From Stutzerimonas xanthomarina DSM 18231 (lineage in GTDB: Bacteria; Pseudomonadota; Gammaproteobacteria; Pseudomonadales; Pseudomonadaceae): a DNA stretch of 64,000 bases. The stretch's first letter is position 1. Every line of letters starts with the position of its first letter. The translations under genes and the position numbers were made by a program. Positions 1 to 64,000 of the stretch are shown in pieces. The stretch spans positions 186,001-250,000 of the forward strand of contig NZ_FQXA01000007.1 of assembly GCF_900129835.1 (NCBI RefSeq), written 5' to 3'. Under the pieces are notes generated by a model. The model was not told where the DNA came from, ran no database searches, and worked only from the letters and a program-made list of their open reading frames with translations.

Positions 1-453
1 CTGGCCCGTGCCTATAACACCGTGATTCCGAGCTCGGGGAAGGTGTTGACCGGTGGTGTTGACGCTCACGCTCTGGAGAAGCCCAAGCGTTTCTTCGGTG
101 CTGCGCGGAATATCGAGGAAGGCGGCAGTCTGACCATTCTCGCCACCGCGCTGGTGGAAACCGGTTCGAAGATGGACGAGGTGATTTACGAGGAATTCAA
201 GGGCACCGGTAACCTTGAGTTGCAGCTTGATCGCCGTATCGCCGAGAAGCGCGTGTTCCCTGCCATCAACATCAACAAGTCCGGCACCCGCCGCGAAGAG
301 TTGCTGACCAGCGAGGAAGAGCTGCAGCGCATCTGGATTCTGCGCAAATTGCTGCATCCAATGGATGAAAGCGCAGCCATCGAGTTCCTGCTCGACAAGC
401 TCAAGGACACCAAGACCAACGAAGAATTCTTCATGTCAATGAAGCGCAAGTAA
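1..453 (+). CDS. rho: Transcription termination factor Rho, C-terminal part
   Basis: Partial gene: the frame is open from base 1 and ends with TAA at 451-453, giving about the last 150 residues of a protein usually near 419. Rho is a hexameric RNA helicase/ATPase that ends transcription. The visible part holds the end of the RecA-like ATPase core, including the segment around [20 protein letters not shown] (Q and R loop region) and the arginine-rich [14 protein letters not shown] stretch, followed by the C-terminal helices ending in MKRK. The first in-frame ATG is missing because the gene begins left of the window. A strong hairpin terminator follows 18 bases after the stop. Identification is secure; only the N-terminal RNA-binding domain is unseen. 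Confidence 0.97.
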
Positions 454-471
454 GCGTCTGGTCATGTCACC

Positions 472-500
472 GAGGCCGGGGAAACCCGGCCTCTGTCTGT
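472..500 (+). terminator. rho-independent terminator after rho
   Basis: A 9-bp perfect GC-rich stem (472-480 paired with 485-493) closes a GAAA tetraloop and is followed by a T-containing tail (TGTCTGTCTG). It lies directly behind the rho stop codon and in front of ubiD. Confidence 0.8.
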
Positions 501-576
501 CTGCAGGTTTTGAATCGGCCCGCGCCAAGGCTAAACTCGTCGCCCCGACACCTGCCGGCCCCTGCGAGGCTCAAGC

Positions 577-2043
577 ATGCAGTATCGCGATCTGCGCGAC
601 TTTATTCGAGGTCTGGAACAGCGCGGTGAACTCAGGCGCGTTTCAACCGCCGTATCGCCCGTTCTGGAAATGACCGAGATCTGCGACCGAACCCTGCGCA
701 AGCAGGGCCCGGCGCTGCTGTTCGAGAATCCGACCGGCTTCGATATGCCGGTACTCGGAAACCTCTTCGGCACGCCCAAGCGTGTTGCCCTGGGTATGGG
801 TGCTGACGAGGTGTCCGAGCTGCGCGAGATCGGCAAACTCTTGGCCTTTCTCAAAGAGCCGGAACCGCCAAAAGGGCTGAAGGACGCCTGGAACAAGCTG
901 CCGATCTACAAGAAGGTCATCAGCATGGCGCCCAAGGTGCTCAAGGACGCGCCCTGCCAGGAAGTGGTCATCGAAGGTGATGATGTCGATCTGTCCCGGT
1001 TACCGGTGCAGACCTGCTGGCCAGGCGATGCTGGGCCACTGATCACTTGGGGGCTTACGATTACCAAGGGCCCTAACAAGGAGCGGCAGAACCTTGGTAT
1101 CTATCGTCAACAGGTGATCGGCCGCAATAAAGTGATCATGCGTTGGCTCAGTCATCGGGGCGGCGCGCTGGACTTTCGTGAATGGTGTGAGAAGTATCCC
1201 GACCGACCCTATCCGGTGGCGGTGGCGCTCGGCGCCGATCCGGCCACGATTCTCGGCGCCGTCACGCCTGTTCCAGATTCGCTGTCCGAATATGCGTTTG
1301 CTGGCCTGCTGCGCGGCAGCCGTACCGAGCTGGTCAAATGCCGGGGCAGCGACTTGCAGGTGCCAGCTGGGGCTGAAATCGTTCTCGAAGGGTACATTCA
1401 GCCTGGCGAGATGGCCGATGAAGGGCCATACGGTGATCACACCGGCTACTACAACGAAGTCGACCGCTTCCCGGTATTCACTGTCGAGCGCATCACCAAG
1501 CGCCGCGATGCGATTTATCACAGCACCTATACCGGAAGGCCACCGGACGAGCCGGCAATTCTCGGCGTTGCGCTCAATGAGGTGTTCGTCCCGATCCTGC
1601 AGAAGCAGTTCCCGGAAATCACCGATTTCTATCTACCACCGGAAGGCTGTTCCTACCGCATGGCGGTAGTAACCATGAAGAAGCAGTACCCTGGCCACGC
1701 CAAGCGCGTGATGCTGGGCGTATGGAGCTTTTTGCGGCAGTTCATGTACACCAAGTTCGTCATCGTTACTGACGACGATATCAATGCTCGGGACTGGAAT
1801 GACGTTATCTGGGCGATCACTACACGTATGGATCCCAAGCGCGATACGGTGCTGATTGAGAATACGCCGATCGATTATCTCGACTTCGCCTCGCCGGTAT
1901 CCGGTCTTGGCAGCAAGATGGGGCTCGATGCGACCCACAAGTGGCCGGGTGAGACCAGCCGTGAATGGGGGCGCGTCATCGTCCAGGATGAGGCCGTCAA
2001 GCGGAGAGTCGACGAACTCTGGGCCGACCTGGGCATCGACTGA
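577..2043 (+). CDS. ubiD: 4-hydroxy-3-polyprenylbenzoate decarboxylase UbiD
   Basis: 488 residues, the usual UbiD length (about 490). UbiD uses prenylated FMN, supplied by UbiX, to decarboxylate 4-hydroxy-3-polyprenylbenzoate in ubiquinone synthesis. The N-terminus ([20 protein letters not shown]) is typical of proteobacterial UbiD. The conserved central segment [11 protein letters not shown] carries the acidic residues of the prFMN/metal site, and a typical C-terminal region ends with the [12 protein letters not shown] signature. The start at 577 is the first ATG after the rho terminator and fits the family N-terminus. A flavodoxin/ferredoxin-reductase gene follows 34 bases downstream in the same direction, an arrangement familiar from Pseudomonas. 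No anomaly is seen. Confidence 0.97.
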
Positions 2044-2077
2044 TGACCAGTCGCGCATTTACTCAGGTTTTGAATTG

Positions 2078-3049
2078 ATGAAAGTAACCCTGCAACCTTC
2101 CGGAGCAGTGCTCGACGTCGAACGTGGTGAGTTGATCCTCGACGCCGCGCGCCGGTTGGGCTACGACTGCCCGCAGGCATGCCGCAACGGTAACTGCCTG
2201 ATCTGCGCCGCCCTGTTGGTGAACGGCCGGGTGCGTCAGCGCGGTGAAAGCCATGATCATGGCGAGGTCTTCGCCTGCCTGGCTGAGCCCGAAGAAGACT
2301 GCGTCCTGCTGTGGGATGGGGTGCTCGCACCGGGCGAGCTCCCGGTGCGTACGCTCAGTTGCCAGCTCGTCAGCTGTGAAGAGGTGGGCGGCGACGTGTT
2401 TCGTCTGCTGCTCCGCGCGCCGGCCGGAAAACCGCCGCGCTATCACGCGGGGCAGTACTTGCTGCTCGAGCGTGAGGATGGAGAATACAGCGCCTTTTCG
2501 CTAGCGTCCGCGCCAGGGCGCGGGCGTGAGCTCGAACTTCATGTGCTGGCACGCGAATCGTCAGCCATCGACCTGTTGCAGTTGATCAGGCGCACCGGGA
2601 CAGCACGCGTGCAGATGCCGTTCGGCGATACCCATCTCGCCGAGCTGCCGAAAGGGCCGCTGGTGCTGATCGCCGCAGGTACCGGTATGGCCCAGATGCA
2701 CAGCCTGATCGAACATTGCCGGGCCGAGGGCTTCGACTATCCGGTACATCTGTACTGGGGCGTGCGTCGACCTGAAGATTTCTATCAATTGCCGCATTGG
2801 CAGGAATGGCAGCAGATGCCCAATCTGTTTCTGCATCAGGTTGTCAGCGACATTTGTGAGTGGACGGGGCGGTGCGGCATGCTGCACGAAGCGGTCTGTG
2901 AGGACTTCACCGATCTCGAACCGGTCCATGTCTATGCCAGTGGCTCTCCGGCCATGGTCTACGGCACGCTGGATGCTTTGGTGGAGGCGGGGATGGATGC
3001 GAAACAGATGCGTGCAGATGTGTTTGCCTATGCGCCACGGGATCTGTAG
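2078..3049 (+). CDS. 2Fe-2S ferredoxin / FAD-NAD(P) oxidoreductase fusion
   Basis: 323 residues from ATG 2078; an upstream in-frame extension into ubiD was rejected because the family starts at MKVTLQPSG. Domain order: an N-terminal plant-type 2Fe-2S ferredoxin (residues about 1-85) with the cluster cysteines in CPQACRNGNCLICA plus a later Cys; an FAD-binding barrel (about 95-190) with the YSAFSLAS flavin motif; and an NAD(P)-binding domain with AAGTGMAQM and a C-terminal aromatic end. This is the electron-transfer reductase family often annotated as CDP-6-deoxy-delta-3,4-glucoseen reductase. That substrate name is a homology label; here its place behind ubiD suggests a role in ubiquinone or flavin redox supply, which is inference. 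Confidence 0.85.
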   Translation: MKVTLQPSGAVLDVERGELILDAARRLGYDCPQACRNGNCLICAALLVNGRVRQRGESHDHGEVFACLAEPEEDCVLLWDGVLAPGELPVRTLSCQLVSCEEVGGDVFRLLLRAPAGKPPRYHAGQYLLLEREDGEYSAFSLASAPGRGRELELHVLARESSAIDLLQLIRRTGTARVQMPFGDTHLAELPKGPLVLIAAGTGMAQMHSLIEHCRAEGFDYPVHLYWGVRRPEDFYQLPHWQEWQQMPNLFLHQVVSDICEWTGRCGMLHEAVCEDFTDLEPVHVYASGSPAMVYGTLDALVEAGMDAKQMRADVFAYAPRDL

Positions 3050-3084
3050 AGCCAGGCGCTGGGCAGGTCCTGAGCACCGGTCGA

Positions 3085-3112
3085 GAAGCAGCGCTGACTA
3101 CAGCGCTGCTTC
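3085..3112. terminator. hairpin between convergent genes
   Basis: A perfect 12-bp inverted repeat (3085-3096 with 3101-3112) closes an ACTA loop between the converging reductase gene and ftsN. There is no clear T-run on either side, so it may act as a weak bidirectional terminator or an mRNA end stabiliser. Confidence 0.5.
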
Positions 3113-3134
3113 CGGGCTTAGCTAAAGCCTCGGC

Positions 3135-3800
3135 TCAGCGACTCTGGCGCTGCTGTAGCAGCAGGTTCTTGTAGCCACTCGCTGATAGTGCCTTCTGGGC
3201 CTGATCGAGTCTTGCCCGGTCGGCAAATGGCCCGACCAGCACCCGATACCACTCCTCGTCACGCACGGTCACGTTCTCAACCCGTACATCCTGGCCGAGC
3301 AGAATGATCTGCGCTCTGACTTTTTCCGCTTCGGGCTTTTTGCGAAACGAGCCGGCCTGCAGGAAGAACTGAGTCACTGGTGCCTTGGCCACTGTCGGTG
3401 GAGGCGGTGGGACCTGGCCGTTGAGAGCGGCTTCGGCGCGCGCTGCGTCGATCTTGGCGGCGTCCTCCGGTGTAACCGGCTTGGCCGGCTCTGGCTCTGG
3501 CTTTGGCGCTTCAGGCGGCAGGATCACCTCAGACTCAGGCAGCAGTGTATAGAAGTCGTACTTCGGTTTCGCTGGCTGGCCCGTAGTGGAGGGCGAACGC
3601 TTTGGCATCTCCTTGGGCTTGGCTGTGTCCTTGGCGCGCTTGATCTCATCGCCGCCAGGTTCGAGGTTCATCAGGAACACGATGAAGCCACCGATAACCA
3701 GGCCGCAAACCAGCCAGACCCAGCCGGGAACGGGCTTCTTGGCGGGTGCCTGGTAGCGGCTCGCGCCACGTTTCGGGGCGGGTTTTTTCCTGGCTGCCAC
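3135..3800 (-). CDS. ftsN: Cell division protein FtsN-like (SPOR domain)
   Basis: 221 residues: a short basic cytoplasmic N-terminus (MAARKKPAPKRGASRY), one membrane helix (about 27-45), a Pro/Lys-rich periplasmic linker and a C-terminal SPOR domain (about 145-218: FFLQAGSFRKKPEAEKVRAQ to the end) that binds denuded septal peptidoglycan. FtsN triggers septal synthesis by the FtsQLB/FtsWI complex. The start codon at 3800 touches the argS stop at 3801-3803, so the two genes are translated from one mRNA with argS first. The argS-ftsN pairing is the standard Pseudomonas arrangement. The tetra-proline PPPPP around residue 130 is a linker feature. Confidence 0.9.
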   Translation of the reverse strand: MAARKKPAPKRGASRYQAPAKKPVPGWVWLVCGLVIGGFIVFLMNLEPGGDEIKRAKDTAKPKEMPKRSPSTTGQPAKPKYDFYTLLPESEVILPPEAPKPEPEPAKPVTPEDAAKIDAARAEAALNGQVPPPPPTVAKAPVTQFFLQAGSFRKKPEAEKVRAQIILLGQDVRVENVTVRDEEWYRVLVGPFADRARLDQAQKALSASGYKNLLLQQRQSR

Positions 3801-5543
3801 TTACATCCGCTCCAGCGTTTCCAGGCCAAGCAGGGAGAGGCCCTGTTTCAGCGTCTTGCCGGTCAGGGCAGCCAGACGCAGACGGCTCTGTTTTACAGTC
3901 TCGCTCTCGGCGCCGAGTATCGGACAGTGCTCGTAGAAGCTGGAGAACAGCCCCGCCAGGTCATATAGATAGCTGCACAGCAGGTGGGGTACGCCCTTTT
4001 CCGCCACACCGTTAAGCACTTCGGCGAACTGAGCCAGCTTCGCGCCAAGCGCTTGCTCTTGTTCGGCTTCCATATTGATCTCGCCATTGAGTCCGTCCAT
4101 GCCGGTACCCAGCTTGCGAAACACGCTGGCTACTCGGGTATAGGCATAGAGCAGGTAGGGCGCTGTGTTGCCTTCAAAGCTGAGCATGTGCTCGAAGTTG
4201 AAGCTGTAATCGCTGGTGCGGTGCTTGGACAGGTCTGCATATTTCACTGCGCCGATACCGACAGCTCGGGCGATCTGCCGCAGCTCCCCTTCTTCCAGAT
4301 CCGGGTTTTTGCCTTTGACCAGGCTATAGGCACGTTGCTCGGCTTCGTCGAGCAGGTCGACCAGCTTCACGGTGCCGCCATCACGGGTCTTGAAGGGCCG
4401 ACCGTCCGCACCGTTCATGGTGCCGAAACCCATGTGTTCGAGTTGCATGTCGCTGCCGACGAAGCCGGCGCGTCTTGCCACCTCGAAAGTCATCTGGAAA
4501 TGCAGCGCCTGGCGCTGATCGACGAAGTACAGCGCGCGATCCGCCTTCAACTGCTGGCTGCGGTAGCGCATGGAGGCCAGGTCGGTGGTCGCATACAGAT
4601 AGCCGCCGCCCGCTTTCTGCACAATCACTGGAAGCGGGTTGCCTTCGGCGTTCTTGAATTCATCGAGAAAGACGCATTGGGCGCCGTTGCTTTCGCTCAA
4701 CAGCCCTTTGGCCTTGAGCGATGCGACTATGTCGGCCAGTTCGGCGTTGTAGGCGCTTTCGCCCTTGACGTCGTCCGGGGTAAGCCGGACGTTGAGGCGG
4801 TCATAGACTTGCTGCGCATGGCTGAGTGAGAGTTCGTTGAACTGCTTCCATAGCCGCAGGCATTCGGCGTCGCCGGCCTGAAGCTCGACGACGAGCTGGC
4901 GTGCGCGCTCGGCAAACTCGGGCGATTCGTCAAACCGTTGCTTTGCCGCTCGGTAGAAGCCTTCCAGATCGGCCAGCTCGGGAGAGTCGAAACCCTTAGG
5001 TTGTTCCTTCACGTAAGCCAGCAGCATGCCGAACTGGGTGCCCCAATCGCCCACGTGGTTCTGCCGGATTACCTCGTCACCGAGGAACTCAAGAACGCGC
5101 GCGACGGCATCGCCAATGATTGTCGAGCGCAGGTGGCCGACGTGCATTTCCTTCGCCAGGTTCGGTGAGGAGAGGTCGACCACAACGCGTTGCTTAGAGC
5201 CCGTTTTGCTGACGCTGAGATGAGTGTCGGCAAGGGCGGCGTCCAACCGCTGCGCCAACGCAGCGCTGTTCTGGAAGAAATTGAGAAAGCCCGGGCCGGC
5301 AATTTCCACTTTGCTGACGCCGGGGTCTGCTGGCAATGCTTCGATGAGCTTTTGTGCCAGATCGCGCGGCTTCATCCCGGCGGGCTTGGCCAGCATCATC
5401 GCGACGTTGCTGGCAAAGTCGCCGTGGGTCTTGTCGCGGGTGTTCTCCACCTGAATAGTCGGGTTCGCCCCCTCCGGCAGCACGCCTTCAGCGGTGAGAC
5501 GGGCCAGGGCTTGCTGGATCAGATGGCGGATGCTGTCTTTCAT
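3801..5543 (-). CDS. argS: Arginyl-tRNA synthetase
   Basis: 580 residues, normal for bacterial ArgRS (about 577-587). This class I synthetase charges tRNA-Arg. The N-terminal Add-1 domain (residues 1-110) precedes the catalytic Rossmann fold with the HIGH-class motif in [14 protein letters not shown]. The [19 protein letters not shown] segment is the KMSK-equivalent loop, degenerate as usual in ArgRS. The C-terminal DALR anticodon-binding domain ends in [10 protein letters not shown], a typical ArgS terminus. The gene lies between priA (same strand, 117 bases upstream) and ftsN (directly abutting). No truncation is seen. Confidence 0.98.
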
Positions 5544-5660
5544 TATTTGCTCGGTCGGCCGTGGGCTCTGGTCGAAAACTGGACATTATCAGTGCCCCGA
5601 GGGCGAACCTTCAAGGCTTAAGGTGCTTAGTTGCGCGGGAGCCTGTGTGATAGCTCGACG

Positions 5661-7883
5661 TCAGAACAGGTCGATCGGGTCAACATCCAGTGACCAGCGG
5701 ACGCTGCGGCTGCCGGGCAGCGTCTCCACCCGCGGCAGCCAGGTGTTCATAAGATTATGTAGAGGCGCGCGGGCGTTGGCTTGTAACAGCAGCTGCGCGC
5801 GAAAGCGTCCGGCACGTCGTTCCATCGGAGCGGGCACCGGCCCGAGCAATTCGACCCCTGTCAGGCCGAGTTGCATCATCAGCTGTTCGGCCTGGCTGCA
5901 GGCCTCGTCGAGAAAGTCTTCGGCTTGGCCGGGTTTCGCCGCCTCGGCCCGCAGCAACGCAAGATGGCTGAAAGGCGGCAAGCCGGCAGCGCGACGCTCG
6001 CTTAGCGCCTGTTCAGCGAAGGCAAAATAGCCCTGCTCCGTCAGTTGGACCAGCAGCGGGTGATCAGCCAAATGGGTCTGGATGATCACCTTGCCGGGCG
6101 CTTCGGCCCGCCCGGCGCGGCCGGCTACCTGGACAATCAGTTGAGCCATGCGTTCGCTGGCGCGGAAGTCTGCCGAGAACAATCCGCCGTCGGCATCAAG
6201 GATGGCCACCAGGGTTACACGGGGGAAGTGGTGGCCCTTCGCAAGCATCTGGGTGCCCACCAGCACGCACGGCTCGCCGCGGTTGATAGTGCTCAGCAGT
6301 TGCTCCATCGAACCCTTTCGAGAAGTGCTGTCACGATCGATGCGCAGCACCGGATAGTCAGGAAAGAGCGTTATTAGGCGCTCTTCGGCGCGCTCGGTGC
6401 CCGCACCGACGGGTCTCAGGTCTAGCTTATTGCAGTCCGGGCAGCTGTGCGGTCGGCGTTCTGTATGGCCGCAGTGGTGGCAGCGCAGCTCATTATGGCG
6501 TTGATGCAAGGTCATTCTGGCGTCGCAGCGAGGACACTGACCGATCCAGCCGCAGTCGTGACACAGCAGCGAGGGCGCGAAGCCGCGCCGATTGAGGAAG
6601 ACCAGTACCTGCTGGCTGGCAGCAAGCGTTTGCGCGATGGCCTGCTGCAACGGGCCGGAAATGCCGGAATCGAGCGGGCGGCTCTTGACGTCCAGGCGGA
6701 GGAAGCGTGGCGGCTGTGCACCGCCGGCACGCTCGGTCAGCCTCAGCAGTCCGTAGCGACCGCTATGCGCGTTATGCAGGCTTTCCAGCGACGGCGTTGC
6801 AGACCCCAACAGGATCGGTACGTTTTCCTCGCGCGCCCTGACTACGGCCAGGTCGCGCGCGTGGTAGCGCAGGCCTTCCTGTTGCTTATAGGAGGCGTCA
6901 TGCTCTTCGTCGAGAATGATCAGTCCAGGGTTTTTCATCGGGGTGAACAGTGCAGAGCGGGTGCCGATGATGATGTCTGCCTCACCGTCTCGTGCCGCGA
7001 GCCAGGCATCCAGCCGCTCGCGATCGTTGATGTTGGAATGGAGCAGAGCGATGCGGGCATTGAAGCGCTTCTCGAAGCGGGCCAGGGTTTGTGGCCCGAG
7101 GTTAATCTCGGGGATCAATACCAGCGCCTGCTTGCCTGTCTCCAGCACCTGATGGATCAACTGCAGGTAAACTTCGGTCTTGCCGCTTCCGGTGACACCG
7201 GCGAGCAGGTATGCCTGGAAGCCATCCAGGCCGGCGCGAATGGCTTCGAAGGCAGCTCGTTGCTGCTGATTCAGCGGTAGCTCCGGTTGCAGCAGCCAGC
7301 TGCCCTGGTGTCGCTGACTCGGGTGGCTGCGCCGGGTTTCGACTCGCAGCAAACCTTTCTGCAGCAGTAGGTCAAGGCTGTCCTTGCTTAACTGAAGTTG
7401 GGAAAGCAAGGCATGCGCCACACCATGTGGATGCTGAGCGATGGTCTTGAGGGCTTCGCGTTGGCGAGGGGCCCGGCTCAGTCGAGGGTCGTCCGGTCGT
7501 GCGCCGTTGGCGGCATGCCAGAACCGCTTCTGCCTCGCCTCGGCGGGTTCGCCCTGACGCAGCAGGACTGGCAGCGCCCAGCTGAAGGTATCGCCAAGGC
7601 TGTGTTGGTAATACTGGGCGGTCCATAGGCATAGCTTGAGCAGCGGTGACGGCAGAGGAGGTCGCGCATCGAGCAGCTCCAAAGCCGGTTTGAGCTTCGC
7701 CTCGGGAACTTCGCTGTGGCTGACGACTTCCACCAGTATCCCGATGACCTCGCGTCGGCCAAAGGGCACGCGCAGGCGCATTCCAGGCTGCAGCCCGGCG
7801 TGCGGAATGCCAGCTGGCGGGAGGTAATCGAAGAGTCTGCGCAATGGTGAGGGCAGCGCGAGGCGGAGTATGTATAGCGGCAC
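5661..7883 (-). CDS. priA: Primosomal replication restart helicase PriA
   Basis: 740 residues from a GTG start at 7883, read as VPLYILRLALPSPLRRLFDY. I prefer this start to an upstream in-frame ATG because AAGGA stands 7 bases before it, the family begins at this point, and the longer version would run into the rpmE promoter. PriA reloads the replisome at collapsed forks. Visible parts are the N-terminal 3' DNA-binding domain, Walker A (GVTGSGKTEVY), the DEEH box, helicase C-terminal motifs (GTQMLAKGHHFP, QVAGRAGR) and the zinc-binding insert with paired cysteines (CHDCGWIGQCPRCDARM and later CHHC, CPDC). It is divergent from rpmE, as in P. aeruginosa. Confidence 0.95.
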   Translation of the reverse strand: MPLYILRLALPSPLRRLFDYLPPAGIPHAGLQPGMRLRVPFGRREVIGILVEVVSHSEVPEAKLKPALELLDARPPLPSPLLKLCLWTAQYYQHSLGDTFSWALPVLLRQGEPAEARQKRFWHAANGARPDDPRLSRAPRQREALKTIAQHPHGVAHALLSQLQLSKDSLDLLLQKGLLRVETRRSHPSQRHQGSWLLQPELPLNQQQRAAFEAIRAGLDGFQAYLLAGVTGSGKTEVYLQLIHQVLETGKQALVLIPEINLGPQTLARFEKRFNARIALLHSNINDRERLDAWLAARDGEADIIIGTRSALFTPMKNPGLIILDEEHDASYKQQEGLRYHARDLAVVRAREENVPILLGSATPSLESLHNAHSGRYGLLRLTERAGGAQPPRFLRLDVKSRPLDSGISGPLQQAIAQTLAASQQVLVFLNRRGFAPSLLCHDCGWIGQCPRCDARMTLHQRHNELRCHHCGHTERRPHSCPDCNKLDLRPVGAGTERAEERLITLFPDYPVLRIDRDSTSRKGSMEQLLSTINRGEPCVLVGTQMLAKGHHFPRVTLVAILDADGGLFSADFRASERMAQLIVQVAGRAGRAEAPGKVIIQTHLADHPLLVQLTEQGYFAFAEQALSERRAAGLPPFSHLALLRAEAAKPGQAEDFLDEACSQAEQLMMQLGLTGVELLGPVPAPMERRAGRFRAQLLLQANARAPLHNLMNTWLPRVETLPGSRSVRWSLDVDPIDLF

Positions 7884-8005
7884 GCGAAAGTCCTTGGCGG
7901 CGAATTCCGATCTTAAACGATCCGGCGGAGCGGCAGGCTCGTCTGTAGTCTCGGGCTGTCTGGTTGCGTGCGACCAGAGCTGCGTATTAGTCCGATCAGC
8001 TGCCC

Positions 8006-8033
8006 TTGCATCAGCTCCTTGCTCTGGTATCAT
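8006..8033 (+). promoter_or_regulatory. putative sigma-70 promoter of rpmE
   Basis: TTGCAT (8006-8011), a 16-base spacer and TATCAT (8028-8033), 66 bases before the rpmE ATG and pointing toward it. Both hexamers match consensus at five of six or four of six positions. Confidence 0.5.
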
Positions 8034-8099
8034 TCGCGCCCTTCCGTGCGGTACTCGACATAGGGTCGGGTGGCGGCACAAGTCCTAGAGGATTTTTCC

Positions 8100-8312
8100 A
8101 TGAAAGCCGATATCCATCCTAATTACGTAGAAATCGATGCCACTTGCAGCTGCGGCAACGTCATCAAGACTCGCTCCACGCTGGCCAAGAACCTGAGCAT
8201 TGACGTTTGCTCTGAGTGCCACCCGTTCTACACCGGCAAGCAGAAAGTGCTGGATACCGGCGGCCGTATCGACCGCTTCAAGCAGCGCTTCGGTGTGTTT
8301 GGCGCCAAGTAA
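8100..8312 (+). CDS. rpmE: 50S ribosomal protein L31
   Basis: 70 residues, the normal length. This is the zinc-binding (C+) form of L31, with Cys16, Cys18, Cys37 and Cys40 in CSCG and [11 protein letters not shown]31 bridges the ribosomal subunits. The start at 8100 has AGAGGA seven bases upstream and matches the family N-terminus [10 protein letters not shown] Zur-controlled zinc-free paralogue is common in Pseudomonas but is not in this window. Its transcriptional terminator appears to lie inside the next gene (see 8357-8389). Confidence 0.98.
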
Positions 8313-8338
8313 TAAGCTGTCGCCGCTACGGGAGTCCG

Positions 8339-9130
8339 ATGAGATTCTCCGAGCTGAAAAAGGCGTCCCTGGTGGGCGCCTTTTTCGTTTCTGTATTTTT
8401 CAGTTTGCAGGCTGCAGCGCTTTGCTCGGTGAGCGAACCGCTTTCCCGCGTCAAGGTGGCTGCGGTCATCGACGGCGATACGTTGCGGTTGGTCGATGGG
8501 CGCAGCGTGCGGCTCATTGGCCTGAACGCGACCGAGATGGGGCGCAATGGGCGTAGCGCCGAGCCGTTCGCCGAGGCTGCGAGGAACCGGCTGCAGTCAT
8601 TGGTGAGCGTCAATGATGGTTATGTTGCTATACGCCCAGGGCAGCAGTCCAAAGACCATTACGGCCGTGTGCTTGCTCATGCCTTCGACGACCATGGCGA
8701 GAACCTGGAAGCGCTAATGCTTGCCGAGGGCTTGGGCTTCTTTGTCGCTATCGCGCCGAACCTTTCCCTGGCGGAGTGCCAGCGGGCTGCAGAACGGCAG
8801 GCGCGTTCGGTTGGCAGAGGTGTTTGGCGGCGGCCTCCCATAATTGCTGCGGAGCGCGTGCGTCGCGGTGGGTTTGCGATTGTCCGAGCGCGTGTCGAGC
8901 GTGTGGACACCAACCGAGGTGGTGTCTGGTTGGAACTGGGCGGCTCGCTTGCCGTGCAAATCCCACGTGAGGCGGTTGCAGCGTTCGATGGTGCGCTGGT
9001 CGGTCTGGCGGGTAAGCATATCGAGGTGCGCGGGTGGATCATCGACCGCAAGGGGCGGGGCGATTTGTCGCGGCGGGCTCGTTGGTTGCTGAAAATAAGT
9101 CACCCATCGATGCTCGCACCGCTGCTCTGA
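8339..9130 (+). CDS. Secreted thermonuclease-family (SNase-like) nuclease
   Basis: 263 residues from ATG 8339, with GGGAG 7 bases upstream. A basic start and hydrophobic stretch (SLVGAFFVSVFFSLQAAALC) form a signal peptide or N-terminal anchor. The staphylococcal-nuclease fold follows (about 38-165): VIDGDTLRLVDG supplies the metal-binding Asp, VRLIGLNATEMG the Arg/Asp region, and GRVLAHAFDDHGENLEALML a typical core helix. The C-terminal 90 residues look like an OB-like extra domain (VRARVERVDTNRGGVWLELG). Likely role: periplasmic or extracellular nucleic acid degradation. It sits between rpmE and maeB as in P. aeruginosa. The start of the gene contains the rpmE terminator, so expression probably depends on read-through or on a start further in. 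Confidence 0.85.
   Translation: MRFSELKKASLVGAFFVSVFFSLQAAALCSVSEPLSRVKVAAVIDGDTLRLVDGRSVRLIGLNATEMGRNGRSAEPFAEAARNRLQSLVSVNDGYVAIRPGQQSKDHYGRVLAHAFDDHGENLEALMLAEGLGFFVAIAPNLSLAECQRAAERQARSVGRGVWRRPPIIAAERVRRGGFAIVRARVERVDTNRGGVWLELGGSLAVQIPREAVAAFDGALVGLAGKHIEVRGWIIDRKGRGDLSRRARWLLKISHPSMLAPLL
8357..8389 (+). terminator. strong intrinsic terminator inside the nuclease signal-peptide codons
   Basis: The stem pairs 8357-8368 with 8374-8385 (outer nine pairs perfect: AAAAAGGCG with CGCCTTTTT, then one wobble and two C-G pairs) around a short loop, ending in TTTTT. It sits 45 bases after the rpmE stop but 18 bases inside the downstream nuclease reading frame, so it would be both rpmE's terminator and an attenuator of the nuclease gene. 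Confidence 0.8.
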
Positions 9131-9216
9131 AGCCGTAGCCGCGCCGGCCTAGCGTATCAACTTATCTGCGCTGAAAGTCGTACGGCCAGGCCTTGACAGT
9201 CAGATTTTCCGTTCCC

Positions 9217-9246
9217 TTGTGACGACGCTCGGTCTTGGCGTATGCT
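9217..9246 (+). promoter_or_regulatory. putative promoter of the malic enzyme gene
   Basis: TTGTGA (9217-9222), 18-base spacer and TATGCT (9241-9246), 44 bases before the ATG. A TTGACA at 9193-9198 nearby has no good partner at the right distance. Confidence 0.35.
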
Positions 9247-9289
9247 CGACCACCTGTCTGTCCCCAGTAAAAATAAGCGGAAATGCCCC

Positions 9290-10558
9290 ATGACTGACCT
9301 GAAAACTGCCGCTCTCGACTACCATTCCCAGCCTCGTCCGGGAAAACTGAGCGTCGAGCTGACCAAGCCCACGTCCACTGCTCGCGATCTCTCGCTGGCC
9401 TACAGTCCTGGCGTGGCGGAGCCGGTCCGGGAGATCGCCCGAGATCCTGAACTGGCCTATCGATACACCGGCAAAGGCAATCTGGTCGCAGTGATTTCCG
9501 ACGGTACCGCCATTCTTGGTCTTGGAAACCTTGGGCCACTTGCATCCAAGCCGGTCATGGAAGGCAAGGGCGTGCTGTTCAAGCGATTCGCCGGGATCGA
9601 TGTATTCGATATCGAAGTCGATGCGGAGAGTCCTCAGGCCTTTATTGATACCGTCAAGCGTATCTCCATCACCTTTGGTGGGATCAATCTGGAAGATATC
9701 AAAGCCCCTGAGTGCTTCGAAATCGAGCGGACCTTGATCGAGCAATGCGACATCCCGGTGTTTCACGATGACCAGCATGGCACGGCCATCGTCACTGCAG
9801 CCGGTATGCTCAATGCATTGGAAATCGCCGGCAAGACGTTGGAGCAGGCCAAGATCGTCTGCCTCGGTGCCGGTGCCGCAGCAACGTCTTGCATGAAGTT
9901 GCTGGTTAGCATGGGTGCGAAAATCGAGAACATCTTCATGATCGATCGCAAGGGCGTTATCCATGCGGGTCGTGACGATCTGAATCAGTACAAGGCGGTT
10001 TTTGCACATGAGACGGACAAGCGCACCCTGGAAGATGCGCTAGATGGCGCCGACGTCTTCGTAGGTCTGTCGGGTGCCAATTTGCTGAGTGCCGAAGGCC
10101 TCAAGCGTATGGCGGCCAACCCGGTAGTATTTGCCTGCTCCAACCCTGACCCAGAGATCAGCCCCGAGCTCGCGCACGCGACCCGCTCCGATGTGATCAT
10201 GGCGACTGGTCGTTCGGACTACCCGAATCAGGTCAACAACGTGCTGGGCTTCCCATTCATCTTCCGCGGCGCGCTAGACGTTCGGGCCAAGCGCATCAAT
10301 GAGGAAATGAAGATAGCGGCCGCACTTGCGTTGCGTGAGCTTGCCAAGCTACCGGTGCCGGCCGAAGTGGCGGCTGCCTATGGCGTTGACAGCCTGGAGT
10401 TCGGTCGTGAGTACATCATTCCGAAGCCCATGGACCCGCGCCTGATTACGCTGGTTTCCGACGCGGTTGCCAAGGCTGCCATTGAAAGCGGTGTGGCGAC
10501 CCTGCCATATCCGTCGCACTACCCGCTAACCTCGGTCAGCGACGTATTTGGTGCCTGA
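9290..10558 (+). CDS. maeB: NADP-type malic enzyme, short form
   Basis: 422 residues from ATG 9290 ([19 protein letters not shown]). It converts malate to pyruvate and CO2 with NAD(P)H production. The malic N-terminal domain carries the family segment [18 protein letters not shown] and metal/substrate residues in [11 protein letters not shown]. The Rossmann domain has [11 protein letters not shown]. Unlike E. coli MaeB (about 759 residues) it lacks the C-terminal phosphotransacetylase-like domain; the 422-residue form is usual in Pseudomonas. It converges on ponA with a shared terminator at 10599-10627. Confidence 0.93.
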
Positions 10559-10598
10559 TTAGGATATGCGTGGCCCCGTCTTGGCGGGGAACGCAGTC

Positions 10599-10627
10599 AA
10601 AAAAACCGGCCACTGGTCGGTTTTTTA
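10599..10627. terminator. bidirectional terminator between maeB and ponA
   Basis: A-run (10599-10605), stem CCGGCC paired with GGTCGG around an ACT loop, then six T. The A- and T-tracts make it work in both directions for the two convergent genes. Confidence 0.85.
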
Positions 10628-10685
10628 TTGAGCAATGCAAAACCTGGCGGAGCTTGGCTGCCTCTTTCCAATTAACAACCGACCT

Positions 10686-13136
10686 TCAGAACAGATCCAA
10701 GGGTGCTGTTTCGCTGGCCGGTAGCGGACTGCCGGGAATGGTCGTGCCTGGAATCAGTTCGTCGTCCATGTCTGGTGGTGAATCTTCGATGCGGAATATT
10801 TCGAAATAAGCATCTGGCGTTCCAGGGGCCGCTGCGCGACCACTGTCTGGATCGATGCGTAAAGTCAGAATACCTTCGGGTTCGGCCGGGGCATGTTCTG
10901 GTTCGCCGTCCAGCACCGTGCTCATGTATTTCATCCAGATGGGGAGGGCCACAGTGCCACCGTACTCGCGGCGGCCTAGGCTCTGCGGTTGATCGAATCC
11001 GGCCCAGACGGTGGTGACGATATCGGCGTTATAGCCGGAGAACCAGCTGTCTTTCGACTCGTTGGTGGTTCCGGTTTTTCCCGCGATATCGGCGCGGCCC
11101 ATTGCCAGGGCTCGTCTGCCCGTGCCTCGCTTGATCACATCCTGCAGCATGCTGGTCATGATGTAAGCAGTCCGCTCATCAATGATCTGCTCGGCATGCT
11201 TGGGCGGTTGGATTGGCTCAGAGCTATTCTCGTCAATGAAAGAGCTGTTCTGCGCGTAAGAGATTGCTGTCGCCTCGTTATTTTCGGCAGGAGACGGGTG
11301 CGCAATGTCGCGCTTCGGCACGCGCACCGGGTCGGCGCTGAATATGACCTTACCGTCTCGATCTTCAATTCGTTCTATCAGATAGGGCTCTATCTTGTAG
11401 CCGCCATTGGCGAATGCCGTCCAGCCGGTAGCGATTTCCATCGGAGTCAGCGTTGCCGTACCAAGCGCAAGCGACAGGTTCGCTGGCAGGTCTTCGGGCT
11501 TGAAACCAAAGCGCTCGATGTAATTAATAGTTTGCGGAATACCCAGGGTTTGCAGCAGGCGAATCGACACCAGGTTCCGGGATTTGTAAAGCGCTTCACG
11601 CAGGCGGATTGGGCCGAGGAAGGTGTTGTTATCGTTCTTGGGTCGCCAAACGCGATCCAGACCTTCCTCGACAAAAACGATGGGCGAGTCGTTGACAAGC
11701 GTGGCAGGAGTAAACCCTGCATCCAGCGCAGCGCTATAGACAAAGGGTTTGAAGCTTGAGCCGGGTTGGCGTTTGGCCTGGATGGCGCGGTTGTAATTGC
11801 TTTGGCCAAAGGAAAAACCTCCGGTCAGTGCTTCAATGGATCCGTCAAGCGGATCGAGCGATACCAATGCGCCCTGCGCCTGGGGTATCTGGCTGAACAG
11901 CGCTTCATCTTCGGAAAAGCGAATCCGAATGACATCTCCCAGTTTGACCACGTCGGAAGGTGCCTTGGGTTTGGGTCCAAGACTGTTGGTATTGATGTAT
12001 AGGCGGGCCCACTTCATGCTTTCCCAGCTGATGCTGTGTTGACTGCCATCCCGTAGTAGGGCTTGGGCGGAGTCCTTTGACACGCGACTGACGACCGCTG
12101 GCTGCAGCCCGGACTGGCTATGATAGTCGCCGAGCTGTTGTAGCCAGTCTGCTGGATCCGTGCCGGTTAGATGGGCTTCCGGACCCCGGTAGCCGTGGCG
12201 CTGGTCATATTCAATCAGTCCTTGAACAAGGGCCTGGTTGGCAGCGATCTGACGCTCGCTGCTCGTGGTGGTATAGACGCGGAAACCATCGGTGTAGGCA
12301 GTGCTGCCGAAGCGGCCGACCATTTCGGCACGGGCCATTTCGGCGATATAGGGTGCGTTAAGCTCGGGCGAGGAGCCGTGATAGGACGCATCGACAACTT
12401 CAGCCAATGCTTGCTGATAACGGGTCTCGTCTATCTTCCCGAGTCGGTACATCCGGCCGAGGATCCAATCCCGTCGTTCCTTGGCGCGCTCCTTATTGGC
12501 GAGCGGATTAAACGCTGAAGGCGCCTTGGGCAGACCCGCGATCATGGCCAGTTGCGCCAGGCTTAGTTCGTTGATGGGTTTGCCATAGTAAACCTGCGCT
12601 GCCGCTTCTATCCCGTAGGAGCGGTTACCCAGATAGATCTTGTTGACGTATAGCTCGAGAATTTCATCCTTGCTGAGCTCTCGCTCAATCTGAAGAGCGA
12701 GGAGAATCTCGTTGATCTTGCGTGAAAAGCTGCGCTCGCTGCTCAGGAAGTAATTCTTCGCAACCTGCATGGTGATGGTGCTGCCACCGGTCTGAATATG
12801 GCCGGTCTTCAATAATTGCGTGGCAGCGCGCATCAAGCTGGAAACATCGACGCCATAATGATTCGCGAAGTTATCGTCTTCTGCAGACAGCAACGCGGCG
12901 ATGAAATCCTTAGGAATCTGATCGAAGCTGATAGGGGAGCGACGCATTTCGCCATATTCGGCGATCAGCTTGTCGTCGCGGCTATAAACACGCAGCGGTA
13001 TCTGGAGCTGTATGCTGCGTAGCGAGTCGACTGACGGCAGGTTGGGGCTGAGGTAGAGAAATGCGCCGCTGAGACTGAGCAAAAGTCCACAGAAAACAGC
13101 CAAGCACGACCATAGGAAAAACTTCAGAAAACGCAT
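10686..13136 (-). CDS. ponA: Penicillin-binding protein 1A (bifunctional)
   Basis: 816 residues from ATG 13136 (MRFLKFFLWSCLAVFCGLLL), chosen over an in-frame GTG at 13208 because that codon lies on top of a TATAAT box and its extra residues do not resemble the family. Class A PBP: N-terminal membrane helix; GT51 glycosyltransferase (catalytic Glu in SAEDDNFANHYGVD, later GGSTITMQVAKNYFL); an OB-like insert; then a transpeptidase with SFKP in RQPGSSFKPFVY, SRN in YKSRNLVS and KTG in GKTGTTNESKD. It polymerises and cross-links peptidoglycan in the inner membrane. It is divergent from pilM, the conserved ponA-pilM arrangement. A Pro-rich C-terminal tail follows the KTG region. Confidence 0.95.
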   Translation of the reverse strand: MRFLKFFLWSCLAVFCGLLLSLSGAFLYLSPNLPSVDSLRSIQLQIPLRVYSRDDKLIAEYGEMRRSPISFDQIPKDFIAALLSAEDDNFANHYGVDVSSLMRAATQLLKTGHIQTGGSTITMQVAKNYFLSSERSFSRKINEILLALQIERELSKDEILELYVNKIYLGNRSYGIEAAAQVYYGKPINELSLAQLAMIAGLPKAPSAFNPLANKERAKERRDWILGRMYRLGKIDETRYQQALAEVVDASYHGSSPELNAPYIAEMARAEMVGRFGSTAYTDGFRVYTTTSSERQIAANQALVQGLIEYDQRHGYRGPEAHLTGTDPADWLQQLGDYHSQSGLQPAVVSRVSKDSAQALLRDGSQHSISWESMKWARLYINTNSLGPKPKAPSDVVKLGDVIRIRFSEDEALFSQIPQAQGALVSLDPLDGSIEALTGGFSFGQSNYNRAIQAKRQPGSSFKPFVYSAALDAGFTPATLVNDSPIVFVEEGLDRVWRPKNDNNTFLGPIRLREALYKSRNLVSIRLLQTLGIPQTINYIERFGFKPEDLPANLSLALGTATLTPMEIATGWTAFANGGYKIEPYLIERIEDRDGKVIFSADPVRVPKRDIAHPSPAENNEATAISYAQNSSFIDENSSEPIQPPKHAEQIIDERTAYIMTSMLQDVIKRGTGRRALAMGRADIAGKTGTTNESKDSWFSGYNADIVTTVWAGFDQPQSLGRREYGGTVALPIWMKYMSTVLDGEPEHAPAEPEGILTLRIDPDSGRAAAPGTPDAYFEIFRIEDSPPDMDDELIPGTTIPGSPLPASETAPLDLF

Positions 13137-13208
13137 CGGGGTTCGTTGAATCCAGGATGGGGAATGAGGTGTATGCCGCAGACGGTGCTGAAAGGAAAAA
13201 CCGTTCAC

Positions 13209-13214
13209 ATTATA
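13209..13214 (-). promoter_or_regulatory. perfect -10 box upstream of ponA
   Basis: TATAAT on the minus strand, about 73 bases ahead of the ponA ATG. No good -35 sits at 16-18 bases, so the assignment is tentative, but it supports the shorter ponA start. Confidence 0.35.
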
Positions 13215-13293
13215 AGCGGTTTTTCTGTAGGGGAGCCATTTGCGCTTCTGTCAAGGCTGTTATCTAATGCTGACAAACATAATTAATCCGTAA

Positions 13294-14384
<1,091 letters not shown>

Positions 14385-14385
<1 letters not shown>

Positions 14386-14957
14386 TGGCCCGGATTAACC
14401 TTCTACCTTGGCGCGAACAGCTACGCGAAGAGCGTAAACAGCGCTTCCTGGTCTCGCTCGCCGGAGTTGCCGTAGTGGCCGTGGGGTTGTTGTTTCTTGC
14501 AGACCAGTACTTCACCCATGCCATCGAGCGACAGAACGCACGGAATGACTTCATCCGCAAGGAAATTGCCGCGCTGGATACTCGAATCGCAGAAATCAAG
14601 GAGCTGCGAGAGCGCCGGCAACAGTTGCTTGAGCGGATGAAGATCATCCAGGACCTGCAGGGTAATCGGCCGATCATCGGTCGAGTATTCGACCAGCTCG
14701 TTCGCACACTTCCCGACGGTGTTTACTTCACCGAGCTGAAGATGACCGGGAAAAACATCGCCATTGTTGGCGCTGCTGAATCAAACAACCGGGTCTCTAA
14801 CCTGATGCGTAATTTGGATGGTTCTGATTGGCTGGATGCACCGAACCTGAACGAAGTGAAGGCTGTTACCGCAGGGGCGGTCGATCAGGAGAACGTGTTT
14901 CAGCTAACGGTGCAACAGACACAACCGGCCGCCGCTGTCGAAGGAGATAAGCCATGA
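14385..14957 (+). CDS. pilN: Type IV pilus alignment protein PilN
   Basis: 190 residues. The N-terminal cytoplasmic INLLPWR motif (MARINLLPWREQLREER) is the PilM-docking peptide. One transmembrane helix (about 23-43) follows, then a coiled coil (EIAALDTRIAEIKELRERRQ, about 55-90) and a ferredoxin-like periplasmic domain that pairs with PilO. Start and stop overlap both neighbours (TGATG with pilM, ATGA with pilO), showing tight translational coupling. The C-terminal Ala/Pro tail after the fold is unstructured. Confidence 0.96.
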
Positions 14958-15577
14958 GTCTGGCTAGCTCGATGGAGAGTCTCCGTAGCGTCGATCTGTC
15001 TGATCTGGACATGAACAACCTGGGGTCCTGGCCCGCAGCGGTCAAAGTCATCGCTGCAATATTGCTGATGGCCTTGATGCTCGGAGGGGGGTACTACTTT
15101 TACCTCAGCGACTTACAGGCCAGCCTTGATCAACAGGTGGCAGAGGAAGAAAGTCTCAAGCAGCAATTCTCGACTAAGGCATTTCAGGCGGCGAATCTTG
15201 ACGCGTACAAGGCGCAGATGATCGAGATGGAGGCGTCCTTCGGTGCTTTGCTGCGGCAGTTGCCCAGCGATACCGAGGTGCCGGGTTTGCTTGAAGATAT
15301 CACCCGTACCGGCCTGGGCAGTGGCCTCGAATTCGAAGAGATCAAGCTGCAGCCGGAAGTGACCCAGCAGTTCTATATCGAGTTGCCGATACAGATCAAG
15401 GTTGTCGGCGGTTATCACGACCTCGCGACCTTCGTCAGTGGCGTATCGAGCTTGCCACGCATCGTTACCCTGCACGATTTCGAGATCAAGCCGAACAGTA
15501 AGGATTCGTCTTCCAAGTTGCACATGAGCATCCTGGCAAAGACCTATCGCTACAACGACAAGGGGCTGCAGAAATGA
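14954..15577 (+). CDS. pilO: Type IV pilus alignment protein PilO
   Basis: 207 residues. A short cytoplasmic start, a membrane helix (VIAAILLMALMLGGGYYFYL, about 32-51), a coiled coil and a periplasmic ferredoxin-like fold. It forms heterodimers with PilN and contacts PilP, linking the inner-membrane motor to the secretin. The start ATG overlaps the pilN stop and its own stop overlaps the pilP start by four bases. The length equals the P. aeruginosa protein. Confidence 0.96.
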   Translation: MSLASSMESLRSVDLSDLDMNNLGSWPAAVKVIAAILLMALMLGGGYYFYLSDLQASLDQQVAEEESLKQQFSTKAFQAANLDAYKAQMIEMEASFGALLRQLPSDTEVPGLLEDITRTGLGSGLEFEEIKLQPEVTQQFYIELPIQIKVVGGYHDLATFVSGVSSLPRIVTLHDFEIKPNSKDSSSKLHMSILAKTYRYNDKGLQK

Positions 15578-16101
15578 AAGGAGCCCGAGTTATAGCAATG
15601 GGCCTGGGCATGGTGCTGTTGGCTGGGTGCGGTGTTAGCGGAGATTTCGATGATCTGCGCAGTTACATGGATGAAGTGCGAGCTAAGCCGAAAGGTTCGA
15701 TCGAGCCGCTTCCAGCCTTCCTGCCGTACGAGGCTTTTACCTATAGCGCGGCGTCGCTGCGCCATCCTTTCCAGCCGCCAATGAAGATCGATCTGACTCA
15801 GCGGCAGAAAGGAACCAAGGACATACGGCCCGACGAAACCCGCGTCAGACAGTTCCTTGAGGAATTCAACATTGAAAACTTCGTCATGGTCGGGACGCTG
15901 GCTAACGGTGAAGGTAACTACGCCTTGATCAAAGGTGGTGATGGGGTTCACCGAGTCAAGGTCGGTGACTATCTGGGGCGCAACCATGGCCGTATCGTTG
16001 AGATCAGCGAAGCCGAGGTGGATGTGCTCGAAATCGTTCCGGACGGAGAGGGTGGGTGGCTTGAGCGCCCGCGTAGCCTGACCTTGAAAGAGCGTTCATG
16101 A
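15574..16101 (+). CDS. pilP: Type IV pilus lipoprotein PilP
   Basis: 175 residues with a lipoprotein signal: hydrophobic MGLGMVLLAGC with the lipobox LAGC, so Cys19 would be acylated in the inner membrane. The C-terminal beta domain (from about 100, FVMVGTLANGEGNYALIKGG) is the part that binds the N0 domain of PilQ. It joins the PilMNO complex to the secretin. The start overlaps pilO (ATGA). The pilQ start lies 51 bases further on. Confidence 0.95.
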   Translation: MKGARVIAMGLGMVLLAGCGVSGDFDDLRSYMDEVRAKPKGSIEPLPAFLPYEAFTYSAASLRHPFQPPMKIDLTQRQKGTKDIRPDETRVRQFLEEFNIENFVMVGTLANGEGNYALIKGGDGVHRVKVGDYLGRNHGRIVEISEAEVDVLEIVPDGEGGWLERPRSLTLKERS

Positions 16102-16152
16102 GTCATGGCAAAAATGGAAAACCTATACCGGTCTGCACAACGGAAGCCTTTT

Positions 16153-18258
16153 ATGAATACCACTCTCACTCGTCTCGGTTTGTCGTTGCTGGCAGCATTC
16201 ATCTCGCCAGCATTGTTGGCGGCAAATCTGAACTCGCTTGATGTCGCATCGTTGCCCGGCGACCGCGTTGAGCTGAAGCTGGCTTTCGACGAGCCGGTTC
16301 CGACCCCGCGTGGCTACACGCTTGATCAACCAGCTCGTATTGCTCTAGATCTGCCTGGCGTGTCCAGCAAGCTAGGATCGAAAAACCATGAGCTCGGTGT
16401 CGGTAATGCGCGAAGTGTTACGGTGGTCGAGGCTCAAGGGCGCACGCGGCTTATCGTGAACCTCACGTCCTTGGTTCCTTACTCGACACGTGTTGACGGT
16501 AACAACCTATTCGTTGTGCTCGGCGAGAGCGCTGCGGGTTCAGGTGTTGTATCAGTCTCTCCCGTGGCTTCGAAGAAACCGGCCGCACCAGAGATATCCA
16601 AGGCCGCTAACAAGTCGATCAGCAATATCGATTTTCGCCGCGGGGAAGACGGGGCTGGCAACGTAGTGATCACCTTGTCTGATCCTTCGATCAGCCCGAG
16701 TATCGAAGAGCAAGGCGGTAAAATCCGTATCTCTTTTGCCAAAACTCAATTGCCTGAATCTCTGCGTGTTCGTCTGGACGTCCAGGATTTTGCCACACCA
16801 GTCAAATTCGTCGATTCGAGCAGCAAGGCCGATGGTGCCAGTATTGCGATCGAGCCGAGCGGTCGATACGACTACTTGGCGTACCAGACCGACGACAAGC
16901 TGACCATTAGCGTCAAGCCACTTAGCGAGGCGGATGCCGAGCAGCGCAAGGCTGAGCATTTCACCTATTCCGGCGAAAAGCTGTCGCTTAACTTTCAAGA
17001 CATTGATGTTCGCTCGGTTCTGCAACTTATTGCCGATTTTACCGACCTCAACTTGGTGGCCAGCGACACCGTTCAGGGCAACATCACGTTGCGTTTGCAG
17101 AACGTGCCTTGGGACCAGGCGCTGGATCTAGTGCTGAAGACCAAGGGCCTCGACAAGCGCCAGGTAGGGAATGTCCTGCTGGTGGCTCCAGCAGACGAGA
17201 TTGCGGCGCGCGAGCGTCAGGAGCTGGAATCCCAGCGCCAGATCGCAGAGCTAGCGCCTCTTCGTCGCGAGGTTGTACAGGTTAACTACGCTAAGGCAGC
17301 GGATATCGCGCGTTTATTCCAGTCTGTCACCGATAAAGGTGGCGAGAGCGAGGATCGTGGCTCGATTGCTGTTGATGACCGTACCAACAACATCATCGCC
17401 TACCAAACTCAGGAGCGTCTTGACGAACTGCGCCGTATTGTTGCTCAGCTTGATATTCCGGTCCGCCAAGTGATGATCGAAGCTCGGATCGTCGAAGCGA
17501 ATGTCGATTATGACAAGAGTCTCGGTGTTCGTTGGGGTGGGAATCTTTGGGCGGGTGACAAATGGAACGCATGGGGTAAAGGCGGCAACTTAGGCGTTGA
17601 AGATGGAGACGAAGGGCAGGTTGGTCGTTTCCCCGGCATACGCGAAACGCCGCTCAACTCTCCGTTCGTTGATATGGGCGCAATCGGTGCTACCTCCGGG
17701 ATTGGTTTAGGCTTTGTCACGAACAATGCCATCCTCGACCTGCAGCTCTCTGCCATGGAAAAGACCGGCAACGGTGAAGTGGTTTCCCAGCCGAAGGTAG
17801 TCACCGCGGATAAGGAAACTGCCAAAATCTTAAAGGGTTCTGAGGTTCCGTATCAGGAAGCAAGTTCCAGCGGTGCCACCAGCACCTCATTCAAAGAAGC
17901 AGCGCTGTCCTTGGAGGTCACGCCGCAGATTACCCCTGACAACCGCATAATTATGGAAGTCAAGGTCACCAAGGACGAGCCGGATTTCTCTCAAGCCGCT
18001 AGCACCGGCGGTATTCCATCCATCCGCAAGAATGAGGTCAATGCTAAGGTATTGGTTACTGACGGAGAGACGATCGTCATCGGCGGTGTATTCTCTAATA
18101 CTCAGAGTAAGTCGGTTGATAAGGTTCCGTTTCTTGGGGATCTGCCTTTCGTAGGTCGGGTGTTTCGTCGTGATCTCGTACAGGACAGAAAGTCCGAGCT
18201 ACTGGTATTCATAACTCCGCGGATCATGAATAATCAGGCGATTCAAGCCAGCCGTTAA
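16153..18258 (+). CDS. pilQ: Type IV pilus secretin PilQ
   Basis: 701 residues from ATG 16153; an in-frame ATG at 16105 would add 16 non-signal residues and was rejected because GGAAG precedes 16153 and the signal peptide begins there. Outer-membrane gated pore for the pilus. Order: signal peptide (cleavage near ALLAAN); two AMIN peptidoglycan-binding domains (about 25-270); N0 domain (EKLSLNFQDIDVRSVLQLIA); N1/NolW domain; and the secretin core from about 440 (VMIEARIVEANVDYDKSLGV) to the RKSELLVFITPRI signature. A Gly/Asp-rich loop (GGNLGVEDGDEGQVGRF) differs from P. aeruginosa and likely lies on the gate surface. Confidence 0.96.
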   Translation: MNTTLTRLGLSLLAAFISPALLAANLNSLDVASLPGDRVELKLAFDEPVPTPRGYTLDQPARIALDLPGVSSKLGSKNHELGVGNARSVTVVEAQGRTRLIVNLTSLVPYSTRVDGNNLFVVLGESAAGSGVVSVSPVASKKPAAPEISKAANKSISNIDFRRGEDGAGNVVITLSDPSISPSIEEQGGKIRISFAKTQLPESLRVRLDVQDFATPVKFVDSSSKADGASIAIEPSGRYDYLAYQTDDKLTISVKPLSEADAEQRKAEHFTYSGEKLSLNFQDIDVRSVLQLIADFTDLNLVASDTVQGNITLRLQNVPWDQALDLVLKTKGLDKRQVGNVLLVAPADEIAARERQELESQRQIAELAPLRREVVQVNYAKAADIARLFQSVTDKGGESEDRGSIAVDDRTNNIIAYQTQERLDELRRIVAQLDIPVRQVMIEARIVEANVDYDKSLGVRWGGNLWAGDKWNAWGKGGNLGVEDGDEGQVGRFPGIRETPLNSPFVDMGAIGATSGIGLGFVTNNAILDLQLSAMEKTGNGEVVSQPKVVTADKETAKILKGSEVPYQEASSSGATSTSFKEAALSLEVTPQITPDNRIIMEVKVTKDEPDFSQAASTGGIPSIRKNEVNAKVLVTDGETIVIGGVFSNTQSKSVDKVPFLGDLPFVGRVFRRDLVQDRKSELLVFITPRIMNNQAIQASR

Positions 18259-18265
18259 ATAGTTG

Positions 18266-18811
18266 ATGCCGAACATCATTCTCGTGGGTCCGATGGGCGC
18301 TGGTAAAAGCACCATCGGACGCCTGCTTGCCAAGGAGCTTCGTCTCCCCTTTCGAGATTCTGATAAGGAGATCGAGCAGCGCACCGGTGCCAGCATTCCG
18401 CTGATATTCGATGTCGAAGGCGAGCAGGGTTTTCGCGAGAGGGAGCACGTCGCTATTCGGGATTTATGCCAAATGCGCGGCGTCGTGCTGGCAACGGGCG
18501 GTGGCGCGGTGCTCAGGGAGGACAATCGCGAGGTGTTGCGCACAGGGGGGCAGGTGATTTATCTGTGCACTTCGGTCGATCAGCAGCTTGACCGTACCTC
18601 TCGTGATCGCAATCGGCCGTTGCTGCAAGCGCCTAATCCCCGTGAGGTGCTGACCGGTTTGATGGCCGTGCGCGATCCGTTGTATCGCGAAATTGCTCAC
18701 ATCATCATCCAGACGGACGAGCGCCCGCCGCGCCTCGTGGTGCAGGAAATTCTCGGTCAGCTTCAGTCTTCTGGGCCCCGTGAAAGCTTGGGTCGATCTG
18801 CGTTATCCTAG
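18266..18811 (+). CDS. aroK: Shikimate kinase I
   Basis: 181 residues from ATG 18266 (a TTG just before it is also possible). It phosphorylates shikimate with ATP in the aromatic amino acid pathway. Walker A is [12 protein letters not shown]; substrate residues are in [13 protein letters not shown] and the lid region is [18 protein letters not shown] is the family's glycine motif. It begins seven bases after the pilQ stop and lies 23 bases before aroB, so it is probably on the same message. Confidence 0.97.
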
Positions 18812-18834
18812 CTCCCTTTAATCGTGGGGGCCCT

Positions 18835-19926
18835 ATGCAGACTCTACAGGTCGATCTCGGTGAGCGTAGCTATCCGATCCTCATTGGCGAGCAGCTCATC
18901 GATCGCGGTGAGCTGTTGGCCTGCCATGTTCGCGGTAAGCAGGTTGCGATTGTCACCAATGACACCGTCGCGCCACTCTACCTTGAGCGCCTGTTGCAAA
19001 GCCTCAGCGAATTTAGGATAACTCCGATCGTGCTTCCCGATGGAGAAGCACACAAGAACTGGCAGACCCTGCAGTTGATATTCGATGCGTTGCTCGCGGC
19101 TAGGCATGACCGCAATACCACTATCATTGCGCTGGGTGGCGGTGTGATTGGTGATATGGCTGGTTTCGCAGCTGCGAGCTATCAGCGCGGCGTCGATTTC
19201 ATTCAGGTTCCGACAACGCTCTTGTCCCAGGTCGATTCCTCCGTTGGCGGCAAGACGGGTATCAACCACCCGCTCGGCAAGAACATGATCGGTGCGTTCT
19301 ACCAGCCGCAGGCGGTGCTGATCGACACAGCGACGTTGGCGACGCTCCCGGCGCGCGAGTTGTCCGCAGGCCTGGCGGAAGTCATCAAATACGGCCTGAT
19401 CTGTGACGAGCCGTTCCTCGGCTGGCTCGAAGACAACATCGACAGGCTTCGTGCGTTGGATCAGGCCGCGCTTACCGAAGCGATACACCGCTCCTGTGAG
19501 GCTAAGGCTAAGGTGGTAGGGGCGGATGAGCGCGAGTCAGGTATTCGCGCGACGCTGAATCTCGGTCACACGTTCGGCCACGCGATCGAGACCCATCAGG
19601 GCTATGGGGTGTGGCTGCATGGTGAGGCGGTGTCGGCGGGCACTGTCATGGCGCTAGAGATGTCGAGCCAGCTCGGCTGGATCAGCACCGCGGATCGAGG
19701 CCGCGCGGTACGCTTGCTGTCGCGTGCCGGTCTACCGGTTGTGCCGCCGGCCGACATGCGTGCCGAGGATTTTCTCAAACACATGGCAGTCGACAAAAAA
19801 GTACTGAACGGCCAGTTGCGATTGGTGCTGCTCCAACGCCTGGGTGAGGCCGTGGTGACCAGTGACTTCCCTCAGGAAGTGCTTGAGGCCACATTGAACG
19901 TCAATTACGACGCGCTTACGCAATAG
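18835..19926 (+). CDS. aroB: 3-dehydroquinate synthase
   Basis: 363 residues. It converts DAHP to 3-dehydroquinate using NAD+ and a divalent metal. NAD-binding glycines lie in [16 protein letters not shown]; metal ligands are the Glu of AEVIKYGLI and the His residues in [12 protein letters not shown] and [19 protein letters not shown] is the substrate loop. The start has a GGGGG Shine-Dalgarno-like run 5-9 bases upstream. The gene is flanked by aroK and damX in the conserved order. Confidence 0.98.
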
Positions 19927-19946
19927 TCAGAACCTAAGAGATTTCC

Positions 19947-21434
19947 ATGTCCAGTTTGTCTGCCGACGATTCGTACCTGAACCATTATGGGTTCAGTCAT
20001 GATCCCTTTGCTGCACGCGTACCCGGCTTCAAGTTCTTTCCGGCTCAGCGCAAGCCAGTGCTTGGGCAGTTGCATCACCTTGCTCGTTACAGCCAGTTAC
20101 TGCTGGTGGTGACGGGGCCGGAAGGCAGCGGCAAAACGCTGGTGCGTCAGGCACTAGTTGCCAGCAGCAACAAGCAGGCTGTTCAGAGCGTGGTCATCTC
20201 GCCATCAGAAACGCTCGATTCGAATATTCTTTTGCAACAGATCGCACAATCGATCGGCTGCCAGCGCGCCGACTTCGAGTCGATCATGGCGCAGATCATT
20301 CAACTAGCGTTGACCGGTCAGGAAGTGTATCTGCTGGTTGACGATGCCGAGCGACTTACAGGGGCGGCCGTCGAAACGTTGCTGCGATTGGCTCAGGGCA
20401 GTCCTGAAGGGCGGCCGCACGTCTTTCTCTTCGGCGAGCATGCGCTGGTCGCGCGTCTGGAGGCGTTGGTAGACGGTGAAGAACGCTTCCATGTGATTGC
20501 GCTTCAACCTTACGAGCAAGATGAAACCCGGGAGTATCTGGCACAGCGTCTTGAAGGTGCCGGGTCTGGACTTGACTGTTTAAAAGATGAGCAGGTCGCG
20601 CGAATCCATGACGATTCCGGCGGCTGGCCGGGTGCCATAAACCAGGTGGCCAGAGACGAGCTTCTTGAAACGATGCAACAGTCCAAGGGGCGTCGGAAAT
20701 CGGCTGGATGGAATTTGCCACTGCCGATGAAGCATTTGTTGGCTCTGGTTGTCGTCGTGTTCATTGTCCTGATCACCTTGCTTATGCGCGACTCGGACGA
20801 CTCCTCAACGACGCCTGTCACCACCGCTTTGCCGCTGGGCGAGCAGCCCGTGGCCGAGGCGCTGGCCGCCGAAGGCGATTCTGCGCCTGAGGTCGTCTCG
20901 GTCCAGCCTGCTCAGCCGGTTATCCGCGAGCCGCTTGCTGCTGCTGGAAGTGCCGAATCGGATGGTTCGTCGACGCAGGCTATCGAGGCGCAAGCGTCTG
21001 TTGAGGAATTGCCTGACGAAAGTATTCAAGCGCCTGAAGGGGTCGCCGCCCCGGTTGTAGTGCAACCGCCGGCCGCTCAGCCCAATCGCGTAGCCGAGGT
21101 GCCGCGTGAGCCGGTGCGACAAGGAGTCGCAGATTCGCCTGCGTCCCCAGCGAGTTGGTACGCCGGCCAGCCGAAAACCCACTATCTGGTGCAGGTGCTG
21201 GGTACGCGGACCCAGGCGAACGCAGAGGCACTGGTGAAAGCGCAAGGTGGAGATTTCCGTTATTTCGTCAAGCAACATGAGGGCAAGCCCTTATATGTCG
21301 TGACATACGGCAGCTTTTCCACCCGTAATGCGGCACTGGAAGCCATCCAGAAGCTGCCGGCGTCGCTGCGGGCAGGCAAGCCTTGGCCGCGTACATTTGC
21401 TAGCGTCCAGCAGGAAATTGTTCAGGCGCGCTAA
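19947..21434 (+). CDS. damX: DamX-like AAA ATPase with SPOR domain
   Basis: 495 residues. An N-terminal AAA/ExeA-like ATPase domain (about 15-235) carries Walker A GPEGSGKTLVRQ and a Walker B-like VYLLVDDAERL. A membrane helix (about 258-278, LALVVVVFIVLITLLM) is followed by a long Ala/Pro/Glu-rich periplasmic linker and a C-terminal SPOR domain (about 415-490, THYLVQVLGTRTQANAEALV) that binds septal peptidoglycan. DamX modulates division; the cytoplasmic ATPase domain is the Pseudomonas version. It lies between aroB and gltB as in relatives, with a weak terminator after it. Confidence 0.9.
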   Translation: MSSLSADDSYLNHYGFSHDPFAARVPGFKFFPAQRKPVLGQLHHLARYSQLLLVVTGPEGSGKTLVRQALVASSNKQAVQSVVISPSETLDSNILLQQIAQSIGCQRADFESIMAQIIQLALTGQEVYLLVDDAERLTGAAVETLLRLAQGSPEGRPHVFLFGEHALVARLEALVDGEERFHVIALQPYEQDETREYLAQRLEGAGSGLDCLKDEQVARIHDDSGGWPGAINQVARDELLETMQQSKGRRKSAGWNLPLPMKHLLALVVVVFIVLITLLMRDSDDSSTTPVTTALPLGEQPVAEALAAEGDSAPEVVSVQPAQPVIREPLAAAGSAESDGSSTQAIEAQASVEELPDESIQAPEGVAAPVVVQPPAAQPNRVAEVPREPVRQGVADSPASPASWYAGQPKTHYLVQVLGTRTQANAEALVKAQGGDFRYFVKQHEGKPLYVVTYGSFSTRNAALEAIQKLPASLRAGKPWPRTFASVQQEIVQAR

Positions 21435-21444
21435 AAATTGCCCT

Positions 21445-21470
21445 AAAAAGGTGCGATACGCACCGTTTTG
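21445..21470 (+). terminator. probable terminator after damX
   Basis: Stem GGTGCG (21450-21455) and CGCACC (21459-21464) with loop ATA, A-run before and GTTTT after. The stem is short, but the position directly behind damX fits. Confidence 0.55.
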
Positions 21471-21487
21471 GGGCTTGCAAAAATAAA

Positions 21488-21516
21488 TTGTGTCGTTCTA
21501 CCTGGCTTTGTAAACT
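21488..21516 (+). promoter_or_regulatory. putative gltBD promoter
   Basis: TTGTGT (21488-21493), 17-base spacer and TAAACT (21511-21516), followed by a leader of about 85 bases to the gltB ATG. The block lies in a conspicuously AT-rich patch after the damX terminator. Confidence 0.45.
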
Positions 21517-21607
21517 GCTCCCCCTTTTGCCCACGTGTATGACGGGGCGGTTCCGTGCGCCGTCAATAAGGGGTTGATTTACAACGTATTTAGCTGGTGG
21601 AGTGCCT

Positions 21608-24600
21608 ATGAGAGCAGGTCTGTTTCGTCCTGAAGAGTTCAAGGATAACTGCGGCTTCGGTCTGATCGCCCACATGCAGGGCGAGGCAAGCCATCACCTG
21701 CTTCAGACCGCTATTCAATCCCTCACCTGCATGACTCACCGAGGCGGGATCAACGCCGACGGTAAAACCGGCGATGGTTGCGGGCTGTTGATGCAGAAGC
21801 CCGATGGGTTTCTGCGCGCCATGGCCAAACAGCACTTCAACGCTGATCTACCGGCGCTATATGCCGTTGGCATGATCTTTCTCAGCCAGGACGAGTCCAA
21901 AGCTGAGGCGGCGCGCGCTAGCCTCAATGAGCAGATTGCGGCCCAGGGGCTAACTCTGGTCGGCTGGCGCGAGGTTCCGGTCGATACCACTGTGCTGGGA
22001 CGTCTCGCCTTGGAGCGCCTGCCGCGCATCGAACAGGTGTTCGTCTCGGCGGAATGCCTCTCCGAACGGGATTTCGGTATCAAGCTGTTCTTCGCCCGCC
22101 GCCGCGCCGAAGTCGCGCTGGCTTCGGACAAAGAATTCTATGTCTGCAGTTTCTCCGACAAGGACATCATCTATAAAGGCCTGATGATGCCGGCGGATTT
22201 GGCGCAGTTCTATCCCGACCTCGGCGACGAGCGTCTGGCCACTGCCATTTGCGTATTTCACCAGCGCTTCTCCACCAACACCATGCCGCAATGGCCGCTT
22301 GCTCAGCCGTTCCGTTTTCTCGCCCACAATGGCGAGATCAATACCATCACCGGCAACCGTAACTGGGCACAGGCGCGCCGCCTGAAGTTTGCCAACGAAC
22401 GGCTACCCGATCTGGAAAGTCTGGATCCGCTGGTCAACCGCACGGGTTCTGACTCCTCAAGCATGGACAATATGCTGGAGCTGCTCGTCACCGGCGGCAT
22501 GGATTTGTTCCGTGGCTTGCGCATGATCATGCCGCCGGCCTGGCAGAACGTCGAGACCATGGATCCCGATCTGCGGGCCTTCTACGAGTTCAACTCCATG
22601 CATATGGAGCCGTGGGACGGTCCTGCCGGAGTGGTGCTTACCGACGGTCGCCACGCGATCTGCCTGCTTGACCGCAACGGCCTGCGTCCGGCGCGCTGGG
22701 TGACCACCACGAATGGTTACATCACCCTGGCATCTGAAGTTGGCGTGTGGGATTACAAGCCCGAGGACGTCATCGCCAAGGGCCGCGTGGGGCCGGGGCA
22801 GATCCTGGCCGTGGATACCGAGACAGGACAGGTGCTGCATACCGATGACATCGACAACCGTCTGAAGTCCCAGCACCCCTACAAGAAATGGTTGCGCCAG
22901 AACGCGCTGCGCATCCAGTCGACCCTGAACGATAACGACCATGGCTCGGCGTTCTACGATGCCGACCAGCTCAAGCAATACATGAAGATGTTCCAGGTCA
23001 CTTTCGAGGAGCGTGACCAGGTCCTGCGGCCGCTCGCGGAGCAAGGGCAGGAGGCCGTGGGCTCCATGGGCGACGATACGCCAATGGCCGTGCTGTCGCG
23101 GCGGGTGCGTTCTCCATTCGACTATTTCCGCCAGCAATTCGCGCAGGTAACCAACCCGCCGATCGATCCGCTGCGTGAGTCGATCGTGATGTCGCTGGAA
23201 ACCTGCCTGGGTGCCGAGCGCAATGTCTTCGAGGAAACCGCCGATCATGCCAACCGGGCGATTCTGACCACACCGGTTATCTCCCCGGCCAAGTGGCGCA
23301 CCATTATGGAGCTCGATCGGCCAGGCTTCGATCGCCAGCTGATCGACCTCAACTACGACGAATCCATCGGCCTCGAAGCGGCGGTACGCAACATTGCCGA
23401 CCAGGCAGAGGAAGCCGTCCGCGGCGGCAAGGTCATGCTGATCCTCAGCGACCGCAACATCCAGCCGGGCAAGCTGCCGGTGCACGCTTCCCTGGCCGTA
23501 GGTGCGGTGCATCACCGCCTGATCGAAACTGGGCTGCGCTGCGATTGCAATATTCTCGTAGAAACCGCTACCGCCCGCGATCCGCACCACTTCGCCGTGT
23601 TGATCGGTTTCGGGGCTACCGCGGTATACCCATTCCTCGCCTTCGAAGTGCTCGGTGACCTGATTCGTACCGGTGAGGTGCTGGGTGACCTGTACGAAGT
23701 GTTCAAGCACTACCGGAAGGGCATCTCTAAAGGCTTGCTCAAAATCATCTCGAAGATGGGCATCTCGACGATCACGTCGTACCGCGGTGCGCAGCTGTTC
23801 GAAGCCGTGGGTCTGGCTGACGAGGTTGTCGACTTCAGTTTCCGCGGGGTCGCCAGCCGCATCAAGGGCGCTCGGTTCGTTGATCTGGAAGCCGAACAGA
23901 AGGCCCTTGCTGCAGAGGCCTGGACCGCGCGCAAGCCGATCCAGCAGGGTGGGCTGTTGAAGTTCGTTTACGGTGGGGAATACCACGCCTATAACCCCGA
24001 TGTGGTGGCGGCGCTGCAGGTTGCTGTACAGCAGGGCGACTATCAGCGCTTCAAGGAATACACCGCACTGGTCGACCAGCGCCCGGCGGCGATGCTACGG
24101 GATCTGCTGAAACTCAAGGTGGCGGAACAACCACTGGAGCTCGAAGAAGTCGAGCCGCTGGACAAGATTCTCAAGCGCTTTGACTCGGCCGGCATTTCGC
24201 TCGGCGCGCTGTCGCCGGAAGCACATGAGGCTATCGCCGCGGCGATGAACCGTATCGGCGCGCGCTCCAACTCCGGTGAAGGCGGTGAAGATCCGGCGCG
24301 CTACCGCACCGAGCGCAGCTCGAAGATCAAGCAGGTGGCCACCGGACGTTTCGGCGTCACGCCTGAGTACCTGGTCAACGCTGAAGTGCTACAGATCAAG
24401 GTCGCCCAAGGCGCCAAGCCTGGCGAAGGTGGTCAGTTGCCTGGCGGCAAGGTCAATGGATTGATCGCCAAACTGCGCTATGCAGTGCCGGGCGTCACCC
24501 TGATTTCACCGCCACCGCACCATGACATCTACTCAATCGAAGATCTGGCCCAGCTGATCTTTGACCTCAAGCAGGTCAATCCCAAGGCGCTGGTGTCGGT

Positions 24601-26056
24601 CAAGCTGGTGGCTGAGCCTGGTGTTGGCACCATTGCGGCTGGCGTAGCAAAGGCCTATGCGGATCTGATCACCATTTCCGGCTACGATGGCGGCACCGGC
24701 GCGTCGCCACTTAGCTCGATTCGCTACGCTGGCTCGCCATGGGAGCTTGGCCTGGCCGAAACTCATCAGACGCTGCGTGGCAACGATCTCCGGGGCAAAG
24801 TCCGTGTGCAGACCGATGGCGGCTTGAAAACCGGCCTAGATGTCGTGAAGGCGGCCATCCTTGGTGCCGAAAGCTTCGGCTTTGGCACTGCACCGATGAT
24901 TGCGCTGGGCTGCAAATACCTGCGCATCTGCCACCTGAACAACTGCGCCACTGGTATCGCCACGCAGAACGATCAACTGCGTAAAGACCATTTCATTGGC
25001 ACCGTCGACATGGTGGTGAACTTCTTTACCTTCATTGCCGAAGAAACGCGTGAGTGGCTGGCTCGCCTGGGTGTACGCAGCCTGCAAGAGCTGATCGGTC
25101 GTACCGATCTGCTCGAGTTGCTGCCGGGGGAGACTGCCAAGCAGAACCATCTCGACCTGTCGCCGCTACTCGGCAGCGATCATATTCCGGCAGACAAGCC
25201 GCAGTTCTGTGAAGTCGAGAAGAACCCGCCTTTCGATCAGGGCCTGCTGGCCGAAGAAATGGTCAAGCTGGCACGCTCGGCTATCGACTCAAAGAGCGGC
25301 GGCGAATTCGAGCTGGACATCTGCAACTGCGACCGCTCCATCGGGGCGCGCGTATCCGGCGAAATCGCTCAAGTGCACGGCAACCAGGGCATGAAGGACG
25401 CCCCCGTTACCTTCCGCTTCAAGGGGACCGCTGGGCAGAGCTTCGGCGTCTGGAATGCCGGTGGGCTCCATCTGTATCTCGAAGGGGATGCCAACGACTA
25501 CGTCGGTAAAGGCATGACTGGCGGCAAGCTGGTTGTCACCCAACCCAAAGGCAGTGTTTTCGAATCGCAGGACTCGGCTATCGTCGGCAACACCTGCTTG
25601 TATGGCGCGACCGGCGGAAAGTTGTTCGCCAGTGGTACCGCGGGTGAGCGATTCGCTGTGCGTAACTCCGGCGCGCATGCGGTCGTGGAAGGCACGGGCG
25701 ATCATTGCTGCGAATACATGACGGGCGGTTTTGTCTGCGTCCTTGGCAAGACAGGCTACAACTTCGGTTCCGGCATGACCGGCGGTTTCGCCTATGTGCT
25801 CGACATGGACAACAGCTTCATCGATCGGGTGAATAACGAGCTGGTCAATCTGCAGCGCATCACGGGTGAGGCGATGGAAGCACACCGTAGCCATCTACAG
25901 GACGTGTTGCGTGAGTACGTCGCCGAAACCGGCAGCGCATGGGGCGAGAACCTCTTTGAGAACCTCGATGACTACCTGCGTCGCTTCTGGCTGGTCAAGC
26001 CAAAGGCGGCCAACCTGGCAACGTTGCTGTCGACCACTCGGGCCAACCCCCAATAA
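21608..26056 (+). CDS. gltB: Glutamate synthase (NADPH) large subunit
   Basis: 1482 residues from ATG 21608; GGTGGAG stands 6 bases upstream, and the GTG at 21602 is inside that site. It transfers the amide of glutamine to 2-oxoglutarate with electrons from GltD. Order: short propeptide ending at Cys15 (FKDNCGFG), which becomes the catalytic N-terminal Cys of the glutaminase domain (to about 430); a central domain; the FMN/synthase domain ([32 protein letters not shown]) with the 3Fe-4S cysteines in [15 protein letters not shown]; and the C-terminal beta-helix GXGXG domain ([11 protein letters not shown] and repeats). gltD follows 110 bases downstream. Full length. Confidence 0.98.
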
Positions 26057-26088
26057 AAAGCAGGTTCAGCGGTGAGTTTCGGCCATGA

Positions 26089-27585
<1,497 letters not shown>

Positions 27586-27672
27586 TTTCGGGGATAGGTG
27601 AGGTTTCCCCAACTCACCGATTGGGCTCGCCGCTGGCGCGGCGAAAGTCTGACCAGAATCAAGCCCAGAGAT

Positions 27673-27706
27673 AAAAGGCACGGCACTCGCCGTGCCTTTT
27701 GTTTTC
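27673..27706 (+). terminator. terminator of gltBD
   Basis: A 12-bp perfect stem (27673-27684 with 27689-27700) with loop ACTC and a TTTTGTTTT tail. It lies between gltD and hemE. Confidence 0.85.
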
Positions 27707-27748
27707 CGCTTTGCGACAATGCCGCCACTCTTTTGCTGGAACCCAGAC

Positions 27749-28813
27749 ATGACTGCCTTGAAGAACGATCGCTTTCTCCGCGCCCTGCTCAAGCAACCTG
27801 TCGACGTCACCCCTGTGTGGATGATGCGTCAGGCCGGCCGCTACCTGCCGGAATACCGGGCTAGCCGCAGCAAGGCGGGCGATTTCATGAGCCTGTGCAT
27901 GAACCCTGAACTGGCCTGCGAGGTTACGCTGCAGCCACTGGAGCGTTATCCGCTGGATGCCGCGATCCTGTTCTCGGACATTCTCACCGTGCCTGACGCC
28001 ATGGGTCTTGGCCTCTACTTCGAGACTGGCGAAGGGCCGCGTTTCAAGAAAGTCGTCAGCAACATGGCCGATATCGAGGCGCTGCCGATCCCGGATCCCG
28101 AGAAAGACCTTGGCTACGTGATGAATGCCGTGCGCACCATTCGCCGCGAGCTCAATGGCCGCGTTCCGCTGATCGGCTTTTCTGGCAGCCCTTGGACCTT
28201 GGCGACCTATATGGTCGAAGGCGGCTCTTCGAAGGACTTCCGCAAATCCAAGGCGATGCTCTATGAAAACCCGCAGGCCATGCATGCGCTGCTCGACAAG
28301 CTGGCGCAGTCGGTGACCAGCTACCTCAACGGGCAAATTCTGGCAGGTGCGCAAGCCGTACAGATTTTCGATTCCTGGGGCGGCAGCCTTTCCGCCGCGG
28401 CCTATCAGGAGTTCTCCCTGGCCTACATGCAGAAGATCGTCGATGGGCTGATTCGCGAGCATGACGGGCGTCGCGTGCCGGTGATCCTGTTCACCAAGGG
28501 TGGCGGGCTGTGGCTGGAGTCGATGGCAGCGACTGGTGCCGAAGCGCTGGGGCTGGACTGGACCTGCGACATTGGCGTGGCAAGGTCGCGGGTCGGTGAC
28601 AAGGTAGCGTTGCAGGGCAACATGGACCCAAGCGTATTGTTCGCCAAACCTGAGGCGATCAGAGCCGAGGTTGGTCGTATTCTCGCGAGTTTCGGTCAGG
28701 GCGAAGGTCACGTCTTCAACCTGGGTCACGGCGTCACGCCAGAAGTCGATCCGGCTCACGCTGGCGCCTTCATCGAGTCGGTGCACGAACTCTCGGCGAA
28801 GTATCACGGCTGA
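27749..28813 (+). CDS. hemE: Uroporphyrinogen decarboxylase
   Basis: 354 residues, typical length. It decarboxylates the four acetate side chains of uroporphyrinogen III to give coproporphyrinogen III in haem synthesis. The start at 27749 ([17 protein letters not shown]) is preferred over a longer reading from 27692, which overlaps the gltD terminator. Signature [14 protein letters not shown] near the N-terminus; second signature region [16 protein letters not shown]; catalytic Asp in [12 protein letters not shown]. It follows gltBD as in P. aeruginosa and ends in its own terminator. Confidence 0.98.
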
Positions 28814-28831
28814 GATCAGCCGCCGGGAATG

Positions 28832-28858
28832 AAAGAGCCGCTTAACGCGGCTCTTTTG
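28832..28858 (+). terminator. terminator of hemE
   Basis: Stem AAAGAGCCGC with GCGGCTCTTT around TTAAC, with flanking A and T residues. It ends directly beside the stop codon of the convergent small gene at 28861, so it probably serves both directions. Confidence 0.85.
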
Positions 28859-28860
28859 GT

Positions 28861-29154
28861 TTATGGCTGCTGATAATGCCCAGGTGTGGTGCCCGGTTTA
28901 TGTTCGTGGACCAGCTTGGTTACACGGATATCGGTGATACCGATGACCTCGGCCTGCTCCAGGATCTTGCCCTCGTCAGCCCCTGCCTCTGGCATCACCA
29001 GGCTGTTTTCGGCATCGCCATTGTGCAGCTCGATCAGATGCCGAGCGGCACTGGCTTTCGACATACGCTCTTCTTGCGAATCGATGAGATGGTTACGGGG
29101 TTCGTTCTGGAAGAGGTAGTTGACTTCGAACTTGTGCATTGACTTGCCGAACAT
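28861..29154 (-). CDS. Small conserved-looking protein of unknown function
   Basis: 97 residues from ATG 29154, with AAGGAG 8 bases upstream. A longer frame to 29373 exists, but its extra 73 residues are low-complexity Arg/Gly and lack a ribosome site. The sequence starts MFGKSMHKFEVNYLFQNE, contains SKASAARHLIELHNGDAENS and ends in HEHKPGTTPGHYQQP. It is soluble, without membrane helix or signal. I do not recognise the family. It sits alone between hemE (convergent) and the pigment operon, and is probably its own unit. Confidence 0.7.
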   Translation of the reverse strand: MFGKSMHKFEVNYLFQNEPRNHLIDSQEERMSKASAARHLIELHNGDAENSLVMPEAGADEGKILEQAEVIGITDIRVTKLVHEHKPGTTPGHYQQP

Positions 29155-29309
29155 GGGGCAGCTCCTTGAAGTGGAAGGGTCTGCTTCTGTTGACTCGCCG
29201 GTCCAGTTATTCGTTCGGCAGTGCTCGGTGCCGAGGCGACAATTGGGCGCGCCACGGCGCCGAAACGATGCGCCCACAACCAACCTAACGAATGCGGGCG
29301 CTCGCGTAT

Positions 29310-29750
29310 TTACTTGACCTTCGCCAGGTTGCCCTTGAGCGCAACCCCGGCCATGATCGCGCCGGCATGGCACTCATACTTCTGGCTGTCTTTGTATTCG
29401 ACGTGCTTGTAGTTGCTGGCGATGTCCACCACGGCGTTGGCGCCGGCCGCCTTGGCGGCCTGCTGCAGGCCGATCAGCGCCGATTGCAACGCCCAGCTGC
29501 AGGCGCCCTCGTCGGTCTTGTTGAAGGCGTTGGTTTTCTTGCTGGTGGTTACGCCGCTGCGAATGATCTGCGCGCCTTTGGGGGTCGTGCCCGCGAGGTA
29601 GAACTTGACGCTGCCGTCGAGTTTGCCTGAGGCCGTTGCCTCGGCCACGACCTGATTGAATGGCAGGTAGTGAGTGGTGTCGCGGGCCTGGCTGACTCCG
29701 GGTAATGCGCAGAGCACCAGTGCTGCGCCGATCCATGTGTTTTTCTTCAT
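29310..29750 (-). CDS. Secreted YbjQ-like protein of aryl polyene clusters (often mislabelled excinuclease)
   Basis: 146 residues with a clear signal peptide (MKKNTWIGAALVLCALPGVSQA, cleavage near QARD). The mature part (ALIGLQQAAKAAGANAVVDI) has the alternating heavy-metal-binding YbjQ/UPF0145-like pattern of repeated Ala-Gly-Ala-Asn-Ala-Val-Val, plus two cysteines (GACSW and YECHAG) that could form a disulfide. Homologues beside APE clusters are often annotated excinuclease ATPase subunit, but no ATPase motif is present. AAGGAAAAAAGCA precedes the start. It follows the last ketosynthase by 34 bases in the same direction, so it is likely the last gene of the pigment operon. Its function is unknown. 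Confidence 0.75.
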   Translation of the reverse strand: MKKNTWIGAALVLCALPGVSQARDTTHYLPFNQVVAEATASGKLDGSVKFYLAGTTPKGAQIIRSGVTTSKKTNAFNKTDEGACSWALQSALIGLQQAAKAAGANAVVDIASNYKHVEYKDSQKYECHAGAIMAGVALKGNLAKVK

Positions 29751-29784
29751 TGCTTTTTTCCTTGCGGTGTTTTGGTTGAAAGGG

Positions 29785-31011
29785 TCAAGCCCAGCGGCGG
29801 AAGATCAGCGACGTGTTGATGCCGCCAAAGGCAAAATTGTTGTTCATTACATATTCGTGCTGCATGGCGCGCGGCGCGCCGGCGAGGTAGTCCAGTTCGC
29901 CACAGCGCGGATCAATGCGGTCCAGATTGAGTGTGTGGATGTAGCGGTCGCGGTTCATCATCTCGATGCTGAACCAGGACTCCAGCGCGCCGCAGGCGCC
30001 CAGCGTGTGGCCAAGGAAGCTCTTCTGCGAGCTGATCGGCATACCGCTGCCAAACAGCGCTTGGGTCGCCTGGGTTTCGGCGATATCGCCTTGCTCGGTG
30101 GCAGTGCCATGTCCGTTCACGTAGCCAATGGCGCCGGCTTGCAGGCCGGCGTCTTCCAGCGCCAGTTCCATGGCGCGGCGCATGGTCAGCTGTTCCGGTT
30201 TGGTGGCGTGCTGGCCGTCGGCATTGCTGCCAAAGCCGGTCAGTTCGGCGTGGATGGTGGCGCCACGGGCCAGAGCATGCTCCAGCTCTTCGAGCACCAG
30301 CATGCCGGCACCTTCGCCAATCACCAGGCCATCGCGGCCAGCGTCGTAGGGTCGTGGGGATGTCTGCGGGGCGTCATTCTTCAGGCTGGTGGCGTACAGG
30401 GCATCGAAGACCATGGCTTCGGTGGCGCAGAGTTCCTCGGCGCCGCCCGCGAGCATCATCGGTAGGCGGCCGAACTTGATCGCCTCATACGCATAACCAA
30501 TGCCCTGACTGCCGCTGGTACAGGCGCTTGACGTGGGAATGACCCGGCCAGTCAGGCCGAAGAAGATGCTGATATTGGCCGCCGTGGTGTGCGGCATCAT
30601 GCGGATGTAGGAGTTGGCGTTCAGCCCATCAGCTACCGAGTTGAGCAGCATGTTGCCGAAGGCTTTGATTTCCTCGGTGCTGCCGGTGGACGAGCCGCAG
30701 GCGACGCCCATGCGACCGTCGCGGATTGACGGATCATCGAGCAGGCCCGCGTGATCGAGGGCCTGTTCTGCTGCCTTTACCGACAACCGTGATACCCGGC
30801 CCATGCTTCGCAGTTGCTTGCGCGTCCAGTGCTTGGGGACAGCGAAGTCATCCACCGGTCCCGCCAGACGGGTGTTGAGTTCGGTGAACCGGTCCCACTC
30901 CGGCATGTAGCGAATGCCGCTGCGGTTGCTGCTGAAGTAAGTCTCGATGCTGGCCCAGTCGCTGCCCAGCGAGGTAATGCCGGCCATGCCGGTGACGACG
31001 ACACGCTTCAT
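29785..31011 (-). CDS. APE beta-ketoacyl-ACP synthase (FabF-like, terminal ketosynthase)
   Basis: 408 residues from ATG 31011, which overlaps the ketoreductase stop (TGATG). Full KASII-type ketosynthase with Cys164 in SSACTSGSQG and the two histidines in NGHGTATEQGD and FLGHTLGACG, so it should be catalytically competent. It condenses malonyl units on ACP during aryl polyene chain building. In characterised APE systems two or three ketosynthases have different roles; by position this one corresponds to the ketosynthase at the distal end of the cluster (the ApeR position), an assignment by order only. Confidence 0.9.
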   Translation of the reverse strand: MKRVVVTGMAGITSLGSDWASIETYFSSNRSGIRYMPEWDRFTELNTRLAGPVDDFAVPKHWTRKQLRSMGRVSRLSVKAAEQALDHAGLLDDPSIRDGRMGVACGSSTGSTEEIKAFGNMLLNSVADGLNANSYIRMMPHTTAANISIFFGLTGRVIPTSSACTSGSQGIGYAYEAIKFGRLPMMLAGGAEELCATEAMVFDALYATSLKNDAPQTSPRPYDAGRDGLVIGEGAGMLVLEELEHALARGATIHAELTGFGSNADGQHATKPEQLTMRRAMELALEDAGLQAGAIGYVNGHGTATEQGDIAETQATQALFGSGMPISSQKSFLGHTLGACGALESWFSIEMMNRDRYIHTLNLDRIDPRCGELDYLAGAPRAMQHEYVMNNNFAFGGINTSLIFRRWA

Positions 31012-31739
31012 CAGCACAACCCACCATTGACAGCGAGGACCTGCCGGGTGATGTAGCTCGCTTCCTCCGACATCAGGAAATTGACCGCGCCGGCGACTTC
31101 CTCCGGCGTGCCCATGCGCTGTGCCGGGATCATCTTGAGCATTTCCTCGATGGGCAGGTTGTCGTCGAGCATGTCGGTGTCGATCAGTCCGGGTGCTACG
31201 CAGTTGACGGTGATCCGCCGTTTACCAAGTTCGACAGCCAAGGCCTTGGCCGCACCGATCACGCCGGCTTTGGAGGCGCTGTAGTTGACCTGGCCGCGGT
31301 TGCCGATCAATCCCGAAACCGAGGTGATGCAAACGATTCGCCCCGGCTGCCGACGCCGGATCATCGGCATGGTCAACGGCTGCAACACATTGTAGAAGCC
31401 GTCCAGGTTGGTGCGCATGACCAGATCCCAGTCGTCCTCGGTCAAGGCCGGAAAAGCGCCGTCGCGGGTTAGTCCGGCATTGCAGACAACCCCGTAGTAG
31501 GCGCCCTGGGTTTCGACATCCGCTTCCAGCTGTTCACGACATTGCGCGCGATCCGCTACATCGAACTGCAGGATCCGCGCCGTGCGGCCCATCTTCTGAA
31601 TCTGCGCCTGGACGGTCTCCGCCTCGTCTCGCCGTGCGCGGCAATGCAGAACGATGTCGTGGCCACTTTTTGCCAGGCGCAAGGCAATGGCGCGGCCGAT
31701 GCCACGGCTGGAACCGGTGACGAGGATGCTTTTACTCAT
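31011..31739 (-). CDS. APE 3-oxoacyl-ACP reductase (FabG-like)
   Basis: 242 residues from ATG 31739, overlapping the dehydratase stop by four bases. Short-chain dehydrogenase: NADPH site TGSSRGIGRAIALRL, the NAG motif in VVCNAGLTRDG, and a catalytic Ser-Tyr-Lys triad in SVSGLIGNRGQVNYSASKAG. It reduces the 3-keto group after each extension. A longer frame to 31832 was rejected because family members start MSKSILVTG. Typical cluster order DH-KR-KS is kept. Confidence 0.93.
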   Translation of the reverse strand: MSKSILVTGSSRGIGRAIALRLAKSGHDIVLHCRARRDEAETVQAQIQKMGRTARILQFDVADRAQCREQLEADVETQGAYYGVVCNAGLTRDGAFPALTEDDWDLVMRTNLDGFYNVLQPLTMPMIRRRQPGRIVCITSVSGLIGNRGQVNYSASKAGVIGAAKALAVELGKRRITVNCVAPGLIDTDMLDDNLPIEEMLKMIPAQRMGTPEEVAGAVNFLMSEEASYITRQVLAVNGGLC

Positions 31740-32188
31740 GGTGAAGGCTCTTGCAGATAATTCGCCACTTCGGGCGGGCGAAACACGTTGAGGCGCGCCT
31801 CGGCATGGATGCCGGGCCCGTCGAGATGGCATTCGAACACGCCCATGCCGTTGTCATCCTGCAGCGAACGCAGCGCATGGATACGTAACAGGCTGCCGGC
31901 TGGGAAGTGCTCGACGTTGCATTGGAAGCTGCGCGTTCCCAGCAGAAAGCCCAGTTCCACCGGCTGCCCGATCAGCCGCGCCTGACAGCCGGCAAAGGCG
32001 GCGACCGTCTGCGCCATGATTTCGATGCCGGCCCAGGCTGGCAGGCTGCCGTCGGGCAAGTTGAGCAAGCCGGCGCTTTTGACCTGCAGCTGGGCGGTGA
32101 TGCTTTCGGCGTCGAATGACTCGACCGCATCGAGCAGGATCATGTCTCCCGCATGAGGCAGCAGTTCGGCGACTGGCCAATCGATCAT
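31736..32188 (-). CDS. APE 3-hydroxyacyl-ACP dehydratase (hotdog fold)
   Basis: 150 residues. Hotdog-fold dehydratase: the N-terminal LLPHAGDMILLD resembles the LPHRxPMLLLD motif of FabZ, with the catalytic His in PHAGD, and the central helix GIEIMAQTVAAFAGC corresponds to the hotdog helix with the acidic residue (Glu). It dehydrates 3-hydroxyacyl-ACP to the enoyl form; no enoyl reductase is present in the cluster, so double bonds accumulate and give the conjugated polyene. ATGA overlaps tie it to both neighbours. Confidence 0.88.
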   Translation of the reverse strand: MIDWPVAELLPHAGDMILLDAVESFDAESITAQLQVKSAGLLNLPDGSLPAWAGIEIMAQTVAAFAGCQARLIGQPVELGFLLGTRSFQCNVEHFPAGSLLRIHALRSLQDDNGMGVFECHLDGPGIHAEARLNVFRPPEVANYLQEPSP

Positions 32189-33375
32189 GGTGCATCCCCC
32201 AGGATCAGGCTGATGTTGTTACCGCCAAAGGCGAAGGAGTTGCTCATCATGCGTCGCGGTGCGGCAGTCGCAGCCGCCACGGTGCCGGCTACGACGAGGT
32301 CAAGGCGCGGCAATTCGGCGTCTTGCTCGCCGTCCCATCGATGCGGCGGTAGCAGCTGTGTGGGGTTGTGTTCCGACAACAGCAGCCAGCAGAACGCCGT
32401 TTCCAAGGCGCCGGCGGCACCGAGGGTGTGGCCGGTGAGCGGCTTGGTGGATGAGCAAGGCACGCCAGCCGGAAATACCCTGGCCACAGCTAGGCTTTCC
32501 ATCGCATCGTTGTGCCGAGTGGCGGTGCCGTGCAGGTTCAGATAACCGATCTGTTCGGGCAGGATTCCGGCGCTGCTCATTGCGTTGCCCATCGACGCTA
32601 TCGCGCCCAGGCCCTGCGGGTCAGGAGCGGAGATGTGGTGGGCATCGGAACTGGCGCCGCCACCGAGCAGGGCAATCGGCGCGCGCTCACGCGTCATCAG
32701 GAAGACCGCTGCCGCTTCGCCGATATTGATGCCGTCGCGGTTGACCGAGAACGGATTGCAGACGCGAATGCTGGTCGCCTCGAGGGCGCTGAAGCCGCGC
32801 AGTGTCAGATCGCACAGGGTATCCACGCCGCCACAGATCACTGCATCGCAAATGCCCGCATCCAGCAACCGTTTGGCGCTCAGCAGTGCTCGCGCGCTGG
32901 ACGTACAGGCCGTGGATATCGCGTAGCTCGGGCCGCTGAGCTGCAGCCGCTCGCTGATGAAGCTGGCCGGCGCACAAAGCTCTTGATGGCTGTAGTGATA
33001 GCTGGACGGCAATTGGCCGTCACGTACCAGACGGGCTATTCCCTGGGTTGCCTCCTGAATGCCGGAGGTGCTGGTTCCCATGACCACGCCGACACGGCTT
33101 GGGCCGAAGCGCGAGATCGCTTCATGCACTTCGCATTCGATTTCGTCCAGGGCAGCCAACAGCAGCTGGTTGTTGCGGGTGGCGTGCTGCAGCGGCGCAT
33201 CGGCAAGCGAGGGTAGCTTGCCGGTGACGGCGCCGACCGGCAGGCTGCGCCCGGCAATCCTCTGGGGATGCGGCTGCATGCCTGAGCCGTCGCCGGCCAG
33301 CAGTCGCTGGGCAACTTCAGCCTTGCCGCGCCCCAGGGCGCAAATCAGCCCGAGTGCATTGAGGTAGGCGGTCAT
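32185..33375 (-). CDS. APE beta-ketoacyl-ACP synthase (FabB-like)
   Basis: 396 residues. Complete ketosynthase: Cys157 in AISTACTSSARA, histidines in NLHGTATRHNDA and TGHTLGAAGALE. In characterised aryl polyene systems a ketosynthase of this type pairs with a chain-length factor; the likely partner here is the short protein at 45574-46293. It lies between the DUF3261 lipoprotein and the dehydratase, with four-base overlaps on both sides. Confidence 0.92.
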   Translation of the reverse strand: MTAYLNALGLICALGRGKAEVAQRLLAGDGSGMQPHPQRIAGRSLPVGAVTGKLPSLADAPLQHATRNNQLLLAALDEIECEVHEAISRFGPSRVGVVMGTSTSGIQEATQGIARLVRDGQLPSSYHYSHQELCAPASFISERLQLSGPSYAISTACTSSARALLSAKRLLDAGICDAVICGGVDTLCDLTLRGFSALEATSIRVCNPFSVNRDGINIGEAAAVFLMTRERAPIALLGGGASSDAHHISAPDPQGLGAIASMGNAMSSAGILPEQIGYLNLHGTATRHNDAMESLAVARVFPAGVPCSSTKPLTGHTLGAAGALETAFCWLLLSEHNPTQLLPPHRWDGEQDAELPRLDLVVAGTVAAATAAPRRMMSNSFAFGGNNISLILGDAP

Positions 33376-33899
33376 GGTTGGCGGGCTCCGGCTGGCGCGA
33401 TAGGCGCGACACCATAGGTCAGCGTCGGCCCGACGTCGAGTTCGAAGCCGCCATTATCCTGATAGCGAACGTGCCAGGCCGAGCTGCCGTCTGCCAGAGA
33501 GCGGCTGCTCCCGTGCAGCGTCCAGGGCTTGCCCGCATAGAGTTCGCCTAGCTGCTCGGCGGGGCTGAGTGCGAATAGCAGCGCGGCAAACAGCGCACGC
33601 GCTTCGGCATTGGGCGGCAGCAGCCCATCGACTTGCCAATGCCCATCAAGCAGCAGCTGGCGCGCCAGCGGTACGCCCAGCGGGTTGAACAGCGACCAGC
33701 GCAAGGCAGCCCCTTCTTGCTGAATCACCAGTAGCCAATCGTCCGTGGTGCCGTGCTCATGACGTTGGACATGCAACTGCATCGGCAACGACAGCAATGG
33801 CGTTTGACTCGGCAAAGGCTGTTGCTGGGCGCAGGCACCGAGCAACAGCAGCAGCGGCAGCCAGGTCAGGCGTGACAGGCAGTGTTTCAACGTGATCAT
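33372..33899 (-). CDS. DUF3261 lipoprotein of the APE cluster
   Basis: 175 residues with a lipoprotein signal (LTWLPLLLLLGACAQ, lipobox LGAC). The mature part is a beta-rich DUF3261-type domain (SLFNPLGVPLARQLLLDGHW, LPPNAEARALFAALLFALSP). DUF3261 lipoproteins are found almost only in aryl polyene clusters and are presumed to help move the product to, or hold it in, the outer membrane together with the LolA-like carrier; the exact role is unproven. ATGA overlaps upstream and downstream. Confidence 0.85.
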   Translation of the reverse strand: MITLKHCLSRLTWLPLLLLLGACAQQQPLPSQTPLLSLPMQLHVQRHEHGTTDDWLLVIQQEGAALRWSLFNPLGVPLARQLLLDGHWQVDGLLPPNAEARALFAALLFALSPAEQLGELYAGKPWTLHGSSRSLADGSSAWHVRYQDNGGFELDVGPTLTYGVAPIAPAGARQP

Positions 33900-35149
33900 G
33901 CGGGCGTTGGAGTGGCACAGAGCTCGGCCAATACGCGCAAGCGGCGTTGGGGCTCGGCGACGTAGGGGTTGCGGTCGTCCCAGGCGTAACCAGCGAGGAT
34001 TGAGCAGATCATCCGGCGAATCTCCGGCTGGGCCCGTTCGTAGTAAATGACGTCCTGGAAGCTGCCGTCGTACCAGCCCTCGACATAGGTGCGGAAGGTA
34101 TCCACGCCCCGCTTAAGCGGCGCTGCGAATTCGCTTTCCCAGTCCACTGCCTCGCCGTTCAGCTGTCGGTGCAATACGGCGGCCGCCATGCTCGCCGAGC
34201 GCATCGCGATGGTGACGCCGGATGAGAACACCGGGTCGAGAAACTCGGCGGCATTACCTAGAAGTGCAAAACCGCGGCCGTGCAGTGCTTTGACGCTTGC
34301 CGAATAGCCGTTGATCGGGCGTGCGGGGATGTCCCATTCCGCATGCTTGAGGATGCGCTTGAGGTTGGGGGCCTCCATGACGAATTCCTTGAGGCAGGCG
34401 TCCAGATCCACCGGGCGGCCCTCGTAGCGCTCGGCGCTGGCCACCACGCCCAGCGAGCAGCGGCCATCGCTGAACGGGATGGTCCAGAACCAGACGTCGC
34501 GCAGTTCCGGGTGGGTAGTGATGAGAATCTTGTCGCGGTCAAAGTGCGGGTCGTCAATGTTGTCCCTGATATGGGTGAACACCGCACGGCGCAGTGGAAA
34601 GCTCGACGGCGCTTCCAGATCGAGCAAGCGCGGCAGCACTCGGCCGTAGCCGCTGGCGTCGAGGACGAAGTCGGCCTGGAGCGCATATTCGCTACCGTCG
34701 AGGCGGCGCACCTGCAAACTCGGGCGCGAGCCGTCGAAATCTGCGGCAGTAATCTCCTCTTCGTAGCGAATCTCTACGCCTTGCAGCGCGGCCTGATCGG
34801 CCAGCAGCTTGTCGAAATCCGCCCGCTGAACCTGATAGGTGCTGCCGTGGCCTTCGGTGAATTTGTCGCGAAAATCGAACTCGGTGTAGCGTTTACCGCA
34901 GCCAAAGGCCGCGCCATGCTTGGTCTGAAAGCCAGCGGCCTGTACCGCCTCGAGCATGCCCGCTTCCTCGATGAAATCCAGGCAATGGGAGAGCAGGCTT
35001 TCACCAATCGAAAAGCGTGGAAACCGCTGTCGTTCGATGACCAGCACGTCGTGGCCCTGGCGCTTGAGCAGGGCAGCAGCGATAGCCCCGGAGGGCCCCG
35101 CGCCGATAACGACAACGCTACGGTTTTCAGGATGCGATGAAGCCTTCAT
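33896..35149 (-). CDS. FAD-dependent enzyme of the flavin-halogenase-like family
   Basis: 417 residues. The FAD-binding Rossmann motif VIGAGPSGAIAAALLKRQG (about 14-32) is followed by FPRFSIGESLLSHCLDFIEE, the pattern of flavin-dependent halogenases. Lys77 stands in GFQTKHGAAFGCG, at a position compatible with the conserved halogenase lysine, and WFWTIP at 220-225 matches the halogenase WxWxIP motif. LGNAAEFLDPVFSSGV is the second FAD motif. Many annotations call APE-cluster members simply FAD-dependent oxidoreductase. Either a halogenase acting on the aryl head group or chain (as in brominated xanthomonadins) or a relative that has become an oxidase or reductase. A 147-base gap without a gene separates it from the exporter upstream. 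Confidence 0.72.
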   Translation of the reverse strand: MKASSHPENRSVVVIGAGPSGAIAAALLKRQGHDVLVIERQRFPRFSIGESLLSHCLDFIEEAGMLEAVQAAGFQTKHGAAFGCGKRYTEFDFRDKFTEGHGSTYQVQRADFDKLLADQAALQGVEIRYEEEITAADFDGSRPSLQVRRLDGSEYALQADFVLDASGYGRVLPRLLDLEAPSSFPLRRAVFTHIRDNIDDPHFDRDKILITTHPELRDVWFWTIPFSDGRCSLGVVASAERYEGRPVDLDACLKEFVMEAPNLKRILKHAEWDIPARPINGYSASVKALHGRGFALLGNAAEFLDPVFSSGVTIAMRSASMAAAVLHRQLNGEAVDWESEFAAPLKRGVDTFRTYVEGWYDGSFQDVIYYERAQPEIRRMICSILAGYAWDDRNPYVAEPQRRLRVLAELCATPTPA

Positions 35150-35296
35150 GTGTTCGACTCGGTAAGGTGGCGGAAGCCGGTCGCTGCCGGCGGGTTGGGT
35201 AAGACAGGTCGTTTTTCAGGCGAGCACCGTATTCCGGTCGCGCCCGAAACTCAGCCAAGGCCCGCTGAGGCCATAACACGGCGCCACGCTGGAGGG

Positions 35297-37636
35297 TCAA
35301 GATGCTGGGTTTCCGGTGGTTTCTGCAGCCCAGGGCGCGAGCAGAAATGCGAATACCAGGCCGATGCCCACCGCCAGGCCAAAGTTGCTCACAGCCGGCG
35401 TGCTCGACAAGGCTAGCAGGCCGAACGACAGCCAGGTGGTGACGGCCGCGAGAAGGGTGCCGACCAGGCTCACTGCGGCACCACCGATTTGCTCACGCAT
35501 GAGAATTGCGTAATCCACACCGATCGCCGTGACCAACAGCAGGCCGAACAGGCCGAACAGGGTCAATGGCTGGCCCAGCCAGCCGAGGCAGGCAAGGCTG
35601 CCAAGCGCCGCCAGCAGCGGAACAGCCAAACAGCGCAGGGCACCGCGCCAGCCGAATGGCAGGCACAGCAGCGCCAGAATGACGACAGCGGCCAGCAGTT
35701 TGAGCAGCGCTGCCTGGCGCTGGGTCTCGGCAAACAGACGATTCAGCTCGGCGGGCCGGTCGATGAGGCTGACCCCGCCGATACCGTCGGCCAGGCCGTG
35801 CAGCGCCGAACTGTCGCGAAGCCCCTGCAGGCTGATCAAGCCAGCAACTGTGCCGTCGCGTCGGCTACCCAGCCAGAGCGGGCGCCAAGGTTCGGCAAGC
35901 GGCCCGGCCAACACCTGATCGAGGCCGGTGACTGATAGCGCCTTGAGGTCAGCGAGTTCTTTTTCGAGCACCTCTGTGGTGATGCCAAGTGCCAGCAGCG
36001 GCTGGCTGTATTGCAGCAGGCGCGGCAACGTGAGATGCAGGCTCTCCTGGGCAACGGCTGGGGCAGCCAATTGGCTCAGGGCAAGATAGCCGTGCAGCTT
36101 CTGCTCTGCGACCAGCTCATCGAGGCGAGTGCCAAGCGCTTCCTGACGCTCCAGCAACTCGTCGGGTGTCTGTGCGCGAACCAGGAAATACTGGCTGGTC
36201 GGCTCGAAGCCGGTGATCTGGCCAATGCGCTCGGCCTGCTGCTGCAGCGCCGGCGCGCGGCTGACCCACTGGCGCAGGTCATCCTTGAACGACACTTGGC
36301 TGATACCGGCCAGGCAGAACACTACGAAGCCGGCCAGTAGCCAGCGCGAGGAAAGATGTTCGAGCAGACGCCGACGCAGGATCAAGGCGTGTTCAGCCCA
36401 GTTCAGCGGGGCGGCCCATGGTTGTAACGGAACGTTCACCAGCGCCGGCAGCAGGCAGGTAGCGCAGGCGAAGGCCCCGAGCAGTCCGGCCGCAGAAAAC
36501 ACCGCGACCTGGCTCAATGCTGGAAACGGTGTGAACGCCATGGCCAGATAGCCGATGACATTGGTCGCCAGCGCCAGAGCAAGGCCGGGCAGTGTCAGGC
36601 GCAAGGCTCGAAAGGCCTGCCATGGCTGCAATGTCCAGCTCTTGGACAGGTAGTGCAGCGGAAAATCGATGCTGACACCGACTAAGCTGGCTCCCAGCAC
36701 CAGCGTCAGTACGTGGATCTGACCGAACAGCGCAACGCAGGCCGCGGCGCCACTGAGCGCGCCGACCAGCACTGGCAGGGCGACCAGCAGCACGCGCGGC
36801 GTACGGAACAGCAGATGCAGCAGAGCCAGGGTGGCGACGAGCGAGACGCTACCGATCAGGCCTGCTTCCTCACGCGCCTGACGCTGCCCATATGCGGCAT
36901 GCAGCACGCCGCCCGCCGCGAGCAACTCGCCGTGCTGGGATTCGACCCAGCGGCGAGCGGCACGAACCTGATCGTCAACCTGCAGCGGCAGCTTGTCATC
37001 GAAGGCATCGCCGTCGATCTGTGCATGGATAACCGCCCAGCGCTGGCCGTCATGTTCGGCCAGCAGCGCGCCATCGAGGCGCGGGTGGATATTGCCCGAT
37101 TGTGGCAGTCGCCGCTGCGCCAGATCGGCCAGGCCGAACCAGTCTTCTTCAACCGGCACCAGGCTGGTGCTTTCAAACGGGCTGAACAGGCGCTGCAGGC
37201 GTTGTTGAATGAACGCTTCGGGTGAGGCGATCAAGGCTTCGCGGCTGGCCCCGTCGAGCAATACCAGACGTTGATCCAGTAATTGCTGGCGTACGGCCGG
37301 CAAATCGGCCTGCACGGAGCGACGAATCTGCGCAAACAGGCCGCTGGCCTTGAGATTGCCGGCGACCTCCTTAGCCAGCGCGACTGCGGTGTCTTCGTCG
37401 GCATGCCCAACCAGCAGCATCAGATCGCGATTCAGCGGTTCCTGCACGCGCTGCTCGGCGAGTTGCTCGAGTTCCCCAGGCGCACCGCTGGGCAACAATT
37501 GCAGCAAATTAGCGCTGACCGGCGCGCCATCGCGCCATTGCCATGCGGTCAACGCGACCAGCCCAAGCAGGGCCAGAAAAAACAGTGAGGAGAGCCAGGC
37601 CGGCAGCCTGAGCGCGTGATCAGTCGGCGAGGTCAT
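35297..37636 (-). CDS. MMPL-family exporter of the APE cluster
   Basis: 779 residues with the RND/MMPL topology: one helix near the N-terminus (LPAWLSSLFFLALLGLVALT), a large periplasmic loop (about 40-240), five helices, a second loop (about 415-600) and the remaining helices to the end. GASLVGVSIDFPLHYLSKSW is the intramembrane Asp motif that powers proton-driven export. Members in APE clusters are thought to move the aryl polyene lipid out of the inner membrane. The start at 37636 overlaps the stop of the LolA-like gene by 17 bases. Confidence 0.88.
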   Translation of the reverse strand: MTSPTDHALRLPAWLSSLFFLALLGLVALTAWQWRDGAPVSANLLQLLPSGAPGELEQLAEQRVQEPLNRDLMLLVGHADEDTAVALAKEVAGNLKASGLFAQIRRSVQADLPAVRQQLLDQRLVLLDGASREALIASPEAFIQQRLQRLFSPFESTSLVPVEEDWFGLADLAQRRLPQSGNIHPRLDGALLAEHDGQRWAVIHAQIDGDAFDDKLPLQVDDQVRAARRWVESQHGELLAAGGVLHAAYGQRQAREEAGLIGSVSLVATLALLHLLFRTPRVLLVALPVLVGALSGAAACVALFGQIHVLTLVLGASLVGVSIDFPLHYLSKSWTLQPWQAFRALRLTLPGLALALATNVIGYLAMAFTPFPALSQVAVFSAAGLLGAFACATCLLPALVNVPLQPWAAPLNWAEHALILRRRLLEHLSSRWLLAGFVVFCLAGISQVSFKDDLRQWVSRAPALQQQAERIGQITGFEPTSQYFLVRAQTPDELLERQEALGTRLDELVAEQKLHGYLALSQLAAPAVAQESLHLTLPRLLQYSQPLLALGITTEVLEKELADLKALSVTGLDQVLAGPLAEPWRPLWLGSRRDGTVAGLISLQGLRDSSALHGLADGIGGVSLIDRPAELNRLFAETQRQAALLKLLAAVVILALLCLPFGWRGALRCLAVPLLAALGSLACLGWLGQPLTLFGLFGLLLVTAIGVDYAILMREQIGGAAVSLVGTLLAAVTTWLSFGLLALSSTPAVSNFGLAVGIGLVFAFLLAPWAAETTGNPAS

Positions 37637-38237
37637 GGCGTTCGCTAGGGCTCAACTGATCATCGATCTGGACGTCGGTCAGCAGCAACAGTGTGCTGTC
37701 ACCCTGGGCTTCACTCAGCTCGATACGCTCGGCGGTGGCCCCTCCCTGGATCAGAATGCTGGAGAAGATCTGTGCGAGCAGCCGGGAGCGCGGGGTTAGT
37801 GTCAACGCCCATGCCTGCGCAGTGCCAGTCAGCTGCAATTCAAAATCGCGCTGCAAGGCTTCGGTGTCGCCCTGCAGTACGGCTAGAAACAGTTCGTTCT
37901 GCCGCGCCGCGGGCCCTTGCTGACGGGTCTGCTGCCAGCCGCTGGGCGTGCGTCGGGCGATCCCGGCGGCGCTGATGCGGTAATCCTGTTGCACCGGGTC
38001 CTGCAGGAACCAGAGCAGACCGCTGTCGCGCGCCAGGACGAAGGTGCCCACGCTGACCAGAGGCTGGGGCAGGGCGCGCAGGTATTTCTCCTGGGTGAAG
38101 GTGCCGCGAACAACCGCCGGTTCGCCCAATTGCAAGCTGAGCTGCAGCAGATCGAATGCGTTGGCGCGGGCGGTCACCGCCAGCAACAGGCCCAGCGTAA
38201 TCAGCGTGCGGCAAAAGAGGCTATTGAATAGACGCAT
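37620..38237 (-). CDS. LolA-like outer-membrane lipid carrier of the APE cluster
   Basis: 205 residues from ATG 38237, overlapping the thioesterase stop (TGATG). Signal peptide (LITLGLLLAVTARANA, cleavage after ANA), then a LolA/DUF1571-like half-barrel: VRGTFTQEKYLRALPQPLVS is the typical Phe-Thr-Q start and SGLLWFLQDPVQQDYRIS the hydrophobic sheet. It probably carries the polyene lipid across the periplasm between the MMPL exporter and the outer membrane. Role is inferred from fold and context. Confidence 0.82.
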   Translation of the reverse strand: MRLFNSLFCRTLITLGLLLAVTARANAFDLLQLSLQLGEPAVVRGTFTQEKYLRALPQPLVSVGTFVLARDSGLLWFLQDPVQQDYRISAAGIARRTPSGWQQTRQQGPAARQNELFLAVLQGDTEALQRDFELQLTGTAQAWALTLTPRSRLLAQIFSSILIQGGATAERIELSEAQGDSTLLLLTDVQIDDQLSPSERHDLAD

Positions 38238-38662
38238 CACAGCAGCGCGCGCTCCACGGCGTCGACCAGCACCTTCGGCGAGGCCAGCAGCATTTCACGG
38301 CTGGCGATCTCCACAGCGACCTGAACGGTGCTGCCTCGGGTCATACGCTCGCCGGTCTCGGCGTCGCTGATCAGGTAGTTGATCTTCAGGCGGTTCTCCC
38401 ACTCGACCAGATCGGCGCGCACGACGATGCGTTGGTTGAAACGGGCGCCGCGGATGTAGCGCAGCTGCACGTCGATGATCGGCCAGGCGTAGCCGGCATC
38501 CCTCATCTGCATATAGTTGTGATCGATGCGGTCGAGCAGGGCGCAGCGCGCCATCTCGAAATACTTGACGTAATGGCCGTGCCAGACGATGTCCATGGAA
38601 TCGACGTCGAAGAAGGGCACCAGCACTTCGACTTCTGCCTGCAGTACGCCGCCCTTACGCAT
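38237..38662 (-). CDS. APE acyl thioesterase (4HBT hotdog)
   Basis: 141 residues from ATG 38662; a longer frame to 38725 lies inside the lyase gene and was rejected. 4-hydroxybenzoyl-CoA thioesterase type: VPFFDVDSMDIVWHGHYVKY contains the DxD and HxxY pattern of the family with a likely catalytic Asp. It would release acyl groups from ACP or CoA in the pigment pathway, either product release or editing. Overlaps the upstream ammonia-lyase stop by 8 bases and the LolA-like start by one. Confidence 0.85.
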   Translation of the reverse strand: MRKGGVLQAEVEVLVPFFDVDSMDIVWHGHYVKYFEMARCALLDRIDHNYMQMRDAGYAWPIIDVQLRYIRGARFNQRIVVRADLVEWENRLKINYLISDAETGERMTRGSTVQVAVEIASREMLLASPKVLVDAVERALL

Positions 38663-40193
38663 ACAGTCCCCAGTGCTGCGCACGAATGCGCTCGAGGCAA
38701 AGGCGCAGTTCGCTTTCCAGCGCACGGTCTTCGATCAGCGGTGGGAAGTCTTCGGCAAGCGCTTCGTGCATCACTGCGAGGGGGGCCGGTAGCGCCCGTG
38801 CCGCCGGCTGACGCTGGCGCAGCCAGACGCCCTGGTTCGCGGCGATCAGAGTGGCGGCGGCGACCTGTTCGGTCAGCTCCAGACTACGCAATGCATCGCG
38901 CGCGGCAATAGTGCCCATGCTGACCTTGTCCTGGTTGTGGCACTCGGTCGAGCGCGAAAAAACGCTGGCGGGCATGCTGTTTTTCAGGGCTTCGGCGGTC
39001 CAGGCGCTGGCTCCGATCTGCACGGCCTTGAAACCATGGTTGATCATCGCCGTGGCTTTGGGGGCGCCGGACAGGTTGCTCGGCAAGCCGTGGTTGTAGC
39101 GGGTGTCGACCAGCAACGCGAGCTGCCGGTCGAGCAGGTCGGCGACGTTGGCGACAAGATTCTTCAGGCTGTCCATGGCAAAGGCGATATGCCCGCCGTA
39201 GAAATGCCCACCATGCAGCACCCGCTCGTTTTCCGCGTCGATGATCGGGTTGTCATTGGCGCTGTTCAGTTCGGTTTCGATGAACTGCCGCAGCAGGCCC
39301 AGGCTGTCAGCCAGTACGCCGAGTACGTGCGGTGCGCAGCGCAGCGAGTAACGGTCCTGCAAGCGATGCAGCGGCGCGGTCGGTGCCTCGATGGCAAGGT
39401 CCTGACGAATCCAGGCGGCCACCTGTGTCTGCCCCGGGTGCGGCTTGGCCGCGAACAGGCGTTCGTCGAAATGCTCGGGGTTGCCTTCCAGCGCGATCAC
39501 GTTGAGTGCGGTGATTCGGGTCGCCAGTTTCAGCAGGTAATCGGCGCGGGCGTAGGCGAGGCAGGCCAGGCCGGTCATCACTGCGGTGCCGTTCATCAAC
39601 GCAAGGGCTTCTTTGGGACGGAGAGTCAGCGGCGTCCAGCCAAGCTGGCGGTGTACCTCGGCGGCGCTGCGGCGTTCGCCCCGATACATCACCTCTCGCT
39701 CGCCAGCCAGGGTCGCCGCGACATAGGACAGCGGCGTGAGGTCACCGCTCGCACCGACCGAGCCTTCTTCGGGGATCAATGGCAGCACGTCATGCTCGAG
39801 GAACGCCTGCATGCGCTCGAGCAACTCGATGCGTACGCCAGACATGCCGTGCGTCAGCGAACGCAGGCGGGCGCCCAGCACTGCTCGGGTGGCTTCCGCG
39901 TCGAGCAGCTTGCCCAGGCCGCAGCCGTGGAAGGTGAACAGGTGCTGTGGCAATGCCTCGACCTGATGCAGCGGCACCGCCACCACGCAGGAATCGCCAT
40001 AGCCGGTGGTCACGCCGTAGATCACGCCTTCGCGGTCGAGCAGGGTGTCGAGAAACTGCGCGCCGCGGGCGATCCGTTCGCGGAACGCCGCGTCGGACTG
40101 CAGCCGGGCGGGCGCATGGCCCTGGGCGACGGCCAGCAGGTCTTCGATACGCAGATGGTTTTCACCAAAGATCACGGGCTCAGCGTTGTTCAT
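38655..40193 (-). CDS. Aromatic amino acid ammonia-lyase (HAL/PAL/TAL family)
   Basis: 512 residues from ATG 40193 (MNNAEPVIFGENHLRIEDLL). The Ala148-Ser149-Gly150 triplet in EEGSVGASGDLTPLSY forms the MIO cofactor; the catalytic Tyr lies in GVIYGVTTGYGD (Tyr59). Family member of about 510 residues, as HAL and TAL. Residues aligned to the selectivity pair of R. sphaeroides TAL (His-Leu) read Phe88-His89 (LFTFHGCGLG), which is neither the Ser-His of histidine lyases nor the classical His-Leu of TAL; the Phe suggests a phenylalanine or other aromatic substrate. It should supply the aryl starter acid (cinnamate or coumarate type) to the ligase at 41939-43618. Substrate needs assay. Confidence 0.88.
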   Translation of the reverse strand: MNNAEPVIFGENHLRIEDLLAVAQGHAPARLQSDAAFRERIARGAQFLDTLLDREGVIYGVTTGYGDSCVVAVPLHQVEALPQHLFTFHGCGLGKLLDAEATRAVLGARLRSLTHGMSGVRIELLERMQAFLEHDVLPLIPEEGSVGASGDLTPLSYVAATLAGEREVMYRGERRSAAEVHRQLGWTPLTLRPKEALALMNGTAVMTGLACLAYARADYLLKLATRITALNVIALEGNPEHFDERLFAAKPHPGQTQVAAWIRQDLAIEAPTAPLHRLQDRYSLRCAPHVLGVLADSLGLLRQFIETELNSANDNPIIDAENERVLHGGHFYGGHIAFAMDSLKNLVANVADLLDRQLALLVDTRYNHGLPSNLSGAPKATAMINHGFKAVQIGASAWTAEALKNSMPASVFSRSTECHNQDKVSMGTIAARDALRSLELTEQVAAATLIAANQGVWLRQRQPAARALPAPLAVMHEALAEDFPPLIEDRALESELRLCLERIRAQHWGLYA

Positions 40194-41121
40194 GGGTGTT
40201 CCAGAAAGGGTAGAAGTTGAACCATTGCAAGGGTGCCTCCAGGCAGCGTGCCGCCAGTCGATCCGCGTAGCGCTGAACCCAGGCCTGCACCACGGCATCG
40301 CGCTGGCCACGCCGCCACTCGACGCGATCAGCGAAGGGCTCCAGATGGACATGGAATTGCCCCGCATGTTTCAGGCAGAACAGCAGATTCGCCGGGCACT
40401 GCAGCAAGCCGGCCAGCAGCCACGGCCCCTGCGGAAACGCGGCCGGCTGGCCAAGAAAATCGGCCGTGGCGATGCGCCCGCCCTGCAGCGGCACCCGATC
40501 ACCGGCGATGGCGAGCCATTCGCCCTGATCCAGCCGATGGGACAACTCCATCATGATCGCCGGGTCGAGTTCGCTGACCTGAATCAGCCGCAAGTTGTTC
40601 GCGCCGGATTCATCCAGTAGCCGGTTGAACTGTTCGGCGTGACGGGTGTGCACCAGGACGTTCATCTTTACCTTACGGCCCATTTCCGCCAGGGCCCGGC
40701 AGATCTCCAGATTGCCCAGGTGCGATCCGACCAGCAGCTGGCCGCGTGGCGCCTTGAGGTCAGCGTGCAGGTTGGCGCTGTCATGCAGCACCAGTCGATC
40801 TAGCCTCAGACGTCCACCCCAGACATCGAGCTTGTCCAGCAAGGCATCGGCGAAGGCCATGAACTGGCGATAGACCGAGTGCCAGTTGGGCGCCAGATCG
40901 GCGCGGCCGCTGTACGCAGCGAGGTTCTGTTGGTACCGCCAGGCGCTCTGCCGCGCGCTGCGGTTGAACAGGTAGAAATACAGCACGATCAGGTACAGCA
41001 GCGGTGCCATGGCACGTCGGCCGAGCAGGCGCACGGCCCAGGCCGTTAGCTTCATCAAGGCAAAGCTGCCCCGCTCGCGGTGCGCGGCCCAATGCGAACC
41101 GGCTGCGGCCTGTTCGCTCAT
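40180..41121 (-). CDS. LpxL/HtrB-like lipid acyltransferase of the APE cluster
   Basis: 313 residues from ATG 41121, overlapping the glycosyltransferase stop by four bases. N-terminal membrane helix (AMAPLLYLIVLYFYLF), then the lysophospholipid-type acyltransferase fold with GSHLGNLEICRAL containing the HxxxxE motif and the later PFW end. In E. coli this family acylates lipid A; in APE clusters the homologue is thought to attach the polyene to a glycolipid-like core, which is inference. A long upstream extension rich in Ala/Arg was rejected as antisense. Overlaps HAL by 14 bases. Confidence 0.85.
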   Translation of the reverse strand: MSEQAAAGSHWAAHRERGSFALMKLTAWAVRLLGRRAMAPLLYLIVLYFYLFNRSARQSAWRYQQNLAAYSGRADLAPNWHSVYRQFMAFADALLDKLDVWGGRLRLDRLVLHDSANLHADLKAPRGQLLVGSHLGNLEICRALAEMGRKVKMNVLVHTRHAEQFNRLLDESGANNLRLIQVSELDPAIMMELSHRLDQGEWLAIAGDRVPLQGGRIATADFLGQPAAFPQGPWLLAGLLQCPANLLFCLKHAGQFHVHLEPFADRVEWRRGQRDAVVQAWVQRYADRLAARCLEAPLQWFNFYPFWNTHEQR

Positions 41122-41942
41122 CCCCTCCACCTCCGCCAGAGCAGCGCTGGCGCCCGCATGAGCATGCCGCCGAACAGTCGTGCGTGCATCGACGAGATCA
41201 GCAGGTTGTCGCGCCACAGACGGAAGTGCGAAACCCCATCGGCCGGGTAGTGCACCCGCGTCGGCAGCCAGACCATCGGCTGCTGTCGCCAGTGCAGGCG
41301 CACCAGGATTTCGGTGTCGAAGTCCATGCGCTGACCCACCTTCGTCGAGTCGAGCAGGGCCAGAGCCGGCTGCAGCGGATAGACACGAAAGCCGCACATG
41401 GAGTCGCGGATAGACAATGACAGCGTATTGATCCAGACCCAGACATGGGTCAGGTAGCGGGCATAGAGGCGCCCTTTGGGCACACTCGAATCGTATTGCG
41501 GGTAGCCACAGATCAGCGCATCCGGCGCCTGGCTGGCGCGGTCGAGGAACAGCGGCACGCCGCTCAGGTCGTGTTGGCCGTCGGCATCGACTTGCAACGC
41601 GTGGCTGAAACCCAGACGCGACGCCTCGCGCAGGCCGGATGCGACCGCTGCGCCTTTGCCTTGATTGCGGCGGTGGCGGAGCAGGTGGACTGAGGGTTGT
41701 TCTGCCAACTCATCGATAACCGCCGCCGCTGCCGGGCTGGAGCCATCATCAACCAGCACGCACTGCAAGTCTTCGGCGAGCAATGCACGAACGACGCCGG
41801 GCAGGCTGGCTTCGTGGTTGTACACCGGCACCACCGCGCACGGCTTGAACCAGTCTTCGTCAATCGCTAACGACAACTGTTGAGGGCTGTCCTTAACGGG
41901 CACGGTCGCCATCGCAGGCTCAAGCGGGGTAAGCATGGTCAC
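41118..41942 (-). CDS. Family 2 glycosyltransferase of the APE cluster
   Basis: 274 residues using the GTG at 41942 (GGGAG 7 bases upstream and a GTGA overlap with the ligase stop); ATG 41936 is an alternative. GT-A fold: VVPVYNHEASLPGVVRALL starts the nucleotide-binding domain, VLVDDGSS and VDADGQHD are the metal-binding Asp motifs, and FRVYPLQPALAL is a late segment. It probably transfers a sugar, or builds the carbohydrate to which the aryl polyene is linked. Its GT2 family is close to dolichol-phosphate mannosyltransferase-like enzymes. The sugar donor cannot be told from sequence. Confidence 0.85.
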   Translation of the reverse strand: MTMLTPLEPAMATVPVKDSPQQLSLAIDEDWFKPCAVVPVYNHEASLPGVVRALLAEDLQCVLVDDGSSPAAAAVIDELAEQPSVHLLRHRRNQGKGAAVASGLREASRLGFSHALQVDADGQHDLSGVPLFLDRASQAPDALICGYPQYDSSVPKGRLYARYLTHVWVWINTLSLSIRDSMCGFRVYPLQPALALLDSTKVGQRMDFDTEILVRLHWRQQPMVWLPTRVHYPADGVSHFRLWRDNLLISSMHARLFGGMLMRAPALLWRRWRG

Positions 41943-43618
41943 AGCGGATCTCCCAGCAGAATGCGGCCGGACGAGCAGGGCGCGTCGCCGTTGCGGTATG
42001 CGAAATGCAGCTTGCGGCGCTCGCGGTCGAAACGCAGGGTCAGGCTCAACTGGTCACCCGGACGGGCGAGCTGTTGGAACTTGAGTACTTCCATGCCTTG
42101 GAAGCTCGGCGGCAGGTCGGCGATCAGCTCGCGGGCAAGGCCGATGGCCCAGTCGATCTGCACCACGCCGGGGAGAACCGGGGTTTGCGGAAAGTGCCCG
42201 GTGAAGTGCGCCAGGTCCGGCGGGACGGCCAGCAGGAGCTGCCATTGATCCTCGTCCCGGGAGACGCTGAGTCGTTCGGGCTGCAACGGCCGTGGTGCCT
42301 GCAACAGTGCATCGAGTTGTGCCTGGGGCACCTTGCCCTGGCTGTTGCAGGGCAGATGGGTCAGTAGCCGCCAGCGGCGCGGCAAGGCCAGCGCTTCGCA
42401 GTGGTCTGCCAAGTGCTTGCGCAACGTCTCGGTCAATGCGCGTCGGCCACCGTTGCGCAGGGCGTGCAGGCCCGCCTCACTGAGCGCAACCAGCGCCGCG
42501 AGGTAGGCACGGTTGTCGCTGACCACGCCGAGGCGCGCTTCGCTGACAAAAGGGTGTGTGGCCAGGGCTGTTTCCAGCATTGGCAGGGAGATGCGTTTTT
42601 CTTCCAGCTTGACGATGCGATCCAGTCGGCCGAGCAATTCGAAGCGCCCATCGCTCTCGATTCGCGCCGCATCGGCCGTCTGTTCTGTATGGCCTGGCGG
42701 CAGGCAGGGCGAGGCGATGCGCAAAGCTCCGTTGTCGTCCTGGCCCAACTGGACGCCGGGGAAGGGTTGCCACAGATGCCCGCCTTGGCGCCAGGCGATA
42801 CCGCCGGTCTCGGAACTGCCGTAGATCTCGGTCGGAAGCTGACCCAGACGCTGCTGCAATCGCTGCGCAGCCTCGATATCCAAGGCTCCCCCCGAGGAAA
42901 AGACGCGGCGCACGCTGCGCAACGCCGGCCAGTCGAGGTTGTCGCCCATGCGCTTGAGCAACGCCGGGCTGGCCACCCAGCAGAAGCGCAAATGCGGGCG
43001 GCTGGCTAGCTGGATATCTTCAGGGAAGGGTTGTGCGCGACGCAGAAACGGCCGGCCCGCGCACAACGGCCAGAGCACCCGGAACAGCAGCCCATAGATG
43101 TGCTGCGCCGCGACGCTGGCGATCACGCAGGCATCGCCGAGGTCGGGGCCCCAGCAGGCTTCGAGGATTTCCACCTCGTTCGCCAGCTGGCGTAGGCGCT
43201 TGTCGATCAGCTTCGGTTCGCCACTGGAGCCGGACGTGCAGAGCAGCAGCCGACACCTGTCCAGGTCCAGCTTCGCCGGTTCCAGCGGTTCGGCGAACAG
43301 CTCCGAGATATGCGCATCGCCGTCCTGGTCTGTCAGCCATAGATCGGCCTGGTGCGCCAGGCGCGCACGGCTCGCGGGCTGCAGATCAGCCGGCAGCAGC
43401 ACGGTCACGCCGGCTCGCCAGGCGCCGAGCAGCGCAATCGCCAGCTCGCCGGCATCCTCCAGATGCACCGCGAGTCGGGCGACGCCGCGGTTACGCAGCC
43501 CTGCGGCCAGACGCAGCGCTTGCTGACGCAGTTCGGCATGCTCCAGCACCGAATCGAGCGTGACCGGACGCGACTTGGGCGCGTGGTCGAGCAGGTGTTC
43601 GAGGGCAATCCAGTTCAT
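41939..43618 (-). CDS. ANL acyl-adenylating ligase fused to a hotdog dehydratase-like domain
   Basis: 559 residues from ATG 43618. The N-terminal 430 residues are an ANL adenylating domain: P-loop LLLCTSGSSGEPKLIDK (about 125-140), YGSSETGGIAW and GRLDRIVKLEEKRISL. The C-terminal 110 residues resemble a FabZ/FabA hotdog (HFTGHFPQTPVLPGVVQIDW). It likely activates the aryl starter acid from the ammonia-lyase and loads it on an ACP. The fused hotdog could dehydrate the first hydroxyacyl intermediate. The two-domain fusion is seen in other aryl polyene clusters. ATGA overlap with the upstream membrane gene. Confidence 0.85.
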   Translation of the reverse strand: MNWIALEHLLDHAPKSRPVTLDSVLEHAELRQQALRLAAGLRNRGVARLAVHLEDAGELAIALLGAWRAGVTVLLPADLQPASRARLAHQADLWLTDQDGDAHISELFAEPLEPAKLDLDRCRLLLCTSGSSGEPKLIDKRLRQLANEVEILEACWGPDLGDACVIASVAAQHIYGLLFRVLWPLCAGRPFLRRAQPFPEDIQLASRPHLRFCWVASPALLKRMGDNLDWPALRSVRRVFSSGGALDIEAAQRLQQRLGQLPTEIYGSSETGGIAWRQGGHLWQPFPGVQLGQDDNGALRIASPCLPPGHTEQTADAARIESDGRFELLGRLDRIVKLEEKRISLPMLETALATHPFVSEARLGVVSDNRAYLAALVALSEAGLHALRNGGRRALTETLRKHLADHCEALALPRRWRLLTHLPCNSQGKVPQAQLDALLQAPRPLQPERLSVSRDEDQWQLLLAVPPDLAHFTGHFPQTPVLPGVVQIDWAIGLARELIADLPPSFQGMEVLKFQQLARPGDQLSLTLRFDRERRKLHFAYRNGDAPCSSGRILLGDPL

Positions 43619-44205
43619 GTTGCTTTCCTGACTCGCTGACGGACTAACCACTCACCGGCAAACAACAGCCCCATCAGCAGATAGGCGATCAGTCCGGTGT
43701 ATAGCGTCCACCAGCTCAGCGGCGCCCAGAGCGCGAGTCCGCTGGCGATGCCGGCGTTAACGAGGAAGTAGCCCAGCCAGACCCAGGTCACCTGCCGCGT
43801 ATAGCGCACCGCTGCCGGCGGGAGTTCGGGTTCGCTCAGCCGCGCGAGGCGCTCGATGATCGGCATGCCGGAGTAGAGGCTGCCGGCAAACAGGCCGAAC
43901 AGGGCCAGGCTGATCAGTACCGGGTACCAGCGCAGCAGCGCCGGCTCGCCCGCCAGCCCAAGCAACAGGCAGAACAGCAGGGCAGTCGCTGCCATCGTGT
44001 AGCTCAGCGGTGTCTGCTTGCTGCTGCATAGGCGAGCCAGCCAGAGCGTGCCGAGCAGCAGGGCGAACAGCCGGGGCGACAGGTGCTCCAGACCAAGGTA
44101 CACACCAAACGGGTAGGCGAGGCCGGCCAGCAGCAGGCCAAGGCCAATCAGCCGGCTGGCGTTCGCTTTGCCTGTTGGTGCGGGTGCATGCATCGTGCCG
44201 TCCAT
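43615..44205 (-). CDS. COG4648-like multi-helix membrane protein of the APE cluster
   Basis: 196 residues from ATG 44205 (ATG 44193 also possible), with five or six membrane helices (LIGLGLLLAGLAYPFGVYLG; LFALLLGTLWLARL; MAATALLFCLLLGL; VLISLALFGLFAGSL; the last two after residue 140). The family is found in aryl polyene clusters with no assigned reaction. It is separated from the ACP pair by 71 bases that hold a perfect 14-bp inverted repeat (44218-44255), the widest gap in the first half of the operon. Confidence 0.7.
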   Translation of the reverse strand: MDGTMHAPAPTGKANASRLIGLGLLLAGLAYPFGVYLGLEHLSPRLFALLLGTLWLARLCSSKQTPLSYTMAATALLFCLLLGLAGEPALLRWYPVLISLALFGLFAGSLYSGMPIIERLARLSEPELPPAAVRYTRQVTWVWLGYFLVNAGIASGLALWAPLSWWTLYTGLIAYLLMGLLFAGEWLVRQRVRKAT

Positions 44206-44217
44206 TTGCGCATGGAG

Positions 44218-44255
44218 CCATTATCCGGGTAACGCTGCGGCTACCCGGATAATGG
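44218..44255. repeat. 14-bp perfect inverted repeat inside the pigment operon
   Basis: Arms 44218-44231 and 44242-44255 (CCATTATCCGGGTA and its complement) enclose a 10-base loop. No T-run follows on the minus strand, so it is not a classical terminator. It may set the relative amount of ACP message or block processing, since it sits between the ACP pair and the rest of the operon. Confidence 0.85.
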
Positions 44256-44276
44256 CTGTTCTGTTGATCGGGCGGG

Positions 44277-44534
44277 TCAGGCCGGCTGCGGGTTGACCAG
44301 TCGATAGACCGCTTCGACGACATCGCCCACGGTCCGTACCGACTTGAATTCCTCCGCGGCAATCTTCTTGCCCGTCTGGCGCTTGATGTGATCGATCAGG
44401 TCGACCGCGTCGATGCTGTCGATTTCCAGGTCCTGGTAAAGGTTGGCTTCCAGGCTGATCCGCTCAGGTTCGAGTTCGAACAGCTCAACCAGTGCGTCAC
44501 GCAGGGTCTGGAATATCTCGTCGCGGCTTTTCAT
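44277..44534 (-). CDS. Acyl carrier protein, second of two
   Basis: 85 residues. ACP fold with the phosphopantetheine serine in DLEIDSIDAVDLID (Ser of DSID). Its partner ACP (44536-44808) ends one base before, so the pair is cotranslated. Two ACPs are typical of aryl polyene clusters: one loads the aryl starter, the other carries the growing chain. Confidence 0.92.
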   Translation of the reverse strand: MKSRDEIFQTLRDALVELFELEPERISLEANLYQDLEIDSIDAVDLIDHIKRQTGKKIAAEEFKSVRTVGDVVEAVYRLVNPQPA

Positions 44535-44535
44535 C

Positions 44536-44808
44536 TCAGGCCTCCTCGGCGAGGGCGCGGTTTGCGCTGACGTAAGCGGTCAGGCTGTCGACACTGGCGA
44601 AATGCTTGCGGGTGTCCTTGGCATCGGCGTCGATCTTGATGCCGAAGCGCTTCTGGATCGCCAGACCCAGCTCCAGTGCATCGACCGAATCCAGCCCGAG
44701 TCCTTCGCCGAATAGCGGCTGGTCGGCTGCGATATCGTCCGGGCCGAGGTCTTCCAGACCCAGGGCGTCGATGATCAGTTGCTTGATTTCAAGCTGCAGT
44801 TGGCTCAT
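44536..44808 (-). CDS. Acyl carrier protein, first of two
   Basis: 90 residues. The serine attachment site is in GEGLGLDSVDALELGLAI (DSVD). The start is inside the preceding acyltransferase gene (20-base overlap). Similar to starter-loading ACPs (ApeE/ApeF type); the two ACPs differ enough to have separate partners. Confidence 0.92.
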   Translation of the reverse strand: MSQLQLEIKQLIIDALGLEDLGPDDIAADQPLFGEGLGLDSVDALELGLAIQKRFGIKIDADAKDTRKHFASVDSLTAYVSANRALAEEA

Positions 44809-45598
44809 CGAGTGCGAGCTCCTTTATGAAGTGTCGATGCAGATGATCGTTGAGTTGCCGCGAGGCGATAGGTGCTGCGCCACGGGCGGCGAACAGCTGC
44901 GGGTCGATATCTTCACCGACGCGCAGATGAAAATGAAAACGTCTTGCCGGAATCCGATACCAGGGCTCGGCTTTGGTCAGGGTAGTGGGCGTTACCGTAA
45001 TCACCACCGGCGTCACCAAGCGCGCACCACGCAGCGCGATGGCCGCCGCGCCGCGATGAAACTGCGGCGCCTGGCCCGGTGTGGTGCGCGTGCCTTCGGG
45101 AAAGATAATCAGTGTCTGGCCTTGCCTCAGCGCATCGGCTGCTTCGTCGAGCATCTCCGCGCTGCCGTTATTACTGATGTACTGAGCCGCACGGATCGGT
45201 CCGCGAGTGAAGGGGTTGTCCCACAGGCTTTGCTTGACCACGCAGTTGGCGTCACGGATCAGTGCGATCAGCACCACCACGTCGATCAGCGAAGGGTGGT
45301 TGGCGATCACCAGTTGCCCAGGGCGACCGAGGCGTTCGGCACCCTCGACTTCATAGGTCAGCACGCCGCTGCGATACATGAACTGGACGAACAGCCAGAA
45401 CAGGCGGCTCACGGTCTGCCGCGCGCGAAGGCGCTGCTCGGCTTTATCGCCGGGCAGAAGCCCCAGCAGAGGGAACACGATCAGTCGCAGGCAGAGACCG
45501 CCGACACCAAACAGCATGAACGACAATCCGGTCGCGACCAGGCGCCACAGCCAGGGCGCGCTGTATCGGCGGTTCAATAGGTTTGCTGCCAGTTCCAT
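44789..45598 (-). CDS. PlsC-like 1-acyl-glycerol-phosphate-type acyltransferase
   Basis: 269 residues. One or two N-terminal membrane helices (WRLVATGLSFMLFGVGGLCL) and a PlsC fold with the catalytic NHPSLIDVV (HxxxxD) and FPEGTRTTPG boxes, plus IVFPLLGLL nearby. It would transfer acyl groups from ACP to a lipid acceptor in the pigment pathway. It overlaps the chain-length factor gene by 25 bases and the first ACP by 20. Confidence 0.87.
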   Translation of the reverse strand: MELAANLLNRRYSAPWLWRLVATGLSFMLFGVGGLCLRLIVFPLLGLLPGDKAEQRLRARQTVSRLFWLFVQFMYRSGVLTYEVEGAERLGRPGQLVIANHPSLIDVVVLIALIRDANCVVKQSLWDNPFTRGPIRAAQYISNNGSAEMLDEAADALRQGQTLIIFPEGTRTTPGQAPQFHRGAAAIALRGARLVTPVVITVTPTTLTKAEPWYRIPARRFHFHLRVGEDIDPQLFAARGAAPIASRQLNDHLHRHFIKELALDEPTAA

Positions 45599-46293
45599 TG
45601 GCGGCTCTCCCAGGTGTTTTGAAAGGTCGGTTGGTCCTTGAGCAGTGCGTGGACCAGTTTGATCGCATGCGGGTGCGATGCCTGTCTGGCGGTTGGCTCT
45701 GCGGCTTCGAGGCTCAATTGCCAGGTCTTGCCCGGCTTAAGCAACAGCGCCACGGCATAAGGAAAGCTCACGTCGCTGATCCAGGGCGTATAAACCGTGG
45801 GGGGTTGGTCTTCGGCGACCACCACCAATACCTCGGAAACGCCTTCGCCGAGCAATAAGGCGGCTTCCAGCAAGGCATGCTCCAGCCCATCGCCTTCAGC
45901 GGCCAATGCGGTCATCTCGCTGCTGTCCTGCTGATGAATGGACCAGAGGCCGATGATCGCGTTGTGCACCGACAGACTGAACTGGGTAGGGGAAAGCGGC
46001 TCGTCGCTCGCCAAATCACTGAGGATGGCGAAGGTGCGCGCGGTCTCGCCATGACGGGAGGCATAGACCAGTGGCATCGGTGGCCGGCCAGTCGCCAGAG
46101 GAGTGGCCACGGCGAAGACCATGCGCGCCAGGCGACTCAGACGGCGACGTTGCATGGCCGGCAGGAAGCTGACGTCCGGTTGTGCGTCTTTGCTTCCGAG
46201 CTCGCACGGGTTCTGGGCCCAATTGGCCCAGTCATCAGTGCTTGTCAGGCCTGGAGCCCAAGCCTGCCATTGATCGATTTCGAATTGAATCAC
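45574..46293 (-). CDS. Beta-ketoacyl-synthase-like chain length factor
   Basis: 239 residues with a GTG start at 46293 (GGTGAG 6 bases upstream). It has the N-terminal half-ketosynthase fold of the chain-length-factor family (Ketoacyl-synt_2 type: LVYASRHGETARTFAILSDL, SPTQFSLSVHNAIIGLWSI) without the active-site Cys-His-His. In aryl polyene systems such a protein pairs with a full ketosynthase and sets chain length. It is the promoter-proximal gene of the operon; the promoter candidate is at 46390-46418. Confidence 0.85.
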   Translation of the reverse strand: MIQFEIDQWQAWAPGLTSTDDWANWAQNPCELGSKDAQPDVSFLPAMQRRRLSRLARMVFAVATPLATGRPPMPLVYASRHGETARTFAILSDLASDEPLSPTQFSLSVHNAIIGLWSIHQQDSSEMTALAAEGDGLEHALLEAALLLGEGVSEVLVVVAEDQPPTVYTPWISDVSFPYAVALLLKPGKTWQLSLEAAEPTARQASHPHAIKLVHALLKDQPTFQNTWESRQWNWQQTY

Positions 46294-46389
46294 GCTGAAC
46301 TCACCGGCTCATCCTCGAGCCTTTGTTATTGGCGTGTCGACGTCCCTGTACAGCGACTATCGGTAAATGTCGGCCGTGAAAACGGCGGC

Positions 46390-46418
46390 ATTATCCAATC
46401 GCGCTGAAGCCTAGGCAA
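46390..46418 (-). promoter_or_regulatory. candidate promoter of the aryl polyene operon
   Basis: Minus strand: TTGCCT (46418-46413), 17-base spacer, GATAAT (46395-46390), giving a leader of about 90 bases to the GTG start. Stretch 46294-46599 holds no gene; besides this promoter I see a small GC hairpin at about 46573-46589 that may end trxC transcription. Confidence 0.55.
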
Positions 46419-46599
46419 ACGTTGCGTGACATATCCGGATAAAAGGCAGGCCTGGTGCACGGAACTGAAAGTCCGATTCAATGGTCTGTTCAAAGTTTGC
46501 CGGAGGTGGCCGGCGCACTCGTGCCATGCCGTGCTGATGCCAGCGTCGAACCCGCTTCGGCTTTTTCTTACGCCCGCTCAGCAGCCGGACAGGCTGCTG

Positions 46600-47034
46600 T
46601 CATATCCCTTGCTGTTGGAGCCAGGCCAGCAGCTGCGGCAACGGCATCGCGCCGCTCTGACGCGCGACCTCTTTACCGCCCTTGAACAGGATCAGGCTGG
46701 GGATCGAGCGAATGCCGAGCTGGCCCGACAGTTGCGGATTGGCCTCGCTGTCCAATTTGGCCAATCGGCAACGACCCTGCAGCTGAGCGGCGGCCTGGGC
46801 GAAGGTCGGGGCGAAACTGCGGCAGGGGCCGCACCAACTGGCCCAGACGTCCACCAGCAGCGGCAAATCACCCTTGATCTGGTTGGCGAACTGATTCTGC
46901 TGCAGCTCGAAGGGCGTGTTCGGCAATGCATCTGACTTGCAGCGTCCGCAGCGCGGCGCGTCACGCAGCCGATCGGTAGGGATACGGTTAAGGCTGGCGC
47001 AATGTGCGCAGGGGATGATCAGCGAGTCGGTCAT
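46600..47034 (-). CDS. trxC: Thioredoxin 2
   Basis: 144 residues from ATG 47034 (MTDSLIIPCAHCASLNRIP). The N-terminal zinc ribbon has CAHC (about 9-12) and CGRC, then the thioredoxin fold with the redox site ASWCGPCRSF and the cis-Pro segment RSIPSLILFKGG. TrxC reduces cytosolic disulfides, often under oxidative stress. Upstream metY runs in the same direction with 85 bases between. The start and ribosome site lie in a striking repeat array (47036-47100). Confidence 0.95.
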   Translation of the reverse strand: MTDSLIIPCAHCASLNRIPTDRLRDAPRCGRCKSDALPNTPFELQQNQFANQIKGDLPLLVDVWASWCGPCRSFAPTFAQAAAQLQGRCRLAKLDSEANPQLSGQLGIRSIPSLILFKGGKEVARQSGAMPLPQLLAWLQQQGI

Positions 47035-47035
47035 G

Positions 47036-47078
47036 GCGAGGCTCCACAGCAGTTTGTCGCAATAATGTGGAGCCTCGC
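47036..47078 (-). promoter_or_regulatory. 13-bp inverted repeat over the trxC start, with extra half-site
   Basis: Arms 47036-47048 and 47066-47078 (GCGAGGCTCCACA and its complement) are perfectly complementary with a 17-base loop. On the minus strand the arm next to the ATG holds the GGAG ribosome site. AGCCTCGCTG recurs at 47071-47080 and 47091-47100, exactly 20 bases apart. A possible promoter overlaps (TTGATA, about 18 bases, CATTAT), so the repeats look like operator half-sites or an RNA switch. Confidence 0.6.
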
Positions 47079-47119
47079 TGACCGATATCAAGCCTCGCTG
47101 GCGAACGGCTCTGGCGGCC

Positions 47120-48397
47120 TTAGCCCTTGGCTGCGTCCAGGGCCTGGGTCAGGTCAGCGAGGATGTCATCGATGTGCTCGATGCCAATGGACAGCCGGAT
47201 CAGATCCTGGGACACGCCTGCCCGGGCGAGTTCTTCGGCGTTCAGCTGGCGATGCGTGGTGCTGGCGGGATGACAGGCCAGCGACTTGGCGTCGCCGATG
47301 TTGACCAGTCGCACGATCAGCGTGAGTGCATCGATGAAGCGCGCACCGGCCTCCATGCCACCTTTGATGCCGAAGCAGAGAATCGACGCCGGCGTGCCAC
47401 GCATATAGCGGCGCGCCAATTCATGCTCCGGATGGTCGGCCAGGCCGGCATATTTCACCCACTCCACCTGCGGGTGTGCCTGCAGGAATTCGGCAACCTT
47501 CAACGCATTCTCGCAGTGGCGTTCCATGCGCAACGCCAGCGTCTCCAGCCCCTGCAGGATCAGGAACGAATTGAACGGTGAAATCGCCGCGCCCATGTTG
47601 CGCAGCGGAACCACCCGGCAGCGGCCGATGAAGGCAGCGGGGCCGAACGCCTCGGTGTAGGTAACGCCGTGGTAGGACACGTCAGGTGTATTCAGCAGCG
47701 CGAAGCGGTTCTTGTGCTGCGCCCAGGGGAACTTGCCGGAATCGACCACAATGCCGCCAATGCTGGTGCCATGACCGCCCATATACTTGGTCAGAGAGTG
47801 CACGACGATGTCCGCACCGTGCTCGAACGGGCGGCAGAGCATTGGCGTGGCAACGGTGTTATCGACAATCAGCGGTACGCCGTGACGGTGTGCGGCTTCA
47901 GCCAGTGCCTGGAGATCGATGATGTTGCCTGCCGGGTTGCCGATGGACTCGCAGAAGACCGCCTTGGTCTTGTCGTCGATCAGCGCCTCGAGCGCAGCGA
48001 TGTCGTCGTGAGCGGCGAAGCGCACCTCGATACCCTGACGCGGCAGGGTATGGGCAAACAGGTTGAAGGTGCCGCCATAGAGTTTGGCCACCGAGACGAT
48101 GTTGTCACCCACTTCGGCAATGGTCTGGATGGCATAGGTGATCGCTGCCATTCCCGAAGCCACAGCCAATGCCGCCACGCCGCCTTCCAGTGCCGCGACG
48201 CGCTGCTCAAGCACGTCGGTGGTGGGATTCATGATGCGCGTATAGATGTTGCCGGGCACCTTCAAATCGAACAGATCCGCGCCGTGCTGGGTATCGTCGA
48301 ACGCATAGGAAGTGGTCTGGTAGATCGGCACTGCCACCGCACGGGTGGTCGGGTCCGGGCTGTAACCGGCATGGACGGCGAGGGTTTCCAGCTTCAT
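47120..48397 (-). CDS. metY: O-acetylhomoserine (thiol)-lyase MetY
   Basis: 425 residues from ATG 48397 ([17 protein letters not shown]), with AAGGAG 7 bases upstream; an upstream in-frame ATG at 48421 was rejected. PLP enzyme of the Cys/Met metabolism family: the lysine of [12 protein letters not shown] binds PLP, with [13 protein letters not shown] and [14 protein letters not shown] in the N-terminal part. It uses sulfide with O-acetyl- or O-succinylhomoserine to form homocysteine. The length equals P. aeruginosa MetY (425). Confidence 0.95.
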
Positions 48398-48489
48398 GGG
48401 GCGCTCCTTGTTCTTGTTCATCGTGGCAAAGGCCCGAGAGCATGAAACCGAACGCCGGCATGGTCAATGACCCAGGGCAAGCCGCGCCA

Positions 48490-50280
48490 TCAAAGTGGTG
48501 CGAGCGGCCAGAACAGCGGGATCACCAGCGTCGCGACAAACCACAGCAAGAGATTCAGTGGAATCCCCACCTTGAGGAAGTCGACGAAGCGATAGCCGCC
48601 GGCGTTATAGACGAAGGTGTTGGTCTGATAACCGATAGGCGTGGCGAAACTGGCGCTGGCGGCAAACATTACCGCGACCACAAAGGCGCGAGGGTCGATG
48701 CCGAGCTGCTGGGCGAGGCCAATAGCGATTGGGGTTACAAGCACGGCGACCGCATTGTTGGACAGGATCTCGGTGAGCACCGACGTGAATAGATAAATGA
48801 ACCCCAGCATGAACAGCGGCCCAGCCCATGGCGTCAGGTCAACCACACTGGAGACGATCAGCTCGACCAGTCCGACCTTGTTCATCGCGACGCTGATGGC
48901 GAGCATGCCGAAGATCAGGCTGAGTATCTTCCAGTCCACCGCCTTGTAGGCGTCTTCGACATCGAGGCAGCGAGTGGCAAGCACCGCAGCCGCCCCCATG
49001 ATGGCCAAACCTTCGATGGGCATCACGCCGAACGCCGCCAGCAGCATCACCATTAGCGTGGTGCCAATGGCAATCGGTGCCTTGTCCCGGCGATACGCAC
49101 GCTCCTGCACCGCGTTGAGGCTGATCAGCTCGCCGTTGTCGGCGAAACGCTTGATCTGCGCCGGTGTGCCCTCGACCAGCATCACGTCACCGAATTGCAG
49201 TTGGAAATCGTCAAGGTTGCCTTGGATGTTTTCGTCCTGCCGGTGCACGGCCAGCACATTGATCCCGTAGCGGGCGCTGAGATCGAGGTCGCGCATCGGT
49301 CGGTGGCTATAACGCGAGTTGCGTCCGACGATGGCTTCAGCGAGCACTTCATTCTCGCTGCTGATGGTTTCGAAGGCATCGCTGCGGTTGAAGGTCAGAT
49401 GACCGCTGCCGCGCAGCTCAACTACATCCTTGACCTGGCCGTGGATGACCAACACATCGCCTGCCAGCAAGCTGAAATCCTGTTCCGGTCGGCTGTGCAA
49501 ATGAACCCCGCGGTTCACCTGCAGAACTTGCAGTCCGCTGCCACCGTTGAGGTTGGCGTCGGCAATGCTTTTGCCAATGACCGGCGAGCCCTGAGGGACG
49601 CGTAACTCGCTCATGAAGGTGCGGTCGAGCTTCGGCCCGAGCAGCTTGGACAGGGTATCGCGCTCCGGCAGCAGCCGCTTGCCGATGGTCAGCATATACA
49701 GCATGCCGGCCGCGGCGAGCACCAGCGCAGCGCCGGTGATTTCAAACATGCCGAACGGGGCGAGCCCGGCCTTACGGGCCACCCCATCGACCAGAATGTT
49801 GGTCGAGGTGCCGATCATCGTCAGCGTGCCGCCAAGGATGGTGGCGTAGGAAAGCGGAATCAGCAGCTTAGAAGGAGTGGTGCCGGCCCGCGTTGCCAGG
49901 GAAATGGCCACTGGTGTCAGGATCGCTACCACGGGCGTGTTGTTGAGAAAGGCCGAAATGATCAGCGCGGTAATTGTCAGGCCGCCGAGCACGCGGGTCG
50001 GGCTGGTGCCGACCAGTCCACCCAGCCAGTTACCCAGCGCATCGATGCAGCCGGTGCGCTCCAGCGCCGCGGAGATGACGAACATGCAGGCAATGGTGAC
50101 GGGGGCGGAGTTGGACAATACTCCGAGCACTTCCGCGGGGGTCAGCAACTGGCTGGCGATCAACACCGCCACCGCGATCGCCACGACGATATCCGGGCTC
50201 CACGTCTCTCGCACGAAAGACACCAGCACCCAGAGCAACAAGGCGCAGACGAACAGCAGCGGCAGTGAATCGGAGAGCAT
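48490..50280 (-). CDS. SLC13-type permease with two RCK/TrkA-C domains
   Basis: 596 residues. Membrane halves (about 1-190 and 390-596) carry the DASS/ArsB-like fold with ISAFLNNTPVVAILTPVAIS and the second repeat LTEILSNNAVAVLVTPIAIG, each with the Asn-Asn-Thr/Ala-Pro hairpin of ion-coupled transporters. The central part (about 200-370) has two TrkA-C domains (RVPQGSPVIGKSIADANL; RPMRDLDLSARYGINVLAVH). Likely a sodium-coupled anion transporter for dicarboxylate, sulfate or arsenite; the placement next to metY weakly favours sulfate. Upstream of it to 50462 I see no gene. Confidence 0.85.
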   Translation of the reverse strand: MLSDSLPLLFVCALLLWVLVSFVRETWSPDIVVAIAVAVLIASQLLTPAEVLGVLSNSAPVTIACMFVISAALERTGCIDALGNWLGGLVGTSPTRVLGGLTITALIISAFLNNTPVVAILTPVAISLATRAGTTPSKLLIPLSYATILGGTLTMIGTSTNILVDGVARKAGLAPFGMFEITGAALVLAAAGMLYMLTIGKRLLPERDTLSKLLGPKLDRTFMSELRVPQGSPVIGKSIADANLNGGSGLQVLQVNRGVHLHSRPEQDFSLLAGDVLVIHGQVKDVVELRGSGHLTFNRSDAFETISSENEVLAEAIVGRNSRYSHRPMRDLDLSARYGINVLAVHRQDENIQGNLDDFQLQFGDVMLVEGTPAQIKRFADNGELISLNAVQERAYRRDKAPIAIGTTLMVMLLAAFGVMPIEGLAIMGAAAVLATRCLDVEDAYKAVDWKILSLIFGMLAISVAMNKVGLVELIVSSVVDLTPWAGPLFMLGFIYLFTSVLTEILSNNAVAVLVTPIAIGLAQQLGIDPRAFVVAVMFAASASFATPIGYQTNTFVYNAGGYRFVDFLKVGIPLNLLLWFVATLVIPLFWPLAPL

Positions 50281-50462
50281 GAACGTCCTTAACGTGGCGT
50301 AACGACCGGCCCAACACAGCGGCCACGCGCGAACGATAGGGGTGAGCCCTTAGAGAGTCTAGGAACGTTTATTCAGGTTTATATGCGGTTTGGCTATTTA
50401 TCCCAAGGGTCGTATCGCTGCCCTGCGTGCAGGCATTTGCAGCCGGCGGCGGCAAGACAAAC

Positions 50463-50488
50463 GAAAATAGCCGCGCAATGCGCGGCTT
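50463..50488 (-). terminator. tRNA terminator left at the insertion site
   Basis: Minus strand: AGCCGCGC with GCGCGGCT around ATT, followed by ATTTT (stem 50469-50476 with 50480-50487). It stands behind the truncated tRNA, as expected for the original tRNA gene's terminator. Confidence 0.75.
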
Positions 50489-50494
50489 TCGAGG

Positions 50495-50540
50495 TGGTGG
50501 GCCCACACGGACTCGAACCGTGGACCAAAGGATTATGAGT
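50495..50540 (-). tRNA. truncated tRNA gene (3' half, CAT anticodon loop) = probable att site
   Basis: Minus strand, 46 bases of a tRNA 3' half. The CTCATAA anticodon loop (CAT) at 50539-50533 is followed by a perfect T arm (CACGG TTCGAGT CCGTG, 50522-50506), acceptor TGGGCCC and encoded ACCA ending at 50495. From 50541 upward the 5' half is replaced by unrelated sequence, so no full cloverleaf can form. This is the usual scar when an integrase inserts an element into a tRNA 3' end. CAT can mean Met or the Ile2 tRNA; the part needed to decide is missing. Confidence 0.85.
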
Positions 50541-50961
50541 TGCCTAGAAACGCTGCTAGCCTAGTGAAATCGGGCGTAGCTTAGAACAGATACAGTGAGC
50601 TGAAGTAGCGTGGTTGCTGGTGTTGAGCGTAATTTGAGGAAAGGACTACAAGCTGATTACTGTACCGTTAGCGTACCGTTGTTTTATCCTCAAAAACTTC
50701 CGGCCTGGCTGTCGAGACCCTTGTTCGACCATCTACCCAAAGTCGCCTTCCAGAACTAAAGCTCAGAGCAACCAGTTGGAGCGGAATCAGCAAGCTGTTA
50801 CCGATGCAGAGAACCTCATTGCTCTGCATTCATGACCGCCCTTATATGACGAAGCTGAGAAGTTCAGCTTAGTGCAGCTTCGGTATGGTCTGTCCAGGAT
50901 GAGTGGACGCTTGACACGGTGGATAATGCATTTGTTACTGCTGATTAGGCTCGGTACGCCT
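50541..50961. other. non-coding island edge
   Basis: No credible gene on either strand. It holds short direct repeats GTACCGTT at 50662-50669 and 50673-50680 (11-base spacing), a candidate integrase arm-site pair or att-proximal repeat, and several stops in all frames. Confidence 0.6.
50662..50680. repeat. GTACCGTT direct repeats near the att scar
   Basis: Two copies of GTACCGTT separated by AGC (start-to-start 11 bases, one helical turn), 122 bases inside the island from the tRNA fragment. Such phased repeats resemble arm-type sites for a tyrosine integrase. Confidence 0.4.
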
Positions 50962-51888
50962 TCATAGCTTCATGCCAATGTGCGCTACGATCATTCGAGG
51001 ACCGGTAGGATCCAACCGGAAATGCAGCCTGCCCGCATAAGGTGTGAACCGGGCATGTTTATCAAAGCACCGCGTCTCACCGTCGAGGTCGGTAAAGTTA
51101 CACAGGCGTTGACGTTTTTGATGTTCACCAGTCACGCGGCTTCGCCACAGAGGCTCCGGTGATTCAGCGGGGTTCCACTCTGCCATCGCTTCCTGCAGCT
51201 CATCGAGCCGATTGCAGATAGCGCGCCACCAAGGATTGGTTGGCTCAATTGCTCTGAGCTGATCAAGCGCACCTTGGAGAAAGGCCAGATGAGGTAGTCG
51301 GGTGGTTCTATTGGCCTCGAAATCAGCAAAGTCCCGAAGAGAAAGCTTTCCTGCCGTGTCCAGCCAAGGGCGGTGCGAATTAACGTCATCAGATGTACAT
51401 GTGTTGCGCACGTCAATGCTTGTTGTTATCAGCTCCAAATGCCCCTCGGGCATTTGCACGACCTCAGTGCGTTCGACGCTAAGGAGGCGCTGCTGCCAGT
51501 GAGCACTGTTGAAACTAAGCGCGAAACCGTCGAATAGGTCGGCAAGCCCCAACGCTTCTGCGACTTGCTCGCCAAATTTGTATTCCAGGTCGCCATCAGA
51601 ATCGCGTGCCATCGGCAATCCATGTCGCAGCGGCGCGCGATTGACTGCAGCTAGTAGCGAGCGCGCGTCATCTTTGGTACGTGCTTCGCGCAAGAAGTCA
51701 CCAAACCCATAGTTTTCCCCAAATCGCCAACTCGAGATCGGATTTTGAGTTTGCATAGCGAAGTCTTGGCGCCAGCGACGTACCGTTTGGACTGATCTAG
51801 CAAGCTGGATGAGCTGTTCAATCACCAACTCACGTGGAGAGTCGTCCGTAGGTGTGGAAAGCTCATTTAAGAACCCTAGCAAGGACAT
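50962..51888 (-). CDS. Unknown third protein of a DUF262/ATPase defence-type operon
   Basis: 308 residues from ATG 51888, which overlaps the ATPase stop (TGATG); a GTG at 51897 would add three residues. No membrane helix or signal. Features: a helical N-terminal half (PRELVIEQLIQLARSVQTVR), a middle segment with SFNSAHWQQRLLSVERTEV, and a C-terminal His/Arg-rich block (CFDKHARFTPYAGRLHFRLD ending in MIVAHIGMKL) that looks like a small beta domain of the kind ending in -HIGxHL. I do not recognise a nuclease motif. It is translationally coupled to the ATPase, so it is part of that system, probably effector or sensor. Confidence 0.75.
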   Translation of the reverse strand: MSLLGFLNELSTPTDDSPRELVIEQLIQLARSVQTVRRWRQDFAMQTQNPISSWRFGENYGFGDFLREARTKDDARSLLAAVNRAPLRHGLPMARDSDGDLEYKFGEQVAEALGLADLFDGFALSFNSAHWQQRLLSVERTEVVQMPEGHLELITTSIDVRNTCTSDDVNSHRPWLDTAGKLSLRDFADFEANRTTRLPHLAFLQGALDQLRAIEPTNPWWRAICNRLDELQEAMAEWNPAESPEPLWRSRVTGEHQKRQRLCNFTDLDGETRCFDKHARFTPYAGRLHFRLDPTGPRMIVAHIGMKL

Positions 51889-52988
51889 CAGCTGCACAGA
51901 TCCATCAATGCGTTATCCCACTGGTCGAAGAAGCCCTCAGGCCAGAAGGACAGTCTTCCGTCAGGTTGTACGCTGGGGCTAACGAAAGTGCTTTGGCGAA
52001 GCGCTGGGTTTCGACTGAAGAAATGAATCTTCGCATTCGTATAATCAAGCTCACTGCGTTTTACCGCAAGCCGGACCCCATTTAGAAAATGATCGCTATG
52101 GGTTTCGACGATCACTTGAATTCCCGCTGACGCAGCTAGAGCCACGAGTCGGCCCATAGCCATCTGGCCACGAGGGTGGAGATGAGCTTCCGGGTTTTCG
52201 ATGAGAATAAGGCCGCCTACTGGCGTTGCTAGGCAGGAGATAACGATGGGCAAGCTATAGGCGAGGCCAAATCCCACGTTTGTGGAGCGATAGGCGTTTG
52301 ATTCGTTGACTCCCGAACCATATGTGAAGCTAAGACGAACATAGTCAGTTCCAACGACATCACGGACATCCAGGCGCACCCCGGGGCTGAACTCTTGCAT
52401 CCACGCATTCACTTGGCTCAGTAGGCCCGGTGTAGTTTCAGACGCTTCCGGGTATCGGATACTGACCGGCACCGGTTGGTCACGAAAAATAGCCAGAAAG
52501 TGGGCTGCGAACTCCCCTTTCGCCCCTAGAGACTTATTTTGGCTTACTGCATGGCGGGATTTGGCTGAAATTGTCTGAGGGTTGACCCTATCTGCACGAA
52601 GGAACTGAAAGCGGTCTGAGAAAGGGGTTAATGTCGATTCGCTTGCTTTAAAACTAGCATTGGGCTCTAGGACGTCGGCCTGCTGAGCGTATGCTACGGT
52701 CCAAGAAAAGCGGGCACCGTCTTGAATGAAGCCAATACTAATTTCTTCTGAGTCGCTGTCTTCGTGCAGCACATCGGATCCCGCTCCTAGCTCAACAAAA
52801 GGCCCATTTAGCAGCCAGCTTCCACTGCTCAAGAAGCCAGCGTCTATAGACTGTCGCAGGACCCCCAATGACTGTAGCACCGTGCTTTTCCCGGAGCTAT
52901 TTAGTCCCGTCAGCACTGTAAGCGGGGCAAGCGGGATTTCAGCAGACTTGAATCCTTTAAAGTTCTTCAGGGTCACTGCATCAATCAT
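51888..52988 (-). CDS. DUF3696-type ABC/OLD-like ATPase
   Basis: 366 residues. SMC/RecF-like ATPase: Walker A GLNSSGKST (28-36) after the FKGFKSAEIPL strand, signature-like STNVGFGLAYSLPIV (235-249), Walker B LILIENPEAHLHPRGQ (about 260-275) and a THSDH switch (about 296-300). The C-terminal FFDQWDNALMDLC resembles the DUF3696 tail. No Toprim nuclease follows, unlike OLD proteins. Flanked by an upstream DUF262 gene (8-base overlap) and the unknown gene, so it is the engine of a three-protein complex. Composition is a little more AT-rich than the core genes. Confidence 0.88.
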   Translation of the reverse strand: MIDAVTLKNFKGFKSAEIPLAPLTVLTGLNSSGKSTVLQSLGVLRQSIDAGFLSSGSWLLNGPFVELGAGSDVLHEDSDSEEISIGFIQDGARFSWTVAYAQQADVLEPNASFKASESTLTPFSDRFQFLRADRVNPQTISAKSRHAVSQNKSLGAKGEFAAHFLAIFRDQPVPVSIRYPEASETTPGLLSQVNAWMQEFSPGVRLDVRDVVGTDYVRLSFTYGSGVNESNAYRSTNVGFGLAYSLPIVISCLATPVGGLILIENPEAHLHPRGQMAMGRLVALAASAGIQVIVETHSDHFLNGVRLAVKRSELDYTNAKIHFFSRNPALRQSTFVSPSVQPDGRLSFWPEGFFDQWDNALMDLCS

Positions 52989-54171
52989 CCATCACGCTCC
53001 AGAATAATTTTTGAATCCTATCAAATCGGAGTCTTACTTTAGCCGGGTCACCTGTGCCTTGTGAAATCGCACGCTCGAACGCACGGTCAGCCATTAATTC
53101 AATGAACTGATCCTTCACTTGGTCGCTTCGCTCAACTAGCAGGTTCTGCTCATTGATCGACAACTCTGACAAGGTAACAGCCACTGCTTCGAATAGGGCT
53201 TTGTTTATTGGAAAGCGGCCATCATCTTTCCTGTACCGTTTACGGAACGCGTCGTCGCCAAAAATGTCGGCAGAAACTTCCATCGCTCTATCGAAGGCAT
53301 TCTTCTGCAGTAGAAGCTCTTTTTCGCTCCATGTGTTGACCTCACGCATGGCTTGTCCTAGGAAGCGGTCAAAATCTATAGGTCGGAAGTCGGTGGCCTT
53401 GGTCAGCCTGAAAGCAATGAACCGCAGAACCAGCTCTCGGTCGCTCATTCGGTCGTCGCTTATAGCGTAAGCGGTGGCTTGGAGGAAGCGCTCATCTTTG
53501 GCCCAGTCCCTCAAGAGTGTTCGGGCCTGGCCACCAATGAGGGCATGACGTAATTCCTGCGCGGATAGTGGAATACCTCCTGTGTTAATCCGAGCGAAGA
53601 TATTATGTTTCACTACCTCGGGGGTGCCATGACGGATCACGTGGACGACGATTTCAGTTTCCTCCAACCGTCGCATCATTTTGGGAGTGAGATCCTTGAA
53701 TATCTTCCCATCGAACTGCTGCCCTAGATACTCAAGGCCAATTAGCTTGAGTTGGCCATCGCCCACTGTGCTTGGCTCGATGAAGCGAGCAATGGCAGTT
53801 AGTCGTTGAATCCCATCCACAATCGACCAATTTTCTTCTTCGTCCTCTGCTGCGTAGAACGTCGGCAATGGTATTTTAAGTAAGATAGACTCGATTAGTC
53901 GGCTTTGGCGAATGTCAGTCCAGATACCTCGGCGACGCTGGAATTCCGGATCGAGATCAACCGCCTTATGGCGCAGTCGTGAGATCATTAGTCCGATCGT
54001 CATAGATCGAGTCTGAACCTCGATTTCGTCTGGATCGAACGGCTCGCCAATCTCGCCTAGAGAGCCCGTTTGGTCTTCTCGCTCAAGCTCAACGCCAGTA
54101 TTTTCGCCGAGTTGATTTCGTTCCTCGGAGATGGTTTGTGTATAAGCTTGGGGAGCTTCAGCGTTAGTCAT
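52981..54171 (-). CDS. DUF262 (GmrS/ParB-like) protein
   Basis: 396 residues, AGGA 6 bases before the ATG. DUF262 fold from about 50: FQRRRGIWTD (77-86), ILLKIPLPTFYAAED (96-110) and the ParB-like nucleotide motif IVDGIQRLTAIARF (117-130), then RINTGGIPLSAQELRHALIG. DUF262 proteins bind or hydrolyse nucleotides and often act in DNA-modification-dependent restriction or as sensors in defence modules. First gene of the triad with the DUF3696 ATPase and the unknown protein. An acidic unstructured N-terminus of about 50 residues is unusual but common in island copies. Confidence 0.88.
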   Translation of the reverse strand: MTNAEAPQAYTQTISEERNQLGENTGVELEREDQTGSLGEIGEPFDPDEIEVQTRSMTIGLMISRLRHKAVDLDPEFQRRRGIWTDIRQSRLIESILLKIPLPTFYAAEDEEENWSIVDGIQRLTAIARFIEPSTVGDGQLKLIGLEYLGQQFDGKIFKDLTPKMMRRLEETEIVVHVIRHGTPEVVKHNIFARINTGGIPLSAQELRHALIGGQARTLLRDWAKDERFLQATAYAISDDRMSDRELVLRFIAFRLTKATDFRPIDFDRFLGQAMREVNTWSEKELLLQKNAFDRAMEVSADIFGDDAFRKRYRKDDGRFPINKALFEAVAVTLSELSINEQNLLVERSDQVKDQFIELMADRAFERAISQGTGDPAKVRLRFDRIQKLFWSVMDD

Positions 54172-54335
54172 CGCAAATCCTGCATATTAGTTACCAGCTT
54201 ACCGTTTTGATTGAAGCATGCCTCGCTAATTTGCTCAGCGCGTACTTCAGTCCGGATAGTTAATTGAGACTCTATCAGTCTGGCTGCTTTTTCTACAGAG
54301 GCTCAGCGGGGCGGGGGCTACTCACGGTATGGAGT

Positions 54336-54356
54336 AATAGGGGACAGACCACGTTT
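54336..54356. other. short motif often seen beside IS200/Y1-transposase relics
   Basis: The stretch around GGGGACAGACCACGTTT matches, from memory, a dispersed sequence next to Y1-type transposase genes in gammaproteobacteria. No transposase is present here. It hints at a decayed insertion between the triad and the NERD gene. Confidence 0.3.
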
Positions 54357-54375
54357 ACTAGCTGATTCCAGCACC

Positions 54376-55146
54376 TCAAAGGCTCTGCATGGTTCGGCAC
54401 TTGGGAAACGCCGAGCACCCCCAAAACTGCAACCCCGCTTTCGCCCCTGACTTCACGGTGCGCATCAGTAGCGCGCTGCCGCATTTCGGGCATTGCCGCT
54501 CGGCTGTCGGATCGCTTCGGCGCTTAAGGTTTTGCACATGCTCGCGATGGGTGGCGAGTGTCGGCGCACGGCGGCCGGTTTGCAGGGCGTGCAGCATGGC
54601 TTCGACTTCTGCCGCGCTAAACACCGGCAGCTGAAATGACTGGATATAGCGGATAAAACCAATGCCCTGGGTCACGTTGGCCGGCACTTGGGTTTTGAAG
54701 GTGCTGCCGCCGACAAAGGTGACGACCGAGTGCAGGTGCTCGGGGTTAACGCCAAGTGTGGCCTCTAGGGCTTTGAGGTGCTTGTAGTTCTGCCGCAGCG
54801 GGTTCTGAAATTTGAAGGTGCGCTTGTAGAGCTTCTGCGTCCACAGCGGCTGTTTCTCGCTGCCAAAAATCCAGCCGCTCATGTTCTTCGTTTCCAGCAC
54901 GAAGATGCCGTAGGGCGAGAGGAATACGTGGTCGATTTGCGTGGTGCCGTCTGGCGTGTCCAGCGTGACATTGTGCAGACGGCGGTAGGTTTGTTTGTCC
55001 AGCTGCCAATGAGCGAACAGCCGTACCAGGAGTTCGCCAATGTGACCTTTGGCCCAGGGCGACTTGAGCAGGCCGATCAGCAGTGCAGCTGGGATGAACC
55101 AAGCCAACATGCCCCAGACCTGCGCGATGACGGGAGTGAAGTCCAT
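54376..55146 (-). CDS. NERD-domain protein with topoisomerase-type zinc finger
   Basis: 256 residues. N-terminal membrane helix (about 8-28), then a NERD nuclease-related domain: GHIGELLVRLF (34-44), TQIDHVFLSPYGIFVLETKN (about 69-88) with Asp72 and Glu85-Thr-Lys87 as the PD-(D/E)xK-like metal site. The C-terminus (about 217-256) is a four-cysteine topoisomerase-like zinc ribbon (CPKCGSALLMRTVKSG, then GCSAFPKC). It may bind or cut DNA near the membrane. It stands alone in the island, 204 bases beyond the triad start; a defence or DNA-processing role is inference. Confidence 0.85.
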   Translation of the reverse strand: MDFTPVIAQVWGMLAWFIPAALLIGLLKSPWAKGHIGELLVRLFAHWQLDKQTYRRLHNVTLDTPDGTTQIDHVFLSPYGIFVLETKNMSGWIFGSEKQPLWTQKLYKRTFKFQNPLRQNYKHLKALEATLGVNPEHLHSVVTFVGGSTFKTQVPANVTQGIGFIRYIQSFQLPVFSAAEVEAMLHALQTGRRAPTLATHREHVQNLKRRSDPTAERQCPKCGSALLMRTVKSGAKAGLQFWGCSAFPKCRTMQSL

Positions 55147-55640
55147 TTCTCTGCCTCGATTGATTGAGCAACTTGCTGGATCTTACCGAAAGCGAGTGTA
55201 GTTGAACGAACCTTTATTTCTGTTGATCTAGAGCTATTTCGATGCGCTGCCATTCGGGCTTTAGTCGATAGCGAAGATAGGCGACGAAGGCCCTATCTCG
55301 GAGACGCCTGAGGAAAGAGGACGTCGCGCTTGATAGATACGGTCAACTGCTTCTCCAAGCCAGGCTGAGTCGAACGCTGTTCTGATGGTGGAACGGCAGC
55401 CGCAGGTTCGAGTAGCAGGACGGTGAGACGTTAACGAGGAATTCCGTCTCGATGGCTTTGCGTTCATGGCCTTAAGTTTCCAGCAACGCTTGCAAACGAA
55501 AAGATGTTTCATTCTTGCATTTAATATATAAATATAAAGTAGACTTGCTGCTGGTTCGATTTTTGAGAAGGATGGTGAGTGGAAGTAGATCCCTAACTAT
55601 CCGTAGATTATGAATGTGGGCGTAAAAAAGGACCCCGGGT
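55147..55640. other. non-coding gap, no gene seen
   Basis: 494 bases without a convincing gene. A short reading frame at 55261-55512 on the minus strand is Arg/Ser-rich, lacks a ribosome site and looks like decayed sequence. Composition becomes AT-rich from about 55500, which continues into the next gene, so a junction of separately acquired blocks may lie here. Confidence 0.5.
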
Positions 55641-56759
55641 ATGCAGGTCGGCACTCCAGAAAAAGAAAGCGGTGGCTCCCTTTGGGTTTTGGAACTCATT
55701 AAAAACCACTTCGCCTGGATTTCGGCAACAGTGGCAGCCATGGCACCCATTGCTGGTATTTTTAGTCTAGTCGTTTATGTTAACTATATCGGTCGACCCG
55801 ATGTGCTTCTACGCTCATTACAGTTTAGTCCGAGTTTGATTGTTCTTGTCTTGGCATTCATTCTATTTTTCGTTGCGATAGTTGGCAGCATGCTCATCAC
55901 CTCGTATTTCTTCTCGCTCGTGCCTGCGTGGCTTCGACCGAAACCTGAGTATGGTGATTCGTTTACTCGCAGGCTATTCGGCGTGACGGTGCTGGGGATG
56001 CTTGGCATCGTTTTTATCTTAGGGATCGCCTCTCAGTTAGATCGCACTCTTGAAAGCCCATGGTGGCTGCTAGTCGTTTTTATATTGCCCGCCGTTTTCT
56101 CCTGGCCATTCATCAATGGACATCTGGACAAAGCGGAGTATCTGGCTGCTCCATTGGCAATACATAAGGGGATTTTGGCGTGTGTCTTGCTGACTATCCT
56201 TGTTGGTGTAACTGCACTGCTTGGTATCTATCCTGCTTGGTATGTGATGAGATTTTATGAGGGGCGTTCGGGAATGTCGGGATTGACTGAAGCGCTTCTT
56301 TTTTGTCTTTTAACAATGGCCGGCTCTTTAGCGCCGGCCGTTGGTTATTACATGTCGATCAATAAAAATAGAGCGGCACAGGTGAAGTCCGCGTTAGCCG
56401 GTGTGTTGATTTTTTTGGGTATACTTACTCTCACTGCTCCCCCTGTATTTAGTTTCGCATCAGTGGGGTCTATGAGTGTTCTGGGTTTGAGTGATCGTCA
56501 AGTAAGAAAGTACTTGGTTAGCAGCGAGGATTACCCCGCTGACTACCTCAACCAGTTGAGCTGGAATGCAACAAGCGATGGAGGAAAAAAATATACGCTA
56601 GAGGCCTTCTCGCTTTATGAGTTCGGACCTGTGACCCTCCTCTGTCCTGCTGCGATGCGGACTGTCAAAAACAATAATCTCAAGGACCATACTAACCTGT
56701 GTATTGCGTTCAAGAGTGATGCCGTCCTTCCCTTACACGCCATAAGTGACGATATTTGA
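55641..56759 (+). CDS. Seven-helix membrane protein of unknown function
   Basis: 372 residues from ATG 55641 with AAGGA 9 bases upstream. Seven membrane segments are visible, roughly 23-50, 65-95, 112-134, 140-160, 172-200, 213-240 and 250-280, followed by a soluble C-terminal tail of about 90 residues (SDRQVRKYLVSSEDYPADYL) after the last helix. No transporter or enzyme motif recognised. Codons are visibly more AT-rich than in neighbours, a sign of a different origin. A frameshifted metallophosphoesterase follows 27 bases downstream in the same direction. Function unknown; a membrane effector of a defence or toxin module is one possibility among several. Confidence 0.75.
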   Translation: MQVGTPEKESGGSLWVLELIKNHFAWISATVAAMAPIAGIFSLVVYVNYIGRPDVLLRSLQFSPSLIVLVLAFILFFVAIVGSMLITSYFFSLVPAWLRPKPEYGDSFTRRLFGVTVLGMLGIVFILGIASQLDRTLESPWWLLVVFILPAVFSWPFINGHLDKAEYLAAPLAIHKGILACVLLTILVGVTALLGIYPAWYVMRFYEGRSGMSGLTEALLFCLLTMAGSLAPAVGYYMSINKNRAAQVKSALAGVLIFLGILTLTAPPVFSFASVGSMSVLGLSDRQVRKYLVSSEDYPADYLNQLSWNATSDGGKKYTLEAFSLYEFGPVTLLCPAAMRTVKNNNLKDHTNLCIAFKSDAVLPLHAISDDI

Positions 56760-56786
56760 TATGACATCTGGAATTTACTGAACAGA

Positions 56787-57526
56787 ATGATGCATATCCA
56801 TCTGCTGTCCGATCTGCACAATGAGTTCAGCCCATTTTCTCCAGAGCCCCTGGACTGTGATGTGGTCATTCTGGCGGGCGACATCGATGTCAAAGCACGC
56901 GCTGTTGAATGGGCAGGCAGTCCTTCTCTGGGCCGGTGTTGTACGTGCCCGGCAATCACGAATTTTACGGCGGGCACCTGACGCACACCCTGCAGAAACT
57001 AAGGGCGGCGCAGGATGATCGCGTGCGGGTGTTGGGTCGGGACGAAGTGATTCTGGCCGGCGTGCGTTTTTTGGGGGCAACCATGTGGACGGATTTCGCC
57101 GCTACCGGTAACCCGCCGATGGCGTGCATGAGTGCGCAGAATTCTATGAATGACTTCCGACAGATCCGCACGGAAAGTTACAGGCGCATCCGGCCCGCTG
57201 ATTTGGTTGCCCAGTCAGTGCAGACGAAAGATTGGCTGCGCATGAAGTTGTCGGAGCCATTTGGTGGGCCAACGGTGGTGATCACCCACCATGCGCCGAC
57301 GCTACGCTCTCTTCAGAGCAACCCCCATGCCGGCACTCATATGGATGCCGCGTATGCCAGCCGCTGGGAAGGTCATATGGGGGCCGAGCAAATGGCACTG
57401 TGGGTCCATGGGCATTCACACACTGCCGTCGACTATGACTTGGCAGGTACGCGTGTGGTCTGCAATCCAAGGGGGTATCCGGGCGAAGAGACTGGCTTTC
57501 GCTCGGATTTGATCATTGAGATATAG
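56787..57526 (+). pseudogene. Calcineurin-like metallophosphoesterase, frameshifted
   Basis: One gene split over two frames. The first frame begins MMHIHLLSDLHNEFSPFSPE with DxH and continues to LAGDIDVKARAVEW, carrying the GD motif. The second frame picks up at GRQSFSGPVLYVPGNHEFYG with GNHE, then ITHHAPTL and VHGHSHTAVDY (GHxH). Every metal-binding motif is present, but a change of frame at about 56912-56918 (GGGCAGGCAG) breaks the chain; one missing base would restore Glu-Trp-Ala-Arg-Gln-Ser-Phe. Either a recent inactivating deletion, a sequencing error in a short repeat, or rarely a programmed shift. Substrate cannot be told; the family includes cyclic nucleotide phosphodiesterases. Confidence 0.85.
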
Positions 57527-57556
57527 CCCGCTTGGGTAACACAAGAACAAAAGCAC

Positions 57557-57583
57557 AAGGCCCGGATTTACCGGGCCTTTTGC
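57557..57583. terminator. bidirectional terminator
   Basis: Stem AAGGCCCGG (57557-57565) with CCGGGCCTT (57571-57579), loop ATTTA, T residues after. It lies between the convergent phosphoesterase and DUF3037 genes. Confidence 0.8.
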
Positions 57584-57605
57584 AGAGCAGGAAAGCTGCT
57601 TGAGG

Positions 57606-58415
57606 CTATTGAACGTAGCTCTGCGCGAAGGCTGCAATTTTCTGGGTGGCCTGATATTCGACCAGCTGCAATCCGCGGTCTAGGATGCACTCTTTGGCTA
57701 CCTGTACCGCCTTCCTGTGGCGCGCAGAATCATTCTCTGCCGGGGCCGCAACCGGGATCAGTACGTTCTTCAGCTCAATAATCCCTTCCTTCTCGGCGCG
57801 TGCGAATTTCATCAGCCATTGTTCGCAGTGATCGAGAATTGCGCTTGGCTCCGCTTGGTCAAAAGCCAAAGGCTTGATGGCGGCCACGACCTTGTTGCGG
57901 TGAACCAGAGGCAGATGCAGCTTGATCAGTTCACCAGTCAGCGTCTCATCCCGGAAGCTACGAATAGAGGCTTCCGTAAACAGGGTGCGAATTTCACGAA
58001 CCATGACTTCTTCACGACGATCACGAGCCATGCCTTGACGTTCGATATACCGACCAAAAAGCTCCTCAAGAGTGACATCAAAGTTTTCCACCAGGATTGA
58101 GCGCATGGGGCTGAAGCGAATCAGCGACTCCTTGGGCTCGGTCAGGAAGCGGAAGTGGTTAACAATTTGGCTTTCTTGTGCTTCTGCTGTCATCGCTCGC
58201 ACAGCATCCAGCTCGTTCTGGGCTATTTCCATGGCCTTGGCGAACAGGTTGTTGCATTCGAAGAAGCGATTGACCCGTTTTAGATTTTTACGGGCGAGCC
58301 TGTACTCCATGCGCCCAATGGCCGGGGCCGAGAGAACGATGCCGACATTGGCGAATTCTTCGGTTTCGGCAAAAGGCGCGAAGCGCACGATGCTGTAAAG
58401 ACAGGCGTATTTCAT
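57606..58415 (-). CDS. DUF3037 protein, partner of the HipA-like kinase
   Basis: 269 residues. DUF3037 signature near the N-terminus: YSIVRFAPFAETEEFANVGI. The remainder is helical with conserved charged segments (SLIRFSPMRSILVENFD, VAAIKPLAFDQAEPS). The protein is cytoplasmic. Its ATG overlaps the kinase stop by four bases (ATGA), so the two proteins are made together. The pair HipA_2-like kinase plus DUF3037 recurs widely, but I know of no proven function. Last gene of the operon beginning with the restriction-modification gene. Confidence 0.88.
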   Translation of the reverse strand: MKYACLYSIVRFAPFAETEEFANVGIVLSAPAIGRMEYRLARKNLKRVNRFFECNNLFAKAMEIAQNELDAVRAMTAEAQESQIVNHFRFLTEPKESLIRFSPMRSILVENFDVTLEELFGRYIERQGMARDRREEVMVREIRTLFTEASIRSFRDETLTGELIKLHLPLVHRNKVVAAIKPLAFDQAEPSAILDHCEQWLMKFARAEKEGIIELKNVLIPVAAPAENDSARHRKAVQVAKECILDRGLQLVEYQATQKIAAFAQSYVQ

Positions 58416-59155
58416 TGCAGGACGCTCCAGAATTCGTCCGAATTGCAGCGCATCAGGTTACTTTCGATTTCTTCGAGCAGAATGTCGAGTCCCTGTTTGC
58501 CTATAGATTCACACCATTCATCAGGTATGTCTGAGCATAGGTCACGAAAGCGCTTGGCAGTGTCGTGCATCCGCTGGCTGTATTCAACTTTGTCGACCAT
58601 ATCCATGCGCCATAGCCGATTGCTTGGGCCAAACACATGGCTTTGGGCGAAGTCCTGTACATCCTGAGGCCACTGGAATGCCTGGTTGTGGTCAATCAGT
58701 TGCAGCTGATTGTCTGTGCCGCACATCAGCAAATTGGGGCGACCGCCAAAAGGGCCTAGCTGACGATCACCATTACCAACCCAGTAATCAAAGGTGAAAA
58801 CGGCTTTTTGCAGGTCGACAGGAACCTGCAGTGCTTGCGAATAGAGCAGGTCCGCAGCGTCCGCGACATAAGCCAAGGCGAAGCTGTCACCAGGCCCCAG
58901 GTCGCTGCGTGCTTCTTTGTCGTAGCGCAGTAGGCCGGGGTCAATATAGATATAGCCGTGCTCGGGGATTGGCAACCCGAAGTCAGAGGCCAGGCGGGCG
59001 CACAGCAGCTCGGCAATACGTTCGGCGGGCGGGAGTTCCAAACCCTTTGCCACATAGTGTTTGCCGTTGCTGGCTCTGCATAGGAAGGGGCGCGTCATAC
59101 CGCCCTCCAGCCGCCGGATGATCTCCACCGCTTCTATGTAGTTACCCTTGGCCAT
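58412..59155 (-). CDS. HipA_2-like kinase
   Basis: 247 residues. Protein-kinase-like HipA fold: ATP-lysine candidate Lys37 in HYVAKGLELPP, the catalytic loop FDYWVGNGDRQLGPFGGRP (Asp130, Arg131), NLLMC, and the metal-binding LQLIDHNQAF (Asp155). It lacks the HipA N-terminal domain and HipB partner. AAGGAAG stands before the ATG, 18 bases behind the methyltransferase stop, and the ATGA overlap couples it to DUF3037. It may phosphorylate its RM partner or a host target; this is inference. Confidence 0.85.
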   Translation of the reverse strand: MAKGNYIEAVEIIRRLEGGMTRPFLCRASNGKHYVAKGLELPPAERIAELLCARLASDFGLPIPEHGYIYIDPGLLRYDKEARSDLGPGDSFALAYVADAADLLYSQALQVPVDLQKAVFTFDYWVGNGDRQLGPFGGRPNLLMCGTDNQLQLIDHNQAFQWPQDVQDFAQSHVFGPSNRLWRMDMVDKVEYSQRMHDTAKRFRDLCSDIPDEWCESIGKQGLDILLEEIESNLMRCNSDEFWSVLQ

Positions 59156-59173
59156 TGACGACTTCCTTATGCA

Positions 59174-62100
59174 TCAGCCGGCCAGACGATACTGATCTGC
59201 GTCCTGCTGCACCATGCCCAGTTCTTCAAGGGCATCCAAAACGGCCTGAACGGCGACCTTGGGTGAGCGTTTGAAGTGTGCGGCAAGGGCGTCGGCAGGT
59301 AGCGGGCTTTGGCTGAGTGCATGGCGCACGGCAGCTACCTGTTCGCGCATTTGCTTGGGCCAGGTGAGTTTGCCGGTGGCGGCTGCGGCGGCAGGGATGG
59401 ATTCGAAATCCGTTGTGTTGTCTAACACCGCTTCGCTTTGATCCGGCACGACGGTGGCGCTCGGGTTCTGATACTCGGGGCGCAGCCAGCGGATGTGGCC
59501 GCGGGCTTCTTCTGCGGTTCGCTCGATATTCAACGCCACCAGGCGGGACAGCAATTCTTCTTCGGCTTCGGCCTGCGCCTCGGGTTTGTCCGGCAGCGGC
59601 GTGGTAGCGCCAGGCTTGCCCACCAGTTGTTCGGCCAAATCATCCCAGCCATAGGCGGCGAAGACGGCGCTATCCAGCTCGTCGTGCAGTTCGCGCAGCA
59701 GGGAAACCAGGCCTTGTTCGTGGATGGTCTTGTCTTTGGCGTTCAGAGGCTCGCCGGCTCGCAGCTTTTCCAGCACGTTGTACATGCCGGTTAGGGTCAG
59801 CTCGGGGTACTGTGCTTGCTGGCGTTTGCGATGGGCGTCTAGGCGTTCGGCGAGTTCGCGGATGTGTACCTGTTGTTCTGGCAAGGCATCCGGGAAGGGA
59901 AATGTCTCAAAACAACGGGTTTTGTTATAGCGAGGGTCATTGCCGACACCGAGCCGGCCACCAGCTGCCAACGCCCAAACGACATGCACACGACTGGATA
60001 GGATGCCGAGATTTACAGCATCGTCGCTGGCAATATTGATCAGCATGTTATCGGGCAGTATTTCTGGACTCAGGAACTGAAAAGTTCGGTGTTTTGTTGT
60101 CTCTACGGTGGCGATATAGCGAGGCAGGTTCGCCAGCTGTTTGCGTAGCTCTTGGCGAGGTTTGCCAAAGAGCCACCAAAGGGCAGCGTATCCTGCGCCA
60201 TCTTTGGTGCCTCCCTTGCTGTCCCTCTCTGGCTTTACTCGCTCCAACAAGTGTTGATAAACAGCCGGATATTGCTCGCGAACCTGGTCGGCAGTGAGCC
60301 CGAAGAGGTCGATAACCATGACCCCTCGCGGTGACTGCGCAAGATCACGCCCATTGCGATAGGCGCGAATGTGATTTTCAATATTAGGCACAGTGCCGAG
60401 CCCCATTTTGACAGCATTGTCGGGGGTGACAATAAAGCCTGATCCATGCAGTTTGACGCCCGGCGAGCTAAGGCCAAGGCAAGCAAGCAATGGGTTTGCC
60501 CCAGAGACATTTGCCCCGGTTTTGAGGTCGGCAAATAGTAGCCCTTGCTGTTCTTGCAGATTGACCTCTATTTCGTCCTGATTCTGTTCGCTACTGAACT
60601 CGTCACGTACTTGTAGCAAGCGGCCATTACTTGGATTGGCCGAGCCTACTGTCATGGCAATTCGCACCTGCGCGCCATCTCCGGCATCCACCCAAGGATG
60701 GTCCGGTATGGCGAAGGCCAGTGACAATGGATTCTTCGCGTCCAGCTGCGCCTGTACCACGCGCCTGTTAAAAGTCTGCTTGATGCTGTTGGTGGTGATA
60801 AAGCCAAAGCGCTGCACTTGGCCTGCACGCACGGCCTCAGCGGATATGTGCCACCAGTGCATGACAAAGTCCGCTGATTCCGGCACCTCAGGCCAGGTGC
60901 TGCGTACAGCATCGACATAGCCATCGCCCAAGGCACGACGCATGGTTGATGCGCCAATGAACGGCGGATTGCCCACTATGTAATCCGCCTGCGGCCACCC
61001 TGCCTTGCGTGGATTGCGATAGATGTACTGCTCGACCTGCGACGACTCATCCGGCACTTGTTCGCCGGTAATCGGGCTGGTCTTGGTGGTAATGCCATCC
61101 CAGCGAGTAATGGGTTTTCCGGTTTCATCGCGCAGCAGTTCCACGGCATCGTAGGCAATAAGTGCATCGCGGTGCTCGATATTGTGGAAGTCACGTAGCA
61201 CAGGCTCGGGCGGGTTGACCTTTCCGTGGGTGCGGAAATGCCATTGCAGGTAACCGATCCACAACACCATTTCGGCGATACGGGCGGCGCGTGGGTTGAT
61301 CTCCAGACCAAGGAACTGGTGTGGGTCGACAGTGAGGCCTTCGGTGTCCAGCATGCCGGTTTGGCCCAAGTCCCCTAGCAGGTTGAGCACTTCGCCTTCG
61401 AGGCGCTTCATGTGCTCCAGAGTGACATAAAGGAAGTTACCGCTGCCGCATGCCGGGTCGAGTACACGCACATCGCACAAGTGGCGCTGGAAGGCTTTTA
61501 CTTCTTCAACGGCTTCCTTGTGCTTGCCCAGGCTTTCGTAAGTCAGCGCGGCGGCCTGGACCTCTTTCCACTCGGCGCGCAGCGGCTCGATAACGGTGGG
61601 CAGTACCAGGCGTTCAACATAGGCGCGCGGGGTGTAATGCGCGCCCAGCTTATGACGTTCGCGAGGATTTAACGCACGTTCCAGCAAGGTGCCGAAGATG
61701 GCCGGCTCCACATAACGCCAGTCGGCCTCGGAGGCCTTTAGTAGCAGTTCCATTTGATCGCGGTCGAGGGCGATGGCTGACGCCTCGGCGAATAGGCCGC
61801 CATTGAACTTGAGCAGCGTGCTTTCCAGGATCGGCGAGAAGCCGCCGCTGTTCATGGTTTGCCAGAGGTGTTCAAGCATCGGCGCGAAAGTGTCGGGCTT
61901 GTTCTTCAGGCGCTGCAGAAGCTCAGTAAAACCGCGTTCGGGCAGCAGGCCAACGTCCTCGGCAAACATGGTGAACAGGGCACGCATCAGGAAGCTGGAA
62001 ACCAAATGCGGAGAGTGACCAGCGGCCTCCAGGGACTTCGCCAGTTTGGCCAGTTGGTCGGCAATTTCGCGGGTGACTTTGGCGGATCGTCGGGCCGGGT

Positions 62101-62638
62101 CAAGGCTGAGTGGATCAAGCCATACGGCGCTCAGGCGCTCGCGCACGTCTTCTTTGCGCAGATCTTCCAGGCGGATGCGGTGGCTACGTGAATCCGGGTA
62201 GGGCGTGTAGGTGGCACCGGAGCGGCTGAACTCGGCATACAGCTCGATGTTGCGGCCAACATCCACGACCAGGATGAACGGCGGGCGACCTTCTTCGGCG
62301 GGGAGGGCGCGGGCGTACTGGTCGGCTTGGTTGTGGGCCTTGAGCATGGCCTTGTCCCAGCCGGAGCTGTCCAGGGTCTTGCCGGTTTGCTTGGCCTCCA
62401 GCACGAAGCTGCCGCGCTTGTAGAGGTCAATAAAACCATTGTTGCTGCTGCCGTCAGGCTGGTTGATGACTACGCGGCGCTCAAACACATAGGCGTTGTC
62501 GCGGGTTTCGTCGCCGGCAGGCTCTGGCAGCGGTAGCCCAAGCAGGCTGCATAGCTCGGTGAGGAACAACTGGTAGTTGGCGCGCTCAGTACCGCCAGCC
62601 TTCTGCCAGCGGGCCAGGAAGTTGTCCAAGTGTTCCAT
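59174..62638 (-). CDS. Fused restriction nuclease / DNA methyltransferase (type IIG-like)
   Basis: 1154 residues from ATG 62638; an in-frame GTG at 62641 with GGAG 7 bases upstream is equally possible. N-terminal PD-(D/E)xK-type nuclease: NNGFIDLYKRGSFVLEAKQT gives Asp71 and Glu81-Ala-Lys83. Class I N6-adenine methyltransferase core: AdoMet motif LDPACGSGNFLY (about 394-403) and catalytic VGNPPFIGAS (NPPF, about 558-561). A target-recognition region follows, and the C-terminal 100 residues are winged-helix-like. Size and layout fit type IIG/L enzymes; DISARM DrmMI-like methyltransferases are an alternative, but no drmA/drmB partners are seen. It is the first gene of the operon with a HipA-like kinase and DUF3037. 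Confidence 0.85.
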   Translation of the reverse strand: MEHLDNFLARWQKAGGTERANYQLFLTELCSLLGLPLPEPAGDETRDNAYVFERRVVINQPDGSSNNGFIDLYKRGSFVLEAKQTGKTLDSSGWDKAMLKAHNQADQYARALPAEEGRPPFILVVDVGRNIELYAEFSRSGATYTPYPDSRSHRIRLEDLRKEDVRERLSAVWLDPLSLDPARRSAKVTREIADQLAKLAKSLEAAGHSPHLVSSFLMRALFTMFAEDVGLLPERGFTELLQRLKNKPDTFAPMLEHLWQTMNSGGFSPILESTLLKFNGGLFAEASAIALDRDQMELLLKASEADWRYVEPAIFGTLLERALNPRERHKLGAHYTPRAYVERLVLPTVIEPLRAEWKEVQAAALTYESLGKHKEAVEEVKAFQRHLCDVRVLDPACGSGNFLYVTLEHMKRLEGEVLNLLGDLGQTGMLDTEGLTVDPHQFLGLEINPRAARIAEMVLWIGYLQWHFRTHGKVNPPEPVLRDFHNIEHRDALIAYDAVELLRDETGKPITRWDGITTKTSPITGEQVPDESSQVEQYIYRNPRKAGWPQADYIVGNPPFIGASTMRRALGDGYVDAVRSTWPEVPESADFVMHWWHISAEAVRAGQVQRFGFITTNSIKQTFNRRVVQAQLDAKNPLSLAFAIPDHPWVDAGDGAQVRIAMTVGSANPSNGRLLQVRDEFSSEQNQDEIEVNLQEQQGLLFADLKTGANVSGANPLLACLGLSSPGVKLHGSGFIVTPDNAVKMGLGTVPNIENHIRAYRNGRDLAQSPRGVMVIDLFGLTADQVREQYPAVYQHLLERVKPERDSKGGTKDGAGYAALWWLFGKPRQELRKQLANLPRYIATVETTKHRTFQFLSPEILPDNMLINIASDDAVNLGILSSRVHVVWALAAGGRLGVGNDPRYNKTRCFETFPFPDALPEQQVHIRELAERLDAHRKRQQAQYPELTLTGMYNVLEKLRAGEPLNAKDKTIHEQGLVSLLRELHDELDSAVFAAYGWDDLAEQLVGKPGATTPLPDKPEAQAEAEEELLSRLVALNIERTAEEARGHIRWLRPEYQNPSATVVPDQSEAVLDNTTDFESIPAAAAATGKLTWPKQMREQVAAVRHALSQSPLPADALAAHFKRSPKVAVQAVLDALEELGMVQQDADQYRLAG

Positions 62639-62736
62639 CACGGTATTGCTCCGACTACGAGAAGGGCAAGGATTCTAACGGAGCGGCACTGCCTAGAGTA
62701 AATCTGCGTAGCCGGGCAGTTGCGGTATGGCTTTGG

Positions 62737-63615
62737 TCAGGTTCGCTTATTCAGTTGCTGTAGGCGGTTAAGAATTTCCTCGCGAGCTCGTGGAAAGTAG
62801 ATCCAGTTTCTGTACTTAGGGTTGTACTCGCCGCCTAGCTCGTTACGCCAAGATTTCAGGAGCTCAGTTATCTGAGGGTTATATGCCAGCGAGCGGACGG
62901 CCACAGAGCCTGTAGGCAGGATTCTGGCTGATAGCCACATATCCATGACCGTGAATCGGTGCTCGATGCATTTTGCTGCGGGCTCGGTTACCGGTGGTTT
63001 GAGAAGAGCGGGTAGCGAAGCTGCTACTGGCAGAGCACCCACTGGTAGCGCCTCGGGGTATACCCACGATTTGTTGTGGGTCTGCATCAGGATGTGAGCC
63101 TTGACCTCTTCGGAGGGGATGGGGTGCTTGCTGAATAGCAGTTCGCTGAGATCAATTTCGACCGTGTTGGTACCGGCGTCTTTAATCCGCTCCAGCTTTT
63201 CCTCGCCAATAAACGAGGTGACGGCGACCTCAATGAATAGCTGTCCGCCGTCTTTCAGGTGGGCGACCAGGTCGGGTTGGAACCCTTGCTGCGGGACTTC
63301 TTCATCCACTCTTTCGAAGTCCCACCAGCTGGTTTTGTCCTCGCTCTCCGGCCAGATCCCAGGCATCGGCGGAAGCTGCAAGCCGAGCTGGTTGCGGATG
63401 ACTTCTTTGGCGTATAGGTGCAGCAGGCTTTCTCGCTGGATGAAGCAGCTTTCCTTGTTGGAATGATGGGAGAAGTGATGTTCACGAATCAGGCCCTTTC
63501 GAGCGACTACCGGTTCGCCGCAGCAAGCGCAGGTGCAATTGCAGGCAAGCCCACGCATGGCGTTTTCGATAGTTATCAGTTGGCCGTATGAATCGAGTGC
63601 AACGAACATGCTCAT
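62737..63615 (-). CDS. CoiA-like protein
   Basis: 292 residues from ATG 63615 (MSMFVALDSYGQLITIENA); MFVAL at 63609 is an alternative start. The N-terminal cluster ACNCTCACCGEPVVARKG and a histidine group (REHHFSHHS) look like a zinc site. The middle segment FQPDLVAHLKDGGQLFIEVA (Asp115, Glu129) resembles a PD-(D/E)xK nuclease core as in CoiA competence proteins. The C-terminal part (KSWRNELGGEYNPKYRNWIY) is basic and probably binds DNA. It is upstream of the RM gene on the same strand with about 98 bases between, so perhaps a separate unit. Confidence 0.75.
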   Translation of the reverse strand: MSMFVALDSYGQLITIENAMRGLACNCTCACCGEPVVARKGLIREHHFSHHSNKESCFIQRESLLHLYAKEVIRNQLGLQLPPMPGIWPESEDKTSWWDFERVDEEVPQQGFQPDLVAHLKDGGQLFIEVAVTSFIGEEKLERIKDAGTNTVEIDLSELLFSKHPIPSEEVKAHILMQTHNKSWVYPEALPVGALPVAASLPALLKPPVTEPAAKCIEHRFTVMDMWLSARILPTGSVAVRSLAYNPQITELLKSWRNELGGEYNPKYRNWIYFPRAREEILNRLQQLNKRT

Positions 63616-63767
63616 GGGCAAAGCCTCTGGTGTCAGGACGGCTTCTAGAGTCATGATTCGAGCGGGGCCAAACATCCCCCCAACCTCATGCAAAGAGGTT
63701 GTGCGAACGTATGGAATACGCTTCAGCCCGCTAATTGCGGGCCTTTGGAGATTATGTGCTGGATGTG

Positions 63768-64000
63768 ATGCGCTGTTTACAAGCCGAGCTGAATGACGTT
63801 CCAGCAGACAATAAGGCGTACCGGGTTCTTCAGTTTTTGGTGCAAGCCAAGCTCGACGAGCTAGGTAAGAACGTTCGCGAACCCCAGCAGTACACCCGCA
63901 CCGCTTTGCTGTTGCATGTCGAGGGGGAGCGAAAGGGCAGGACATTGAACGCAACGACATGGCTACCACCAGGCTTGCTGGAAAGGTTTCTCTTGTCGCG
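63768..64000 (+). CDS. Unknown protein, 5' part only
   Basis: Reading frame open from ATG 63768 to the edge of the window (77 codons): MRCLQAELNDVPADNKAYRV, then LQFLVQAKLDELGKNVREPQ, and a basic run later. It is divergent from the CoiA-like gene with 150 bases between. A four-residue frame (MCWM) starting at 63754 ends in TGATG on this start, with GGAG before it, which could couple translation or be chance. No family recognised. Weakly supported because it is partial. Confidence 0.4.
   Translation, partial: MRCLQAELNDVPADNKAYRVLQFLVQAKLDELGKNVREPQQYTRTALLLHVEGERKGRTLNATTWLPPGLLERFLLS

Follow-up and report, generated by a model that had tools for sequence, protein, structure and literature searches.

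Do a type IIG restriction-modification (RM) gene and the kinase and DUF3037 genes directly downstream of it form one new machine, or are two defences stacked in one operon? The question was raised by a locus in the window, the term used here for the whole 64-kb stretch analyzed; its HipA_2 kinase and DUF3037 genes are referred to as the window pair. ORF analysis showed three co-directional genes, all on the minus strand, encoding a type IIG RM protein, a HipA_2 kinase, and a DUF3037 protein (Table 1).

Table 1. Features of the three-gene locus, in coordinates of the window
Feature	Position	Strand	Details
MmeI-like type IIG restriction endonuclease-methyltransferase gene	59174..62638	-	ATG start 62638; 1154 aa
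HipA_2 kinase gene (HipA toxin of HipAD; PDC-M66A)	58412..59155	-	247 aa
DUF3037 gene (HipD antitoxin of HipAD; PDC-M66B)	57606..58415	-	269 aa
RM-kinase gap	59156..59173	-	18 bases; Shine-Dalgarno AAGGAAG six bases 5' of kinase ATG
Intrinsic-terminator-like hairpin	57557..57579	-	9 pairs, 7 GC, T-rich tail; 3' of last gene

A GTG one codon before the ATG of the RM gene is likewise open, and the kinase and DUF3037 genes overlap by four bases (ATGA). The RM-kinase gap was searched for terminator-like sites and held none. The hairpin behind the last gene is credible by its position only, since the whole scan gave five terminator-like sites against a shuffle mean of 7.0, that is, no excess. The whole 5.1 kb is collinear in Stutzerimonas stutzeri 4C29 at 86% DNA identity, so the arrangement is not due to chance. 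Judged by their geometry, the three genes would be co-transcribed as one operon. A preliminary description had listed the same gene content, which Pfam-type domains and PADLOC models confirmed, and the same geometry of 18-base gap, 4-base overlap, ribosome site, and terminator-like hairpin, which was found again in full.

Profile searches with the RM protein returned the domains MmeI_N, MmeI_hel, MmeI_Mtase, and MmeI_TRD in the order known from MmeI-like type IIG enzymes, and its top PADLOC model was the type IIG model PDLC03627 (1552.7 bits), in line with the type IIG call made earlier. The single chain combines a PD-(D/E)XK nuclease motif (D71-x9-E81-x-K83) with an N6-adenine-type methyltransferase (motif I DPACGSG at 394, motif IV NPPF at 557) and a TRD; the D-x9-E-x-K motif and NPPF are shared with MmeI-like enzymes as well. 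Among 81 aligned homologues, the E, the K, and NPP were conserved in all 81 and the D in 80, and the protein matched the MmeI structure 5hr4 (E 1.2e-42). It differs from the 919-residue MmeI chain in being about 235 residues longer and from MmeI-like type IIG enzymes in having two linked downstream genes. By its family and motifs, the enzyme would methylate adenine in the host target and cut unmodified DNA, cleavage by MmeI-like enzymes falling at a distance from the site.

Pgl loci likewise combine a kinase with an adenine methyltransferase, and an analogy with BREX/Pgl had been proposed for the locus. This co-occurrence holds, but none of the core partners (PglZ etc.) was present in a scan of 10 proteins at 50.9-64 kb. 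The RM protein scored below 28 bits with the PADLOC PglX models listed (best 25 of 36 families) and 14-23 bits, far under the cut-off, with NCBIfam PglX, against 1552.7 bits with the type IIG model; BREX/Pgl membership was thus ruled out. DISARM was ruled out in the same manner, as the best DrmMI model reached 252.4 bits, far below the type IIG score, and no other DISARM gene was the top PADLOC match of any of the 10 proteins (best 25 families each).

The two downstream proteins matched HipA_2 (5.7e-80) and DUF3037 (5.4e-22) in profile searches, and the pair matched the PADLOC models PDC-M66A and PDC-M66B, the latter at 3.5e-17. A preprint on embedded defences, Payne 2024, reportedly defined the PDC names. 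The core kinase residues G19, K37, E49, N128, D130, N141, and D155 are intact and were invariant in 23 aligned sequences, the window included. The predicted kinase structure (pLDDT 90.8) matched CtkA, HipT, and HipA in Foldseek; a sequence search of the PDB with the same protein gave one chance-level match only (E 0.24). With an intact HipA_2 kinase and a DUF3037 gene immediately downstream, the window pair is HipAD, also called DS-6 or PADLOC PDC-M66, an already described toxin-antitoxin-like phage-defence module with which it shares both proteins, the gene order, the 4-base overlap, and the kinase residues. Identity to the Escherichia phage PhiR5_1 pair deposited as 'HipA toxin/HipD antitoxin' is only 35%/33%. 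The name HipAD is credited to Brenes and Laub 2025. The earlier statement that no such system had been described is therefore outdated for the pair, and the recurrence claimed for it was borne out: in the order sample, all nine strong HipA_2 matches (216 bits or more; nine other matches below 40 bits were set aside) adjoined a DUF3037 gene, and the kinase was missing for one of 10 DUF3037 genes. The sample of the class of G662 gave one positive in 30, an already known one.

HipAD protects alone in E. coli (PMC12548924, PMC13092281). In the Retron-Sda1 operon, deletion of the kinase abolishes defence and deletion of the DUF3037 gene is toxic (PMC12548924), and in DS-6 an active-site mutation of the kinase abolishes defence (PMC13092281). 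The pairs tested in these two reports were the two-gene DS-6 and a retron-linked pair, whereas the window pair makes up the 3' portion of an RM operon. By analogy, the window kinase would be a toxin held by DUF3037 and required for phage defence. The state of the genes at 36 loci agrees with such an asymmetry: an intact DUF3037 gene with a broken or absent kinase was seen at six (L017, L018, L022, L138, L145, and L148, with L138 and L148 borderline at 85% coverage) and the reverse at one (L139); at L137 both genes are affected, and L021 is cut by a contig end.

Comparison with relatives showed that RM and pair occur together and apart. Of 80 enzymes closely related to the RM protein, three were accompanied by all or some of the pair, 66 were visibly without it, and the sequence ended too soon for 11. 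A Pseudomonas fulva plasmid carries an RM copy at 85.7% without the pair, and Pseudomonas plasmids carry the pair without RM, one of them with a decayed RM end upstream; these RM-free pairs share 84.6-89.6% identity with the window pair. RM was lost and the pair kept in MPC6, and only the kinase is missing in Atopomonas. A similar RM-pair junction was seen in relatives with RM protein identities as low as 80%, which is compatible with one old unit and could also come from separate gains. In a P. fluvialis relative, a sister type IIG gene is followed by a SoFic-family toxin gene in the slot of the pair. The independent losses of RM and pair ruled out an obligate three-gene system, and since each half also occurs alone, the two appear to be stacked defences that can be separated, not a single new machine. 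The relatives without the pair suggest that the RM enzyme likely works fully without it, and the two modules are probably co-expressed yet separable.

These losses also bear on the proposal of the preliminary description that phosphorylation of the RM enzyme by the kinase sets its balance of restriction and modification. Linkage speaks for it, but the 66 enzyme relatives and the P. fulva copy do without the kinase, the pair works without RM, and the targets named for HipA and HipT in PMC13092281 and PMC6581861 are tRNA synthetases. We consider this proposal extremely improbable and rejected it as the leading idea. Toxin-antitoxin pairs can stabilize linked DNA, and several of the window operon's relatives carry both RM and pair, which would fit an addiction role, in which the pair protects the RM gene from loss and is not a defence. 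Retention of the pair after RM loss in MPC6 and the RM copy without it in P. fulva make such a role very unlikely.

We then asked how often HipAD lies near RM genes. DUF3037 was present in 39 genomes, of which 14 with short or divergent proteins were dropped beforehand (G301, G437, G475, G488, G532, G848, G864, G945, G949, G952, G943, G689, G700, and G754); RM seeds matched no gene in the 11.9-18 kb around each of the dropped loci. An RM methyltransferase lay within 10 kb in eight of the 25 genomes with HipAD-type DUF3037 (8/39 when the dropped ones are included), against about 0.35 expected from random placement, which ruled out chance neighbours. The other 17 had none in that distance, three of them being cut by contig ends (L136, L137, L149). 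Methyltransferase matches below 50 bits were ignored, including an N6_Mtase fragment of 36.6 bits that lies 1 kb away from HipAD in G315. Two N6_Mtase rows above 50 bits (G266:C74:13717 and G994:C53:70907), neither near HipAD, were left out of the counts; with them included, the expectation rises from 0.34 to 0.35. For classical HipA_C as a control, RM lay within 10 kb of 2 of 90 listed matches from 40 chosen of 80 positive genomes.

The same distance applied to other defence genes gave 8/55 for AbiEii and 8/40 for GmrSD, and HipAD without the window (7/24) showed no significant excess over either (Fisher 0.21 and 0.54, respectively). For AbiEii, 55 of 68 rows were used (12 below 50 bits, one of which, in G047, is 4 kb from an RM gene, and one second piece were left out). 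For GmrSD, 40 of 48 were used; eight lay within 2 kb of another row, and as four of these are within 10 kb of RM, keeping all would give 12/48. The adjacency thus passed the chance test that had been suggested for it in so far as random placement is concerned, but it did not significantly exceed these two families, and on the 10-kb counts it is not significantly above a plain defence-island neighbourhood. The arrangement might then be incidental to island shuffling, with co-mobile passengers and no joint function; the dissociation of the modules and the presence of NsnABC within 12 kb in the window (PADLOC) are in keeping with this. We nevertheless regard it as unlikely, because tight junctions (the 18-base gap, overlaps of 4 and 10 bases) are seen repeatedly across unrelated RM loci and a similar junction persists in the relatives down to 80% identity. 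RM-linked HipAD occurs in several unrelated bacteria, at type I loci and two type IIG clades, is scattered over several separate branches of the HipAD tree, and is co-directional with and downstream of RM in six of the eight cases. The 266-aa (L013) and 301-aa (L147) genes between RM and kinase matched no PADLOC model, nor the latter any Pfam family, and six proteins near RM-free HipAD loci matched no PADLOC model at 1e-5.

We rather think that the locus is a two-layer defence operon of separable modules, with RM acting first and HipAD second, a reading that we hold to be reasonably probable. Its direct basis is that both active sites are intact, together with the geometry, the position of HipAD by RM on several branches, and the independent losses. 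The RM transcript would carry the pair at its 3' end for translation, and RM and pair would for that reason be expressed and move together. From the tested relatives we infer that the kinase is a toxin restrained by HipD, the DUF3037 protein of the pair. Once restriction is evaded, infection might free the kinase, which would phosphorylate a host or phage target and stop growth or phage production; the second-line (abortive) response once suggested for the pair is accordingly a plausible role. In weighing the two-layer reading, we counted HipAD identity, toxin-antitoxin asymmetry, RM linkage, separability, and the SoFic-family gene in P. fluvialis for it, and the 17/25 RM-free loci, a proximity like that of AbiEii and GmrSD, and the 33-35% identity to PhiR5_1 HipAD against it.

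Retron-Sda1 offers a comparable attachment, as HipAD is joined as a stand-alone effector pair to another defence system, there a retron and here RM. EcoprrI-PrrC and PARIS resemble the locus in that an effector of growth arrest accompanies restriction, hypothetically as a fallback once anti-restriction has set in. PrrC in EcoprrI and PARIS are named as RM guardian systems, and the tRNA nuclease PrrC, which sits within a type IC locus, becomes active upon inhibition of the type IC enzyme (PMC12707154). HipAD could similarly be a general second-line effector that RM operons of type IIG and type I have taken up on repeated, independent occasions, usually at the 3' side, as a guard that the linked RM silences or that monitors it; phage anti-restriction proteins, a drop in methylation, or RM loss would release the kinase and shut down the infected cell. 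Linkage of this kind was seen at the window and at seven loci among 24 other HipAD genomes, and the sister type IIG locus has a SoFic-family toxin gene at the corresponding place. Unlike PrrC, the window effector is a kinase that has a dedicated partner protein and also exists without RM. Protection by HipAD alone and the 17 of 25 genomes without a near RM methyltransferase speak against a guard; one silenced by RM alone should turn toxic after RM loss. The close identity of the RM-free plasmid pairs leaves no RM-specific part of the proteins evident and argues against obligate silencing by RM. A guard role seems to us a doubtful possibility.

The HipAD module is known in print. Its repeated attachment to RM loci was not found there: among the papers listed, titles and the starts of abstracts described no RM-HipAD link, which may stand in Payne 2024 or Brenes and Laub 2025; no word beginning with 'restriction' appears in the main text of PMC12548924, and none of the four restriction passages in PMC13092281 concerns DS-6. 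A recently validated defence module has thus turned up repeatedly next to classical restriction enzymes, and the loci, of which the window operon is compact at 5 kb, are natural constructs for asking whether defence by restriction and defence by growth arrest are wired to each other or just stacked. If HipAD guards RM, a kinase-based guard joins PrrC and PARIS; if not, this is a clear case of defence modules travelling together without mutual dependence.

A minor observation concerns the predicted structure of the DUF3037 protein (pTM 0.54). Foldseek gave no match at E of 0.001 or below, and no conserved D...(D/E)xK set was seen in the DUF3037 alignment. In VIA-align, mainly over residues 128-269, many PD-(D/E)XK nucleases stood near the top, mixed with unrelated folds and at a level that, by the tool's own warning, may reflect just a common arrangement. 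These included PspGI (Z 8.7, rmsd 2.9, 126 aligned), BsoBI, BstEII, Can2, and Mus81/XPF, all of which we take to share the PD-(D/E)XK fold.

The arrangement given in the preliminary description, three closely spaced co-directional genes with a ribosome site before the kinase and a hairpin at the end, was confirmed in the window. Pfam detected MmeI_N, MmeI_hel, MmeI_Mtase, and MmeI_TRD domains in the restriction-modification (RM) protein; the PADLOC type IIG model scored 1552.7 bits over almost the entire chain, and the DISARM DrmMI models were far weaker (best 252.4 bits). The MmeI structure 5hr4 aligned with the protein (E 1.2e-42), with the nuclease motif D-x9-E-x-K in register in both chains. 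Across the aligned RM homologues, the E and K of this motif were present in 81/81 and the D in 80/81, and motif IV NPP was kept in 81/81. Judging from these motifs, the RM protein should be an active, self-contained enzyme.

The kinase and DUF3037 proteins matched PDC-M66A and PDC-M66B of PADLOC, respectively. This pair is DS-6, renamed HipAD, whose defence is reported to be lost in a catalytic mutant of the kinase (PMC13092281). For the Retron-Sda1 operon, it is reported that deleting the kinase abolished defence, that deleting DUF3037 was toxic, and that the retron parts were not needed (PMC12548924). In a coliphage record, the proteins of the phage's own pair are annotated HipA toxin and HipD antitoxin; the window kinase and DUF3037 proteins are 35% and 33% identical to them. 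All residues invariant across 23 aligned kinase sequences were present in the window kinase, and its predicted structure matched CtkA (E 7.2e-6), HipT (1.8e-4), and HipA (3.2e-4), plus other kinases. Among 293 genomes of the order, the nine strong kinase matches all adjoined DUF3037, and one of ten DUF3037 genes lacked a kinase. An intact DUF3037 gene with a missing or broken kinase was found in 6/36 loci (two borderline); the remaining odd cases were one intact kinase with DUF3037 missing or broken, one locus with both broken, and one cut by a contig end. This asymmetry, in loci located mainly via DUF3037, fits a putative toxin and antitoxin.

HipAD was linked to RM genes in eight loci. Two carry type IIG enzymes of separate clades, the window and L013 (whose enzyme clusters with those of Thioalkalivibrio, about 75%), and six are type I according to Pfam, PADLOC, and seed matches (L011, L012, L018, L019, L135, and L147). 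HipAD was co-directional with and downstream of the RM gene in 6/8: besides the window, the genes overlapped by 4 bases in L012 and, reading the kinase start as GTG, by 10 bases in L135; in L019, where hsdR is split, HipAD lay about 70 bases past its second part; and one small gene intervened in L013 and L147. The pair lay inside the type I locus on the opposite strand in L011, and only DUF3037 remained, on the opposite strand adjoining hsdR, in L018. Since the RM-linked cases fell on separate branches of the HipAD tree, the association most likely originated on several occasions.

An RM methyltransferase lay within 10 kb of a HipAD-type DUF3037 in 8/25 genomes (7/24 without the window), 14 other DUF3037 genomes having been left out of the count. 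RM gene numbers and genome sizes predicted 0.34-0.35 (Poisson 3.6e-9 as first computed), which bears out the expectation that the pair adjoins RM genes more often than by chance. Classical HipA_C kinases were near RM in 2/90 cases (expected 1.16), a lower rate than that of HipAD (Fisher 6.1e-5). For other defence-island genes in the same 64 genomes, the 10 kb rates were 8/55 for AbiEii (Fisher 0.21) and 8/40 for GmrSD (0.54), vs 7/24 for HipAD. Within 5 kb, the HipAD rate (window excluded; 5/24) exceeded that of AbiEii (2/55, P 0.024) and was not significantly higher than that of GmrSD (4/40, P 0.28). The link is thus far above chance; because the AbiEii and GmrSD rates were not significantly lower at 10 kb, an excess over the defence-island background is not shown.

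Features of the window and of related loci
Locus	Feature	Position	Strand	Remarks
Window	Type IIG restriction-methyltransferase, 1154 aa	first gene of 62638-57606	-	
Window	HipA_2 kinase, 247 aa	within 62638-57606	-	18 bases 3' of RM gene; preceded by AAGGAAG ribosome site
Window	DUF3037 protein, 269 aa	within 62638-57606	-	overlaps kinase gene by ATGA
Window	Terminator-like hairpin	57579-57557		3' of DUF3037 gene
Window	410-aa protein gene	62737-63969	-	upstream of RM; weak CoiA_N/DruB-like N-terminal matches, Pfam ones below cut-offs
Window	NsnC, NsnB, NsnA operon	50962-54171	-	PADLOC E 1.6e-85, 7.6e-115, 8.5e-137
Window	NERD-domain gene	54376-55146		adjoins Nsn operon
L013	Small gene between RM and HipAD	10281-11081		no PADLOC match
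L147	Small gene between RM and HipAD	9968-10873		no PADLOC match
L133	Weak N6_Mtase fragment (36.6 bits)	near 9885-10022		~1 kb 3' of DUF3037; possibly an RM remnant
L022 (Atopomonas)	Site of missing kinase gene	13444-13470		between RM gene and intact DUF3037 gene
L023 (P. fluvialis)	SoFic-family gene (PDLC03963, E 1.5e-120)	13522-14640		80 bases 3' of RM
L161 (MPC6 plasmid)	Decayed 3' end of RM gene	8088-8260		

Among the best 80 RM relatives kept from a genome contig search, the pair or part of it lay directly 3' of RM in three: Stutzerimonas stutzeri has both genes (RM 87%), a gammaproteobacterial MAG has the kinase plus, at the contig end, homology to the first DUF3037 bases (RM 80%), and Atopomonas sediminilitoris has DUF3037 only (RM 83%). 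In 66/80, at least 1 kb downstream was visible and the pair was absent from the fetched stretch; 11/80 ended less than 1 kb past RM and cannot be judged. The RM tree was (MAG, ((Perlucidibaca, P. fluvialis), (Atopomonas, (Stutzerimonas, window)))); its three main nodes had support of 1.0, 0.979, and 0.991, and the Stutzerimonas-window node 0.46. A single old gain followed by loss would fit, as would more than one gain. The middle of the Atopomonas RM gene (TRD region) had no DNA alignment to the window between flanks both at 86-88%, which suggests a changed target specificity. In P. fluvialis, the SoFic-family gene follows an RM enzyme of the same kind and occupies the slot held by HipAD in the window.

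RM-free pairs on Pseudomonas syringae, P. amygdali, and MPC6 plasmids were 84.6-89.6% identical to the window pair. Directly upstream of HipAD, MPC6 retains a decayed RM 3' end, a scar left by the loss of that gene; the DNA match extends 150 bases into the RM 3' end, as far as window position 59324 (tblastn residues 1101-1150, 56% identity, E 7e-7). On a P. fulva plasmid, the RM enzyme (85.7% protein identity) lacks the pair, and an IS1182 transposase follows about 100 bases further downstream. Either module can therefore outlive the other. The independent losses, and the existence of RM-free pairs so similar to the window pair, speak against obligate coupling and against the earlier proposal that the kinase regulates the RM enzyme. 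A PrrC-like guard role, in which HipAD would monitor the RM enzyme and be set off when restriction is blocked, seems unlikely; PrrC and PARIS have been termed RM guardian systems (PMC12707154). In the mode of action we consider most likely, the RM enzyme would restrict unmodified DNA, and HipAD, presumably expressed from the end of the RM transcript, would arrest cells where a phage gets past that enzyme. The target reported for E. coli HipA is glutamyl-tRNA synthetase (PMC13092281); no stated target for HipA_2 was found in the literature.

All parts of the window operon are already known, and it belongs to a known kind, RM operons to which a toxin effector is linked. The literature searched yielded no account of HipAD being attached again and again to RM loci of type IIG and type I, the two likeliest sources lying outside that search.

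The Nsn operon adds another defence system to the island that holds RM-HipAD. At ~32-46 kb (- strand), genes for ketoacyl synthases, an MMPL-like protein, an aromatic amino acid lyase, and AMP-binding/ApeI proteins are clustered, in what we take to resemble an aryl polyene cluster.
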